Shown: positions 1 to 64,000 of the stretch, in pieces
How positions within the stretch are numbered: position 1 is the stretch's first letter
Layout: each line of letters opens with the position of its first letter
NCBI GenBank assembly: GCA_021208645.1
Contig: JAJOJL010000117.1
Location: 1 to 64,000, forward strand
DNA from: Bacillus sp. (in: firmicutes)
GTDB taxonomy: Bacteria > Bacillota > Bacilli > Bacillales > Salisediminibacteriaceae
DNA length: 64,000 nucleotides
Direction of reading: 5' to 3'
The notes under the pieces: generated by a model
Seen by the model: only the letters and a program-made list of their open reading frames with translations
Database searches by the model: none
Told to the model about the DNA's origin: nothing
Program-made: the position numbers and the translations under genes

Positions 1-1
1 G

Positions 2-190
2 TGGAGTGTAGTATATATAGCAAACAATGATCTCATGGCAGAAAAAATAAAGAATAAACTTTCCTCTGAAGGCTTCATGGTACAGCTACGGGAGCTTTCC
101 AAAAACCCTCAGAAAAAAGGACAGGTGGAAATATTAGTACCAAGGTCTGAGGCCCAAGATGTTGTGGAATTTTTGTCGGAGTTTACGTAA
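2..190 (+). CDS. C-terminal part of a small conserved protein upstream of pfkA (5' truncated by window edge)
   Basis: Open frame WSVVYIANNDLMAEKIKNKLSSEGFMVQLRELSKNPQKKGQVEILVPRSEAQDVVEFLSEFT*; resembles the small protein found between dnaE and pfkA in Clostridia (from memory). Confidence 0.55.
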   Translation, partial: WSVVYIANNDLMAEKIKNKLSSEGFMVQLRELSKNPQKKGQVEILVPRSEAQDVVEFLSEFT

Positions 191-281
191 AAAGGTATTT
201 GAACTTATTGATATACATGATAAAATAGTAACAAGAAACATTTTTAGTCCCATAGGGACATAAAAGTGTCCTACCAGGTAA

Positions 282-1254
<973 letters not shown>

Positions 1255-1269
1255 TTAAGGAGGAAGAAA

Positions 1270-3024
1270 ATGAGAAGAACAAAGATTGTTTGTACCATAG
1301 GTCCAGCTAGTGAGTCTCCTGAGCAATTACGTAAACTTATAAATGCTGGTATGAATGTGGCAAGATTAAATTTTTCCCATGGTAATTATGAAGAGCATGG
1401 GGCGAGGATAGATGCTATCCGTAAGGTAGCTAAGGAATTAAATAAAAACATAGCAATTTTATTAGATACTCAAGGACCTGAGATTAGAATCAAGAAATTT
1501 GCTGAAGGAAAGATCCAGCTCAATGATGGGGATATCTTTACCCTTACCACAGAAGACATTATGGGAGACCAAAGCAAGGTAGGCATAACATATGAGGGTT
1601 TACCTAGTGATGTTAAGACTGGGGATCGCATTTTTAATTGATGATGGCTTAATAGAGCTTAGAGTGATAGAAGTATCTTCAACGGATATTAAGTGTAAAG
1701 TTTTAAATGGTGGCCCTCTAAGTGATAGAAAAGGAGTCAATCTTCCTGGAGTGTCTGTTTCACTTCCCGCCATGTCGGAAAAGGATTTGAAGGATATAGA
1801 GTTTGGTATTAAGCAACGTGTTGATTTTATTGCAGCATCCTTTATTAGGAAAGCTTCTGACGTTATAGCTATTAGAAGGGTATTAGAGGAGCACAATAGT
1901 GATATCCATATTATTTCAAAGATAGAAAATCAAGAGGGTCTAGATAACTTAGAAGAAATTTTAAAAGTCTCCGATGGACTTATGGTGGCAAGGGGAGACT
2001 TAGGAGTAGAAATTCCCGTTGAAGAGGTGCCTTTAGCACAAAAAATTAATGATTGAAAGCTGCAATAAAGCTGGTAAGCCAGTAATCACAGCCACACAAA
2101 TGCTAGATTCCATGATGAGAAACCCAAGACCAACAAGGGCAGAAGCCAGTGATGTTGCTAATGCTATTTTTGATGGTACTGATGCTATTATGCTTTCTGG
2201 TGAAACTGCAGCAGGTAAATATCCTGAAGAATCCGTTAAGACCATGGCTCAAATAGCAGAAAGGGCGGAGCAAGCAGTTCGTTATGAAGAAATATTAGGT
2301 AAGAAGACATTTATTCCTAAAGCTTCTATTACTGACTCAATAAGTAGTGCTACTTGTAGTACCGCTCAAAACTTAGGTGCATCGGCAATAATTACCTCAA
2401 CCCAATCTGGATTTACTGCGAAAATGGTATCTAAGTATAGACCTAATTGTCCAATTATAGCAGTTACTCCTGAGGATAGGGTGTTAAGGAAATTAGTTTT
2501 AACTTGGGGTGTTTACCCTGTATTAGGTAACCAGACAGATAATACTGACGATATGATTCAAGAAGCAATTATGACATCTTTAGAGGCAAAATATATTAAA
2601 GATGGAGATTTAGTTGTAATAACAGCTGGAGTACCTGTGGGTATGGCAGGGACAACCAACCTTTTAAAGGTACACGTTGTTGGAGATGTTGTGGTTAAAG
2701 GTACAGGTATTGGTAATAATGCTGTACATGGAACTGTTATAGTAGCAAAAACAGCTAAAAGACTTAGCAAACAAAAAAGGAAGCGGAGAAATTTTAGTTA
2801 CCATATCTACCGATAGGGACCTAGTTCCAAACCTAGACGGAATAAAAGCTATAGTGGCCGAAGAAGGTGGCTTGACATCCCCTACAGCAATCGTTGGATT
2901 ATCCAAAGGTATCCCAGTAATTGTTGGAGCTACTGGCGCTACTTCTATGCTAAAAGATGGGGAAGAAGTAACTGTGGACCCATTAAGGGGTTTAGTGTAC
3001 AGAGGGCATGCAAAGGTAAAATAA
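1270..3024 (+). CDS. pyk: Pyruvate kinase with C-terminal PEP-utilising domain, interrupted by three single-base insertions (~1635, ~2045, ~2755)
   Basis: [37 protein letters not shown]; downstream frames continue the family and end ...[52 protein letters not shown]. Shifts map to homopolymers. Confidence 0.93.
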
Positions 3025-3079
3025 TTTAAGTGCACAGGGGGAATTTCTTCTGTGCACTTTTTAAAAAGGGGTGGCAATA

Positions 3080-3475
3080 ATGTTAGCAAAGTTACTGTTA
3101 TTATTTACAATTGTACCTTTATTGGAGTTATTTTTGCTATTTAGGATTGCAGAATATGTTGGTGGTGGGACAACAGTTATAATTGTAGCTGCTACAGGGT
3201 TTTTTGGGGTATTTTTAGCAAAATCCCAGGGTCTATGGGTATTAAAACAAGCAGGCTGGGCCCTTAGTAGGGGGGAGATGCCAACCCATAATTTGTTAGA
3301 CGGGGCATTTGTTTTGATAGGCGGCGCCTTTCTGTTAACACCTGGGTTGATCACAGATTTAGCTGGATTTATGCTCCTTTTCCCCTATAGTAGAAAATAC
3401 ATTAAGGTTTATGTACAAAAAAGACTCCAAAAAATGCTGGAGTCAGGAAAGTTTAATATATATTGGAGGAATTAA
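3080..3475 (+). CDS. fxsA: FxsA family membrane protein
   Basis: MLAKLLLLFTIVPLLELFLLFRIAEYVGGGTTVIIVAATGFFGVFLAKSQG...GGAFLLTPGLITDLAGFMLLFP; position after pyk. Confidence 0.88.
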   Translation: MLAKLLLLFTIVPLLELFLLFRIAEYVGGGTTVIIVAATGFFGVFLAKSQGLWVLKQAGWALSRGEMPTHNLLDGAFVLIGGAFLLTPGLITDLAGFMLLFPYSRKYIKVYVQKRLQKMLESGKFNIYWRN

Positions 3476-3899
3476 CAGTTTGACTTTCTGGTGCTACATC
3501 TAAGGTACGAATTAGCTCAACAAAAAAAGTCTTGATAATGATATTCTGCACCGATACTTTTACCTTGGGAGATGATGTTAATACCATCATAGCCACGACT
3601 TAGAAATAAAGTTATAGGACTAAAAAACAGTTAATCTGCGGATAAATTTGATTTTAGCTAAATGAAGCTTACTTTCTAATCCAATAATAGCTAAGGATAA
3701 AAGTTTACTTGTCTTATATTTCTTTGTCACTCCCTCTGAATAGTTTATGGACATACATCCACCATTAAAGAAATCTAAACCAATAATTCTTGCTCCTTTA
3801 AATTTCTGAAGCTTGATTGTCAAGTAAGTCCACCACCGCGCTATAGTCACCAGATCTATCCTGGGTAAACAAAACATATACATCTAAACTATTTAGCTC
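3453..3899 (-). CDS. C-terminal fragment of an unidentified protein (needs three homopolymer corrections), fused at its 5' side to proS
   Basis: Corrected reading: [146 protein letters not shown]; convergent with fxsA. Confidence 0.5.
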
Positions 3900-5603
3900 A
3901 CCTTCTTGGGTGAGTTTTTTAATTGTAGCTAAAATATCATCTTTATGCACTTCTAAATTTTCACCGGTTTTCCTTACTTTTATTTCTACAACTCCTTCTG
4001 AAGCACGTTTTCCAACGGTAATGCGGATCGGAAAGCCGAATAAGTCAGCGTCTTTAAATTTTACTCCAGGACGTTCGGCACGGTCATCCAACAGTACATC
4101 GTACCTTTCTTGACCAAGCACACGATACAATTCCTCTGCAAGTTCCCGTTGATCGTCTTGCTTTATATTTACCGGTACGACATGGATATGGAACGGAGAA
4201 ACAGAAGCAGGCCAAACAATCCCGTCTTCATCATGGTGTTGCTCGATGATTGCTGCTACTGTTCGTGATACACCAATCCCGTAGCATCCCATTATCATCG
4301 GTTTATTTTTTCCATTTTCATCAAGGAACATGGCACCCATTGCCTCACTGTATTTTATCCCTAGCTTAAATACGTGACCTACTTCTATCCCTTCTTTAAA
4401 ACGGATAACACCCTTTCCATCAGGAGATGGATCTCCTTCTTGGATATTTCGTAAGTCTCCGTACTGGTCAACAGTAAAATCTCTATCTCCATTAACGTTA
4501 ATTAAATGTTTTTGGGCTTCATTTGCTCCACAGACCCCATTAACGATAGCTTGTACAGCATGATCTGCAATTACTTTTACATTACTGTTCACATTAACAG
4601 GTCCCACATAACCTGGGACACAATTCATCCACTTTTTGGTATCCTCTTCTGTGGCCATTTCCACAATCTGAGCATCAAATAAATGTTTAATTTTTACATC
4701 ATTAACCTCATGGTCCCCTCGTACTAACACTAGTACAGGCTCTTCATCAACCATAAACAACATAGATTTTATAAGTTTTTCTTTCGGTACATTAAGGAAG
4801 GTAGCAACATCCTCAATTGTTTTCTTCTCTGGAGTATCTACTTTTTCAAGGCTTTCTACCGCTTCCTCTGACTTTGTATAGGTTACATTAACAGGAGCTA
4901 TTTCAATATTAGCTGCGAAATCGGAAGTGTCTGAATAGGCAATTGTATCTTCTCCCACTTCTGTTAATACCATAAATTCATGGGTTTCCTTACCACCTAT
5001 TGCACCCGAATCAGCTACAACCGCACGAAAATCTAAACCACAGCGTGTAAAAATTCGGACATAAGCTTTATACATTTTTTCATAGCTTTCATCTAATCCT
5101 TCTGCTGTTGCATCAAAGGAATAGGCATCTTTCATAAGAAATTCCCTGGCCCTTAATACACCGAACCTTGGACGCCTTTCATCACGGAATTTGTTTTGAA
5201 TTTGATAAAGGGTCATTGGCAATTTCTTATAGGATTGAACATCGTCCCTGACCAGTGTCGTTATTACTTCCTCGTGGGTTGGTCCTAATGCAAACTCTCT
5301 TCCATGACGGTCATTCAAGCGCATAAGCTCTGGACCATATGCTTCCCAGCGGCCAGACTCTTTCCACAGCTCTGCCTGTTGGATCGCTGGCATTAACAGT
5401 TCTTGGGCTCCTGCAAAATTCATTTCCTCACGTATTATGTTTTCCACTTTCTTTAGTACCTTTAAACCTAAAGGCAGAAAAGAGTAAACCCCTGAAGTAC
5501 TTTGACGAATCAAACCAGCACGAAGCATTAATTGATGACTTTTCACTTCTGCATCACTTGGTATGTCCCTTAAGGTAGGGGCTAGGTATGTACTTTGTTT
5601 CAT
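3798..5603 (-). CDS. proS: Prolyl-tRNA synthetase (authentic part ~3900-5603; last ~32 codons are a foreign in-frame tail)
   Basis: [46 protein letters not shown]; insertion-domain ProS; tail [16 protein letters not shown]... is not ProS-like. Confidence 0.95.
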
Positions 5604-5683
5604 AATATGCCACCTCAGATTTTTAATTTATTTTGAGTATCCCTCTAGCTCAGAAGCATTAAATAATGAATTAAGATGGTAAC

Positions 5684-5893
5684 GTGTTGATGAGATCTCC
5701 TCGAACTCGCTTTCCGCGGGCAACGCCTCAGCCTCCTCGGGAAACGCCACCCTGCGGGGTCTTCTGTCTCTTCCTCTGCAAGCATCGCTTTGTAGTTTAT
5801 GCGTCGAGACAAATCGTAGCCTATTCATGAAGCATATGCTCTTAGCTGTTGCTTTTCCCGCTGGAGTCTCGTTCGCTCCGATCTCATCAACAC
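5684..5893. repeat. Family A dispersed intergenic repeat, copy A1, with 14-bp terminal inverted repeats
   Basis: Ends GTGTTGATGAGATC ... GATCTCATCAACAC; internal CTCGCTTTCCGCGGGCAACGCCTCAGCCTCCTCG ... CCCGCTGGAGTCTCG shared with 48402-48659. Confidence 0.85.
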
Positions 5894-6048
5894 TTCAATT
5901 CAAAAATTTAAAACTCATTCTGAGCAAAAGGGATACCCATGTTATATATATATGTCATCGTAGCTGCCATGTTTTCAGGTACTATTTTAAATTAACTGTG
6001 ATAAAAAAGTAGTGGGAAAAGGGAATTCCTCCCTTTCCCCTTCGATTT

Positions 6049-7307
6049 TTATAGGAAAAATTTATTAATATCGTTCCAAGTAACAACAAGCATGAGCAGC
6101 ATCAACAGGGCAAAGCCAATGAAGTGAACAACCCCTTCTTTTTGCGGGTCAATTGGTTTCCCTCTAAGGGCTTCGACTGCGATAAACATGAGTCTTCCTC
6201 CATCAAGGGCAGGGAGTGGCAATAGGTTTATGATACCTAAATTCACACTCAATATTGCTGTCCATTGCATTAACACCAAGAATCCCATTTGCGCAACTTC
6301 ATCTGTATAACTGTAAATTCCTACCGGTCCTGCTAAATGGTCCAAAGAGAATTGGCCGGTCACAAGCATTCCCAATGCCTCAAAAATTAAAACGGTAAAC
6401 TCATAGGTTTGGGTAAATCCAAACGTGATGGCACCTACCACGGATTTTTCCATCATCGGATAAATGCCGACGACGCCTTCTACACGTTCTTCATGATTCA
6501 GTCTCTCCTGAGGAGTCATGGTCACATCAAATCGTTCTGATCCTCGTTGCATTTCAAACACAAGGGGCTCATTCGGATTGGACTGAATAATCGTCGTCAT
6601 TTCTTCCCATGTGGAAACTCTTCCCCACCTATAGAGAGAATCCTATCACCAGATTGGAGACCTGATTCAATGGCAACACCGTCTTCAGTCAAATCACCAA
6701 CTAATGCTTCGTTCACTGGAATTCCAGCAATCCAAGCGTACATAGTAAGTATAGCAATTGCTAAAACAAAGTTCATGGCTGGACCTGCAAATAGGGCCAA
6801 TGCACGCTGGCTCTTTGTTTTCGAACTAAATTGTCGGTTATAAGGTGCTATTTGTGTTGCATGTTCATCATGTACATACTCCGCTTTTTCATCAATGCTG
6901 TACGTAACAAGGCCTTCCTCATCAGGAACATAACCAGTTACAAATAGATCGTGTTCCATATCAATTCGTTCTACTTGAATCACTTTGCAGTCAGGATGCT
7001 TTGATTTATTATTAATAATTAGTTTGTTTACTTTCCCTTTCTCATTAAACAGGAGCCCGATTTCATAGCCTGGTTTAACTTGAATAATTTCTGGATCTTC
7101 TCCTGCCATTCTCACAAATCCACCTAATGGCAATAATCGGATTGTGTATACGGTCTCAGCTTTTTTAAAGGAAAAAATCTTTGGACCAAAACCAATGGCA
7201 AATTCCCGGCAAAGAATACCTGCCCGTTTAGCAAATATCAAATGGCCTAATTCATGAATAAAGACTAACAGTCCAAAAATGATAATAATAGAAATGAATG
7301 TATTCAT
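6049..7307 (-). CDS. rseP: RIP metalloprotease RseP/RasP, frameshifted near 6605
   Basis: HELGH active site, [21 protein letters not shown]; two overlapping ORFs join by restoring one T. Confidence 0.95.
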
Positions 7308-7325
7308 TGCAACCCAACCTTTACT

Positions 7326-8474
7326 TTAGCTCATATAAGTTACTACTTGCTTCCTTGTCCATTCATCGACAGTAATAATCTCCTCCAATGTTGGAGAAGG
7401 GATCACTGTATGTTCTTGTAATGCTCTTTCCACTAAATCTTCAATTTGTAGGAACCGAATTTTCCCTTGGAGAAACGCATCAACTGCCACTTCATTGGCT
7501 GCATTTAATACGGTTGGAGCAGTGCCTCCCGTCTTTCCTGCTTCAAACGCCAACGATAGACAACGATAGCGGTCAAAATCCGGTTTTTGAAAGTGAAGAG
7601 AACCGATTTCCCATAAGTTTAACGCTTTTCCTCCTACTAAATCAAGCCTTTTTGGTTTGGATAATGCATATTGTATGGGAACTCTCATGTCTGGATTTCC
7701 TAAATGAGCAAGGACACTACCATCAATATATTCTACCATGGAGTGAATAATACTTTCTTTATGTAGGATGACCTCTATTTTTTCATAGGGAATAGTAAAT
7801 AGCCACCTTGCCTCAATCACTTCTAACCCTTTATTCATCATTGTCGCTGAATCTATCGTAATTTTTGCTCCCATTTGCCAATTTGGGTGATTCAAGGCCT
7901 GGGCCACCGTAACATCTTGTAAATCTTCCCTAGAACGATCACGGAAACTGCCCCCAGAAGCTGTTAATATGAGCTTGGAAACTTCTTTTTGAACATCTCC
8001 TTCTAAGCATTGATAAATGGCGGAATGTTCACTATCAATGGGGATCAGTTCTACTCCATGCTTCTCTGCCGCCTCTGTAACGAGATGGCCTGCTGTTACT
8101 AAAGTTTCCTTATTGGCAATGGCTATGTCCTTTCCAGATTCAATCGCTGCCAACGTGGGCTGTAAACCGACACTTCCCATGACCGCATTTACGAGTAGAC
8201 TGGAGTATTCATCTGTTGCCACTTCCATTAAACCGTCCTTGCCTGATACAAGCTTTACACCAGAAGGTAAATCTTTTAAAAGTTTATTAGCAACTTCCTC
8301 GGATTCAACACTTACGAGCTTAGGCATAAATTCATGAATCTGCTTAATACCCAAATCTATATTTCTTCCAAAGCTCATGGCAACGAGCTCAAATTGGTCC
8401 TTATGAGAACGTATGACATCCAATGTTTGTACTCCAATGGAACCTGTTGACCCCAATAGACTAATTTTTTTCAT
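7326..8474 (-). CDS. dxr: 1-deoxy-D-xylulose-5-phosphate reductoisomerase
   Basis: [42 protein letters not shown]. Confidence 0.97.
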
Positions 8475-8559
8475 TTAGAAGCTCCTTCTTTATGAAAAGT
8501 ACATGATAATTGCTAACCTTTAAATTATCAACACAAGTAATTTTTTTTACAAAGAATGA

Positions 8560-9345
8560 TTATATTAAATTTAACAAGTAAAGTATTGGCATAACAAAAA
8601 TCAGACTATCAAAGCGGTCTAAAATACCACCATGACCAGGCAAAACTTGTCCAGAATCTTTCACAGCATAATGTCTTTTCAAAGCAGATTCCACCAAATC
8701 GCCAATTTGGCCCGTTACGGAAACCACCGTAATGAACAGCAACATAATGATGATTGAACTGAACAAAGGAACAAACAAGGTATAAATAAAGCCTACAACA
8801 AAAGCTAATAAAACTCCGCCAATTGCCCCTTCAATCGTTTTGTTAGGACTAATATCAGGCCACAGCTTATTTTTACCAAATTTTCTCCCTGCAAAATACG
8901 CTCCCGAGTCTGTAGCCCAAACAAGAACCAAAATGAAAAAGATAAGGGAAAGACCTTGCTCTAAAAACCTTGTATACATGAAAAAGTGAAAACCGAACCC
9001 TATATACACAGAAGCTAAAATAATAAAGCCGGCGTGATCAAAGGTAAATCTATTTTTTGTTAATACAGTAAGGGCTAGTAAAACGATGATTAAAAGTACA
9101 AATATTTCCAGTCTATCTAAATGCAGCCATTGTAAATAGGACTGGGGAACAAGTAGTATCCCCATTAATACTAGACTTAGGAGGCCTATGGGAGAAGCTA
9201 ATTTCATCTGCTTCATTTTTAATAGTTCGCTTATGGCTATGGTCGCTAAAGCAAAAACTAATATTGTAAAAGGCCAGCCACCAACTATAATTATGGCTAA
9301 AAAAAACGCTCCTGCTATAATCGCTGTTATAATTCGTTGCTTCAA
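8560..9345 (-). CDS. cdsA: Phosphatidate cytidylyltransferase
   Basis: TDSGAYFAGRKFGKNKLWPDISPNKTIEGAIGG and GHGGILDRFDSL signatures. Confidence 0.96.
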   Translation of the reverse strand: MKQRIITAIIAGAFFLAIIIVGGWPFTILVFALATIAISELLKMKQMKLASPIGLLSLVLMGILLVPQSYLQWLHLDRLEIFVLLIIVLLALTVLTKNRFTFDHAGFIILASVYIGFGFHFFMYTRFLEQGLSLIFFILVLVWATDSGAYFAGRKFGKNKLWPDISPNKTIEGAIGGVLLAFVVGFIYTLFVPLFSSIIIMLLFITVVSVTGQIGDLVESALKRHYAVKDSGQVLPGHGGILDRFDSLIFVMPILYLLNLI

Positions 9346-9360
9346 GTTGAAAGCTCCTCT

Positions 9361-10124
9361 CTAAACGCCACCATACCTACGGATTCTCTTTTGATACACT
9401 TTTATTGCTTCATTAAAGTGTTCTTCAGTAAAGTCAGGCCAGAGTACTTCCGTAAACCAGAACTCTGAATATGCTAATTGCCAAAGCATAAAATTACTCA
9501 ATCTGATCTCCCCGCTGGTGCGAATTAATAAATCGGGATCCTGTAAATCTCCTGTCATTAAAAATTGTCCAAGAGATTCTTCTGATATACTGTCTATACC
9601 TTTTGGGTCATCTAGTGAATGATACAATTTCTTTACTGCTTCAAGAATTTCGTATCTACTTCCATAATTTAAGGCGAAATTTAATATTAAGCCATCATTC
9701 TCTTTCGTTTCATTAATGGCATTTTCTACGGCATTTAAAGTGTATTTCGGAAGGTTTTCTTTTGACCTGTCATACGCACAACTACGTTTTCCTCCATAAG
9801 AATAGGAAGTTCCTTATTTAAAAATCTTTCAGGAAGGCGCATAAGGAAATCTACTTCTTCCTTTGGACGTTTCCAATTCTCCGTTGAAAATGCATATAGT
9901 GTCAGTACTTTTACGCCTAATTTATTCGCTTCACGAACAATTTTGCGAATAACATTCATTCCTTCTCTATGACCAGCAATTCTTGGGAGTCCCCGTTTCT
10001 TAGCCCATCTCCCATTCCCGTCCATAATAATCGCTACATGTTCAGGGATGTTTTGTAAATCTAATTCTTCCTCTATTTTTTTGTGGGTTAATTGATTTTT
10101 TAATCTCGTCATTTTATTAAACAT
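9361..10124 (-). CDS. uppS: Isoprenyl (undecaprenyl diphosphate) transferase, frameshifted near 9757
   Basis: [29 protein letters not shown] ... [27 protein letters not shown]. Confidence 0.95.
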
Positions 10125-10403
10125 ACGCTTTCCCCCAAATTGCTTCAGTACATAGCGAGTTGTAAAAAATATGTATCTTTCCTCTTAAGCTTAGTATAAA
10201 AATTGCTTATTTTTAAACGTAGTAAACATGATTTTGTTTATCAGGTATGCCTTAAATCCTAACTTTGGTGAAAATGATTGCAAGTGCTGTTGCCTACTAT
10301 GGGATGGAATACATGATGGCCGTTCTTAAATGCTTCTTCTTTGTAATGTATTCTAAATACGAAAAATTTATTGCATAAACGTAGGAAAAACCCTCATAAC
10401 ATA

Positions 10404-10447
10404 AAGGCTACTGAAAAAGACTGGCTTTTCGCCGCTTCAGTAGCCTT
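10404..10447. repeat. 12-bp perfect inverted repeat (hairpin) between frr and uppS
   Basis: AAGGCTACTGAA ... TTCAGTAGCCTT. Confidence 0.8.
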
Positions 10448-10560
10448 AAGCAATAAAAGAAGCTGTTGCAATGCAACGCAGCCATTGCAATCTAATTGAA
10501 TTTTTCAGCATCCTCATAAACTAGAGGGTCTTTTACATTATCATTTTACATGTTTTTTTG

Positions 10561-11118
10561 TTACACTTCCATGATTTCTTCTTCTTTTGCAGAAGCTACA
10601 TCATCAATATTCTTAATCGTGTTGTCTGTCAGCTTTTGAACTTCATCTTGACTTCGGCGTAAGTCGTCCTCTGTCAGTTCACCATCTTTTTCTAATTTCT
10701 TCAATTCATCATTTGTGTCACGGCGAATGTTTCTAACTGCAACCTTTGCTTCTTCAGCGTAACGACCTACAAGTTTAACAAGTTCTTTTCTGCGCTCTTC
10801 TGTTAAAGCAGGAATAGCTATGCGGATAATATTACCATCATTAGATGGAGACAATCCTAAATCTGCCTTTTGAATCGCACGCTCAATGTCAGAAATAGAA
10901 GACTTGTCAAATGGTTGAATTGTTAACAACCTCGCTTCAGGAACAGCGATAGTTGCAAGTTGATTAAGAGGCGTCATCATGCCGTAGTATTCAACTTGTA
11001 CTTTGTCTAACAGAGCCGGATTAGCTCGTCCTGCACGGATGGTCGCTAATTCTTTCCGGAAGGCTTCAACAGATTTTTTCATACGGTCTTCAGCTTGGTT
11101 TAATACTTCCTTTGACAT
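10561..11118 (-). CDS. frr: Ribosome recycling factor
   Basis: Full-length RRF, ...[22 protein letters not shown]... Confidence 0.97.
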
Positions 11119-11843
11119 TATTCTCTCCCCCTTATAATCGTACCAATTTCTTCACCTTGTACTGCTCGTTTAATATTTCCTTCTTCCATGATTGAGAAGA
11201 CAATGAGCGGGATGTCATTATCCATACAGAGCGACGAGGCAGTTGAATCCATAACTGCTAACCCTTCTTTCAAGATATCCAGGTAAGTTAGTCTGTCATA
11301 TTTAACTGCATTAGCATCAACTGATGGGTCGGCACTGTACACACCATCCACTTTATTTTTGGCCATTAAGATTACATCGGCTTCAATCTCAGCAGCGCGA
11401 AGAGCAGCAGTAGTATCAGTGGAGAAGTATGGATTCCCTGTACCAGCAGCAAAAATCACTACCCGTTTCTTCTCTAAATGACGAATGGCCCTTCTTCTTA
11501 TGTAAGGCTCTGCCACTTGCCGCATTTCAATGGAGCTTTGTACCCGTGTTTGGACTCCGATATTTTCTAGGCTGTCTTGAAGGGCTAAGGAGTTCATTAC
11601 TGTGGCTAGCATTCCCATATAGTCAGCTGTAGCCCTGTCCATTCCTTTTGCACTTCCAGCCATACCTCGCCAAATATTTCCGCCACCAACGATAATTGCT
11701 ACTTCTACATTTAGCTCGACTATGTCACGTATTTGTTCTGCGATGGATTGAATAACAGTCGGGTCAATACCAAAACCTTGTTCCCCTGCTAAAGCTTCTC
11801 CACTTAATTTTAACACAATACGATTGTATTTTGGTTTATCCAT
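11118..11843 (-). CDS. pyrH: UMP kinase
   Basis: [31 protein letters not shown]-type kinase fold; operon order. Confidence 0.97.
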
Positions 11844-11968
11844 ATTGTCCTCCAATACTCTCGTTTCCATATTCATGCTGTTTTATTGTAATAGGCTGTT
11901 ACGTATCATCTTGCAAATATTTAGGTTGTTTGGAAAAAAGGGACACGATGTGCCCCTCCATTGTAAAA

Positions 11969-12854
11969 TTATTTTTTCACTTGTGACATTACTTCTTCTG
12001 CGAAGTTGTCTTCTCGCTTCTCCATACCTTCCCCTACTTCAAAACGGAAGAATAACTTGATGCTTGCACCTTTAGATGCCACATATTTACCTACTTTATG
12101 GTCACTGTCTTTTACGAATGCTTGGTCATTTAAGCAAATATCTTCAAAGAACTTGCTAAGACGACCTTCCACCATTTTTTCAACAATGTTCGCTGGCTTG
12201 CCTTCGTTTAACGCTTGCTGCTTTAATACTTCACGCTCACGATCTACTTCTTCTTGAGAAACTTGGTCGCGGCTTACGTATTTAGGGTTAATGGCTGCAA
12301 TGTGCATAGCAATGTCTTTTGCTAGCTCTTCGTCAGTTGTTCCATCTAAAAGAGTTAATACACCAATTCGTCCGCCCATGTGAAGGTACGCACCGAAAGC
12401 TTGATTATCAGATTTCTCAACTACTTCAAAACGACGAAGAGAGATCTTTTCACCAATTTTAGCGATTTGATTGTTGATATAGTTTTTGAAGAGTGTCAGC
12501 ATCTCCAGCAAAATCTTGTCCTAGAGCTTCTTCCACATTAGCTGGGTTGTTGCTCAATAAATGGCCAGCAATTGTATCTACTAAGTTAATGAAGTTCTCG
12601 TTTTTCGCAACGAAATCTGTTTCAGCATTGATTTCTACGATAACCGCACGATTACCGTCCGTCTTTACTGAAGTTAAACCTTCTGCAGCAATACGGTCTG
12701 CTTTTTTAGCAGCACTTGCAATCCCTTTTTCACGTAAAAAATCAACTGCTTTTTCCATATCACCGTTTGTTTCTGTTAATGCTTTTTTACAGTCCATCAT
12801 TCCTGCGCCAGTTTTTTCTCGTAATTCTTTTACCATACTTGCTGTAATTGCCAT
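11969..12854 (-). CDS. tsf: Translation elongation factor Ts, frameshifted near 12485
   Basis: [44 protein letters not shown]... Confidence 0.96.
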
Positions 12855-12937
12855 AGGAAATTCCTCCTTAGTAATATGTACCTTTGCTTGGTATAGTTTT
12901 AACCAGTTTTAAAAGAAACAAAACTTATTTTTAACTG

Positions 12938-13065
12938 ACAATGGCTTCGCACGCCGCGCGCCAGTTATGAGAAGACCACTCATAACTGGCTTTCAAACAA
13001 TGCGGCGGCTTCGCTCATCCCTTCGAAGAATTAAGGAAAGGGAGAAAACCTTTGCTTAATTCTTC
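12938..13065. repeat. Family B structured repeat, copy B1 (tsf-rpsB intergenic)
   Basis: CAATGGCTTCGCACGCCGCGCGCCAGTTATGAG-AAGACCA-CTCATAACTGG...GCGGCGGCTTCGCTCATCC followed by hairpin GAAGAATTAAG...CTTAATTCTTC. Confidence 0.85.
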
Positions 13066-13068
13066 TAA

Positions 13069-13104
13069 AAAGGGTGATAAAGGGTCCAGCCCTCTATCAC
13101 CCTT
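13069..13104 (-). terminator. Intrinsic terminator-like hairpin downstream of rpsB
   Basis: Minus strand AAGGGTGATAGAGGG ... CCCTTTATCACCCTT followed by TTT. Confidence 0.7.
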
Positions 13105-13113
13105 TGAGACATC

Positions 13114-13812
13114 TTAAGCAGTTGTTTCTTCCCCTTGATTTGCTTCGATGATAGCATCAGCCATTTTTGCTGTTAAAAGACGTACAGCACGGATAGCATC
13201 ATCGTTACCAGGGATTACATAGTCGATTTCATCAGGATCACAGTTAGTATCTACAATCCCTACGATTGGAATATTTAATTTACGAGCCTCAGCAACAGCA
13301 ATACGCTCTTTACGAGGGTCGATAATAAATAATGCATCAGGAACTCTTTCCATATCTTTAATTCCGCCTAGGAATTTCTCAAGACGTTCTAATTCTTTCT
13401 TCAAAATTACAACTTCTTTTTTAGGAAGAACTTCGAAAGTTCCATCTTCTTGCATACGCTCGATAGCCTTTAAACGTCCAATACGCTTACGGATAGTATC
13501 GAAGTTAGTTAATGTACCACCTAACCAACGTTGTTGATGAAGTACATCCCACAACGCTCCGCTTCTTCTTTAACAGCTTCTTGCGCTTGTTTTTTTTGTT
13601 CCAACGAAAAGCATAGTACCGCCTTGTCCAGCAAGGTCACGTACGAAGTTGAACGCTTCGTCAACTTTCTTTACCGTCTTTTGTAAATCGATAATGTAAA
13701 TACCGTTTCTTTCTGTGAAAATGTAGCGATCCATCTTAGGGTTCCAACGACGTGTTTGATGTCCGAAGTGTACCCCTGCTTCCAATAATTGTTTCATTGA
13801 AATCACTGCCAT
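13114..13812 (-). CDS. rpsB: 30S ribosomal protein S2, frameshifted near 13595 (A8 vs expected A7)
   Basis: [46 protein letters not shown]... Confidence 0.97.
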
Positions 13813-13985
13813 TTTACACACCTCCTCTTGGTTTTTTTAGCCTCCGCTTCCATCTTCTTTAAGTGAGACTGCAGAGCAGCACCTTCACTTAAATCAGGAA
13901 AGCGTGTGTGATTAACACCGAGAAATAATATACCATATTGTGATGCACATGACAAGTGGTAGAGTGTTATTTAATAATTTGCTCT

Positions 13986-14012
13986 AAAAAAACTCCGCTT
14001 GCGCGAAGTTTT
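13986..14012 (-). terminator. Intrinsic terminator downstream of codY
   Basis: Minus strand ACTTCGCGCAAGCGGAGTTTTTTT. Confidence 0.7.
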
Positions 14013-14020
14013 TCTTTTTT

Positions 14021-14800
14021 TTAGCCATTCTTCAATTTATCAAGCTCGTTTAAGAACTTATTATTCAATACTTTAATGTATGTTCCCTTCATTCCTAGTG
14101 AACGGGACTCAATGACACCGGCACTTTCAAGCTTTCTTAAGGCATTTACGATTACAGATCGTGTAATACCTACACGGTCAGCAATTTTACTTGCAACAAG
14201 AAGACCTTCGTTACCTTCTAACTCTTCAAAAATGTGTTCAACTGCCTCTAACTCACTATAAGATAAAGAGCTGATTGCCATTTGAACAACTGCTTTGCTT
14301 CGGGCTTCTTGCTCAATTTCTTCTGTCTTTTCATGGAGGATTTCCATACCTACTACCGTTGCACCATATTCAGCAAGAAGCAAATCGTCATCGTCAAAAG
14401 ACTGCTCTAGCCTTGCAAGAATAAGCGTTCCAAGGCGTTGACCACCTCCGGAAATAGGAACAATCGTCGTTAATCCACTTGCAAAAAGATCTTTATTTTC
14501 CACAGGGAACGCAGTAAATTCACTGTTAATATCCAAGTTAGAAGAAGTTTCTTCAATTTTGAATAACCCTTGAGTATAAACTTCCGGGAATTGACGCTCC
14601 TCTAACATTTGCTTCATTCTCGGATTTTCAATTTCCTGCTTGATGGAATAGCCTAAAAGCTTCCCTCTACGACTTACGATAAAAATATTCGCCTCGATAA
14701 TATCTCGTAACGTATTTGCCATATCCTTAAAATTCACAGATTGACCTGCACTTTTTTGCAACAGATCATTAAGCCTTCTTGTTTTTGATAGTAAATCCAT
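14021..14800 (-). CDS. codY: GTP-sensing global regulator CodY
   Basis: [35 protein letters not shown]...; C-terminal [47 protein letters not shown]. Confidence 0.98.
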
Positions 14801-14816
14801 TATTTCTCCTCCTAAA

Positions 14817-16219
14817 TTATAAAATATACTGACTCAAATCACGATTTTTTACTACGTCCTGTAGTTTTTCTACAACATAATCCTCGGTGATCACGATTTC
14901 CTCTAGGCTAATTTCAGATGCTTCAAAAGATAGATCTTCTAATAGTTTTTCTAAAATTGTATGAAGTCTTCGCGCACCAATATTTTCAGTTTCATCATTT
15001 ACTTCAGCTGCAATCAAAGCTATTTTACGAATAGCATCGTCAGAAAATTTTAATTTTATTCCTTCTGTTTCCAAAAGTGCCTGATATTGTTTTACTAATG
15101 CATTATCAGGATCCACTAAAATTCGTACAAAATCTTCTACAGTCAAGCTCGAAAGTTCTACTCGATCGGAAAACGCCCTTGTAGTTCTGGTATCAAATCA
15201 GATGGTTTAGAGAAGTGGAATGCACCTGCTGCGATAAATAAAACGTGATCTGTCTTAACTGGTCCGTATTTAGTCATCACTGTCGATCCTTCCACAATCG
15301 GAAGAATATCCCGTTGAACTCCTTCTCTCGATACATCGACTGATTGCTGCTGGCCTTTACCGGCAACTTTATCAATTTCATCAATAAAGATTATACCCAG
15401 TTGTTCTGCTCTTGAAACAGCATCTTGGTTTACTTCATCCATATCAATGAGCCTTTGGGCTTCATCGTCGGTCAAAAGCTTTCTTGCTTCTTTTACAGTT
15501 ACTTTCCTTTTTTTCTTTCGCCTTGGCATCATGCCACCAAGCATTTCTTGCATATTCATGCCCATTTGCTCCATTCCTGAGCCTTGGAACATGTCTAGTA
15601 GGTTTGAAGACTGCTGTTCGTCCACTTCTACCGTTACGACATGATCTTCTAACTTTCCTTCTGCAAGTTGCTTCGCTACATACTTTCGCCGGTCACGGTA
15701 CGTTTCTTCTTCCCGTTGATCGTCATTGCCTTGCTCTTCACTAGAATCGTTTCCAGGGAAAAGCATTTCAAAAGGGTTGCGAATGTTTTGCTCCTTCTTT
15801 TTAGATGGTACAAGTAAATGAACCAAACGTTGATTGGCATTTTCTTCTGCTTGTTGCTTCACTTTTATCATTTTTTCTTCTTTCACTAACCGAATGGAAG
15901 TTTCCACAAGATCCCTAACCATGGATTCTACATCTCTTCCAACATAACCTACCTCTGTAAACTTCGTTGCTTCTACCTCCACAAACGGGGCTCCCACAAG
16001 CTTTGCCAACCTTCTGGCAATTTCTGTTTTTCCCACTCCAGTAGGACCGATCATTAAGATATTTTTAGGCGTTATCTCCTCACGCAACGATTCTTCCAGT
16101 CTTCCTCTTCTATACCGGTTACGTAATGCGACAGCGACAGATTTTTTTGCCTTTTCCTGTCCAACAATAAATTGGTTAAGCCGTTCTACAATTTGACGGG
16201 GAGTCAATGTTTCACTCAC
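14817..16219 (-). CDS. hslU: HslU/ClpY ATPase of HslUV protease, frameshifted near 15150
   Basis: [60 protein letters not shown]. Confidence 0.97.
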
Positions 16220-16253
16220 TTACATTCCTCCTTCAAAACTCAGTAATGGTTCG

Positions 16254-16793
16254 TTAGAGTTCTTCTACAACAATTTCGCTATTGGTATATACGCATATAT
16301 CTGAAGCCGTTTTCAGGGCAGCATATGCCATTTCCTTTGCTGTTAAATGTTGAGCGTGCTCCTTCAGTGCTCTACCGGCAGCTAATGCATAATGGCCACC
16401 TGAGCCAATAGCCAGAATACCATCATCTGGTTCAATAACTTCACCTGTACCGGCAATGAGGTACAGATTAGATTTATCCATTACAATCAACATTGCTTCA
16501 AGCTTTCGTAGAACTCTGTCACTCCGCCAGTCTTTTGCTAGTTCCACTGCTGCTCGTTGTAAATTTCCACTGAACTCTTCTAGCTTCTGTTCAAATTTTT
16601 CAAATAACGTAAATGCATCAGCGACAGAGCCAGCAAAGCCAGCAACTACAGTTCCACGATATATTTTACGAACCTTTTTAGCTGTATGTTTCATCACGAC
16701 TGCATTTCCAAACGTCACTTGACCATCACCAGCAATTGCACCTTTGCCTTGGTGCTTTACTGCGAAGATTGTTGTTCCTCGAATTTGTTCCAT
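16254..16793 (-). CDS. hslV: HslV/ClpQ peptidase subunit
   Basis: [40 protein letters not shown]. Confidence 0.96.
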
Positions 16794-17046
16794 AGAGCAC
16801 TTGTCACCACCTGAATTTGTCCAAATTTGTTTTGCTATAGGCATAAAAGAATCTAGCCTCTAAAGATGCTAAAAAGGAACTGCAGGTACAATACAATTTA
16901 CTAAATAAATAGTGGCCGCTGTGTTTTATGTACGGCTTTTCCACAAATATAGTTATGTACATAAATTCACAAAAAACAAAACCGAAGTATAGTCTGTTGT
17001 TATCCATTCTTTTTTCCATTTATACCTATACAATCTAAAAATACGT

Positions 17047-17081
17047 AGAGCTACTAAATCTTAACATAATTTAGTAGCTCT
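17047..17081 (-). terminator. Hairpin (terminator-like) between trmFO and hslV
   Basis: AGAGCTACTAAAT ... ATTTAGTAGCTCT. Confidence 0.7.
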
Positions 17082-17092
17082 TTCAATAATGT

Positions 17093-18397
17093 TTACAATT
17101 TTTTCACAAAATTCTGAATTGTCGTCAATGCACGCTCAGCGTGTTTTTCATTCCGTTCTTGCTTTTTCTTAATTTTCTCCGGGAATGGAGGTAATAAACC
17201 AAAGTTTGCATTCATAGGCTGAAAGTTATCGGGGTTGGCTGTTGTAATATACTGGGCCATGGATCCGATGACGGTCTCCTCAGGAAAAGCGATTGGCTCT
17301 TCTCCATTTACTAGCCTGGCTGCGTTTATTCCGGCTACCAAGCCGGCTGCGGCAGACTCTACATAGCCTTCAACTCCGGTCATTTGACCTGCGAAAAACA
17401 AATCGTTCCTGTTTTTATATTGGTAAGTTGAAGCTAACAGATTAGGTGAATTGATAAACGTATTTCGATGCATAACACCATATCGGACGATTTCAGCATT
17501 CTCTAATCCTGGTATTAGTTGCAATACTTCCTTCTGTGGACCCCATTTCATATGTGTCTGAAATCCGACAATATTGTATAGAGTACCTGAACTGTTATCT
17601 TGCCGTAGTTGAACAACTGCATAAGGGCGCTTTCCTGTTTTAGGGTCTTCTAAGCCTACTGGCTTCATCGGACCGAACAAAAGGGTTTTTCTTCCACGCT
17701 TTGCCATTACTTCAACTGGCATACACCCCTCAAAAAACATCTCTTTCTCAAACTCTTTTACAGGAACTGTCTCCGCTTCCACAAGGGCATCGTAAAAGCG
17801 ATTAAATTCTTCTTCTGTCATGGGACAATTTAAGTAGGCTGCTTCCCCTTTATCATAGCGGGATTTCAAATATACTTTTTCCCGATCAATGGTATCGGCT
17901 TCAATGATTGGTGCAGCGGCATCATAAAAGTACAAATATTCTTCACCAGTCAGGGCCTTTAGCTCCTTAGACAGACTTTCAGATGTGAGGGGGCCCGTAC
18001 TAATAATTGTCGGTCCTTCTGGTATTTCTGTCACTTCGTCTTCAATTACTGTGACTAATTCATGATTTTTAACCCGCTCCGTTACTAAAGCAGCAAATTC
18101 GTGACGATCCACCGCCAAAGCACCGCCAGCAGGAACAGAACAGTCATCTGCCGAACGAATAATCACAGAATCAAGATATCGCATTTCTTCCTTTAATACA
18201 CCAACTGCATTCGTCAACGTATTAGCGCGTAACGAGTTGCTACACACTAACTCAGCAAATTTATCTGTATGGTGAGCGGGAGTTTGTTTTTTCGGTCGCA
18301 TTTCATATAGCTTAACTGGGACCCCTCGTTTAGCCAGCTGCCAAGCTGCTTCACTACCTGCAAGTCCGGCACCGATCACATTTACATGTTGTTTCAA
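17093..18397 (-). CDS. trmFO: Methylenetetrahydrofolate-tRNA-(uracil-5-)-methyltransferase TrmFO
   Basis: [52 protein letters not shown]. Confidence 0.97.
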
Positions 18398-18480
18398 CGG
18401 AATCCTCCTATTCTAGCACTAACTTATGAAAAATAATATCCGTCGGTAAATATACATTAATCCAATCGGAAATGCAACTT

Positions 18481-20554
18481 TTAGTTACTTTCCTCTTTGT
18501 AGTCACATTTAGAGCATTGAACATTGACTCCCTTTTTCGTCTTCTTCTCCACAAGCATGTGATTACACTTTGGACAAGTTCTGGCGATTGGTTTATCCCA
18601 TGATAAAAACTCACATTCTGGAAAGCGGTCACAACCGTAAAAAATTCGTCGTTTTTTACTTTTTCTTTCCACAATATTACCTTTTTTACATTCTGGACAA
18701 GTGACACCAATGTCTTTAATAATTGCCTTTGTGTTACGACACTCAGGGAAATTTGAGCAAGCCATAAACTTTCCGTAACGACCCATTTTATAAACCATCT
18801 CATGACCGCACTTCTCACAGTCTTCCCCTGCTGGTTCATCCTTTATTTCTACTTCCTTCATTTCTTCTTCTGCTTTTTTGAGACGTTTCTCAAACCCCTG
18901 ATAAAATTGATCGATGACCTTTACCCATTGTTCATCCCCTTCTTCAATGGCGTCAAGGTCCCCTTCCATTTTTGCAGTAAAATCTACATTTAAAATTTCC
19001 GGGAAAAATTCTTCAATGAGTTCAAGAACAATCTGTCCCAATTCTGTAGGAACAAATCGCTTATCCTCTAAGGCTACATACCCACGCCTCTGAATCGTAT
19101 CTAAAGTAGGTGCATAGGTTGACGGTCGGCCAATCCCTAACTCTTCCATCGTTTTTACAAGTCTAGCCTCCGTATAACGTGGAGGTGGCTGAGTAAAATG
19201 CTGGTTAGGATCAATATTGGCGGCTTTTGTTGACTCCCCTTCATTTAATTCAGGAAGGAGCTTATCTTCCTCTTTTTTACCGTCATCATTTCCCTCGATA
19301 TACACTTTCATAAAACCTTGAAATTTAAGCTTAGAGCCTGTTGCTCGGAAGATAACACCATTGTTTTCTAAATCAACAGACATTGTATCTAAAATAGCTG
19401 GAGCCATTTGGCTAGCTACCATTCGCTCCCATATCAACTTATACAAGCGAAGTTGATCGCGGCTTAAAAAGCTTTTTAATGATTTAGGATCTAGTTGAAC
19501 AGAAGTAGGGCGTATCGCCTCGTGGGCATCTTGAGTATTGGATTTTTGCTTGGATTTCCCTTCTGTCTGATTTAAGTATTCCTTTCCATAATTCTTTGTA
19601 ATATATTCTGCAGCCTCATTTTTGGCAGTATCAGAAAGTCTCGTAGAATCTGTACGCATGTACGTGATTAAACCTACTGTCCCTTCTTTTCCCAAGTCAA
19701 TTCCTTCATACAACTGTTGAGCCAGCATCATCGTTTTCTTGGCACGGAAATTTAGTTTTCTGGCCGCTTCTTGCTGTAATGAAGAAGTAGTGAATGGTGC
19801 GACTGGATTACGTTTTCTTTCCCGTTTCTTTACATCGGTGATTTGAAAACTGTTTCCAGACAATTTCTTTAGCACTTCATTTACTTCCGTTTCAGAAGAG
19901 AGTTCCTGTTTCTCTCCATCAACAGAGAAAAATTTGGCTTCAAATGTTTCTCCATCCTTTTCAAAATCACCTGTAATAGACCAATACTCTACAGGTTCAA
20001 ATGCATTTATTTCTCTCTCCCTGTCAATGATCATTTTAACAGCAACGGATTGGACTCGTCCTGCGCTCAATCCTTTTTTCACTTTCTTCCATAATAAAGG
20101 ACTAATATTATATCCCACTAGTCGATCAAGTACGCGGCGGGCTTGTTGCGCATCAACTAAATTCATATCAATGGTACGTGGATGTTTAAAGGAATCTTTA
20201 ATAGCCTGTTTCGTAATTTCATTAAAGACAACTCTACATTCTGATTTTTCATCAATATTTAAGCTGTGAGCTAAATGCCAAGCGATAGCCTCCCCTTCCC
20301 TATCAGGGTCAGCTGCGAGATAAACTTTTTTTGCTTTTTTGGCAGCAGTTTTTAAATCTTTTAGAATCGGACCTTTTCCACGAATCGTAATATATTTAGG
20401 CGTATAGCTGTCTTCCACATCCACTCCCATTTGACTCTTTGGCAAATCAATGACATGCCCCATGGATGCTTTTACAGCATATTTTTTTTCCTAAGTATTT
20501 TCCAATCGTTTTCGCTTTAGCGGGCGACTCCACGATCACTAAGTAATCGGACAT
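18481..20554 (-). CDS. topA: DNA topoisomerase I, N-terminus separated by a homopolymer frameshift near 20490
   Basis: Upstream frame gives [40 protein letters not shown]; zinc-finger C-terminus [27 protein letters not shown]. Confidence 0.97.
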
Positions 20555-20808
20555 ACCCAAGTTCCTCCCCTTCAGAGGTTTTCTTCATTAAAAGACAATG
20601 TATCAATACGTACCTCTATGAGTAATTTAAAATCTTCCCTATTATTAAACACACCTTTGCCGTTTGTCAAACGTGAACTGAGAAATTATAGCAATAAATT
20701 GTGCTTAAATTGCATTTATGCCAGTATTTTCAAAGGATAAAAATATTTTTCGAATTTTTAGAAACGATGTGTTTTTACTATACTCCTTCTATTAGTTACT
20801 TTACAATC

Positions 20809-21684
20809 TTAAAATAAATATTCCTCTAAAATGTCATTTGCCGATAAGACTAATTTTGCTCCTTGCTGTATTAATTGGTTAGTACCCTTCGATTCTTCAT
20901 CAGAGATTCGCCCAGGCATAGCAAGGACATTCCTTCCTTGCTGCAAAGCCAGGTCACATGTTATTAAAGATCCGCTTTGTTCTTTTGCCTCCACAACGAA
21001 GGTAGCTTGAGTAAGACCACTAATAATTCTGTTTCGTTGTGGGAAAAACCATTTTTGTGGTCGTACATAAGGTGGATATTCCGTAACTAGGAGTTGCCCC
21101 TCTTTCATTTGTTTTAGAACTCCTTCGTTACTTTTAGGGTATACCCAATCTAAACCATAGCCTAAGACAGCGATGGTTTTCCCTATATATTTCATTGCAA
21201 TTTCATGGGCCATCTTATCAATCCCTAATGCAGCACCACTAACTATTACAAAGCCTTGTAAAACTAATGGAGCTAAGATGACATTAAGTTCATGGAGGGC
21301 AAGATTACTTGGATGTCTTGTGCCTACAACACTTAAAGTTGGTTTATGATTCAACAGTTCACCGTTCCCTTTACAATAGAGAACCCAAGGGGGATCATAA
21401 ATAGATTTTAACAATTCGGGATAAGCATCGTGGAAAACTGTAATACATTGAATTCCCTTTTGTTTATACATTTGGTTAAGGTTTTCTATTTTAACAGATT
21501 GGAATAATTGGGAGAGTTGTGCTGATTTCTTTGGAGGAATTTTTACCTTTGTTTGTAAGTCATATTCGCTGAGGTATTCATAAGTTTCAAAGTTTGGATC
21601 ATACTCATAAAACTTTTTTACTGTCTGAAAGTCTCCTTGACAGCAATAATGGAGCTTCAACAAACGATTTATTTTCTTGTTCAT
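20809..21684 (-). CDS. dprA: DNA processing protein DprA/Smf
   Basis: VVGTRHPS, GFVIVSGAALGIDKMAHE, FPQRNRIISGL. Confidence 0.95.
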   Translation of the reverse strand: MNKKINRLLKLHYCCQGDFQTVKKFYEYDPNFETYEYLSEYDLQTKVKIPPKKSAQLSQLFQSVKIENLNQMYKQKGIQCITVFHDAYPELLKSIYDPPWVLYCKGNGELLNHKPTLSVVGTRHPSNLALHELNVILAPLVLQGFVIVSGAALGIDKMAHEIAMKYIGKTIAVLGYGLDWVYPKSNEGVLKQMKEGQLLVTEYPPYVRPQKWFFPQRNRIISGLTQATFVVEAKEQSGSLITCDLALQQGRNVLAMPGRISDEESKGTNQLIQQGAKLVLSANDILEEYLF

Positions 21685-21747
21685 TTGGGGTCTTCCCTTC
21701 TGATTTGAAGTAACAAGAGGCAGGCACATAGATGAGGTTTGGAAATA

Positions 21748-21774
21748 AGCCCTCGAAACCATGTTTCGAGGGCT
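21748..21774 (-). terminator. Hairpin between sucD and dprA
   Basis: AGCCCTCGAAAC-CATG-TTTCGAGGGCT-type inverted repeat. Confidence 0.7.
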
Positions 21775-21783
21775 ATTGTTAAA

Positions 21784-22690
21784 TTATTTATGGGTTACAC
21801 ATTTCTCGTAGATATTTTGTTCTTTTAATACGGAAATCAACGTTTCCCCCATTACTGCAGGCGTTTCAGCAACTTTTACACCACAGCTTTGGAGGGTTTT
21901 AATTTTTTTCTGCCGCTGTTCCTTTACCACCAGAAATAATTGCTCCAGCATGGCCCATGCGCTTCCCTGGAGGGGCAGTTTGACCACCGATGAAGCCTAC
22001 TACTGGTTTCTTCATATTAGCTTTAATCCATTCAGCAGCCTCTTCCTCTGCTGTACCACCAATTTCACCAATCATAATAACGGCATACGTATCTTCATCT
22101 TCGTTGAAAAGTTTTAAGACGTCGATAAAGTTTGTACCGTTTACAGGGTCTCCACCAATACCTACTGCTGTAGATTGACCAATCCCCTCAGTTGATAATT
22201 GATGAACGGCTTCATATGTTAGTGTTCCAGAACGTGAAACTACACCAACATGACCTTTTTTATGAATGTAACCTGGCATTATACCAATTTTACATTCTTC
22301 AGGAGTAATGACACCTGGACAGTTTGGTCCAATTAAACGAGTTTTCTTTCCTTCTAAATAACGCTTTACTTTAATCATATCCGTTACAGGAATACCTTCT
22401 GTAATTGTAATTACCAAATCTATTCCAGCATCTGCTGCTTCTATGATAGCGTCTGCTGCAAACGGAGGTGGAACATAAACAACAGATGCATTCGCACCAG
22501 TTTTTGCCACAGCGTCTGAAACAGTATCAAATACAGGGATTCCTTCTACTTCTGTTCCACCTTTTCCAGGTGTCACACCACCAACAATATTTGTTCCGTA
22601 TTCCACAGCTTGTTTCGTATGGAAGAGACCAGTTGCCCCTGTAATACCTTGAACAATGACCTTCGTATCTTTATTGATCAAAACACTCAT
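21784..22690 (-). CDS. sucD: Succinyl-CoA synthetase alpha subunit, frameshifted near 21905
   Basis: [70 protein letters not shown]. Confidence 0.96.
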
Positions 22691-22744
22691 TTTTTTCCCG
22701 CCTTTCCTACACTTTAAGTGGAGTCTAATAGTAAAAACTTGGCC

Positions 22745-23908
22745 TTATGCTTTCACTAAAGAAACGATTTTTTCTGCACCGTCAGCCATTGAGTCTGCAG
22801 CAGTAATGTCTAATCCTGATTCTTGTAAGATCTTTTTACCAAGATCAACGTTTGTTCCTTCTAAACGAACAACAAGTGGAATTTCTAATCCAACTTCCTT
22901 CGTCGCTGCAACAACACCTTCAGCAATAACGTCACATTTCATGATTCCACCGAAGATATTTACGTAAATACCTTTTACATTTTCATCGGAAAGAATGATT
23001 TTGAAAGCTTCCGTAACCTTTTCTTTAGTAGCTCCGCCTCCAACATCTAGGAAGTTAGCAGGGTCACCATTATAATGCTTAATAATATCCATTGTTGCCA
23101 TCGCTAAACCAGCACCATTAACCATACATCCGATGTTACCATCTAGTGAAATATAGCTAAGGTCAAATTTAGATGCCTCAATTTCCTTTGGATCTTCTTC
23201 ATCTAAATCACGGTATTCTAAAATATCTTTTTGACGATATAAAGCATTAGAGTCAAAGTTTAATTTTGCGTCCAGTGCCATTACTTTGCCGTCGCCAGTT
23301 GTTACTAATGGGTTAATTTCCGCAATAGAGCAGTCCTTATCAGCGAATACTTGATACAGACCCATCATGAATTTTACCGCTTCTCTAACAAGTTCTTTCG
23401 GAATGTTGATGTTAAAAGCAAGTCTTCTTGCTTGGTACGGCATTAAGCCAACGATTGGATCGACTACTTCCTTAAAGATTTTTTCAGGAGTTTTCTCAGC
23501 AACCTCTTCGATTTCTGTACCCCCTTCTTCAGAGCCCATCATAACGATGCGATCCGTAGCACGGTCCACTACTAGGCCGATATAGTATTCACTTTTAATG
23601 TCACAGCCTTCTTCAATCAACAGTCGTTTAACTTCCTTACCTTCTGGACCTGTCTGGTGGGTCACTAACGTTTTACCAAGAATTTCCTTAGCATATGTAC
23701 GTACCTCATCCAAGTTTTTTGCTACTTTTACCCCGCCAGCTTTTCCGCGCCCACCTGCGTGGATTTGCGCTTTGACAACGGTTACAGCAGTCCCTAAAGA
23801 TTTGGCTGCTTCTACTGCTTCGTCAACAGAATAAGCAACTTTCCCATTAGGAACAGCAACTCCGTAGCTTCTTAGAATCTCTTTACCTTGATACTCATGG
23901 ATATTCAT
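22745..23908 (-). CDS. sucC: Succinyl-CoA synthetase beta subunit
   Basis: [39 protein letters not shown]... Confidence 0.97.
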
Positions 23909-24205
23909 AGCCATCCTCCTAACTGAGTAATTTATTGTGGAAATCACAAAATTACGGGATTTCTCCCATGTAGAGAGACATACTCCATTAATTAACTTGT
24001 GTTTTAACGTAAAACATATGTCTTCTCTTTACTATTACATGTATACGGAGAAACCATTCTTTCACACAAAATTTATTTTACTATACTTTTCGACAATTTT
24101 GTGAATAAATGCTCAAAAAAAATTAAAAAAATTTATTGGTAATCCCATTGGATATGGACACAAATTGTGGTATAGCAATCCAGGTTGATGACTTTCACAA
24201 AAATG

Positions 24206-24240
24206 CCAAGGCCACCATGAGACTTCTCATAGTGGCAAAG
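24206..24240 (-). terminator. Hairpin between the DUF3905-like ORF and sucC
   Basis: Minus strand GCCACTATGAGA-AG-TCTCATGGTGGC followed by CTTGGCATTTTTG. Confidence 0.6.
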
Positions 24241-24287
24241 TTCTTTTAAAAAATGGGTTCTGTAAAAACCTGATCTCGTTACCTATA

Positions 24288-24551
24288 CTAATTAGGTTCT
24301 TGGTTTGGATTCTCCTCTTCATTCCATGGTTTTTCTCCCACATTATGGGTTGGGTGCATAAATCTTTCATCATACACATTTCTATTTTTCGTCCTTGTCT
24401 GCAAGACAATTTTTGAAAGCTCTTCTTCCGCCAACGGGGCTTCTTCCTCTTCTACCCAATGGTCTCCACTCATAATGGCTGGATCAATCGTATCATCCCA
24501 ATGGTCAAGTGGTGTCTCAGGATTTGGGTCGAATTCTCTTCTTTTTTTCAT
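24288..24551 (-). CDS. DUF3905-like small protein
   Basis: ETPLDHWDDTIDPAIMSGDHWVEEE; family assignment from memory. Confidence 0.6.
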   Translation of the reverse strand: MKKRREFDPNPETPLDHWDDTIDPAIMSGDHWVEEEEAPLAEEELSKIVLQTRTKNRNVYDERFMHPTHNVGEKPWNEEENPNQEPN

Positions 24552-24555
24552 CTTT

Positions 24556-24741
24556 TCACTTCGGCCCCTTACGCTTCGTATGAATTGCTTTTCCTGTTGC
24601 AGCGCTTATGTTTGCTTTATGTTCTGCTTGTGTCGTGGAAAAAAAGATACCAAACTCCTGAGCGATTTCTTCACTGTAGGAATGCATGAATTTATCTGTT
24701 CCTTCTACATCTAAAGGATTTCTCTTCACCACAGCTATCAT
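24556..24741 (-). CDS. Small conserved hypothetical protein
   Basis: MIAVVKRNPLDVEGTDKFMHSYSEEIAQEFGIFFSTTQAEHKANISAATGKAIHTKRKGPK; same strand, directly upstream of the DUF3905-like ORF. Confidence 0.55.
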   Translation of the reverse strand: MIAVVKRNPLDVEGTDKFMHSYSEEIAQEFGIFFSTTQAEHKANISAATGKAIHTKRKGPK

Positions 24742-24838
24742 CTCCTTTTACTGTTAACATAACCGTTGGAAATGAAATAAACCGTAGGAAATTCTTCCTG
24801 AAACGAAACAACCTTGACGAAGCCGAGAATTTTCATAT

Positions 24839-25615
24839 CTAAAAAAGTGCCATCGTATCTTGTACTGGTGCAAATGAATTGCGATGCTCCTTCGTTACAC
24901 CATACTTCTTCAAGGCCTCCAAGTGTTCCCTCGTACCATACCCCATATGCCGCTCGAATCCGTAATTCGGGTAAACCCTTCCTAACTCCTCCATATAATG
25001 ATCCCGTGTTACTTTCGCAATCACGGAACCTGCAGCGATGCTAATACTTTTAGAGTCTCCTTTAATTAAAGATGTTTGTGGAATAGAAATGGGAAGTTTC
25101 ATGGCATCCAAGAGCAAATAATCAGGTACGTGAGTTAACTTACGTATAGCCCGGTTCATTGCTACCTTTGTCGCTTCATAGATGTTTAACTGATCAATTT
25201 CTTCTGCAGTTGCCATACCAACTCCAAAGGAAACGGCCTCTTCTTTTATTCTATGAAAAAATTCTTCCCGCTTTTCTTTCGTAAGTTTTTTGGAGTCTGT
25301 CAATCCCGGCAAATAAAAATCCGGTGATAGAATTGCACATGCAGCCACAACAGGGCCAGCTAGTGGTCCACGCCCCACTTCATCTACTCCACCAATGTAT
25401 ACATAGCCTTCCTTCCACAAATGCTCTTCATGCTCCCTCATGGTGTAAAATTGCTCTTTAATTTCTTCCTGTTTTTGATATCTTTTTTCCCAAGCTTCGT
25501 AAAGCTTTATGACCCCTTTTCTATCGTCTTCTTTTACTACCTGCAAAAAAGGGTCATGCAAATTTTCAATTGTAGCTAATTTTTCTTTAATTTGCTGAAC
25601 GGTATATGTACTCAT
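24839..25615 (-). CDS. rnhB: Ribonuclease HII
   Basis: YIGGVDEVGRGPLAGPVVAACAIL; SAAGSVIAKVTRD-type motif. Confidence 0.96.
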   Translation of the reverse strand: MSTYTVQQIKEKLATIENLHDPFLQVVKEDDRKGVIKLYEAWEKRYQKQEEIKEQFYTMREHEEHLWKEGYVYIGGVDEVGRGPLAGPVVAACAILSPDFYLPGLTDSKKLTKEKREEFFHRIKEEAVSFGVGMATAEEIDQLNIYEATKVAMNRAIRKLTHVPDYLLLDAMKLPISIPQTSLIKGDSKSISIAAGSVIAKVTRDHYMEELGRVYPNYGFERHMGYGTREHLEALKKYGVTKEHRNSFAPVQDTMALF

Positions 25616-25711
25616 ATAAATTCTCCCCTGCATGACTATTTTATTAATGTGTTTTTTATGTAGGTCGGTCAGAAAAAAAACACGCACAACAGTATGCGTG
25701 TTATATTTTCC

Positions 25712-26569
25712 CTATGCTGGCGGTTCCTCCAACGAAATTTTCCCTAGCATGCCTGATCGAAATTCACGAAATAAAATTTCAGCGACACGATCATAGTCAA
25801 CAAGACCACCACCCATTAAGCAACCGCGCTTTCTGCCAATTTCATCATAAAGCTCAGTAATATCTTCAGGGATATTGGTTAGTCCGTAGCGATCCATTAA
25901 TTTATTAGGATAATGTGCTTTGAGAAATTTCAATAAAAAAACCGTCGTCTCCTGAAAATCAAAAATTTCTTCTTTAATTGCACCTGTTAAAGCAAGACGA
26001 TACCCTACTGCTTCGTCATCAAATTTAGGCCATAGTATTCCTGGTGTATCTAACAATTCCATTTTTTGACCAACTTTGATCCATTGTTGAGCCTTCGTAA
26101 TTCCAGGCTTGTCTCCTATTTTTGCAATCCTTTTATTTGCAAGGCGATTGATAATCGTAGACTTCCCTACATTTGGGATTCCCAAAATTAAAGCACGTAT
26201 AGCACGAGGGTTCATCCCTTTCCGCTTCATTTTTTCAATGATGGGCTCAGCTAGCTGCAAAACAAGTTCTGGAACCTTCTTCACCCCAGTGCCCTTTTGT
26301 GCATTAATCTCCAGGACAGAAAACCCTTTATTTTGAAAGTAGGTCATCCATTGGGCTGTGTGCTTCGGATCAGCTAAATCAGCCTTGTTTAACAACATCA
26401 ACCTAGGTTTATTTTTCGCTAAATCATCAATAACAGGATTTCGGGAAGACAAAGGTATTCTCGCATCCACCAGTTCTATTACTACATCAATTATTTTTAA
26501 CTTTTCCTGGGCTTCACGCTTTGCCTTTGCCATATGCCCCGGAAACCACTGAATAGACATATTTTTCAT
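25712..26569 (-). CDS. rbgA: Ribosome biogenesis GTPase RbgA (YlqF)
   Basis: [19 protein letters not shown]; circularly permuted GTPase motifs [28 protein letters not shown]. Confidence 0.97.
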
Positions 26570-26579
26570 TTACCCCCTG

Positions 26580-27125
26580 TTAATTTACAATACGTATCTC
26601 CGTAAATGGCCAAAAAACAATGTTGGCCTTCCCCACTACTTCATCATAAGGAATTACTCCAATATGCCTAGAGTCCTTGCTATGTTGACGGTTATCTCCT
26701 AAAACAAACACGTGTCCATCAGGAACCACATCATATCCCGTTACTTCTCGCAAGTGAAAATCTCCTGTATAAGGAAGCCGGGATGCCCCTTGTTTATATT
26801 TCTCTAAATAAGGTTCTTCCACAGGTTCACCATTGATATATAGTTGGTCGTCCTCATAATATAGTGTGTCACCAGGTAGTCCAATTACACGCTTTATATA
26901 ATCCTTATTTTGTGGTGCATGAAAGACAATAATATCAAAACGGTCTGGTTTGCCGATTGAATAACCAATTTTATTTACAATCATCCTGTCGTTATGCTCT
27001 AATGTGGGCATCATCGACTGGCCATCCACTACAATTGGTGCAAAAAAGAAATAACGGATGACGATTGCTAAAATAAGGGCAACACTTACTGCCTTTATCC
27101 ACTCCCAAGATTCTGATTTAGCCAT
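26580..27125 (-). CDS. lepB: Signal peptidase I
   Basis: VDGQSMMPTLEHNDRM (catalytic Ser), YIKRVIGLPGD (Lys), GHVFVLGDNRQHSKDSR. Confidence 0.95.
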   Translation of the reverse strand: MAKSESWEWIKAVSVALILAIVIRYFFFAPIVVDGQSMMPTLEHNDRMIVNKIGYSIGKPDRFDIIVFHAPQNKDYIKRVIGLPGDTLYYEDDQLYINGEPVEEPYLEKYKQGASRLPYTGDFHLREVTGYDVVPDGHVFVLGDNRQHSKDSRHIGVIPYDEVVGKANIVFWPFTEIRIVN

Positions 27126-27405
27126 GTTTGCCTCCATCCTCTATCAAAAAAAATCGTTTTAAATACCTTTATTATTTGCATAAAAAGTATGTATTTTACG
27201 GGAATATGTTAACATTTTAACACATTTTTAGAGGGATTACCCTACTTGATTCTGAAATTATACCTTGAGAATAGCAATGATAACAATCTACTACCTTTCT
27301 ACGGAGGTTGTGTAGCTTCTTCGTGAAAAAACAAGCTACATTATGTAAACCTATAACCAACCTCTACCCACAGGTAAAGACAAGCTATTCCTATTTGTAT
27401 GCATG

Positions 27406-27437
27406 AAAAAAGGAGCTCAACCTGTAAGCTCCTTTTT
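27406..27437 (-). terminator. Intrinsic terminator downstream of rplS
   Basis: Minus strand AAAAAGGAGCTTACAGGTTGAGCTCCTTTTTT. Confidence 0.8.
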
Positions 27438-27455
27438 AAACCATTTATTCCGCTA

Positions 27456-27806
27456 TTAGCGACGTGCTTTTTCTTTAATACGAGCCGCTTTACCGCGTAG
27501 TTCACGTAAGTAATAAAGCTTCGCACGACGAACCTTACCTCGGCGAGTAACTTCGATCTTATCGATACGTGGGGAGTGTACAGGGAATGTACGCTCTACA
27601 CCTACACCGTAAGAAATCTTACGAACAGTAAATGTCTCACTGATTCCAGATCCTTTAAGTCGGATAACAACACCTTCAAAAACCTGAATACGCTCACGAG
27701 TGCCCTCAACTACTTTTACGTGTACACGAAGTGTATCTCCAGGACGGAATGCTGGTAAGTCAGTTTTCAATTGATCTTTCGTAATTTCACGAATAATATT
27801 TTCCAT
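27456..27806 (-). CDS. rplS: 50S ribosomal protein L19
   Basis: [48 protein letters not shown]. Confidence 0.97.
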
Positions 27807-27814
27807 TCTGTTCG

Positions 27815-27885
27815 CCTCCTTCCCTCCAGACGCTCTTGTCTTGCCTATACGACAGCGGAACATCTTGATGAGTGGCTAAAAGCCA
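27815..27885 (-). promoter_or_regulatory. Candidate L19 leader (ribosomal protein autoregulatory 5' UTR)
   Basis: Structured-looking 5' UTR of rplS (..ATGTTCCGCTGTCGTATAGGCAAGACAAGAGCGTCTGG..); the trmD-rplS gap is the usual place for the L19 leader. Not covariance-checked. Confidence 0.4.
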
Positions 27886-27918
27886 CAAAAGTTATAATAC
27901 CATAGCTTATACGGAAAC

Positions 27919-28665
27919 TCAACTATTATCTTGAATTTCCTTTAATTGTTTAATAAATTGTTTATCTTCCACTGTTAAGTCCATATTATTAAGTAACTCT
28001 GGCCTTCTTTCGAAGGTCCGTTTGATGGATTGTTCCCTTCTCCACTTTGCAATATTTTCATGATGACCGGATAACAGCACATCTGGAACTTTGTGACCGA
28101 GAAATTCAGCAGGCCGAGTATAATGGGGATATTCTAATAAACCTGTACTGTGGGAGTCTGTAACGGCTGAAGTTTCATTTCCCAATGCTCCTGGAAGGAG
28201 GCGAGTAACGCTGTCTGCAATTACCATGGCACCAATTTCTCCTCCAGTTAGTACGTAATCACCTATGGATATTTCATCTGTCACAAGGTGCTCCCTAACC
28301 CTTTCGTCATAACCTTCATAGTGACCGCAAATTACAATGAGGTGCTCCTCTTTAGCAAGCTCTTCCGCTTTTCGCTGTGTATAAGGCTCACCCTGAGGAC
28401 ACATAAGGATAACCCTAGGAGAACCCTCTCCAGTACCTTGCTTGGCGGCCTCAACAGCATCAAAAAGGGGTTGCGGAGTCAACACCATACCACCGCCTCC
28501 CCCATAAGGATAATCATCCACTCGATTATGCTTGTCCTTTGTATACTCCCGAAAGTTAATGACATTATATTCTATTATTCCCTTGTCTTGGGCGTTTTTT
28601 AAAATAGATTGTTGAAACACACCGGTGAACATATCTGGAAATAAGGATAAAATTGAAATCTTCAT
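27919..28665 (-). CDS. trmD: tRNA (guanine-N1)-methyltransferase
   Basis: [46 protein letters not shown]. Confidence 0.97.
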
Positions 28666-29186
28666 TAGTCTAGCAATCCTTCCATTGGCTGAATAATGAC
28701 TTTCTTATCAGCAATACTCACTTCCTTCACAACCTCTTTAATATACGGAATTAAAATATCTTTACCTGGTCCATTGCGTTGGATCACCCAGACATCGTTT
28801 GCTCCTGGTGACAAAATTTCCTTAATTTTACCCAATTCTTCACCAGCAACTGTAAACACTTGTGCTCCAATAATTTCGTGGTAATAAAACTCTCCTTCTT
28901 CCAATTCATCCCCTAATGCCGTTTGATGAATTTGTAGCAATGAGCCTTTAAATTGCTCCACTTCATTCACATTTTCATAACCTTCAAAGGTAAGGAGATC
29001 AAATTGTTTATGCTGTCTCCACGACGCTACAGTAACGGGAAGATGCTCCCCACTAGCAGTTTGTATATAGAGAGTATTCCCAGTAGCATATCTTCTTTCA
29101 GGAAAGTCTGTCCTTGAGATCACCCGGACTTCCCCTCTTATACCGTGGGTATTAACAATTTTACCCACATTTAGCCAATCAGTCAT
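28665..29186 (-). CDS. rimM: Ribosome maturation factor RimM
   Basis: [30 protein letters not shown]. Confidence 0.96.
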
Positions 29187-29604
29187 CGGCTATGCCCCCT
29201 TGACGGATTTCGTGTACGATACCGTCTTTTATGACGATCTCCGTACCTTTCATTATTTCTTCCCAATTATCTCCTTCGGCAATCTTCTCAATCATTTGAA
29301 TTGTACCTTCTCTTAGTTCAGAACCTAACTCCAGGTCATCTAGTTGACCGAGTTTGAACTCCAACTGGCGAAGTTTGTCTTTCCTTTTTAATATTTCTCT
29401 ACCGAAACTTTCTTTCAAAGAAGTTTGGTACTTAAGGTTATTCTTATTTTCTTTTATTTTTTTATGTAAAACAAACTCAAGTTGTTGGATTTCCCTGTTT
29501 AATTGATATTGTCTGCTTAAGAATTGTTCTTTTAGTTTTGTCTTACTTTTTTCTGTTAAAATTTGTTTCACCGTTACTTTCTTAATGAATTCCATTGCCG
29601 TCAC
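29179..29604 (-). CDS. ylqD: YlqD family protein
   Basis: Coiled-coil-rich ORF between khpA and rimM, as in Bacillus; [18 protein letters not shown]. Confidence 0.8.
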
Positions 29605-29752
29605 CTCCGTTTAATATGGTCCCTAAACCTTATAACCATTCAGCCTACAATGAAAGCATTAAATGAACGGCTTTTCAAGAAGTAAATGATAATAATGGAG
29701 ACATAAAAATCGTTTGATCATACGGAAAAAGGGAGAGGACACACCCCACCCT

Positions 29753-29989
29753 TTAGCCGATTTCTAAATTAATACGCTTGTTTTGATTCGTACCTGCAGC
29801 ATTCACAACAGAACGAATCGCCTTTGCAATGCGGCCTTGTTTACCAATGACCTTCCCCATATCATCCGCGTGAACTTCGAGCTTTAGCGTGAGTGATCTG
29901 CCATTTTCAACCTCAGTTACACGGACTTCGTCAGGATGGTCCACAAGGGCCTTTGCAATTGATTCTACTAGTTCTTTCATGTCACTCAC
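29753..29989 (-). CDS. khpA: KH-domain RNA-binding protein KhpA (YlqC)
   Basis: VIGKQGRIAKAIRSVVNAAG KH motif. Confidence 0.93.
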   Translation of the reverse strand: MSDMKELVESIAKALVDHPDEVRVTEVENGRSLTLKLEVHADDMGKVIGKQGRIAKAIRSVVNAAGTNQNKRINLEIG

Positions 29990-30016
29990 CTTTTAGGATT
30001 ATTTCCACACGAAGAA

Positions 30017-30289
30017 TTATTTTGCGTTCTTCGCATTGTGAAGTTTTTCCATTAAGCCTGCTTTCGAGAACAAGTTGCGTACTGTGTCAGAAGGCTTAGC
30101 ACCATCTAACATCCATTTTAACGCTTTATCTTCATCTACGTTAAACTCCACAGGGTTTTTAAGAGGGTTGTAAACTCCAAGCTCCTCGATAAAACGACCA
30201 TCACGTGGAGAACGAGAATTAGCTACTACTACTCGGTAGAAAGGTGCTTTCTTAGCTCCCATTCTTTTTAAGCGAATTTTAACTGCCAT
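30017..30289 (-). CDS. rpsP: 30S ribosomal protein S16
   Basis: [38 protein letters not shown]. Confidence 0.97.
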
Positions 30290-30408
30290 GTGTTTCACCT
30301 CCAAATATCTATCACACAATTAGATATATTATCATAAAGTTTCCTCGGGGGCAACCCCTAGTAAAGTAAAAAAACTTTACAGCTTAATTTAGTCTTCAAA
30401 ACTACCTT

Positions 30409-30537
30409 GGCAATGGCTTCGCTCGTCGCTCGCTGACAGGAGAAACCCACTCCTGTCAGCTCTAGAATCGTGTCGACGGCTTCGCTCATTGCATCGTCAT
30501 TTCAAAAAAGATCAAAAACCGATCTTTTTGAAATGAC
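30409..30537. repeat. Family B structured repeat, copy B2 (downstream of ffh)
   Basis: GGCAATGGCTTCGCTCGTCGCTCGCTGACAGGAG-AAACCCA-CTCCTGTCAGC...TCGACGGCTTCGCTCATTGC + hairpin GTCATTTCAAAAAAGATC...GATCTTTTTGAAATGAC. Confidence 0.9.
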
Positions 30538-30540
30538 TCT

Positions 30541-31888
30541 TACATAATGGTAGTTTGAAGCCGCCTTTTTTCTTTCCTTTTCCTTTTGTCATTCCAGCCA
30601 TTTGCTTCATCATTTTCTTCATTTCTCCGAATTGCTTAATAAGACGGTTAACTTCCTGTACGGAAGTACCGCTTCCCTTTGCAATTCGACGCCGCCGACT
30701 GGCATTTAACAAGGATGGATCCTCTTTTTCTGCTTTTGTCATAGATTGGACAATGGCTTCAATATGACCGAGTTGTTTATCGTCTACTTGCACATTTTTT
30801 AGACCCTTCATTTTACCTGCACCTGGCATCATACTTAAGAGTTCATCTAATGGGCCCATGCTTTTTACCTGATTTAACTGCTCCAGGAAATCATCGAAGG
30901 TTATGTCAGCTGTGCGCATCTTTCGTTCCAGCTCTTTTGCCTTCTCCTCATCCACATTGGCTTGCGCCTTTTCAATAAGGGTAAGGACATCTCCCATCCC
31001 AAGTATTCGAGAGGCCATCCGTTCAGGGTGAAACGGCTCTAGTGCGTCCGTTTTTTCTCCCATCCCGGCAAATTTAATTGGAGTATCAGTGACTGCCCTA
31101 ATGGAAAGGGCGGCACCACCACGGGTATCACCATCTAATTTCGTAAGAACAACCCCAGTTATCCCGAGTTTTTCGTTAAAGCTTTGAGCTACATTAACAG
31201 CATCTTGACCAGTCATGGCATCAACGACAAGGAGGATTTCATCAGGATTAGCAAGTTCTTTTATTTCCTCTAACTCTCCCATTAATTCCTCGTCCACATG
31301 TAACCGACCTGCTGTATCAATGAGAACATAATCATGATGGTCCTCTTTTGCCTTTGCTAGGGCATTTTTGGCAATTTCCACTGGGCTAACTTTGTCACCC
31401 ATGGAAAAGACAGGCATATCCAATTGTTTACCTAACGTTTCCAGCTGTTTTATGGCTGCTGGCCGATAAATATCTGCCGCAACCATGAGTGGTTTACGAT
31501 TGTGTTTTTTCCTTAAATGATTGGCTAATTTGCCAGTAGTCGTCGTTTTACCAGCCCCTTGAAGACCAACCATCATAACGACAGTAGGGGGCTTTGATGA
31601 TACAGCTATTTTACTTTGCTCTCCACCCATGAGGGCAGTTAATTCTTCATTAACTACTTTGATTACCTGTTGACCTGGTGTTAAACTTTGCAACACTTCC
31701 TGGCCAACCGCTCTTTCTTTCACTTTTGAAATAAATTCTTTTACTACTTTGAAGTTAACATCAGCCTCCAATAAGGCAAGACGTACTTCACGCATCATTT
31801 CTTTTACGTCTGCTTCAGAAACCTTCCCTTTTCCACGGATCCTGTTCAAAGTTCCCTGCAGTCGTTCTGCTAACCCTTCAAATGCCAT
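30541..31888 (-). CDS. ffh: Signal recognition particle protein Ffh (C-terminus likely GGFKLPFM* after restoring one T; ORF as given runs to 30512)
   Basis: GLQGAGKTTTTGKLA; M-domain SMMPGAGKMKGLK, MMKQMAGMTKGKGKKKGGFKLP. Confidence 0.96.
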
Positions 31889-31899
31889 TCTATTGCCCC

Positions 31900-32235
31900 C
31901 TATTCCAGTTTCTCGAGAGTTTCAATGATCTCGATCGCATCGGGACTCCCCTTTACCGTTACATCTTCTTTTAATTTATTTAAAAGCTGCTTACGCTCTT
32001 TGTACCTTGAAAAGAGCATCAATTTACTTTCATACTCCTCTAAAAGAGCCTCCGTACGTTTAATATTATCATAGACTGCTTGGCGACTCACCTGGAAGTG
32101 GTCTGCAATTTCCCCTAACGACCAATCATCTAAGTAATACATGGTCATATATTGATTCTGTTTTTCTGTTAAGAGCGTTTGATAAAAATCGTATAAATAG
32201 TTCATGCGGATTGTCTTTTCTATCAAGAATCCCAC
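31900..32235 (-). CDS. ylxM: UPF0122 family putative DNA-binding protein YlxM
   Basis: [48 protein letters not shown]; located between ftsY and ffh. Confidence 0.93.
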
Positions 32236-32347
32236 CGCCTTGTTAAGGTAATTTACTTTACAACCAATATTACAAGAGTCATAAAATAGTGTCAAGGAGA
32301 GAGCAAATAAATGGGCTTATCACCCTATTTGCTCTCAAAGCAATTCT

Positions 32348-33346
32348 TTATTCAGTCTTCTCTTCTACCTGTTCTAACACATCAGCAAACAATCCATGTA
32401 CGTACTGGTCTGCCTGAAACTCCTGTAAATCATCCATACGTTCTCCTAAGCCAACAAACTTAACGGGAATATCTAATTCGTGACGGATGGCAAGGACAAT
32501 CCCTCCCTTTGCTGTCCCGTCTAGCTTTGTTAACACAATTCCAGAAACGTCTGTTGCTTCCCCAAAGGTTTTTGCCTGACTCATGGCATTTTGCCCTGTG
32601 GTGGCATCTAACACAAGCAATACCTCATGGGGTGCATCTGGAATTTCACGAGTGATTACTTTCTTTACCTTTGCCAACTCATTCATTAAATTTACTTTAT
32701 TTTGCAGCCTGCCTGCCGTATCACATAGCAAAATATCTGCTTTCCGTGATTTTGCCGCTTGAATGGCGTCAAACATAACTGCTGCTGGATCAGATCCTGC
32801 CTGTTGTTTAATCACATCAACACCGACACGCTCGCCCCAAACCTCTAATTGCTCAATGGCCCCAGCTCGAAAGGTATCTCCTGCTGCCAGAAGGACATTC
32901 TTTCCCTCTTCTTTAAATTTATGTGCCAGTTTACCAATGGTTGTTGTTTTACCAACACCATTTACACCCACAAACAAAATAACAGTCAGGTCATTTTCCT
33001 TTATATTCAGCTTTGTTTCTTCTTCTGATTTTTGCAGAAGCCCTGCTAACTTTTCAGAAATAACTGGTTGGATATCAACCGCTTCGCTGATATTACGAGT
33101 CCGTGCTTCATCTTTTAATTCATCAATTAAATCCATTACTGTATGGACCCCTACATCAGCAGAGATAAGGATATCTTCCAGTTCCTCAAAAAACTCCTCA
33201 TCTACTTTTCTGTAATTTTTTACGAGGTCGTTCATTTTTCCAACGAATGAATCTCGAGTTTTCGTTAGACCTTCTTTAAACTTTTCCGTTACACTTTCTG
33301 TTTGTCCTGTAATTTTATCTTTTAATTTCTTGAAAAAACTCATCAA
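32348..33346 (-). CDS. ftsY: SRP receptor FtsY
   Basis: VGVNGVGKTTTIGKLAHKF; DTAGRLQNKVNLMNELAKV. Confidence 0.97.
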   Translation of the reverse strand: MMSFFKKLKDKITGQTESVTEKFKEGLTKTRDSFVGKMNDLVKNYRKVDEEFFEELEDILISADVGVHTVMDLIDELKDEARTRNISEAVDIQPVISEKLAGLLQKSEEETKLNIKENDLTVILFVGVNGVGKTTTIGKLAHKFKEEGKNVLLAAGDTFRAGAIEQLEVWGERVGVDVIKQQAGSDPAAVMFDAIQAAKSRKADILLCDTAGRLQNKVNLMNELAKVKKVITREIPDAPHEVLLVLDATTGQNAMSQAKTFGEATDVSGIVLTKLDGTAKGGIVLAIRHELDIPVKFVGLGERMDDLQEFQADQYVHGLFADVLEQVEEKTE

Positions 33347-33378
33347 CTACTCCTCCATTGCATGTTAATAGACACTTA

Positions 33379-36300
33379 TTAACTCCCTACTAACGCTTCA
33401 CTTTCTTCGAGCCTTACGGACATTAGCTTCGAAACGCCTGACTCCTGCATCGTAACGCCATACAGAACATCCGCTTCTTCCATGGTTCCCTTTCGATGAG
33501 TAACGACAATGAACTGTGTCTCATCACTGAAATCCTTCAAGTATTGGGCAAACCTGACAACATTGGCTTCATCTAAAGCTGCTTCTACTTCATCTAAAAC
33601 ACAGAATGGGACTGGGCGCACTTTCAGAATAGAAAACAGTAAAGCGATAGCCGTTAATGCCCTTTCTCCTCCAGACAACAAGGCGAGATGCTGTAGTTTT
33701 TTCCCTGGCGGCTGTGCCACAATATCAACACCTGTATGAAGTAGGTCCTCAGGATCTGTTAAACGAAGATCAGCTTGACCTCCACCAAAAAGCTCTTTAA
33801 ATACTTCATGGAAATGGGACTGTATTTGATCAAAGGTTTCTTTAAATCGCTTCGTCATTTCATCATCCATTTCATTAATCACTTGATGCAATGTTTCCTT
33901 TGCTTCCTCTAAGTCCGCCTTTTGCTCTTGTAAAAACTCGAAACGCTCCTTAACCCGGTCATATTCCTCAATGGCACCTACATTTACGGAGCCTAGCTCG
34001 TCAATTGCCATTTTAATGAGCTTCACATTTTTCTTTGCTTCTGATAACTCCACTGACAGAGGATATTGGTCCTTCGCCCCATCGAAAGAAAGCTCATACT
34101 CTCCTTCAAGTTTAGTTAATCTGTTATCTAAGTCCACATCCAAACGGTTCACACGGACCTCCGTCTCATGCAAGGTGGTAGAAACAAATTTCAGTTGACG
34201 CTTTAGTTCTTTCAATTCCCTTTCCCCGTCGTCATGATCCTGCTGAAGGGTTAAGCGTTCCGAACGACGCTTGGATATAAGATTAATCGTCCTATCTTTT
34301 TCCCTTCTTCTCTCTTCAATGATTTCCTCGAGGGAATCTGCGTTGACTGATTGGGAGGACATGTCCTCCTCTAGTTGAACAAACTCATTTTCCTTCATGG
34401 ACAAGGTTTCTGAAATTTGGCTATAGTTATTCGTTAATCTTGTATACGTTTCTTCTGCGTAATGGAGTTGTTCTTCTTCTTTCGCCAATTTTATTTTGAG
34501 TTCTGTAATCTGTGAAGCGAGAGCTTCTTTCGTTACCTTTTCTTCTTCCTGCTGCTTTGATAAACGTTCAATTTCCTCATTTAATCCAGTAATCGTCTCT
34601 TCACATTGCCCGATTGATTCCGTTAATGCCTTTATTCTATCCTTTTTCTCCTGTTGCTCCTTCTCAAATTCATTCTTTTCTAAATCATATAGTTTCAAAC
34701 GTTCATTTATATTTTGTTCGGAAAGTTCCAGTTCTTTAACAATAGATTTCTTTTGTTGCTCTTCTTCCCTAATTAATTCTCCTTCCTGCTGCAACTTCTT
34801 CATTTCCTGCTGCAGGTTGGCCAGTTTACTTTTCCACGACTTCACTTGATCTTGGAGGACAGAACTATCTCCTTCCAATTTGTCTAGCATTTCCGTTACG
34901 CGCTCCAGCTCTTGTTGTCTACCAAGAATTTGGCTTTGCTTTTGCTGAATACTACCACCAGTCATAGCTCCCCCAGGGTTAATAACATCCCCTTCTAATG
35001 TTACTATCCTGTATCGATAGCGAACTGCACGCGCAATACTATTGGCAGCCTTCATGTCTGTAGATATTATGATATTACCTAGTAAATGAGCAACAATTTT
35101 TCCGAATTGAGGGTCAAATTGAACCAAATCTTTCGCGACACCCACAAACCCTGGTAATTTTTCTGCTTCATAGATATCTTGACCTTGAATATTCCTTTCC
35201 TTAATAACGTCCATAGGAAGGAATGTAGCTCTGCCTAGTCTTTTTTCTTTTAAAAATTGAATCGCCCTTCGTCCTGTTTGTTCATCCTCTACCACCACAT
35301 GCTGTTGAGAAGCACCAAGAGCAATATCGATGGCAATTTGGTGCTCTTTTGACACTTTGACTAATTCGGCAACGGCACCTTTAATCCCCTTAAATTGCCG
35401 ATCCCGTTCTTTCAGTATTTCTTTAACACCTTGAAAGAAGCCAGCATAGTCATTTTGCATCTCTTCCAAAACTTCTTTTCTGGATTTTAATTGCTGTAGG
35501 TGACGGAAAGCCTCATAAAGAAGTGATTCTTTCTTCTCGTATTCCCTTTCACCCTTTTCTAATTCTTGTTTCTTATGCTGATAGGTGGCCAACTTCTCTT
35601 CAATCAGCTCTTTTTGATCTTCCCATACAGTTTTTGCATCATTAAGTTGAAGCTGAATAGTTTCTCGCTTTTCTAACACATGGGAATTATCCTGTTCAAG
35701 CCTAGTTAATTTTTCCCCTTGTCTATGGAGCTGCTCCTCAAGGTATTTCTGTTCATTTTTATAGGAGGCCATCTCATTGAGCCATTCAATATAATCAGAC
35801 TTCATGGCCTCTAATCGTTCCTCCGTACTTTCTTCCAAAACGATCAGTCTTTTTTTCTTGTTCCGTAAGTTCCGTTTTAGAATCCCTTGCCTTCCTCTTA
35901 AATTCAGAAAGTTGCTCTTCATGCTCATTGATTTCCTCAAGGAGTCTTTCTTTTTCCCCTTTAAGCTGACTCATCTCATCAATGAACTGTTGACGATGCT
36001 GGGCAAAATTCTTTTTCCGTTCCTTCCAAACTTCTTTTTGCCCTTCCTGTTTTTCCAGTTCTTCACTAGTTGTTAGTAATATTTGTTGCAGGTCATTTAT
36101 AGATTCATCCATAGCCTGCATGTCAGCACGATACCGCTCCAACTTGGCTTCATATTGCTTTACGGTCGCCTGCATACTTCCTTCACGATCTTGCAACTCT
36201 TCTAGTTTTTGCTTTTCTTCCGTCCACTTTTCATGAATCTGCTCAATTTCCTTTACTAAAACCCCTACTTCAAAGTCTTTCAACTCTGCCTTTTTCTGTA

Positions 36301-36952
36301 TATAGTCTTTGGCAACAGATGCTTGTTCCTTTAAAGGCTCTACTTGCATCTCTAATTCATAAATAATATCCTTGACCCGATTCAAGTTGTCTTGGGTATC
36401 ATTCAACTTTTTCTCTGATTTTAATTTACGGTGTTTATACTTTAATACACCAGCAGCCTCTTCAAAGATTGTCCGTCTCTCTTCTGATTTACTGCTTAGT
36501 ATTTCTTCTACTCGACCTTGCCCGATTATGGAGAAGGCTTCCTTCCCCAACCCAGAGTCCATAAATAAATCGACAATATCCTTCAACCTACATGGCTGTT
36601 TATTAATTAAATATTCACTATCCCCAGAACGGTAAACCCTCCGAGTCACCGCCACTTCATTATAATCTATCGATAAATGCTGATCCTCATTGTCAAGAAC
36701 AAGGGTGATTTCCGCCATATTTAATGGCTTTCTTCCGTCACTTCCAGAAAAAATGATATCTTCCATTTTTGCACCACGAAGATTTCTTGCTGATTGTTCA
36801 CCAAGTACCCATCGGATTGCATCAGAAATATTACTTTTGCCGCTTCCATTCGGACCTACGACTGCCGTTACCCCTTTTACAAAATCAATGGCCAGCCTGT
36901 CCGCAAAGGATTTAAACCCAACGAGCTCTAACCGTTTTAAGAACAATGACAC
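33379..36952 (-). CDS. smc: Chromosome segregation protein SMC, frameshifted near 35870
   Basis: N-terminal VGPNGSGKSNISDAIRWVLGEQSARNLRG; C-terminal LSGGERALTAIALLFSILKVRPVPFCVLDEVEAALDEAN; hinge GGAMTGGS. Confidence 0.97.
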
Positions 36953-37167
36953 TCACCTCAATTACTTTAATAAAAAGGGGATCTCAAGATCACCTTAACT
37001 TGTTCATTTTACCATAAACAGGGCATAGTGGATAAACGGATTCAGAGATTTAGTGGAGTTTTCTTTCAAGAATGGTAAAATAGAAGAAAAGCGAATGGGC
37101 CCTAGTCTATTCTTTGGCTTTTTTTGCTGGGGCAATAAACACCCTATAGAGCAGAAAGGATGTTCAT

Positions 37168-37398
37168 ATGAGCACGCAAGAAAAAACACGGGAAAATCTA
37201 ACTACAATGATTGAAGAAATTAAAACAAAGCTTCGAATTGTTAATGCAGGGGCCATGAAGGCTGAGCATTACTCCCTTGATCGTTTTGATGATGTGGAAG
37301 AACTCCATACCATGGTAATGAAAAAATCAAATTTCAGTGTCAGTGAAATGGATGCTATTGTGTCAGAACTAGGAAGTTTACGTGATAAAAAGGAGTAA
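37168..37398 (+). CDS. yfkK: UPF0435 (DUF1128) family protein, YfkK-like
   Basis: NLTTMIEEIKTKLRIVNAGAMKAEHYSLDRFDDVEELHTMVMKKSNFSVSEMDAIVSELGSLR. Confidence 0.85.
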   Translation: MSTQEKTRENLTTMIEEIKTKLRIVNAGAMKAEHYSLDRFDDVEELHTMVMKKSNFSVSEMDAIVSELGSLRDKKE

Positions 37399-37468
37399 AG
37401 GAAAAAAAGGATGGGACAAACTAAAGTGTTTAACTGGAAATCCGAACAATACACCTTCTTAGCGTAGG

Positions 37469-37590
37469 AAATCAACGAAGACTCCAGCGGGAGCAGAGGC
37501 GAGGGCAGATAAAAAAAGTGGAAAAGCACCACTTTTTCAATGCCCTTGCCCACCGCCCGCGGAAAGCGAGCTCCTGTAGCAAAAATCAAC
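37469..37590. repeat. Family A dispersed intergenic repeat, copy A3 (inverted relative to A1/A2)
   Basis: Reverse complement GTTGATTTTTGCTACAGGAGCTCGCTTTCCGCGGGC...CTCCCGCTGGAGTCTTCGTTGATTT. Confidence 0.85.
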
Positions 37591-37715
37591 AACAAAGACT
37601 AACAGAGCCATAACCATCATTAATACAGAAACACATCAGAAATCCTTTTTTATTTCATGAAATAAAAAAGGAGACCGGAAGGTGGTCCCCCTGTAAACTA
37701 TACTTTTTAGATTCC

Positions 37716-38435
37716 TTACTCACCGAAATCCACGTTATGATATACTTGTTGAACATCTTCTAAGTCTTCGAGAGCATCAATTAATTTTTCAAATTGAGCC
37801 AACCCATCTTCAGGGAGAGTAATATCACTCTGAGCAAGCATTGTAAGTTCTGCCACAGAAAATTCCGTAATGCCCGCTCCTTTAAATGCTTGTTGCAATT
37901 CATGAAACTGGTCTGGCTCCCCGTAAACAATCACTGCATTGTCTTCTTGCATAATATCACGGGCATCGACATCTGCTTCTAGCAGAAGTTCTAACACTTC
38001 TTCCTCCGTTTTCCCTTCAATACCAAACACTGCAGTAGCATCAAACATATAGTCAACAGAACCATTAACGCCCATATTTCCTCCATTTTTCTTAAAGGCC
38101 GAGCGAACTTCTGCCGCTGTCCGGTTAACGTTATTTGTTAACGTATCGACAATTATCATGGAACCATTTGGACCAAATCCCTCATACCGAAGTTCGTCAT
38201 AGTTCTCTTCCGCCCCACCTTTTGCTTTCTCGATAGCGCGGTCAATGATCGTTTTTGGTACGTTATATGTTTTTGCCCGTTCTACGACAACTTTTAAATG
38301 TTGATTTAATTCCGGATCTGGATCCCCTTGTTTTGCTGCAACATATAGTTCTCTGCCGAATTTTGCATAAATGCGGCTTGTGTTCTTATCCTTTGCAGCC
38401 TTTTTCTCCTTAATATTGTTCCATTTACGCCCCAT
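37716..38435 (-). CDS. yeeI: YebC/PmpR-family regulator, YeeI-like
   Basis: [48 protein letters not shown]-type C-terminus. Confidence 0.93.
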
Positions 38436-38577
38436 TTGTTTCCACTCTCTTTCTTTTTCTGAGTACAAAAATAATGAATCCCTTTTAACGAATCGGGATT
38501 CTAGAAGATTCCAACTATATTTTATCAAATATCTGTGTTTCTTCCTACCTGAAGTTTTTACACAGCATTTGTGACAG

Positions 38578-38652
38578 TTATACAACAAACAGACCTATCA
38601 TAATTAATAATAACGTAATGACAATGTGAATACTTGTTTTTGAAATCTTCAC
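38578..38652 (-). CDS. Candidate 24-aa single-TM miniprotein
   Basis: GTG start, [24 protein letters not shown], preceded by AAAGGGGG at good spacing; below the ORF-track size cutoff. Confidence 0.4.
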
Positions 38653-38829
38653 ATGCTATCCCCCTTTCATAAAAAGATACCTTTTCTCGCTCATCTTCGT
38701 TATTTGCTTCATTCCAATATACTTTATAATATCAAAATTTCAGAATAGAATTGCAAATAATTTGCTTGCTAGTAAAATGAAAGTAGAAAAAGTAAGGTTG
38801 TTCTACGATTTTTACGAGGAGTTGGGAGT

Positions 38830-39270
38830 ATGGTGATTGAGACAGAGCGATTATGGCTAGTACCCTGCATTGTAGCGAACTTAAAGGAATACGACTATCC
38901 AATCGGACCACATAAAGAAGAATATTTAGCCAATCCCACTAATAATTCTGCTTTAGATGGTTGGGGTCCATGGATTGTAGTGGAGAAAAGCAGTAATTCT
39001 GCCATTGGTGATATGGGATTTAAAGGCCCGCCTTCTAAAGAGCAAACGGTAGAGATAGGTTATGGAATAGCTCCTGAGCAACAAAATAAAGGTTATGCAA
39101 CGGAAGGAATGAAAGGTCTTATTGAATGGGCATTTTCATTTGATAATATTGATACAATAAAAGCAGAATGTCTAAATGACAATACACCCTCAATCAGAGT
39201 ATTAGAAAAATTAGATATGACACTAGTTTGTCAAGGAGATGGGATGCTGTACTGGCATCGAAAAAAATAA
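38830..39270 (+). CDS. GNAT family N-acetyltransferase (RimJ/RimL-type)
   Basis: MVIETERLWLVP...IGYGIAPEQQNKGYATEGMKGLIEWAF..NTPSIRVLEKLDM. Confidence 0.92.
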   Translation: MVIETERLWLVPCIVANLKEYDYPIGPHKEEYLANPTNNSALDGWGPWIVVEKSSNSAIGDMGFKGPPSKEQTVEIGYGIAPEQQNKGYATEGMKGLIEWAFSFDNIDTIKAECLNDNTPSIRVLEKLDMTLVCQGDGMLYWHRKK

Positions 39271-39278
39271 ACGTTAAA

Positions 39279-39411
39279 GAGGGTGACTCAAAAGTGGTGT
39301 TTTTCCCTTTTGAGTCACCCTCTAAGCAATGAGCGGAGCCGTCGCAATCTTGAAAAAGCCTGATAGGAGTGGGTTTCTCCTATCAGGCGAGCGACGAGCG
39401 AAGCCATTGCC
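39279..39411. repeat. Family B structured repeat, copy B3 (downstream of the GNAT gene)
   Basis: Hairpin GAGGGTGACTCAAAA...TTTTGAGTCACCCTC then GCAATGAGCGGAGCCGTCGC...GCCTGATAGGAG-TGGGTTT-CTCCTATCAGGC-GAGCGACGAGCGAAGCCATTGCC. Confidence 0.9.
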
Positions 39412-39448
39412 ATCTTTCTTATTTTACTTTTGGGACAGTCACATTTAG

Positions 39449-39901
39449 TTAATCCTTCTTCAGCCTTTTTAAAAAAACATAGCTGACTTTATCATAACCC
39501 ATTTTTTCCTCATAAAAGCGGTGGGCATCTAGCCGTTGCAAGCCTGATGATAAGGATACGGTGGTGTAGCCATTTTCTATTGCCCAGTCATGTACATAGT
39601 TGAGAAGAATTTTTCCATATCCCTTTGAACGTACTGTAGGATCCGTTACTAAATCACATACCCAAATAAAACGGCCGTTATATAATGTAATCATAGGCAT
39701 AAATCCAGTAACGGCTACCATTTGAGTTTTGTCATACATGGCTACTAACCGATAGTCTTCCTTCACTTGAGCTTCCTGCACAAGATCTAAATAAGATTGT
39801 TCTGTTAGATGAGTACGTAAATACTTCATTACTTGGAACCCTGATCGTATTTCTGCTTCAGATGTAAGTTCTTTAAAAATATACCCTTCGTTCCCGTCCA
39901 T
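39449..39901 (-). CDS. GNAT family N-acetyltransferase
   Basis: VCDLVTDPTVRSKGYGKILLNYVHDWAIENGYTTVSLSSGLQRLDAHRFYEEKMGYDK. Confidence 0.9.
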   Translation of the reverse strand: MDGNEGYIFKELTSEAEIRSGFQVMKYLRTHLTEQSYLDLVQEAQVKEDYRLVAMYDKTQMVAVTGFMPMITLYNGRFIWVCDLVTDPTVRSKGYGKILLNYVHDWAIENGYTTVSLSSGLQRLDAHRFYEEKMGYDKVSYVFLKRLKKD

Positions 39902-40131
39902 AAATCTTTCCCCCTTCACCGAAAAAATGACACAACACGAGAGATTTTAAACAATTGTTTAATTTTCACACTTTCCTGCTTCACAAATACCTCTTTTAAA
40001 CAAAAACCTGCTGTAGAATTGGTTCAGATGCTAGCATCATCCCTCCATTTACACAACAGGTTAAAGTAAAAAGTTTCTATAAAACTTGTTTAAAAAAATC
40101 AAAAACCGAATTTTTTGAGCATATGCTATCA

Positions 40132-40902
40132 TTAATTTTCCAGCTTCTCTAAGGCTTTTTGGGCAGCCATTTGCTCTGCTTCTTTCTTGGATCTGCCAAC
40201 CCCTTTACCTAACTGGGTGGTTTCCAACCATACTTCCGACACGAATTCCCGTGCATGGGCCGGACCCTTTTCCTGAACGATCCGGTATTGAATATGTCCT
40301 TGCCCTTCTCGCTGGATCAATTCCTGTAGCTGACTTTTGTAATCCATCATATCTGAGAAGGCACCACCTGCAATTTTCGGGTATACATATACCTCTAAAA
40401 AGCGATAGACAGATTCCATTCCTTTATCTAAATAAAGGGCCCCTACAAACGATTCAAACACGTCTGCCAATAACGCTGGACGACGGCGTCCACCAGTCAT
40501 CTCTTCTCCTTTGCCAAGTAACACGTATTCACCAAACTCCAATTCATCAGCGATTTTCGCCAATGATGGTTCACATACGATGGAAGCTCTGAGTTTGGTC
40601 ATCTCTCCTTCACTCATGTTTTCATAATTCTTAAACAAGTATTGTGAGATGGCCAATTCCAAAACTGCATCGCCTAAAAATTCTAGCCGTTCATTATCAT
40701 CGTGGGGACGAATTCGATGTTCGTTCACATACGATGAATGGGTAAAGGCTTGAATGAAGATTTCCTCATTATCATATTTCACATTTATAGAGGAAAGAAA
40801 TGCTCGATATTTCTCTTTTTGGGCTGGAGTCATTTGAAGCTTTTTCGCTTGCTTATTACTTCCCCTTCTTATTTTTCGTGATTGTTGCATGAGATCCCCC
40901 AT
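40132..40902 (-). CDS. rnc: Ribonuclease III
   Basis: [31 protein letters not shown]-terminal dsRBD. Confidence 0.97.
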
Positions 40903-40967
40903 CGTTTCTCTCAGTAGATTTTAATTAGTTGAAAGCCCAAGCCCATAATGGGCTTGGGTTTGTAAAA

Positions 40968-41200
40968 CTATTGATGACGCTCTATGTATTCAACAACGTC
41001 ACCTACAGTTGCGATTTTCTCAGCATCTTCGTCGAAATTTCCAAGTCAAACTCGTCTTCAAGTTCCATAACTAGTTCAACTACATCCAAGGAGTCTGCGC
41101 CTAAATCATCTTTGAAAGTTGCTTCAGGCTTTACTTCTGTTTCGTCAACGCCTAGACGTTCTGATACGATTTTTGCAATACGATCTAATACTTGTGCCAT
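40968..41200 (-). CDS. acpP: Acyl carrier protein, frameshifted near 41040
   Basis: [47 protein letters not shown] after a one-base correction. Confidence 0.96.
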
Positions 41201-41263
41201 GTGTAGTTCACCTCCTCTCAGTCATTATAGGACAAACAGCTAGAAAATACTAGCTTGTTTTCA

Positions 41264-42001
41264 TTACATTACCATACCACCATCCACGTGAAGTGTTTGG
41301 CCTGTCATATAGGATGCTGCATCACTTGCAAGGAAGGCCACGACAGCTGCTACCTGCTCCGGTTTGCCAAGCTGGCCTAATGGAATTTGCTTCAACATGC
41401 CTTCCACTAATTCCTCCGACAACGATTCAGTCATATCTGTTTCAATAAATCCTGGCGCAATAGCATTAACGTGGATGTTACGGTTAGCAAGCTCCCTTGC
41501 CATGGATTTCGTCAAGCCGATAACTCCAGCCTTACTGGCAACATAGTTAGCTTGTCCAGCATTCCCTAAGACACCTACAACAGAAGAAATATTAATAATT
41601 CTTCCGAAACGCTGCTTCATCATCGGTCTTGTTACTGCTTTCGAGCAATTAAATACCCCTTTTAAGTTCGTATCAATAACCGCATCAAAGTCTTCTTCCT
41701 TCATTCGCATGATTAAATTATCCTTTGTAATCCCAGCATTATTCACAAGAATTTCAATGGAACCGAACTCGTCAATTACTGTTTTAACCATCGTGTTGAC
41801 AGATTCTGAATCGGCAACATTTCCTTGAATCGCCATTGCCTTCACACCGAATTCGCGGCATTCTTCTGCTACAGCCTCTGCTTTTCCCTGGCTGCCAGAA
41901 TAGTTAACAGCAACATTAACCCCTTCCTTCGCCAGTTTCAAGCAGATTTCTCTGCCAATTCCTCTTGAACCGCCTGTTACAAGTGCATTTTGTCCCTTCA
42001 T
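41264..42001 (-). CDS. fabG: 3-oxoacyl-ACP reductase
   Basis: [42 protein letters not shown]. Confidence 0.97.
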
Positions 42002-42004
42002 CTG

Positions 42005-42946
42005 TTACTCCTCCTTCAGTGCTTCCAGAGCTTTTTCTAATGTTTCTTCATCAAAAACTGGTAATACGGTCGCTCTGCGGGAAACTTTTTTCACAAGACC
42101 GCTTAATACCTTCCCTGGTCCTACTTCAATGAACGTATCGACCCCTTCGTCCACAAGTTTCTTCACCGTATCTTCCCATAATACAGGGGAATATATTTGC
42201 TTATATAATAATTCACGGATTTCCTCTGTTCCTGAAACTGTATCTGCTGTAACGTTAGCAACAACGGCCATGGTAGGTGTAGAAAATTCTAGTCCAGCTA
42301 AATGCTCTTTCATTTTTTCTGCCGCTGGTTTCATTAACGACGAATGAAAGGGACCACTAACTGATAATGGAATTACTCGCTTTGCACCCTTCTCCTTCGC
42401 CAATTCAGACGCGGCTAGTACACCTTCAACAGTTCCGGAAATAACGATTTGCCCTGGACAGTTGAAGTTAGCAGGTTCTACTACTCCTGCATGAGCAGTT
42501 GCTTCCTTCGTCACTTCCACTAAAGCGTCCCGCTCCATCCCTAATATGGCGGCCATTGTTCCTTCTCCCTTTGGAACTGCTTCTTCCATCCATTGTCCGC
42601 GTTTTCTAACTGCCATGCATGCGTCGGCAAAGGAGACGGCCCCACTGGCAACAAGGGCTGAGTATTCCCCTAAACTATGACCTGCAGCAAAATCAGCTTG
42701 GACACCCTTGTCCTCAAGTATTTTCCAAATAGCAATACTTGTTGTTAACAACGCCGGTTGCGTATTTTCTGTTCTCTTTAGCTCCTCTTCGTCACCTTGA
42801 AAAATCAGTCCTGACAAATTTTCTCCAAGTACTTGATCCCCTTCATCAAACACCTTTTTGCAAAGGTCATACTTCTCTGCTAGTTCTTTTCCCATTCCTA
42901 CTTGCTGAGAACCTTGTCCTGGAAAAAGTAAGGCAATTTTACCCAT
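42005..42946 (-). CDS. fabD: Malonyl-CoA-ACP transacylase
   Basis: LFPGQGSQQVGMGKEL; GHSLGEYSALV. Confidence 0.97.
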   Translation of the reverse strand: MGKIALLFPGQGSQQVGMGKELAEKYDLCKKVFDEGDQVLGENLSGLIFQGDEEELKRTENTQPALLTTSIAIWKILEDKGVQADFAAGHSLGEYSALVASGAVSFADACMAVRKRGQWMEEAVPKGEGTMAAILGMERDALVEVTKEATAHAGVVEPANFNCPGQIVISGTVEGVLAASELAKEKGAKRVIPLSVSGPFHSSLMKPAAEKMKEHLAGLEFSTPTMAVVANVTADTVSGTEEIRELLYKQIYSPVLWEDTVKKLVDEGVDTFIEVGPGKVLSGLVKKVSRRATVLPVFDEETLEKALEALKEE

Positions 42947-42961
42947 CTTTAAAAAACCCCT

Positions 42962-43957
42962 TTATTCTTGTTTGTCCTCTTCCTTTAATTCATTTTGAAT
43001 CGTTGGAACAACTTTTTCATCATGCATCATTTTTGCTTGGCGGATTGCACTGAAAAATGCTCGTTCATTAGAAGAACCGTGTGCCTTAATAACTGGAGCA
43101 TTTAAGCCAAACAAGCCTGCTCCACCATATTCCGAGTAGTCCATTTGTAACTTAACCCGCTTAAAAGCTGGCTTCAATATTCCTGCTGCCAGTTTATTCG
43201 TAAAAGTAGAGGTAAGCTCTTTTTTCAAAATGGAAAACAAGGATAGGGCAGTTCCTTCAATGGATTTCAACACTAGGTTACCAGAGAATCCGTCGCAGAC
43301 AACCACATCTGCTACACCTTCTAGTAAATCCCTCGCCTCCACATTACCGACGAAATTCATGGAACTGTTTTGAAGTAGATCAAATACTTCCTTCGTAAGC
43401 TCTGTACCTTTCCCTGCTTCCGTTCCTACATTCAAAAGTCCGATTCGTGGTTTGTCTACTTTTCTCACCTTCTTCATGTACACATCACCCATGACTGCAT
43501 ACTGGAAAAGGTGGGAAGCTTTTGAATCCATGTTGGCACCAACATCTAATAAGAGAAAGCCTTCTCCCCCTAAGGTAGGGAGCATTGGAGACAATGCTGG
43601 TCTTTCAATTCCTTTAATTCTTCCAACCACAAGAAGACCTGCAGTCATCAATGCTCCAGTATTACCAGCAGAAATGGCTGCATCTGCTTTACCGTCCTTC
43701 ACTTGTTGTATCGCTAAAACCATGGAGGAATCTCTTTTGCGCCGTACTGCACGAACTGGGGAATCCTCTCCTTCAATTGTCACTTCCGTATGTATAATTT
43801 CAACCCGCTCGGAGGCTTGAATATGCTTGGTAATCTCCGCCTCATTACCTACTAAAATAATGTTTAAATCATCGTATTCTTCTAGGGCTATTTCACACCC
43901 CTTAACAATACTTTCAGGAGCATTATCGCCGCCCATAGCATCTACTGCTAGCTTCAA
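42962..43957 (-). CDS. plsX: Phosphate acyltransferase PlsX
   Basis: [31 protein letters not shown]. Confidence 0.97.
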
Positions 43958-43977
43958 TTTCTACACCACCCATTCCA

Positions 43978-44532
43978 TTATTTATCTTGACGATACATGG
44001 AAAATTCACCACGGAAAACAAGCTCTTGATCCACAAAACTGTTGACTTCTACCAACGTTCTTACAGACCCAATATCCTTAACCTGCGCTTTCGCCACGAC
44101 CCGTTCCCCAACTTTCACTTGCCGCTTAAAGGAAATAGAGGCAGTCGTCGTTAACGCTAAATCATCATCAATAATAGCTACTGCTAAAGAGTTGGCCTGA
44201 GCGAACAAATGATGACCTCTAGCAATCCCTGTTCTAGAGAAGACATGCTCTTCTCTAATATCCAAAATAGAAATGGCATGTTTATCTAATTCTAAGTCAA
44301 TAATTTCTCCAATGACTTCTTCAATGGGCAAAGCTTTAACAGTATCGTACTGCTGACGTGCCACATGTTTTATTCTTTCCCTTACTTCAGGAATGTTTAA
44401 TTCTAACCGGTCAAGCCTGACCGTTTGGACACTGACATTAAAAAAATCTGCTAATGCTTCATCGGTAATAAATGGATTTTCTGCGATTTTTTCTTTTAAT
44501 AATGGCTGACGCTGTCTTTTTGATATTTTCAC
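43978..44532 (-). CDS. fapR: Transcription factor FapR (probable GTG start)
   Basis: [74 protein letters not shown]. Confidence 0.95.
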
Positions 44533-44549
44533 GTTTATCACATCCACAC

Positions 44550-44569
44550 TAATATGACTAGGTACTAAT
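44550..44569 (-). promoter_or_regulatory. Predicted FapR operator
   Basis: Minus strand ATTAGTACCTAGTCATATTA, matching the known FapR box (ATTAGTACCTAGTCTTAAT-like) just upstream of fapR-plsX-fabD-fabG. Confidence 0.85.
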
Positions 44570-44613
44570 AGTAGTATATAGTTGATACCATTCATTTTCA
44601 ACCATGAAGTTTA

Positions 44614-46656
44614 TTAATCTAATTTTTCTTTATTGAGAGTCACTTCTTTTTCCAAGTATGTTCTGAGCTTAGTATACGCTTCCCCTTTCCAGAATGCATC
44701 CGATTGAATTAATTTTACGGCATCTTGTCTGGCCACTTCCAGTACGCGGAAATCCTCTACAATATCTGCCACTTTAAAATTTGGAAGGCCACTTTGTTTT
44801 GAGCCAAAGAAATCTCCAGGACCTCGGAGCTCTAAATCCCGTTCGGAAAGTTCAAATCCGTCAGTCGTATCAGTCATAATCTGCATTCGTTCTTTTCCCA
44901 CATCAGATTTAGGATCGGCCAACAAGATACAATAAGACTGAACATCCCCTCTACCTACCCGCCCCCTCAGTTGATGGAGTTGAGCAAGGCCAAATCTTTC
45001 TGCGTCATAAATAACCATCACAGTTGCATTAGGGACATTTACCCCAACTTCAACCACCGTAGTGGAAACGAGCAAGTGAACATTATTTGCGGCAAATTCA
45101 TTCATGACCTCATCCTTTTCTTGTGATGGGAGTCTACCGTGCATTAATCCTACCTTGAACTCTGGTAAAGCATGCTGTAATTGGAGATGAACATCGATTG
45201 CATTTTGAACATCTAACTTTTCCGACTCTTCAATCAACGGACAAATAATATAAGCCTGATGCCCTTTGGATAATTCTTTCCGTAAAAATTCAATCACCCT
45301 CGGAAGCATATCATGTTTAGCCCAACGGGTATCCACCGGTTTTCTCCCTTTTGGCATTTCATCGATGATGGAAACATCCATGTCTCCAAAAGCTGTAATA
45401 GCCAATGTCCGGGGAATAGGCGTTGCAGTCATAAACAACACATCTGGGCGCATCCCTTTTTTTCTTAAAACCCGCCGTTGTTCTACTCCAAATCGGTGCT
45501 GCTCGTCCGTAATTACTAGACCTAACTTTTGAAAGTCTACCCCTTCTTGAATCAGGGCATGGGTTCCAATAAGGACGTCAATGTCTCCAGCTTTTAAACC
45601 GGCTAGAATCTCACGGCGTTCTTTTACTTTGGACGATCCAGACAAAAGGGCTACTCTTAATCCATGGGGCTCTAACAAGCCTTTTAAAGAGTCTTTATGT
45701 TGCTCTGCCAATATTTCCGTTGGAACCATCAAAGCACCTTGGAAACCTGCTTTTCCATTGGCATAAAGGGCACAACCTGCTACCACTGTTTTACCAGAAC
45801 CTACATCACCCTGAAGGAGACGATTCATTCGATACTCACTGCGGAGGTCCGTCAGGATTTCCTTTAGGACCCTGTTTTGGGCATTGGTCAATGGAAATGG
45901 TAAACTCTCCAAAAAGCTTCGGACTGCTTCCTCTTGATAGTTCTTTCCTTGGCCAATCTCCCCTTCCCTCTCCAATTTTCGGAACATTTGCATCTTCAGT
46001 TGAAAGAGTAATAATTCCTCATAGATCATTCTTCGTTTTGCTTGTTTTAAGGCAGATGGTGAACTTGGAAAATGTAGCTGGTATAGGGTTTCCTTTCGCT
46101 CCATTAGTCGATAGGCATGCAGTTGTTGAGGAGGAAGGATTTCTTCAACGAAATCACCATACTGTTCGAAAGCCTGGCGAATAAATTTTCTTAGTGCTGT
46201 TATTTTCACGTCCCCTTTTACGGAGTATACTGGCTCAAGACCTTCTTCCACAGAGTTTTTACTGTTTTTCAAGGTTCCCCCGCTAATTACTAAACGGTGC
46301 TTGTCCAATTTTCCTGAAACAGTAATAATATCTCCTAATTGAATTTGCCGCTTTAAATAGGGTTGATTGAAAAAAACAGCCTGCACTAATAGACCGTCCA
46401 CGAGAACGCGAACGGTCAGTCTATTTTTGTTTTTACCATAAAAACGTAGGTTAGGCTCACTGTGAACGGTGCCCCTTACGGTGAGCCGCTCCTCATGTTG
46501 CGCCTCTGCAATAGGTCTAACAGCATGGTCTTCATACCGAAAAGGAAAATGCTCCATTAAGTCTTTCACCGTAGCGATACCCATTGATCCTAACTGCTCT
46601 GTCATTCTTGGACCGACTCCTTGAATTTCAGAAACGGATTGATACATGTCGATCAC
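44614..46656 (-). CDS. recG: ATP-dependent DNA helicase RecG
   Basis: GVGPRMTEQLGSMGI; RLLQGDVGSGKTVVA; TATPIPRTLA. Confidence 0.97.
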   Translation of the reverse strand: MIDMYQSVSEIQGVGPRMTEQLGSMGIATVKDLMEHFPFRYEDHAVRPIAEAQHEERLTVRGTVHSEPNLRFYGKNKNRLTVRVLVDGLLVQAVFFNQPYLKRQIQLGDIITVSGKLDKHRLVISGGTLKNSKNSVEEGLEPVYSVKGDVKITALRKFIRQAFEQYGDFVEEILPPQQLHAYRLMERKETLYQLHFPSSPSALKQAKRRMIYEELLLFQLKMQMFRKLEREGEIGQGKNYQEEAVRSFLESLPFPLTNAQNRVLKEILTDLRSEYRMNRLLQGDVGSGKTVVAGCALYANGKAGFQGALMVPTEILAEQHKDSLKGLLEPHGLRVALLSGSSKVKERREILAGLKAGDIDVLIGTHALIQEGVDFQKLGLVITDEQHRFGVEQRRVLRKKGMRPDVLFMTATPIPRTLAITAFGDMDVSIIDEMPKGRKPVDTRWAKHDMLPRVIEFLRKELSKGHQAYIICPLIEESEKLDVQNAIDVHLQLQHALPEFKVGLMHGRLPSQEKDEVMNEFAANNVHLLVSTTVVEVGVNVPNATVMVIYDAERFGLAQLHQLRGRVGRGDVQSYCILLADPKSDVGKERMQIMTDTTDGFELSERDLELRGPGDFFGSKQSGLPNFKVADIVEDFRVLEVARQDAVKLIQSDAFWKGEAYTKLRTYLEKEVTLNKEKLD

Positions 46657-47543
46657 ACCTTTTTTGCGGATGCTCCAAAAATTTGTTCCTGATATTTCCG
46701 GCCTGTAGGAGTGGCTGCTAACCCTCCTTCTGCTGTTTCTTTTAAACTAGAAGGCATTGCTTCTCCGATCCGATACATGGCATCGATTACTTCATCACAC
46801 GGAATACGACTAACGATACCAGCTAAGGCTAAGTCAGCTGCAACGATGGCGTTAGATGAGCCAAAGGCATTTCTTTTTACACAAGGGACCTCCACCAGTC
46901 CTGCTACTGGGTCACATACTAATCCTAACATTCCCTTCAAGGCCATAGCCATGGCCTCTGCAGATTGCTGAGGAGTCCCACCAGCCATCTCTACTAAGGC
47001 TGCCGCTGCCATTCCCGTTGCGGAGCCTACCTCTGCCTGACAGCCACCTGCAGCACCGGATATGGATGCATTATTGGCGACTACGTAACCAAAGGCTCCA
47101 CTAGTAAACAGAAAACGTACCATTTGCTCTCTCGTTGGGTTTAATTTATTCTTCATGGAAAATAAAACCCCTGGTACAACCCCTGCTGCTCCCGCTGTGG
47201 GGGTCGCACAAATCGTTCCCATAGCCGCATTGACCTCATTAGTAGCCATTGCTTTTGCTACTGCTTCTAACAATTGGTTCCCAGCGAGGGAGTCGTTATT
47301 TTGCATATATTGAAACAGCTTCTTTCCGTCGCCACCTGTTAAGCCAGAAACGGATTTCACATCTTCTGTAATTCCACGTTCTACAGCTTTTTCCATTACT
47401 TTTAAATTGCGTTCCATTTGGGCAAAAATCTCTTCTCGGCTTCGTTGATGGTATTCCATCTCTTGTTTAATCATTACTTCAGATATAGGAATACCTTCTT
47501 GTTCTGCTATATATACAAGTTCCTGTACATTACGAAACATCAT
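46653..47543 (-). CDS. sdaAA: L-serine dehydratase, iron-sulfur-dependent, alpha subunit
   Basis: MMFRNVQELVYIAEQEGIPISEVMI; GTICATPTAGAAGVVPGVL. Confidence 0.96.
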   Translation of the reverse strand: MMFRNVQELVYIAEQEGIPISEVMIKQEMEYHQRSREEIFAQMERNLKVMEKAVERGITEDVKSVSGLTGGDGKKLFQYMQNNDSLAGNQLLEAVAKAMATNEVNAAMGTICATPTAGAAGVVPGVLFSMKNKLNPTREQMVRFLFTSGAFGYVVANNASISGAAGGCQAEVGSATGMAAAALVEMAGGTPQQSAEAMAMALKGMLGLVCDPVAGLVEVPCVKRNAFGSSNAIVAADLALAGIVSRIPCDEVIDAMYRIGEAMPSSLKETAEGGLAATPTGRKYQEQIFGASAKKV

Positions 47544-47570
47544 GTTTAACTACCTCCCAGAAGCATTCTC

Positions 47571-48233
47571 TTACTCATGAATCTTGGTGACTTTCTCCAC
47601 ATGTTCTAATGCCTCTACTTCTTGTAAAATCTCATGGCTGATGTTTTGATCCACCTCAATCACCATCAACGCTTCCTTCCCCACATCCTTACGAGAAACT
47701 TGCATATGACCAATATTAATCTCATGCTTTGCTAATATGGTGGAAACGGATGCAATGGCACCAAATCTATCATTATGAACAACTAAAATGGCAGGGTGAT
47801 TACCACTTAAGCGAAGCTCAAAACCATTTAGTTCTTTAATTTCCACTTTTCCGCCGCCAACGGAGATTCCCACTAGCTCCATTTCCTGTTTTTCATCTCC
47901 GAGACGAATTTTTACAGTGTTAGGGTGGTCCAGCTGTGCCTCTTCCTCATGAAAGGAGAAGGCTATTCCTCTAGCTTTAGCGATTTTCATGGCCTCAGTT
48001 ATACGCTCATCAAACGTTTCAAAACCTAGTATGCCACCTACTAACGCCACATCTGTTCCGTGGCCTTGATAGGTTTTCGCAAAGGAGCCATATAAGTGAA
48101 AATCAACCCAAGTTGGCTCTTTTTGAAACAACTGTCTTGCAACTAATCCAATTCTTGCTGCTCCTGCAGTATGGGAACTGGATGGACCAATCATTACTGG
48201 TCCAATTATATCAAATACACTACGGTACTTCAT
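47571..48233 (-). CDS. sdaAB: L-serine dehydratase, beta subunit
   Basis: FDIIGPVMIGPSSSHTAGAARIG; C-terminal ACT domain. Confidence 0.96.
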   Translation of the reverse strand: MKYRSVFDIIGPVMIGPSSSHTAGAARIGLVARQLFQKEPTWVDFHLYGSFAKTYQGHGTDVALVGGILGFETFDERITEAMKIAKARGIAFSFHEEEAQLDHPNTVKIRLGDEKQEMELVGISVGGGKVEIKELNGFELRLSGNHPAILVVHNDRFGAIASVSTILAKHEINIGHMQVSRKDVGKEALMVIEVDQNISHEILQEVEALEHVEKVTKIHE

Positions 48234-48401
48234 AAAAAAATGACCTCCTACTACTCTTTTCGTACCGAAACGAACGAACCTTATTATAATTATTACTATT
48301 CATATAGTAACAAATCCGCCATAAAACTTCTATGAAACATTATGGTAAGAAGAAAAGTGGATGATGCCCTATTTTTGTTTTAAACTCTGTTAGTGGATAA
48401 T

Positions 48402-48659
48402 GTTGATTTTCGCTTCAGGAGCTCGCTTTCCGCGGGCAACGCCTCAGCCTCCTCGTACCTGCGGGGTCTTCTGTCTCTTCCTCTGCTAGCATTGCTTTGT
48501 AGCATTTTGCGTCGAGACAAATCGCAGCTTCTTCGAGAGGATATGCTCTTAGCCGTTGCTTTTCCCGCAGGACTTTGAGATACTTCCTCGAAATAGCCCA
48601 CGCACGAAGAAAATGTGTGAGCATTTTCGAGGAGTCTCGCTCCTTTCGCTCAAATCAAC
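48402..48659. repeat. Family A dispersed intergenic repeat, copy A2, with a probable internal insertion
   Basis: GTTGATTTTCGCTTCAGGAGCTCGCTTTCCGCGGGC...GGAGTCTCGCTCCTTTCGCTCAAATCAAC; long near-identity to A1. Confidence 0.88.
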
Positions 48660-48731
48660 TCCTAATAAAATTCAACACCAGCCACTAACAGAGTTTTGTA
48701 TTTAAGGACCCATCACATTATTAACGGCAAT

Positions 48732-48766
48732 AAAAATTCCTACCCTTTTGTACAGGTAGGAATTTT
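48732..48766 (-). terminator. Terminator hairpin downstream of degV-like gene
   Basis: AAAATTCCTACC ... GGTAGGAATTTT. Confidence 0.75.
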
Positions 48767-48783
48767 CTATCATACTTTCCAGA

Positions 48784-49650
48784 CTATTGCACTTTCGTAA
48801 CGGAAACGGCGATGGTACCAGGTCCTACATGGGTTCGATAACAGGCCCGATGGTTGTAATGACTTCTTCTTTAACATTAAATTTCTCAGTCATTTTTGTC
48901 ATCATTTCCTTCGCTTCATCAGGAACCTGTGCATGGGAGATTCCAACATTAACAGGGTCTTGACCATAACGTTGCTCGAATTCCTGAATAATTCTTGCAA
49001 CAGCTTTTTTCTGACCCCTTACTTTATCAAACGGAAAAACCTCTCCATCGTCATTTAATGATAAGATAGGTTTAATTTTCAATAATGAACCTAAAACAGC
49101 TGATGCTTTACCAATTCGTCCGTTTTTTTCTAAATACTCAAGGGTATCTACCATAAAAAATACGGATGTGTCTTCAAGTAATTCATTCACTCTACCTAAG
49201 CATTCTTCCTTCGTTGCCCCGGCCTGCGCTAATTTAGCTACTTCCACGACGATAATTCCAATTGCATAAGAAGCTCTTTTGGAATCAATTACTGTTAATG
49301 ACACTTCATCACCTATGGTTTGGGAAGCAATATAGGCAGATTGGAATGTTCCACTTAACTTTGACGATAAATGAATAGAAATAATGTCTGCATTTGGATC
49401 TTGTTCTGCAATACGGCGATATTCCGTTTCAAACTGATGCGGGGTTGGCTGAGATGTTGTTGGAATTTGACCTGCAGTAGCAAGTTTTTTTGTAAAATTG
49501 CTCTGGGTTTAAGTCGACTCCATCCTCAAATGTCTCTTCACCGAAATGAACCTTTAACGGCACAACTGTAATTTCTAGTTCCTCTTGCAATTCTTTTGGA
49601 ATATCTGCTGTTGAATCTGATACTATATAGACTTTACCCATGAAACACAA
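48784..49650 (-). CDS. DegV family fatty-acid-binding protein (frameshifted near 48835 and within ~49300-49500)
   Basis: MGKVYIVSDSTADIPKELQEELEITVVPLKVHFGEETFEDGVDLNPEQFY; corrected end VIEPHVGPGTIAVSVTKVQ*. Confidence 0.93.
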
Positions 49651-49731
49651 CCCCCTTATTATTTAGCGCCGATAAGTTTAATTATTAATTTTACCCACAT
49701 ATAATCTTATCAGCGCTTGTTTTATAAAATT

Positions 49732-51423
49732 TTATTCCACTGCAACAATGTAGGAATACAATGGTTGATTTCCTACATGAACTTCTACTTCCACATCCTC
49801 AAATTTTTCTTCAAGGTAGCTCACAAGTTCATTGGCTTCTTCTTCTGTACGGTCCTCTCCGTAAATGATCGTAACGATTTCACTATCTTCATCTACCATT
49901 TTTTGTAGAAGTTCTTTCGCTACATCCTGTACATTTGGAAGAGTAGATACGATTTCCTTTTCATGAATTCCCATGAAGTCACCTTTCTTAATTTGAACAC
50001 CATTTAAGCTCGTATCACGAACGGCATACGTGACTTCACCTGTTTTCACAGATGCCATGGACTCTGTCATTTCCTCTTTATTATCTTCAATAGAGTCTGT
50101 CGGATTAAAAGATAATAGGGCAGACAATCCTTGTGGTACTGATTTTGATGGAACGACAACTACCTCTAAATCAGATACAGATGCTGCTTGCTCTGCAGCC
50201 ATGATAATATTACTGTTATTTGGAAGCAAGATGATTTTTTCAGCATTGGCCTCATTAATGGCCTTTACAAAGTCCTCTGTCGACGGATTCATAGTTTGCC
50301 CACCTTCAATGACCCGTTTTGCTCCATGTCCTTTAAACAAGTTGGCAATTCCCTCACCCATGGCAACAGTAATAATGGCATACTCTGTTTTTTCATCTTT
50401 TTTCATTGGCTTTGCCGGCATTGGTACAGTGCTTCCCTTTTCCATTTCCAATATACTTGAGTGCTGTTCACGCATATTTTCAATTTTCACGTTAACAAGG
50501 GCACCAAATTTCTGCGCTTCACTGATAACGTCACCAGGATACTCTGCATGGATATGTATCTTTAATAAATCCTCGTCAGATACAACCAATAAAGAATCAC
50601 CATAAGCGCTAAGGGCCTCTCTGAAGTTTCCTTCATCAAAAGGGTTATCCTTTACTTTATCCTGTTCAAATTTCACCATTACCTCTGTACAATAGCCAAA
50701 TTCAATATCCTCTGTAGATAAGTGACTTTGGGCTGATTGATGGTGATGTTCCACTTGAACAAGTTCCTTCATACTTGGAGAGTGCTGAACGAGGTCCACA
50801 ATTTTTTCACCTTTTAAGACAGCAAGGAACCCTTCATAAATAGTAACAAGACCTTGTCCACCTGAGTCTACTACCCCAACTTCTTTTAGAACAGGGAGGA
50901 GATCTGGCGTGCGTTCAAGTGACGCCTTTGATTCCTTTACTACTTCTTCCATAAGTTTAACTACATCATCATTTTTCTTAGAAAATGCAATTGCTCGCTT
51001 TGCAGAGTCTTTCGCCACCGTTAAAATTGTACCTTCTACAGGCTTCATAACAGCCTTGTAAGCCATTTCTACACCGTAATCAAAGGCTTTACTTAAATCT
51101 TTTGCATTGATGGTTTCTTTTCCTTCTACGGATTTTGAAAAGCCACGGAACAATTGGGATAAAATTACTCCTGAGTTTCCACGTGCACCCATAAGAAGAC
51201 CTTTAGCAAATACTCCTGCAATTTTTCCAACATGCTCCACTGCTTGTCCTTTTACCTCTTTGACGCCAGAGGTAATTGTTAAATTCATATTTGTTCCTGT
51301 GTCCCCGTCTGGAACGGGGAAAACATTTAATGCATCGATTGTTTTGGAATTGTTAGATAAATTGTTTGCACCTTCAATAAGCATGTGAGCAAACTTTTCA
51401 CCTTCAATTATTTTTATAGTCAC
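49732..51423 (-). CDS. fakA: DAK2-domain fatty acid kinase FakA / YloV
   Basis: ALNVFPVPDGDTGTNMNLT; KGLLMGARGNSGVILSQL; adjacent to degV-like and yloU. Confidence 0.95.
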   Translation of the reverse strand: MTIKIIEGEKFAHMLIEGANNLSNNSKTIDALNVFPVPDGDTGTNMNLTITSGVKEVKGQAVEHVGKIAGVFAKGLLMGARGNSGVILSQLFRGFSKSVEGKETINAKDLSKAFDYGVEMAYKAVMKPVEGTILTVAKDSAKRAIAFSKKNDDVVKLMEEVVKESKASLERTPDLLPVLKEVGVVDSGGQGLVTIYEGFLAVLKGEKIVDLVQHSPSMKELVQVEHHHQSAQSHLSTEDIEFGYCTEVMVKFEQDKVKDNPFDEGNFREALSAYGDSLLVVSDEDLLKIHIHAEYPGDVISEAQKFGALVNVKIENMREQHSSILEMEKGSTVPMPAKPMKKDEKTEYAIITVAMGEGIANLFKGHGAKRVIEGGQTMNPSTEDFVKAINEANAEKIILLPNNSNIIMAAEQAASVSDLEVVVVPSKSVPQGLSALLSFNPTDSIEDNKEEMTESMASVKTGEVTYAVRDTSLNGVQIKKGDFMGIHEKEIVSTLPNVQDVAKELLQKMVDEDSEIVTIIYGEDRTEEEANELVSYLEEKFEDVEVEVHVGNQPLYSYIVAVE

Positions 51424-51441
51424 AAAATTTTCCTCCTAACA

Positions 51442-51807
51442 CTATGGGTTGGTAACGCGCACACCTTGAACGAAGATGTTCACCGAATCCACTTTTAATC
51501 CTAACATTTGTTCTAGTTGGTATTTCACCTTTGATTGTACATTATGTGCTACTTCAGAAATTTTCGTGCCGTAGCTAACGATAATATACATATCGATGTG
51601 GATTTCCTCATCCTCCATTTCACGAATGACAACGCCTCTAGCTAAGTTTTCTTTCCCCAAAAGGTCAGTAATACCGTCTTTCAATTGTTTTTGTGAAGCC
51701 ATTCCCACTATTCCATAGCAATCGATGGCTGCTCCTCCAGCAATAACTGCAACCACTTCTTTTGAAACGTCGATTCTTCCATAATTCGTTTTCATTTCGA
51801 TGGTCAT
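51442..51807 (-). CDS. yloU: Asp23/Gls24 family protein YloU
   Basis: YGRIDVSKEVVAVIAGGAAIDCYGIVGMAS. Confidence 0.94.
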   Translation of the reverse strand: MTIEMKTNYGRIDVSKEVVAVIAGGAAIDCYGIVGMASQKQLKDGITDLLGKENLARGVVIREMEDEEIHIDMYIIVSYGTKISEVAHNVQSKVKYQLEQMLGLKVDSVNIFVQGVRVTNP

Positions 51808-52063
51808 AAATAATGCCTCCTTTGGGTCTTTACCTTTATTGGCTAAGGACATTTTACTATAAACAATCCAATTTTAAAAGAAACATCGTACGAATTAATA
51901 ATTATATACCCTAGACCGCCTGTCAAGCCTTTTTCCTTGAAAGTTTATTTAAATACACTTGAATTCTTCTACTTCCTATGCTAAGATAACTTAGTGTTTT
52001 GATTTGTAACCGTTATGGAATAGAACGATTGAACTGTTCGTGTTAAGTGAAGGAGGGAAAATC

Positions 52064-52252
52064 ATGGCTCGTAAATGTGTTATTACTGGTAAAGGACCTC
52101 GCACTGGTAACAAACGTTCCCACGCGTTAAATGCAACGAAACGTAAATGGGGCGCTAACGTGCAAAAGGTTCGAATTTTAGTTGATGGAAAACCTAAACG
52201 TGTATATGTTTCTGCTAGAGCACTAAAATCAGGAAAAGTAGAGCGCGTTTAA
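52064..52252 (+). CDS. rpmB: 50S ribosomal protein L28
   Basis: [62 protein letters not shown]. Confidence 0.98.
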
Positions 52253-52550
52253 TAAAAACTAGACTTGTCTTCAAAAACAAGGGACATTATCTTATAGGGG
52301 CTCGTTCGTTTATACGAGTACGAGCCTTGACGATTTGAACAAATACCTGTTCAACCAAAAAAAACGGCGCATATGGCGACGTTTTTTTGGTTTTTCTCGT
52401 GACTGAAATGCCAAAAGCTACTATGAGATAATTTCACATAATAGGCAAGGGGCGAGAAGGATCCGCCGTTATTGTTTTTTTTTCTAACATCAAAAAAGGC
52501 CGTTTTATACAACCTTTATAATTCCATTAGGAAATAAATTATAATTAGGT

Positions 52551-52631
52551 CTAGCCCTTTTTAAATGCGCCCAAACACGCTCTAACAAAGCCACCGATAA
52601 ACTTAGGTAATTTAATCGTATAAAACTTCAT
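52551..52631 (-). CDS. spoVM: Stage V sporulation protein M (26 aa)
   Basis: MKFYTIKLPKFIGGFVRACLGAFKKG*; GAGGAGGGGG RBS; conserved position next to rpmB. Not in ORF track because of size. Confidence 0.95.
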   Translation of the reverse strand: MKFYTIKLPKFIGGFVRACLGAFKKG

Positions 52632-53120
52632 TTTTCCCCCTCCTCGAAATGAGCTGCCCTCTTCCATATCAAGGACATGTTGAGTAAAATAAACGTTTCT
52701 CGTTATTATCCATTATATTCGCTGAGTTAAAAATAGTACCTATTTTTCAAAGAAAACCTGTGTAATAATTGAAAAAAACTCTTGGACAGGACGTTAAAAT
52801 GAACCTTATGGACCTAGACTATAATAAGCATCAAGTTAAAAAGTTATCTGTAATTGAGTTTTATAAAATGTTCGTATTATGAATTGATTGGTAGAATTAT
52901 CTTACTTTGCACCAACCGTATCACTTAGGAAAACACCCGAAAGTTATAAATGATGGCTAGTTGCTACATTACTTATTGTATTCACTGGCTGCCCATATGT
53001 GATTCGAATTTTTTTCAAAAGGCAAGAAGATAAAAAACGAGAGGGCGACACAACAGGGTACTTTTACCCTAATTTGTCACCCTATCAGCCAAGAGAACGC
53101 TTCGTAAGCTTAACTTACCC

Positions 53121-53771
53121 TTATAGAATTCCCCTAATGGAGTCAATTGCTTGTTTACGATTTCGACTTTTATAAACTGCCGAGCCTGCGACTAGAACAT
53201 TGGCTCCTGCTTCTATACATTGACGTGCAGTGTCTGCATTGACACCACCATCCACTTCAATGTCAATCGATTTATCTAATTTAGTAACCATCTCTTTAAC
53301 TTGGGCAATTTTCGGCAGTACAGAAGGAATAAATGCCTGACCTCCAAAACCAGGATTAACGGTCATTAATAAAACTAAATCAACATCTTCAATGATGTTC
53401 TCAATAGCAGAGACAGGTGTTGCTGGATTGATTACAACTCCAGGCTTCACTCCTAATTCCTTAATGAGGTGGATAGTTCTATGCAAGTGTCTTGTTGCTT
53501 CTGCATGGACACTTATAATATCAGCTCCCGCTTTAGCAAACTGAGGAATAAAGTGGTCGGGATTTTCGATCATTAAATGAACGTCTAAAGGAAGCTTCGT
53601 TATAGGCCTTATGGCATTGACCACCAATGATCCAATGGTTATGTTCGGGACAAAGTGACCATCCATTACATCCACATGAATGTAATCTGCACCCCCCTGT
53701 TCTACATCCATTATTTCCTCTCCCAGTTTAGAAAAGTCAGCGGACAATATGGAAGGAGCAATTTTAATCAT
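53121..53771 (-). CDS. rpe: Ribulose-phosphate 3-epimerase
   Basis: [46 protein letters not shown]. Confidence 0.97.
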
Positions 53772-53774
53772 TTG

Positions 53775-54671
53775 TTAATACCTCCGCTTTTGTGATTTGA
53801 TTTCATCAATAAATTCTACATAATGATTATATCGATAGGCAGGGATTTCTCCCGAATTTACTGCTTCTTTTACGGCACATTTTGGCTCATTTACATGGGT
53901 GCAACCACGGAACTTACAATCATTGACCCTCTTTCTCATTTCTGGAAAGCAATAGCTCAAATCCTCCATTTCGATCCCTTCGAAGTCTAGTGAACTAAAC
54001 CCGGGTGTATCCGCCACGTAACCGCCTTCATCTAACGGAATAAGCTCAACATGCCTTGTTGTATGTTTTCCCCTTCCAAGACTTTTGGATATAGGTGCCG
54101 TCTCTATATCCAACTCTGGCTTTAATGCATTCAATAAGGAAGATTTACCGACACCAGACTGCCCGGCAAAAACCGACACCTTGTTAATTAAATAGGGCCG
54201 TAACGTTTCAATGGTCTCTTCCACATAAATGGACGTACTAACGACCTCATAGTTGAGGCGGCGGTATTCTTCTTCGTACGATTGAATTTCCTCTCCCTTT
54301 TGCGCTTTCAGTAAATCTATTTTTGACATACAAATAATAGGCTCAATATCATTTGCTTCCACATGTACTAAAAATCGGTCAAGCAATAAAGAGCTAAAGG
54401 AAGGCTCTTCCGTAGAAAAGACAAGGATTGCTTGGTCTACATTACAGATAGGCGGGCGAACTAGCTCATTTTTTCGTTCGTGAATCTCTAAAACATAGCC
54501 ATCACGCTTATTCTCCGCTTCAAATTCCACCCAGTCTCCCACTAATGGTGTAATTTTCTTTTTACGAAAATTCCCTCGAGCCCGGCATTGAAAAATACCG
54601 TCATTATTTTCCACATAATAAAAACCACTTAATGCTTTGATTATTCTACCTTGCCCCATCACTACCTCCAT
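53775..54671 (-). CDS. rsgA: Small ribosomal subunit biogenesis GTPase RsgA
   Basis: FAGQSGVGKSSLLNAL; DTPGFSSLDF; zinc motif C..C.H..EP.C. Confidence 0.97.
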   Translation of the reverse strand: MEVVMGQGRIIKALSGFYYVENNDGIFQCRARGNFRKKKITPLVGDWVEFEAENKRDGYVLEIHERKNELVRPPICNVDQAILVFSTEEPSFSSLLLDRFLVHVEANDIEPIICMSKIDLLKAQKGEEIQSYEEEYRRLNYEVVSTSIYVEETIETLRPYLINKVSVFAGQSGVGKSSLLNALKPELDIETAPISKSLGRGKHTTRHVELIPLDEGGYVADTPGFSSLDFEGIEMEDLSYCFPEMRKRVNDCKFRGCTHVNEPKCAVKEAVNSGEIPAYRYNHYVEFIDEIKSQKRRY

Positions 54672-54756
54672 AAATGACCAATTGAAATGCCTCCTTTTTA
54701 CTTTTCAGTTACACTAGGCTCAAAGTTTTACCCTTGAGCCCCTTTTTTCTTTGTAA

Positions 54757-56748
54757 CTAGTCCATTCGCCTTAATTGCTCGTATGAATAAGAGAATGGGG
54801 ATCTCTCATGTTCTTCTCCATTAATATACAATAATAAGTAGCCTGTTCCACCAGGGGCAACCGTTAATGTAATTGGAAATTCTTTCGTCTCCGTTATTTC
54901 CTCATCTACCACGAGCCTTGGTGTACTGTGTAAAGTATCAATAATGGATATTCTTATTTGATACGTCGGTATTTCTTCTGCATCTCTGTCAGGCTGTGGA
55001 ACTCTCACTTCAAAGTCAAAGGTCTTTGTTATTTCTTCCTCTACAGGCTCTTCCTCAGGTTCAGGACCTAAAGAAATAATTACGGTGACCTTCGTACGGT
55101 CACGGATTTCCTGGCCACGTTGTGGTGTTTGTGCAACAACCTTACCTTCTTCTACTGTAGGGTGGTATTCTTCTACAAAGTCAATTTCAGTAATAATATT
55201 ATTAGGTGCCAATTCTCTATTCACTTCATCTCTGGTCATTCCATATAAGTTTGGCATAATGAACGTAGGACGTTTACTTAATGTTAACGTCACTGATGTT
55301 TCTCCTGGAACAACCAACTCTCCTGGTTGCGGTGACTGTCCTAATACGAGATCGTCCCCGTGTTCAGTAGATTCTTCGTATTCATACTCTAAATCCTTAA
55401 ACCCTTCAAGCATACGTTCTGCCCGATCTTTTGTTTCACCAATAACATCTGTCATTTCAACAGGTTCTATGCCTTCACTTACAATTAATCTAACCGTTGT
55501 TCCTACTTTAACTGTTTGGCCTGCCCTAGGAGTGTGACTAATAACATGACCTTCTTCTATTTCAGCGTGGTGTCTGTATTCTTCCTCTACTTCAAGCTTC
55601 AAATCCACCAAAATTTCCACTACCTCTTCATATTCCATTCCAACCAAATCATCAGGAATGACGACGTCATCAACACGGAGCATACTAGGAACCAATGAAA
55701 ATGCAACGTACATAACAGCAAAAATAAAGAAGAGGGATAGTAGGCCTGTCACGACCCAAAATTTAGCTGATTTTTTCTTCTTTTCTTTTTCATCTCCAGG
55801 TTTGCCATGTCCACCTTGAGCTTGTCCATGGACAAGGGTCTTGCCATCAACATTCGTGGCTCCGATGATGGGGACGGCCTTCGTTGCTTCTTCATCCTTT
55901 ACTCGTACTTCAATTCTTTTTTCGCCTTTTCTACGTGGGTCAAAAACGGTCGTTAAATCTTGAAGCATTTCATCTGCCGAGTAAAAGCGGTCTAATGGGT
56001 CCTTCGCCGTAGCCCTCAATATGACATTCTCCACCGTTTGTGGAATAGAAATGTCTTTATCCCGAACGTAAGGTACTGGCTCCTGTAACTGCTTAATAGC
56101 GATAGATACTGCCGTATCACCGCTGAATGGCACATCCCCAGTGAGCATTTCATACATTACTATTCCGAGAGAATAGATATCCGATTTATATGTTACATTT
56201 CCACCACGGGCTTGCTCTGGAGATAAATAGTGGACAGAACCTAAAACAGAATTGGTATGGGTTATGGTTGCATCGCTCATTGCCCGAGCAATTCCAAAGT
56301 CTGTTACTTTTGCTAGACCGTCATTACTCAATAGAATATTATGCGGTTTAATATCCCTGTGAACAATATGATTTTCATGGGCATGGTCGATTGCTGACGT
56401 AATTTGCTCCATAATATGTACCGCTTCATGAACCTGGAGCTTACCTTTTTGCTGAATATAATTTTTCAATGTGCTGCCTTGCACATATTCCATTACAATA
56501 TAGTAAAGCTTGTCTTCTTCTCCCACGTCGAAAATGTTTACGACATTAGGGTGGGATAAACTTGTTGCTGCTTGCGCTTCCCTTCTAAATCGGCGAATGA
56601 ATTCATCATCTTCCGAAAACTGCGGCTTCAATACTTTTACGGCAACTTCCCGGTCGAGGATAATATCTCGAGCCAGGTAAACATCAGCCATTCCACCGCC
56701 ACCAATTGGCCTAACTAGTTCATAACGATCGTTTATTCGCTTGTTCAT
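54757..56748 (-). CDS. prkC: Ser/Thr protein kinase PrkC with three PASTA domains
   Basis: Hanks kinase motifs HRDIKPHNILL, DFGIARA; TM segment; PASTA repeats. Confidence 0.97.
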   Translation of the reverse strand: MNKRINDRYELVRPIGGGGMADVYLARDIILDREVAVKVLKPQFSEDDEFIRRFRREAQAATSLSHPNVVNIFDVGEEDKLYYIVMEYVQGSTLKNYIQQKGKLQVHEAVHIMEQITSAIDHAHENHIVHRDIKPHNILLSNDGLAKVTDFGIARAMSDATITHTNSVLGSVHYLSPEQARGGNVTYKSDIYSLGIVMYEMLTGDVPFSGDTAVSIAIKQLQEPVPYVRDKDISIPQTVENVILRATAKDPLDRFYSADEMLQDLTTVFDPRRKGEKRIEVRVKDEEATKAVPIIGATNVDGKTLVHGQAQGGHGKPGDEKEKKKKSAKFWVVTGLLSLFFIFAVMYVAFSLVPSMLRVDDVVIPDDLVGMEYEEVVEILVDLKLEVEEEYRHHAEIEEGHVISHTPRAGQTVKVGTTVRLIVSEGIEPVEMTDVIGETKDRAERMLEGFKDLEYEYEESTEHGDDLVLGQSPQPGELVVPGETSVTLTLSKRPTFIMPNLYGMTRDEVNRELAPNNIITEIDFVEEYHPTVEEGKVVAQTPQRGQEIRDRTKVTVIISLGPEPEEEPVEEEITKTFDFEVRVPQPDRDAEEIPTYQIRISIIDTLHSTPRLVVDEEITETKEFPITLTVAPGGTGYLLLYINGEEHERSPFSYSYEQLRRMD

Positions 56749-57500
56749 TCTTGGTCACTTCCTTCTGGAGTGTGATGAACAATCGTAATGGTAATATTGT
56801 CTTCTCCGCCTCTTTCATTTGCAAGGCGAATGAGTTCGTCAGCAATATCTTCTAATTTATTTTCTGGACTTAACTTCTCATTAATTTCCTCGTCCATTAG
56901 TTTATCAGTTAACCCGTCAGAACATAACAATAAATAGCTGCCTTCATCCCAGTTGATCGTGTCAATATCCACTTTAATAGATGGTTCTGTACCTAAAGCT
57001 CTAAGCACAACATTCTTTCGTGGATGGAACATAGCCTCGTCTTCCGTTATTTGCCCAGAGCGGACTAGCTCACCTACTAAGGAATGATCGTCTGTTAATT
57101 GTTTCATCTCTTCTGGTGTTTTTAAATAAATCCGAGAATCTCCAACATTTGCAACGGTGATAAATTGTTCATTACAGATGGCCACCACTAGAGTAGTCCC
57201 CATACCGACACATTGTTTATTTTCGTTTGCATGATTGTTTAGATGACTATTAATATCTAGGATCGTTGCTTCCAACCACTTTTCAGCTTCTTTTTGGGGT
57301 GAAAATTCACTTCATTTTCATCCCATTTTTTTTAATAAGTATTCCTTTGTCATGTTACTTGCCACTTCACCAGCTTGATGGCCCCCCATCCCATCGGCAA
57401 CGAGGGCGAGCATCTGCCCATGACGGTCCATCATAAAACCACCGTCATCTTCGTTGTGAGGTCTAAGTTGACCAACATCCGTTTTAAATACCGCTTCCAT
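56745..57500 (-). CDS. prpC: PP2C-type phosphatase PrpC, frameshifted near 57260-57330
   Basis: TDVGQLRPHNEDDGGF; ALVADGMGGHQAGEVAS; VANVGDSRIYL. Confidence 0.96.
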
Positions 57501-57505
57501 CCTAA

Positions 57506-58588
57506 TTATCCCCTCGTTTCTTCTTTACGCTCCTTTGCTCGAAGTTGACCGCATGCTGCGTCAATATCGTGCCCTTGCTCCCTTCGAATTGTCACATTTA
57601 TTCCTCTATTTTTTAAAGTGCGCTCAAAGGCAAAAATCTCTTCCTTCGGTGTCCGCACATAATCCCTCTCCAATACATTATTAACTGGTATTAAGTTAAC
57701 GTGACATTTTATATCTTTAATTAAGTCAGCTAACTTTTCAGCATCCTCTATGGAATCATTCACACCACCAAACAGCCCGTACTCGAAAGTAATTCTGCGC
57801 CCTGTTTTATCAATATAATATTTGATAGAATCCATCAATTTTTCCAAAGGATATGCACGGTTTATGGGCATAAGTCGCGATCTTGTTTCTGCATTTGCCG
57901 CATGCAGGGAAATGGCAAAATTGATTTGCATTCCTTCGTCAGCAAATTGATAGATTTTTGGGACAACACCACTGGTGGAGACAGTGATGTGTCTTGCACC
58001 AATATTTAACCCAATGTCATGGTTGACTGTTTTTATAAAACGGATCAGTTCATCATAGTTATCAAATGGTTCACCAATTCCCATGACAACTATCGAATCT
58101 ACACGTTCCTCATTAGCATCGAGGAATTTTTGGGCCATAAGTACCTGTGCCACTATTTCTCCTGCTTCCAAGTTTCGCTTTAACCCTCCAAGGGTAGAGG
58201 CGCAAAAAGTACAGCCTAATCTGCACCCAACTTGCGTTGTTACACACACACTGTTGCCATAATTATGTCGCATAACCACAGTCTCAATGGAGTAGCCATC
58301 ATTTAGCCCAAACAAAAATTTAATGGTACCATCCTTTGACGTTTGTTCCGTTATGGTTGTTAGAGTAGTCAATGTGTAATCATTCGCCAAAGCTTCCCTT
58401 AAATCCTTCGACAAATTAGACATCTTTTCAAAAGAATCTACCCTTTTTACATAAAGCCAGTCAAATATTTGCTTTGCCCGAAAAGTAGGTTCACCTATTT
58501 CCTTCAACCAGGCTGTAAGTTCTTCAAAAGTTAATGAATAAATAGACGGGCTACTATCTTTATTCATTTGAGTGTTTTCTAATAACAT
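57506..58588 (-). CDS. rlmN: 23S rRNA (adenine2503-C2)-methyltransferase
   Basis: [15 protein letters not shown] radical SAM motif; [12 protein letters not shown]. Confidence 0.97.
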
Positions 58589-58642
58589 AGTGTCTCACCT
58601 TCTAGAATGCCATAAATATCCTTGTATTTATAGCTATTTTTT

Positions 58643-59986
58643 TTAATGACTGCTGATATGAAAAAAACCATCTGTCCCCTTTTCACCAGGGAAAAGTTGG
58701 ATCATCCCTTCCTCTGCACCTTGACAATCATGAAAAGCTAGGGGCAGTCTGTCCAACAGTTGTTTATCCAATGTTGCGTTTTCCTGTGCATGGATAAATT
58801 CAGTAATTACTTGATTATTTTCTTTCCTATCTATCGTACACGTACTATACACTAAACGTCCACCAGGTTTTAATAAAGGCCACACAGACCAGAGAATATC
58901 TCCTTGAATTTTAGCCAAATAATGAATATCCTCTTGTTTCTTTGACCACTTTAAATCAGGCTTCCGTTGAATAACTCCCAATCCAGAACAAGGAGCATCT
59001 ACAAGGATTTTATCAAAACTTTCCTTGGTAAAATACTCTCCAGCCTTTCTCGCATCAAGGGCTTTTGCTGCTATATTCGTTAGTCCAAGTCTTTCCCCTT
59101 GTTTTCGAATTAAACCTACTTTATGTTCATGAATGTCAAGGGCAACTAGTTCACCTGTACTGTTCATCTTTTCTGATAGGTGAGTTGTTTTCCCTCCAGG
59201 TGCGGCACAGGCATCAAGAATTCTTTCGCCTTCTTCCGGGGCTAAGGCATAGGCAACCAGCATAGACCCTTCATCTTGAATCGTCATTGCCCCTTCCTTA
59301 TACCCTTTCGTGTTAATGACGGAACCCCTTGAAATAACAAGACTCTCAGGAATGTTTTCACTCCTCGTAGCTTCAATCCCTTCTTGGTGAAGTGAATTCA
59401 TTACTTCCTCTACAGAAGTCTTGGAAAGATTCACTCTCACCGTATGAACAGGGTGCTGTAAATTGGCAGCAGCAATTTTCTTTGCCTGTTCTGGTCCGTA
59501 TTGCTCACTCCACCGGGAGATCAACCACACAGGGTGACTCGTTTCAACTGCCACCCGTTCCAAGGCGTCCTTTATTTCACTTACTTTAGGAACACCGTTT
59601 CGCTGAACAGAACGGAGAATACCATTTACCATACCAGCAATTCCTTGATGACCTCGTTTTTTAGCAATTTGTACTGCTTCATGAATTGCTGCATGGTCAG
59701 GAATTCTGTCTAAAAACACCATTTGATATAAGGTGAGGCGTAGAAGAATCACAACCCAATCCTCTAGTTTTTCTAATGGTCGTTTTGAGAAGGTAGAAAT
59801 ATAATAATCAAGTCGCATTTGGTACTGGATAGTACCGTAAACCATTTCCGTTAGGAGGGGAATATCTTTCTCCTTCAGGTTTGTTCTTTTTATGGTCTCA
59901 TTTAATAGTAAATGACTGTAGGCTTGATCCTTTTCAATTTTCAACAATACTTCTAAGGCAGACTCTCGTACATTACTTTGTTTCAT
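58643..59986 (-). CDS. rsmB: 16S rRNA (cytosine967-C5)-methyltransferase
   Basis: DACAAPGGKTTHLSE; VDAPCSGLGVIQRKPD; YSTCTIDRKEN. Confidence 0.97.
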   Translation of the reverse strand: MKQSNVRESALEVLLKIEKDQAYSHLLLNETIKRTNLKEKDIPLLTEMVYGTIQYQMRLDYYISTFSKRPLEKLEDWVVILLRLTLYQMVFLDRIPDHAAIHEAVQIAKKRGHQGIAGMVNGILRSVQRNGVPKVSEIKDALERVAVETSHPVWLISRWSEQYGPEQAKKIAAANLQHPVHTVRVNLSKTSVEEVMNSLHQEGIEATRSENIPESLVISRGSVINTKGYKEGAMTIQDEGSMLVAYALAPEEGERILDACAAPGGKTTHLSEKMNSTGELVALDIHEHKVGLIRKQGERLGLTNIAAKALDARKAGEYFTKESFDKILVDAPCSGLGVIQRKPDLKWSKKQEDIHYLAKIQGDILWSVWPLLKPGGRLVYSTCTIDRKENNQVITEFIHAQENATLDKQLLDRLPLAFHDCQGAEEGMIQLFPGEKGTDGFFHISSH

Positions 59987-60928
59987 TTGCATCTCCTAGC
60001 TTAAGCCCAGGCTTCCAATCCTTCCCTGCCCCCAGTAAAAAGGTCTTTACATCCATTTGCTTTTTACCTGAAGGCTGGATTTCTTTTAGGTTTAATACGG
60101 TTCCTTCTCCACATGCAACAGAGATGGTGTCGTCACCGATATGAATGATGGTACCAGGGGCTTCTGTAGTTTCTTTTGTAGACACTTCCGAGCGCCAAAT
60201 TTTCAGACGTTTATCATTAATGGTAGTATGTGCCACAGGCCACGGTGCCAAACCACGTACTTGATTATAAATTTCAACAGCAGGTCGGTGCCAATGAATC
60301 ACTTCTTTATCCTTGTTATATTGGGAGCATACGTCACTTCTGCCTCATCTTGCTCCACAGCAACTATGGACCCTGCTTCTATTTCTGGCAATGTCTCAAG
60401 AAGTAACTCAGCCCCTAATACACTTAATTTATCGTGCATGGTGCCAGTTGTATCCTTCTCTTCAATAGGAATCGCCTTCTGTGCCAACATAGCACCTGCA
60501 TCCAGCTTTTCCACCATATACATAATTGTAATACCAGTCTCTTTTTCCCCATCAATGATGGATTGATGGATGGGGGCACCGCCACGGTACTTAGGAAGCA
60601 AGGAGGCATGCACGTTAATACAGCCAAAGGGGGGAACATCCAGAAGTCCCTTTGGGAGTATCTGTCCAAAGGCTGCAGTAATGAGAATGTCAGGTTCTAT
60701 GTCTGCTACCACTTTCCATTCTTGCTCCTGTTTTATTTTTTCCGGCTGAAACACAGGAATACCATGTTTCTCTGCCGCCACCTTTACTGGAGGTGGTGTT
60801 AACTCTTGTTTTCGTCCTTTAGGACGGTCCGGTTGTGTAACTACGAGTTGTACATCATAGTTATTTTCCACAAGGGCATCTAATACTGGTACAGCAAAAT
60901 CTGGCGTTCCCATAAATACTACTTTCAT
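59973..60928 (-). CDS. fmt: Methionyl-tRNA formyltransferase, frameshifted near 60310
   Basis: [38 protein letters not shown]. Confidence 0.96.
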
Positions 60929-60976
60929 GCCAATTCCTCACTTTCGTACAATCTATTTTTGAAAACTCCCAATTCG

Positions 60977-63407
60977 TTACATCATCATATATGGATTCGT
61001 ATCGATAAAAACAGATAAATCTGTTCGTGCCATTTCCCCTTGATACGTTTGGATAATTTCCTGTAAAACTCGTGTCAAATTTGGTTCGACTTTGTATTTT
61101 ACCATGCATTGGTAACGATATCTATCCTTAATCCTCGGTCTGGAGGAAGCGGCCGGTCCAAACACAAACGACGTTTCAGACAGGTTTTCCTTCAAGAAAC
61201 TGCAAATTTTTTCTGTCACTGTTATGGCATTCGTTAAATCTGTATCGCTCACATGGATAAGAGTTAAGAAATAATAGGGCGGATAGCCTCCCTGCTTACG
61301 GATCATCATTTCCTTCTCGTAAAAGGCAACATAGTCATGCCCTTTGACATCGACAATACTATAATGTTCAGGTGTGTATGTTTGCACAATGACTTCTCCT
61401 GCTTTTTGGTGGCGTCCTGCCCTGCCGCTTACTTGAGTCAAAAGCTGAAACGTGCGTTCACTGGCGCGAAAATCAGGTATATGAAGCATAGAATCGGCTG
61501 CCAATACCCCAACTAAGGTAATGTTAGGGAAATCCAATCCCTTTGCGATCATTTGGGTACCAAGGAGGACATCTCCTTCCCCTCGGCCAAATTTATCTAA
61601 AAGCTGTTCGTGGGAACCCTTTCGCTTTGTCGTGTCCACATCCATACGAATCGTGCGTATCCCTGGAAAAACCTTGGCTAGCTCTTCTTCCACCTTCTGC
61701 GTCCCAGATCCAAAAAAAACGGATCGAATCTCCTTCACAGCTCGGACAAATGGTAGGTGGTGTTTCCACATAATTGCAATAGTGACATTGTAACGTTTGA
61801 TTAGCACGGTGATACGTTAAGGAGATATCACAATGGGGACACTCTGCGACATACCCACAGTCTCGACAGAGGATAAAGGTTGAATACCCTCTCCGGTTTA
61901 AAAATAACACCATTTGTTCCTGCTTATCCAAGCGATCTTGGATGGCTTCCTGTAATGCTAAAGAAAACATGGAGCGATTGCCCTGCTTCAGTTCCTCCCG
62001 CATATCCGTTATTTTGACTATTGGTAGTTGGACGTTATTGACCCGATTTTCCATCGTCAATAAGCGGTAAACCCCTTTGTTGGCTCGGGCAAAGCTTTCT
62101 AGAGAAGGGGTAGCGCTTCCTAAAATGACAGGACATTGATAATAACTTCCCCGTTTCACAGCTACTGACCGTGCGTGGTACCTTGGGGATTCTTCCTGTT
62201 TATAGCTTGTTTCATGTTCTTCATCAATAATTATCATGCCAAGGTTTTCAAAAGGGGCAAAGATGGCTGAACGAGCACCTACTGCCACTTTTACTTGCTT
62301 TTCTCGAATACGTCGCCATTCATCGTACTTTTCCCCTTGGGATAAGGCACTGTGGAGTACGGCTACCTCTGAACCGAATCTTTCTTTAAACCGCTTTACC
62401 ATTTGTGGCGTTAAGGAAATTTCCGGTACAAGCATAATCGCTTCCTTACCAAACGATAAGGCGCGGTCGATGGCTTGTAAATACACTTCTGTTTTCCCAC
62501 TGCCTGTAACTCCCCGTAAGAGGAAGGTGTCATGGAGGCCTTGGTCCATTGTTTCTAAAATGGGAGTCAGGGACTTTTCCTGTTCTTCCGTTAAGGGTAA
62601 AGGAGCAGTCGTTTGGAATGTTCGGCCTTCGTACGGGTCCCGGCGCAGCTCCACTTCTTCTTGTACAAGGACCCCCTTCAATACAAGGGCTTGAATAGTA
62701 CTCCTCGATGTTTTCAACGTTTCCAAAAGGTCTACGACCGTAATATCTTCTGGGTGTTCCATGAAAAATTCCAGTAATTCCAGCTGTTTTTTTGCCTGTT
62801 TTCCAATCGTGGAACGAAATGTCAATAATTCGTCTTTAGACAGGACAGACCTAACAACATGGCGTTTCTTTTTCGTTTCTTTCGTCGTTACGACCGGGTG
62901 AATTTTTAACTCTTTGTTTTTTACTCCACGTAATAGCAGCTTACGTTGTTCCTCGGAGACTTGTTGTAACAACTCGTCCCAATCATGAATCTCGTTCTCG
63001 TCAGTAAATATCATTTTCCACTCCATAGGCAGATTATCTAACTCTGCGTCTGGATGAAGGGTAACGAGTTTTTTGTACTTTGCCCGCATCGCTGCTGGGA
63101 GCATCACCTTCAATACGGCAATATGGAAGGACAAGGTTTCTTCCTTTAACCAATGGGATAACTGGAGCAACTCCTCAGTGAGAGGTGGCTCCACATCAAC
63201 TAATTCTTGGACAGGCTTTAGTTTACTCTCATTCATACTACTTTTCTCGGCAACTTTCATGACAAACCCTTGTACTTTTCTTGGTCCAAAGGGAACAACG
63301 ACACGCATCCCTGGCTGAATGGTATCCTTAAAAGCATCAGGTATGACATAATCGAATAGGCGATCCGTTTGATTGGAGGCCACATCCACAATCACTTGGG
63401 CAATCAT
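60977..63407 (-). CDS. priA: Primosomal protein N' (PriA), frameshifted near 61715
   Basis: LLRGVTGSGKTEVYLQAI; DEEHETSYKQEESPRYHARSVA; zinc-binding CRDCGYVAECPHCDISLTYH. Confidence 0.97.
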
Positions 63408-63428
63408 TGTTGTTTCTCCTTGTGGAGT

Positions 63429-64000
63429 TTAAGAGCTGCATCCAACAGTTTGACTGCTGCTTGTTTTTTTTGAAGTCATAGGGATCGGAATGACCTCTCC
63501 GTTTCGAAGGTATAAAGTTAATTCATTCGTATCTCCTTGAAAGCCGCTCCCTTCAGCTACAATGGAGTTGGCTGCAATCATATCCACTTTTTTTGATGCT
63601 AGCTTTCCTTTTGCATATCTTTCTATTTCTTCAGATTCTGCGGCAAAACCGATAAGGGTTTGGTGAGTACGCTGTTCCCCAAGGGTTTTTAAAATGTCCT
63701 TTGTTCGCTCTAACTCAATGACCAGGTCGCCGTCCCGTTTTTTCATTTTTTGATCGTGTGTTTCCTTCGGACGATAATCAGCAACAGCAGCTGCTTTAAT
63801 TACGATCTGTGACGTTTGAAAGTATTCCATGACTGCCTTGTACATGTCATCGGCAGATTCTACGGACACAAACGTTACACCTGGTGGTGGTGATAAATTG
63901 GTAGGACCAGACACGAGGATAACTTCTGCCCCCCGCTTCGCCGCTTCCTCAGCGATGGCATATCCCATTTTTCCAGACGAGCGATTGGTGAAAAACCTTA
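63429..64000 (-). CDS. coaBC: CoaBC/Dfp phosphopantothenoylcysteine synthetase domain (truncated by window edge)
   Basis: FFTNRSSGKMGYAIAEEAAKRGAEVILVSGPTNL...KAAAVADYRP...GFAAES. Confidence 0.93.
   Translation of the reverse strand, partial: RFFTNRSSGKMGYAIAEEAAKRGAEVILVSGPTNLSPPPGVTFVSVESADDMYKAVMEYFQTSQIVIKAAAVADYRPKETHDQKMKKRDGDLVIELERTKDILKTLGEQRTHQTLIGFAAESEEIERYAKGKLASKKVDMIAANSIVAEGSGFQGDTNELTLYLRNGEVIPIPMTSKKTSSSQTVGCSS

Follow-up and report, generated by a model that had tools for sequence, protein, structure and literature searches.

The bcr repeats are intergenic sequences of 100-400 bp, often located within UTRs, of which bcr1 reaches up to 130 copies (PMC6542083, PMC3446304); they belong to the B. 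cereus group and are associated with a TTTAT repeat (PMC6542083). The stem-loop MITEs ERIC, RUP, NEMIS, EFAR and Nezha are short, TIR-bounded, non-coding sequences situated near genes, which are transcribed and can affect their neighbours (PMC3733652). REP/RAYT systems are characterized by high-copy intergenic palindromes (PMC2817692, PMC3733652), and a repeat of ~74 nt with a conserved structure, Bhal-1, is present in 36 copies in Bacillus halodurans (PMC2267715). The repeat family reported here, three copies of which lie in the window (the whole stretch of 64,000 nucleotides analysed), was compared with these systems by description: (i) it shares with bcr1-bcr3 (group A, MITE-like) a short length, an intergenic location and a high copy number, but differs from them by its varied 8-9-bp duplications, its IS1182-like TIRs and its occurrence in other genera, and the TTTAT target motif or duplication of bcr1 was not found among the duplications of the elements; (ii) it shares with the stem-loop MITEs a short, TIR-bounded, non-coding and gene-near layout; (iii) it consists of high-copy intergenic palindromes, as REP elements do, but has TIRs and duplications and no consistent link with RAYT; and (iv) it shares with Bhal-1 a conserved structure and a related alkaliphile host, so that Bhal-1 could be a relative or an earlier sighting of the new family. 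Among stem-loop MITEs, we know of no comparable multi-stem covarying core spread across several bacterial families. Rfam 15 gave no match at gathering score in the window and for four loci nothing relevant up to E=5, no named family was found, in agreement with the original prediction, and the literature covered on IS1182 MITEs and on bcr, EFAR and Evansella repeats (subscription papers being outside its scope) contained no description of the family. As far as could be found, the family is previously unlisted.

The three copies were found where they had been predicted, i.e. B1 at 12938-13065, B2 at 30409-30537 and B3 at 39279-39411; realignment reproduced the proposed alignment, and each copy lies 3' of a gene of the same strand (rpsB, ffh and a GNAT-like ORF, the last one a weak match). 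The units are real, but the extent of 129 nt initially attributed to them leaves out the right end, a right inverted end lying beyond (e.g. 39426-39442 in B3). Using R1, the covariance model with which genomes were searched for the core, B1 was found to contain, on the minus strand, a core (12937-13021; 92.5 bits, E 2.8e-24) made of an outer stem, a 3x3 internal loop, a middle stem, a 12-nt bulge and a hairpin (hairpin 1), and, at its left end, a predicted terminal hairpin with 17-bp arms (hairpin 0; 13025-13065), directly past the rpsB terminator. B2, also on the minus strand, comprises a predicted hairpin 0 (30496-30537) immediately past the ffh stop region, a core (30409-30492; 92.5 bits, E 2.8e-24) and a putative degenerate right end AGTTTTGAAGACTA (30389-30402), picked out by eye because it resembles, with a 2-nt gap, the reverse complement of the left arm CTTTTTGAAATGACTC, and not counted as a TIR in the right-TIR scoring. 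The ffh-rpsP spacer carries no insert in several element-free relatives. B3, on the plus strand, consists of a hairpin 0 or left TIR AGAGGGTGACTCAAAAG...CTTTTGAGTCACCCTCT (39278-39323), 7 nt past the stop of the GNAT-like ORF, of the core with the best match in the genome (39326-39411; 103 bits, E 1.5e-27) and of an imperfect right TIR ACTTTTGGGACAGTCAC (39426-39442), assigned by eye, whose reverse complement GTGACTGTCCCAAAAGT is similar to the left arm GGGTGACTCAAAAGT; a right TIR resembling that of B3 is also present in a copy of a sister species (L118). The motif GAGCGAAGCC (at most one mismatch) occurs eight times in the 64-kb window for 1.7 expected, and six of these eight occurrences are inside B1-B3. 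In the same window, rpsB and tsf are each broken into two ORFs (13114-13821 and 11969-12854, respectively) and ffh is one T short ahead of its stop (30512; TTTATGTAA to TTATGTAA); together, these disruptions look like assembly indel errors more than real lesions.

The element is ~150-180 bp long, encodes no transposase and has the following order: a left TIR folded back as hairpin 0, 3 nt, an 85-nt covarying core, a linker of ~6-45 nt and a right TIR. Hairpin 0, composed of an A-tract, a short stem, a T-rich loop and a T-tract, was assessed in two ways, by scoring inverted repeats against a control and by examining covariation inside one subfamily. It lies 0-5 nt ahead of the core in nearly all copies, and its score is at least 10 in 88 of 103 copies versus 5 of 103 controls taken 110 nt upstream. 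Its 5' arm recurs in inverted form 6-47 nt past the core in many copies (a right TIR matching at 12 or more of 16 positions in 34 of 93 copies, for ~1.5 expected), and therefore represents the left TIR, for which both the neighbouring copy and the far end are possible pairing partners. The fold of the core is a single long interrupted hairpin, in which the outer stem GCAATG:CATTGC is followed by a bulged base, two G-C pairs and a 3x3 internal loop GNA/GNA, and then, inward, by two G-C pairs, the middle stem CGTCGC:GCGACG, a one-sided bulge of 12 nt and hairpin 1 (~12 bp, loop TGGGTTT or similar). The sequence AGCGNAGCC is found on both sides of the symmetric internal loop and is among the best-conserved parts of the core.

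Pairing is retained while the sequence changes. Indeed, hairpin 1 has a different sequence in each of B1-B3 and is paired in all of them, and the compensatory change claimed for the middle stem (CGTCGC:GCGACG versus CGCCGC:GCGGCG) is genuine. In a set of six copies (B1-B3 and three copies of the home genome found by exact pattern), 96.9% of the cells are paired and nine pairs show changes on both sides. An alignment of 106 copies (94 distinct), fitted to the structure and hence biased towards it, but with which the independent six-copy alignment agrees in direction, shows changes on both sides for 26 of 27 pairs and contains 313 double-change cells, compared with 64.8 +/- 9.6 after shuffling (a value of 313 being reached in none of 500 shuffles) and with at most 63 when the partners are slid. 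Since the stems covary while the symmetric GNA/GNA internal loop is conserved, the core most likely folds in RNA or in single-stranded DNA. Covariation being very strong in this larger set, and further copies being present as 122 genomic matches, the description of a dispersed element copied as a unit, with a structure retained despite sequence change and often 3' of genes, is supported.

The genome of the nearest relative (G008) carries a diverged rpsB-tsf copy in the same place and orientation as B1. Between the two species, both members of four pairs have changed without loss of pairing and 18 pairs are unchanged, and the unpaired positions are identical in only 18 of 29 cases, which favours selection acting on the structure once the element had inserted at rpsB-tsf, unless independent insertions occurred at a hot spot. 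The original prediction had proposed either selection on structure or copying as a structure; it seems that both are involved, as this orthologous-looking copy has undergone four double, pairing-preserving changes between species. Species-shared elements with changed but paired stems permit a direct test of post-insertion structural selection.

In the home genome (3.95 Mb, 167 contigs, 77% complete), the 122 core matches are those with E<=1, and 114 remain at E<1e-3. Four sister species (G001, G006, G007 and G008) contain from 73 to at least 110 matches each, and the R1 search found no element in four of the eight sister species (G002-G005), which belong to the same genus. Other carriers are found in further genera and families, the distribution being patchy: of the 399 genomes searched in the order, 20 carry the element, in 9 of 135 genera, and a single carrier genome was detected outside the order among 400 genomes of the class searched. 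B3 had no match in the plasmids and phages searched, and a 21-base pattern of the core had no exact match in IMG/VR. With 70-120 matches in several genomes, this is a large, order-wide, structured mobile repeat family without an Rfam entry.

The direct repeats that lie outside the element ends are transposition marks. Among the 40 copies with a recognisable right TIR, an 8-bp duplication is exact in 11 (permuted mean 0.16, maximum 2) and is present with at most one mismatch in 21 (2.0 expected). These duplications of 8-9 bp vary in sequence (GCTATCGCA in L149, GGACGGTTC in L243, as well as GGCCATAG, CGTTGGAA, TTATTTAT and others), and more than half of all copies lack a clear right TIR or duplication. 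In three carriers, IS1182-family transposons, whose transposases pass the curated cut-off, have the same kind of TIR and the same 8-9-bp duplications as the elements: (i) in G008, the IS1182 ends are GAGACCACTGAAAAA and GAGGCCACTGAAAAAG, the latter being exactly the left TIR of element L149; (ii) in the home genome, an IS1182 has the ends GGGACCTGTGAAAAAG and the duplication GGACGGTTC, i.e. the one also duplicated at L243, and one element subfamily (left end GAGACATGTGAAAAAG, right end of the CACAGGTTTC type) has ends close to those of this IS1182; (iii) in G065, the ends are GAGGCCACTGAAAAAG and the duplications ggttcccc, ggcggaaag and gaatattt flank three copies. Furthermore, an IS1182 of G008 (L325) has a doubled left end, with a 26-nt element-type end outermost and then its own TIR; its duplication gaaaagcaa is found beyond the element-type end, which was thus apparently the one recognised by the transposase.

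No full-length IS1182 was found in G068, and only fragments in G074, G364 and G402; several IS1182 of carrier genomes (G007) have unrelated TIRs. Element-free sisters have IS1182 as well, and the presence of the IS is thus no predictor of the element. The elements share with the IS1182 family (NCBIfam NF033551) TIRs such as GAGGCCACTGAAAAAG and 8-9-bp duplications, but they are devoid of genes, and their core had no R1 match within the IS1182 copies searched. Since the ends match IS1182 and the inside does not, 'IS1182-mobilised structured element with foreign core' is a safer description than 'IS1182 deletion derivative'. In the element-free G004 (L175, L187), a full IS1182 has its left TIR folded onto an adjacent inverted copy (GAGGGTGTCCCAAAAG..CTTTTGGTGACACCCTC); given this hairpin-0-like left TIR, the folding back of the end may be older than the elements.

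The best explanation, with an estimated probability of about 0.75, would be a non-autonomous, MITE-like family moved in trans by IS1182-type transposases, in which the hairpin 0 of older, stop-adjacent copies would have been recruited and then selected. Judging from the matching ends, IS1182-family DDE transposases would recognise the TIRs of the elements, move copies in trans and make the 8-9-bp duplications. Many older copies would persist immediately past stop codons, where hairpin 0 probably becomes the terminator or the 3'-UTR hairpin of the upstream gene, and the recruited hairpin would subsequently be maintained by selection on pairing. The conservation of the core is not explained by mobility or termination alone.

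Two other origins fit the ends and the distribution less well. Movement of a REP/BIME-like element by a RAYT (Y1 transposase) would agree with the palindromic, intergenic and high-copy nature of the repeats, with the presence of Y1_Tnp genes in all 12 genomes searched and with two full cores located near RAYT-like genes of the home genome (~50 nt away for L195, ~0.5 kb for L194), but it is very unlikely. RAYT-like genes are also present in the four element-free sisters, the two cores just mentioned are the only full ones within ~1 kb of a RAYT in the carrier neighbourhoods fetched, and those of the other carriers yielded a single weak 49-nt match, approximately as expected at one copy per 32 kb; repeats flanking RAYT genes as a rule were not found, and the RAYT/TnpA-REP partner suggested in the original prediction did not hold up. 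Moreover, the elements have TIRs and 8-9-bp duplications, unlike the products of Y1 transposition, which to our knowledge does not generate such a combination. A family of cis- or trans-acting RNAs at gene 3' ends, mainly inherited by vertical descent and not itself mobile, is improbable as well, if less so: the covariation, observed also at the copy common to two species, the many copies right past stop codons and the conserved unpaired motif are compatible with it, but presence or absence varies among sister species, target duplications and empty sites in relatives exist, and near-identical copies occur at many loci, some of them nested in another repeat family.

Returning to mobilisation by IS1182-type transposases, the part played by the core may be considered separately. 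At least five different TIR types surround it in a single genome and it recurs across families; the IS1182 loci searched have no core inside the transposon, and the stems vary without losing their pairing while AGCGNAGCC is retained on each side of the internal loop. The core could thus be the selected unit, namely an ssDNA or RNA folding module for transposition or regulation, fitted with lineage-specific IS1182-type ends and exploiting several transposases; this is put forward tentatively, as the divergence of the TIRs could merely track that of the transposases. It is likewise conceivable, though doubtful on balance, that this folding module (AGCGNAGCC loop, covarying stems and an apical loop of the UGG(G)UUU type), acting as RNA or ssDNA and joined to several IS1182-type ends across at least five families, makes the element a structured parasite that borrows transposases and supplies host terminators at stops. 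The core is a defined target for biochemistry.

In raw counts, 11 of the 24 copies of subfamily A of the home genome (core hairpin GACAGGAG) have the upstream stop at -6 to +8 nt from hairpin 0, and 7 of 44 copies of the other home subfamilies have it equally near, plus two at 9 nt. Altogether, ~20 of the 68 home copies examined start at most 9 nt from the upstream stop codon; few convergent stops are so close to the right end. At L120 and L125, the junction reads TAG in place of the TAA that is native in the nearest relative. Several orthologous gene ends without an element, inspected by eye in relatives, have a terminator-like hairpin past the stop codon. Within subfamily A, hairpin 0 contains 34 double-change cells for 13.1 expected, and the right TIR often fades while hairpin 0 diversifies with compensation. 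Covariation of hairpin 0 at stop-adjacent sites, where relatives often have terminator-like hairpins, suggests that it may take on a terminator or 3'-UTR role after insertion. The simplest reading is that stop-adjacent copies would have replaced or displaced the native terminator, the first hairpin being retained as an RNA hairpin. By its position, hairpin 0 would suit an intrinsic terminator, in which a U-tract follows a GC-rich stem, but its T-tract lies inside its 3' arm, and this hairpin is not a textbook terminator. The family offers an unusually clear case of a mobile element whose hairpin seems to take the place of host terminators, compensatory changes then maintaining it.

The element could also be viewed as a bidirectional terminator, with hairpin 0 serving the upstream gene and hairpin 1, together with the complementary T-tract, the convergent gene. 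The most frequent context is a pair of convergent genes (21 of 71 records), and in B3 the terminator scan calls hairpin 1 only, on the minus strand (39358-39388), as intrinsic-terminator-like, with a 12-bp stem followed by TTTTT. This is rather unlikely, as four or more T within the 8 nt past hairpin 1 on the opposite strand are found in only 31 of 94 copies, and the outer and middle stems would not be needed for such a function. A minus-strand terminator at hairpin 1 was set aside as a general feature, only this subset of copies having the T tract.

Some composite arrangements were also observed. About 12 home elements, including L143, L144, L249, L250, L261 and L268, are nested in another repeat family, where CAGCCTCCTCGGAG and CCCTGCGGGGTCTTC flank them; the resulting composite has itself multiplied. 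In several elements of G006 (L223, L239, L345), located at rpsB-tsf (in reverse orientation) and at ffh-rpsP, one common structured insert (GGAACCAGGATGATGACATTCCGCC ... GGCGGAATTGG) splits hairpin 1. Head-to-tail arrays of two to five [core + hairpin] units are present in family f6 (G140, G029), G015, G065 and G007, and several f6 arrays begin directly past a stop codon. Rolling or array-type replication was considered for these tandem copies and set aside; as direct copies of the hairpin sequence flank the core, the arrays may more simply result from unequal exchange between them. In L301-L304 and L310 (G140, G029), a locus-specific hairpin sequence is common to all units of an array. Lastly, a diverged element of G008 (L346), at the 3' end of a cysK-like gene and in the same place as the home copy L123, has lost the left-side internal-loop motif and retains its stems and hairpin.
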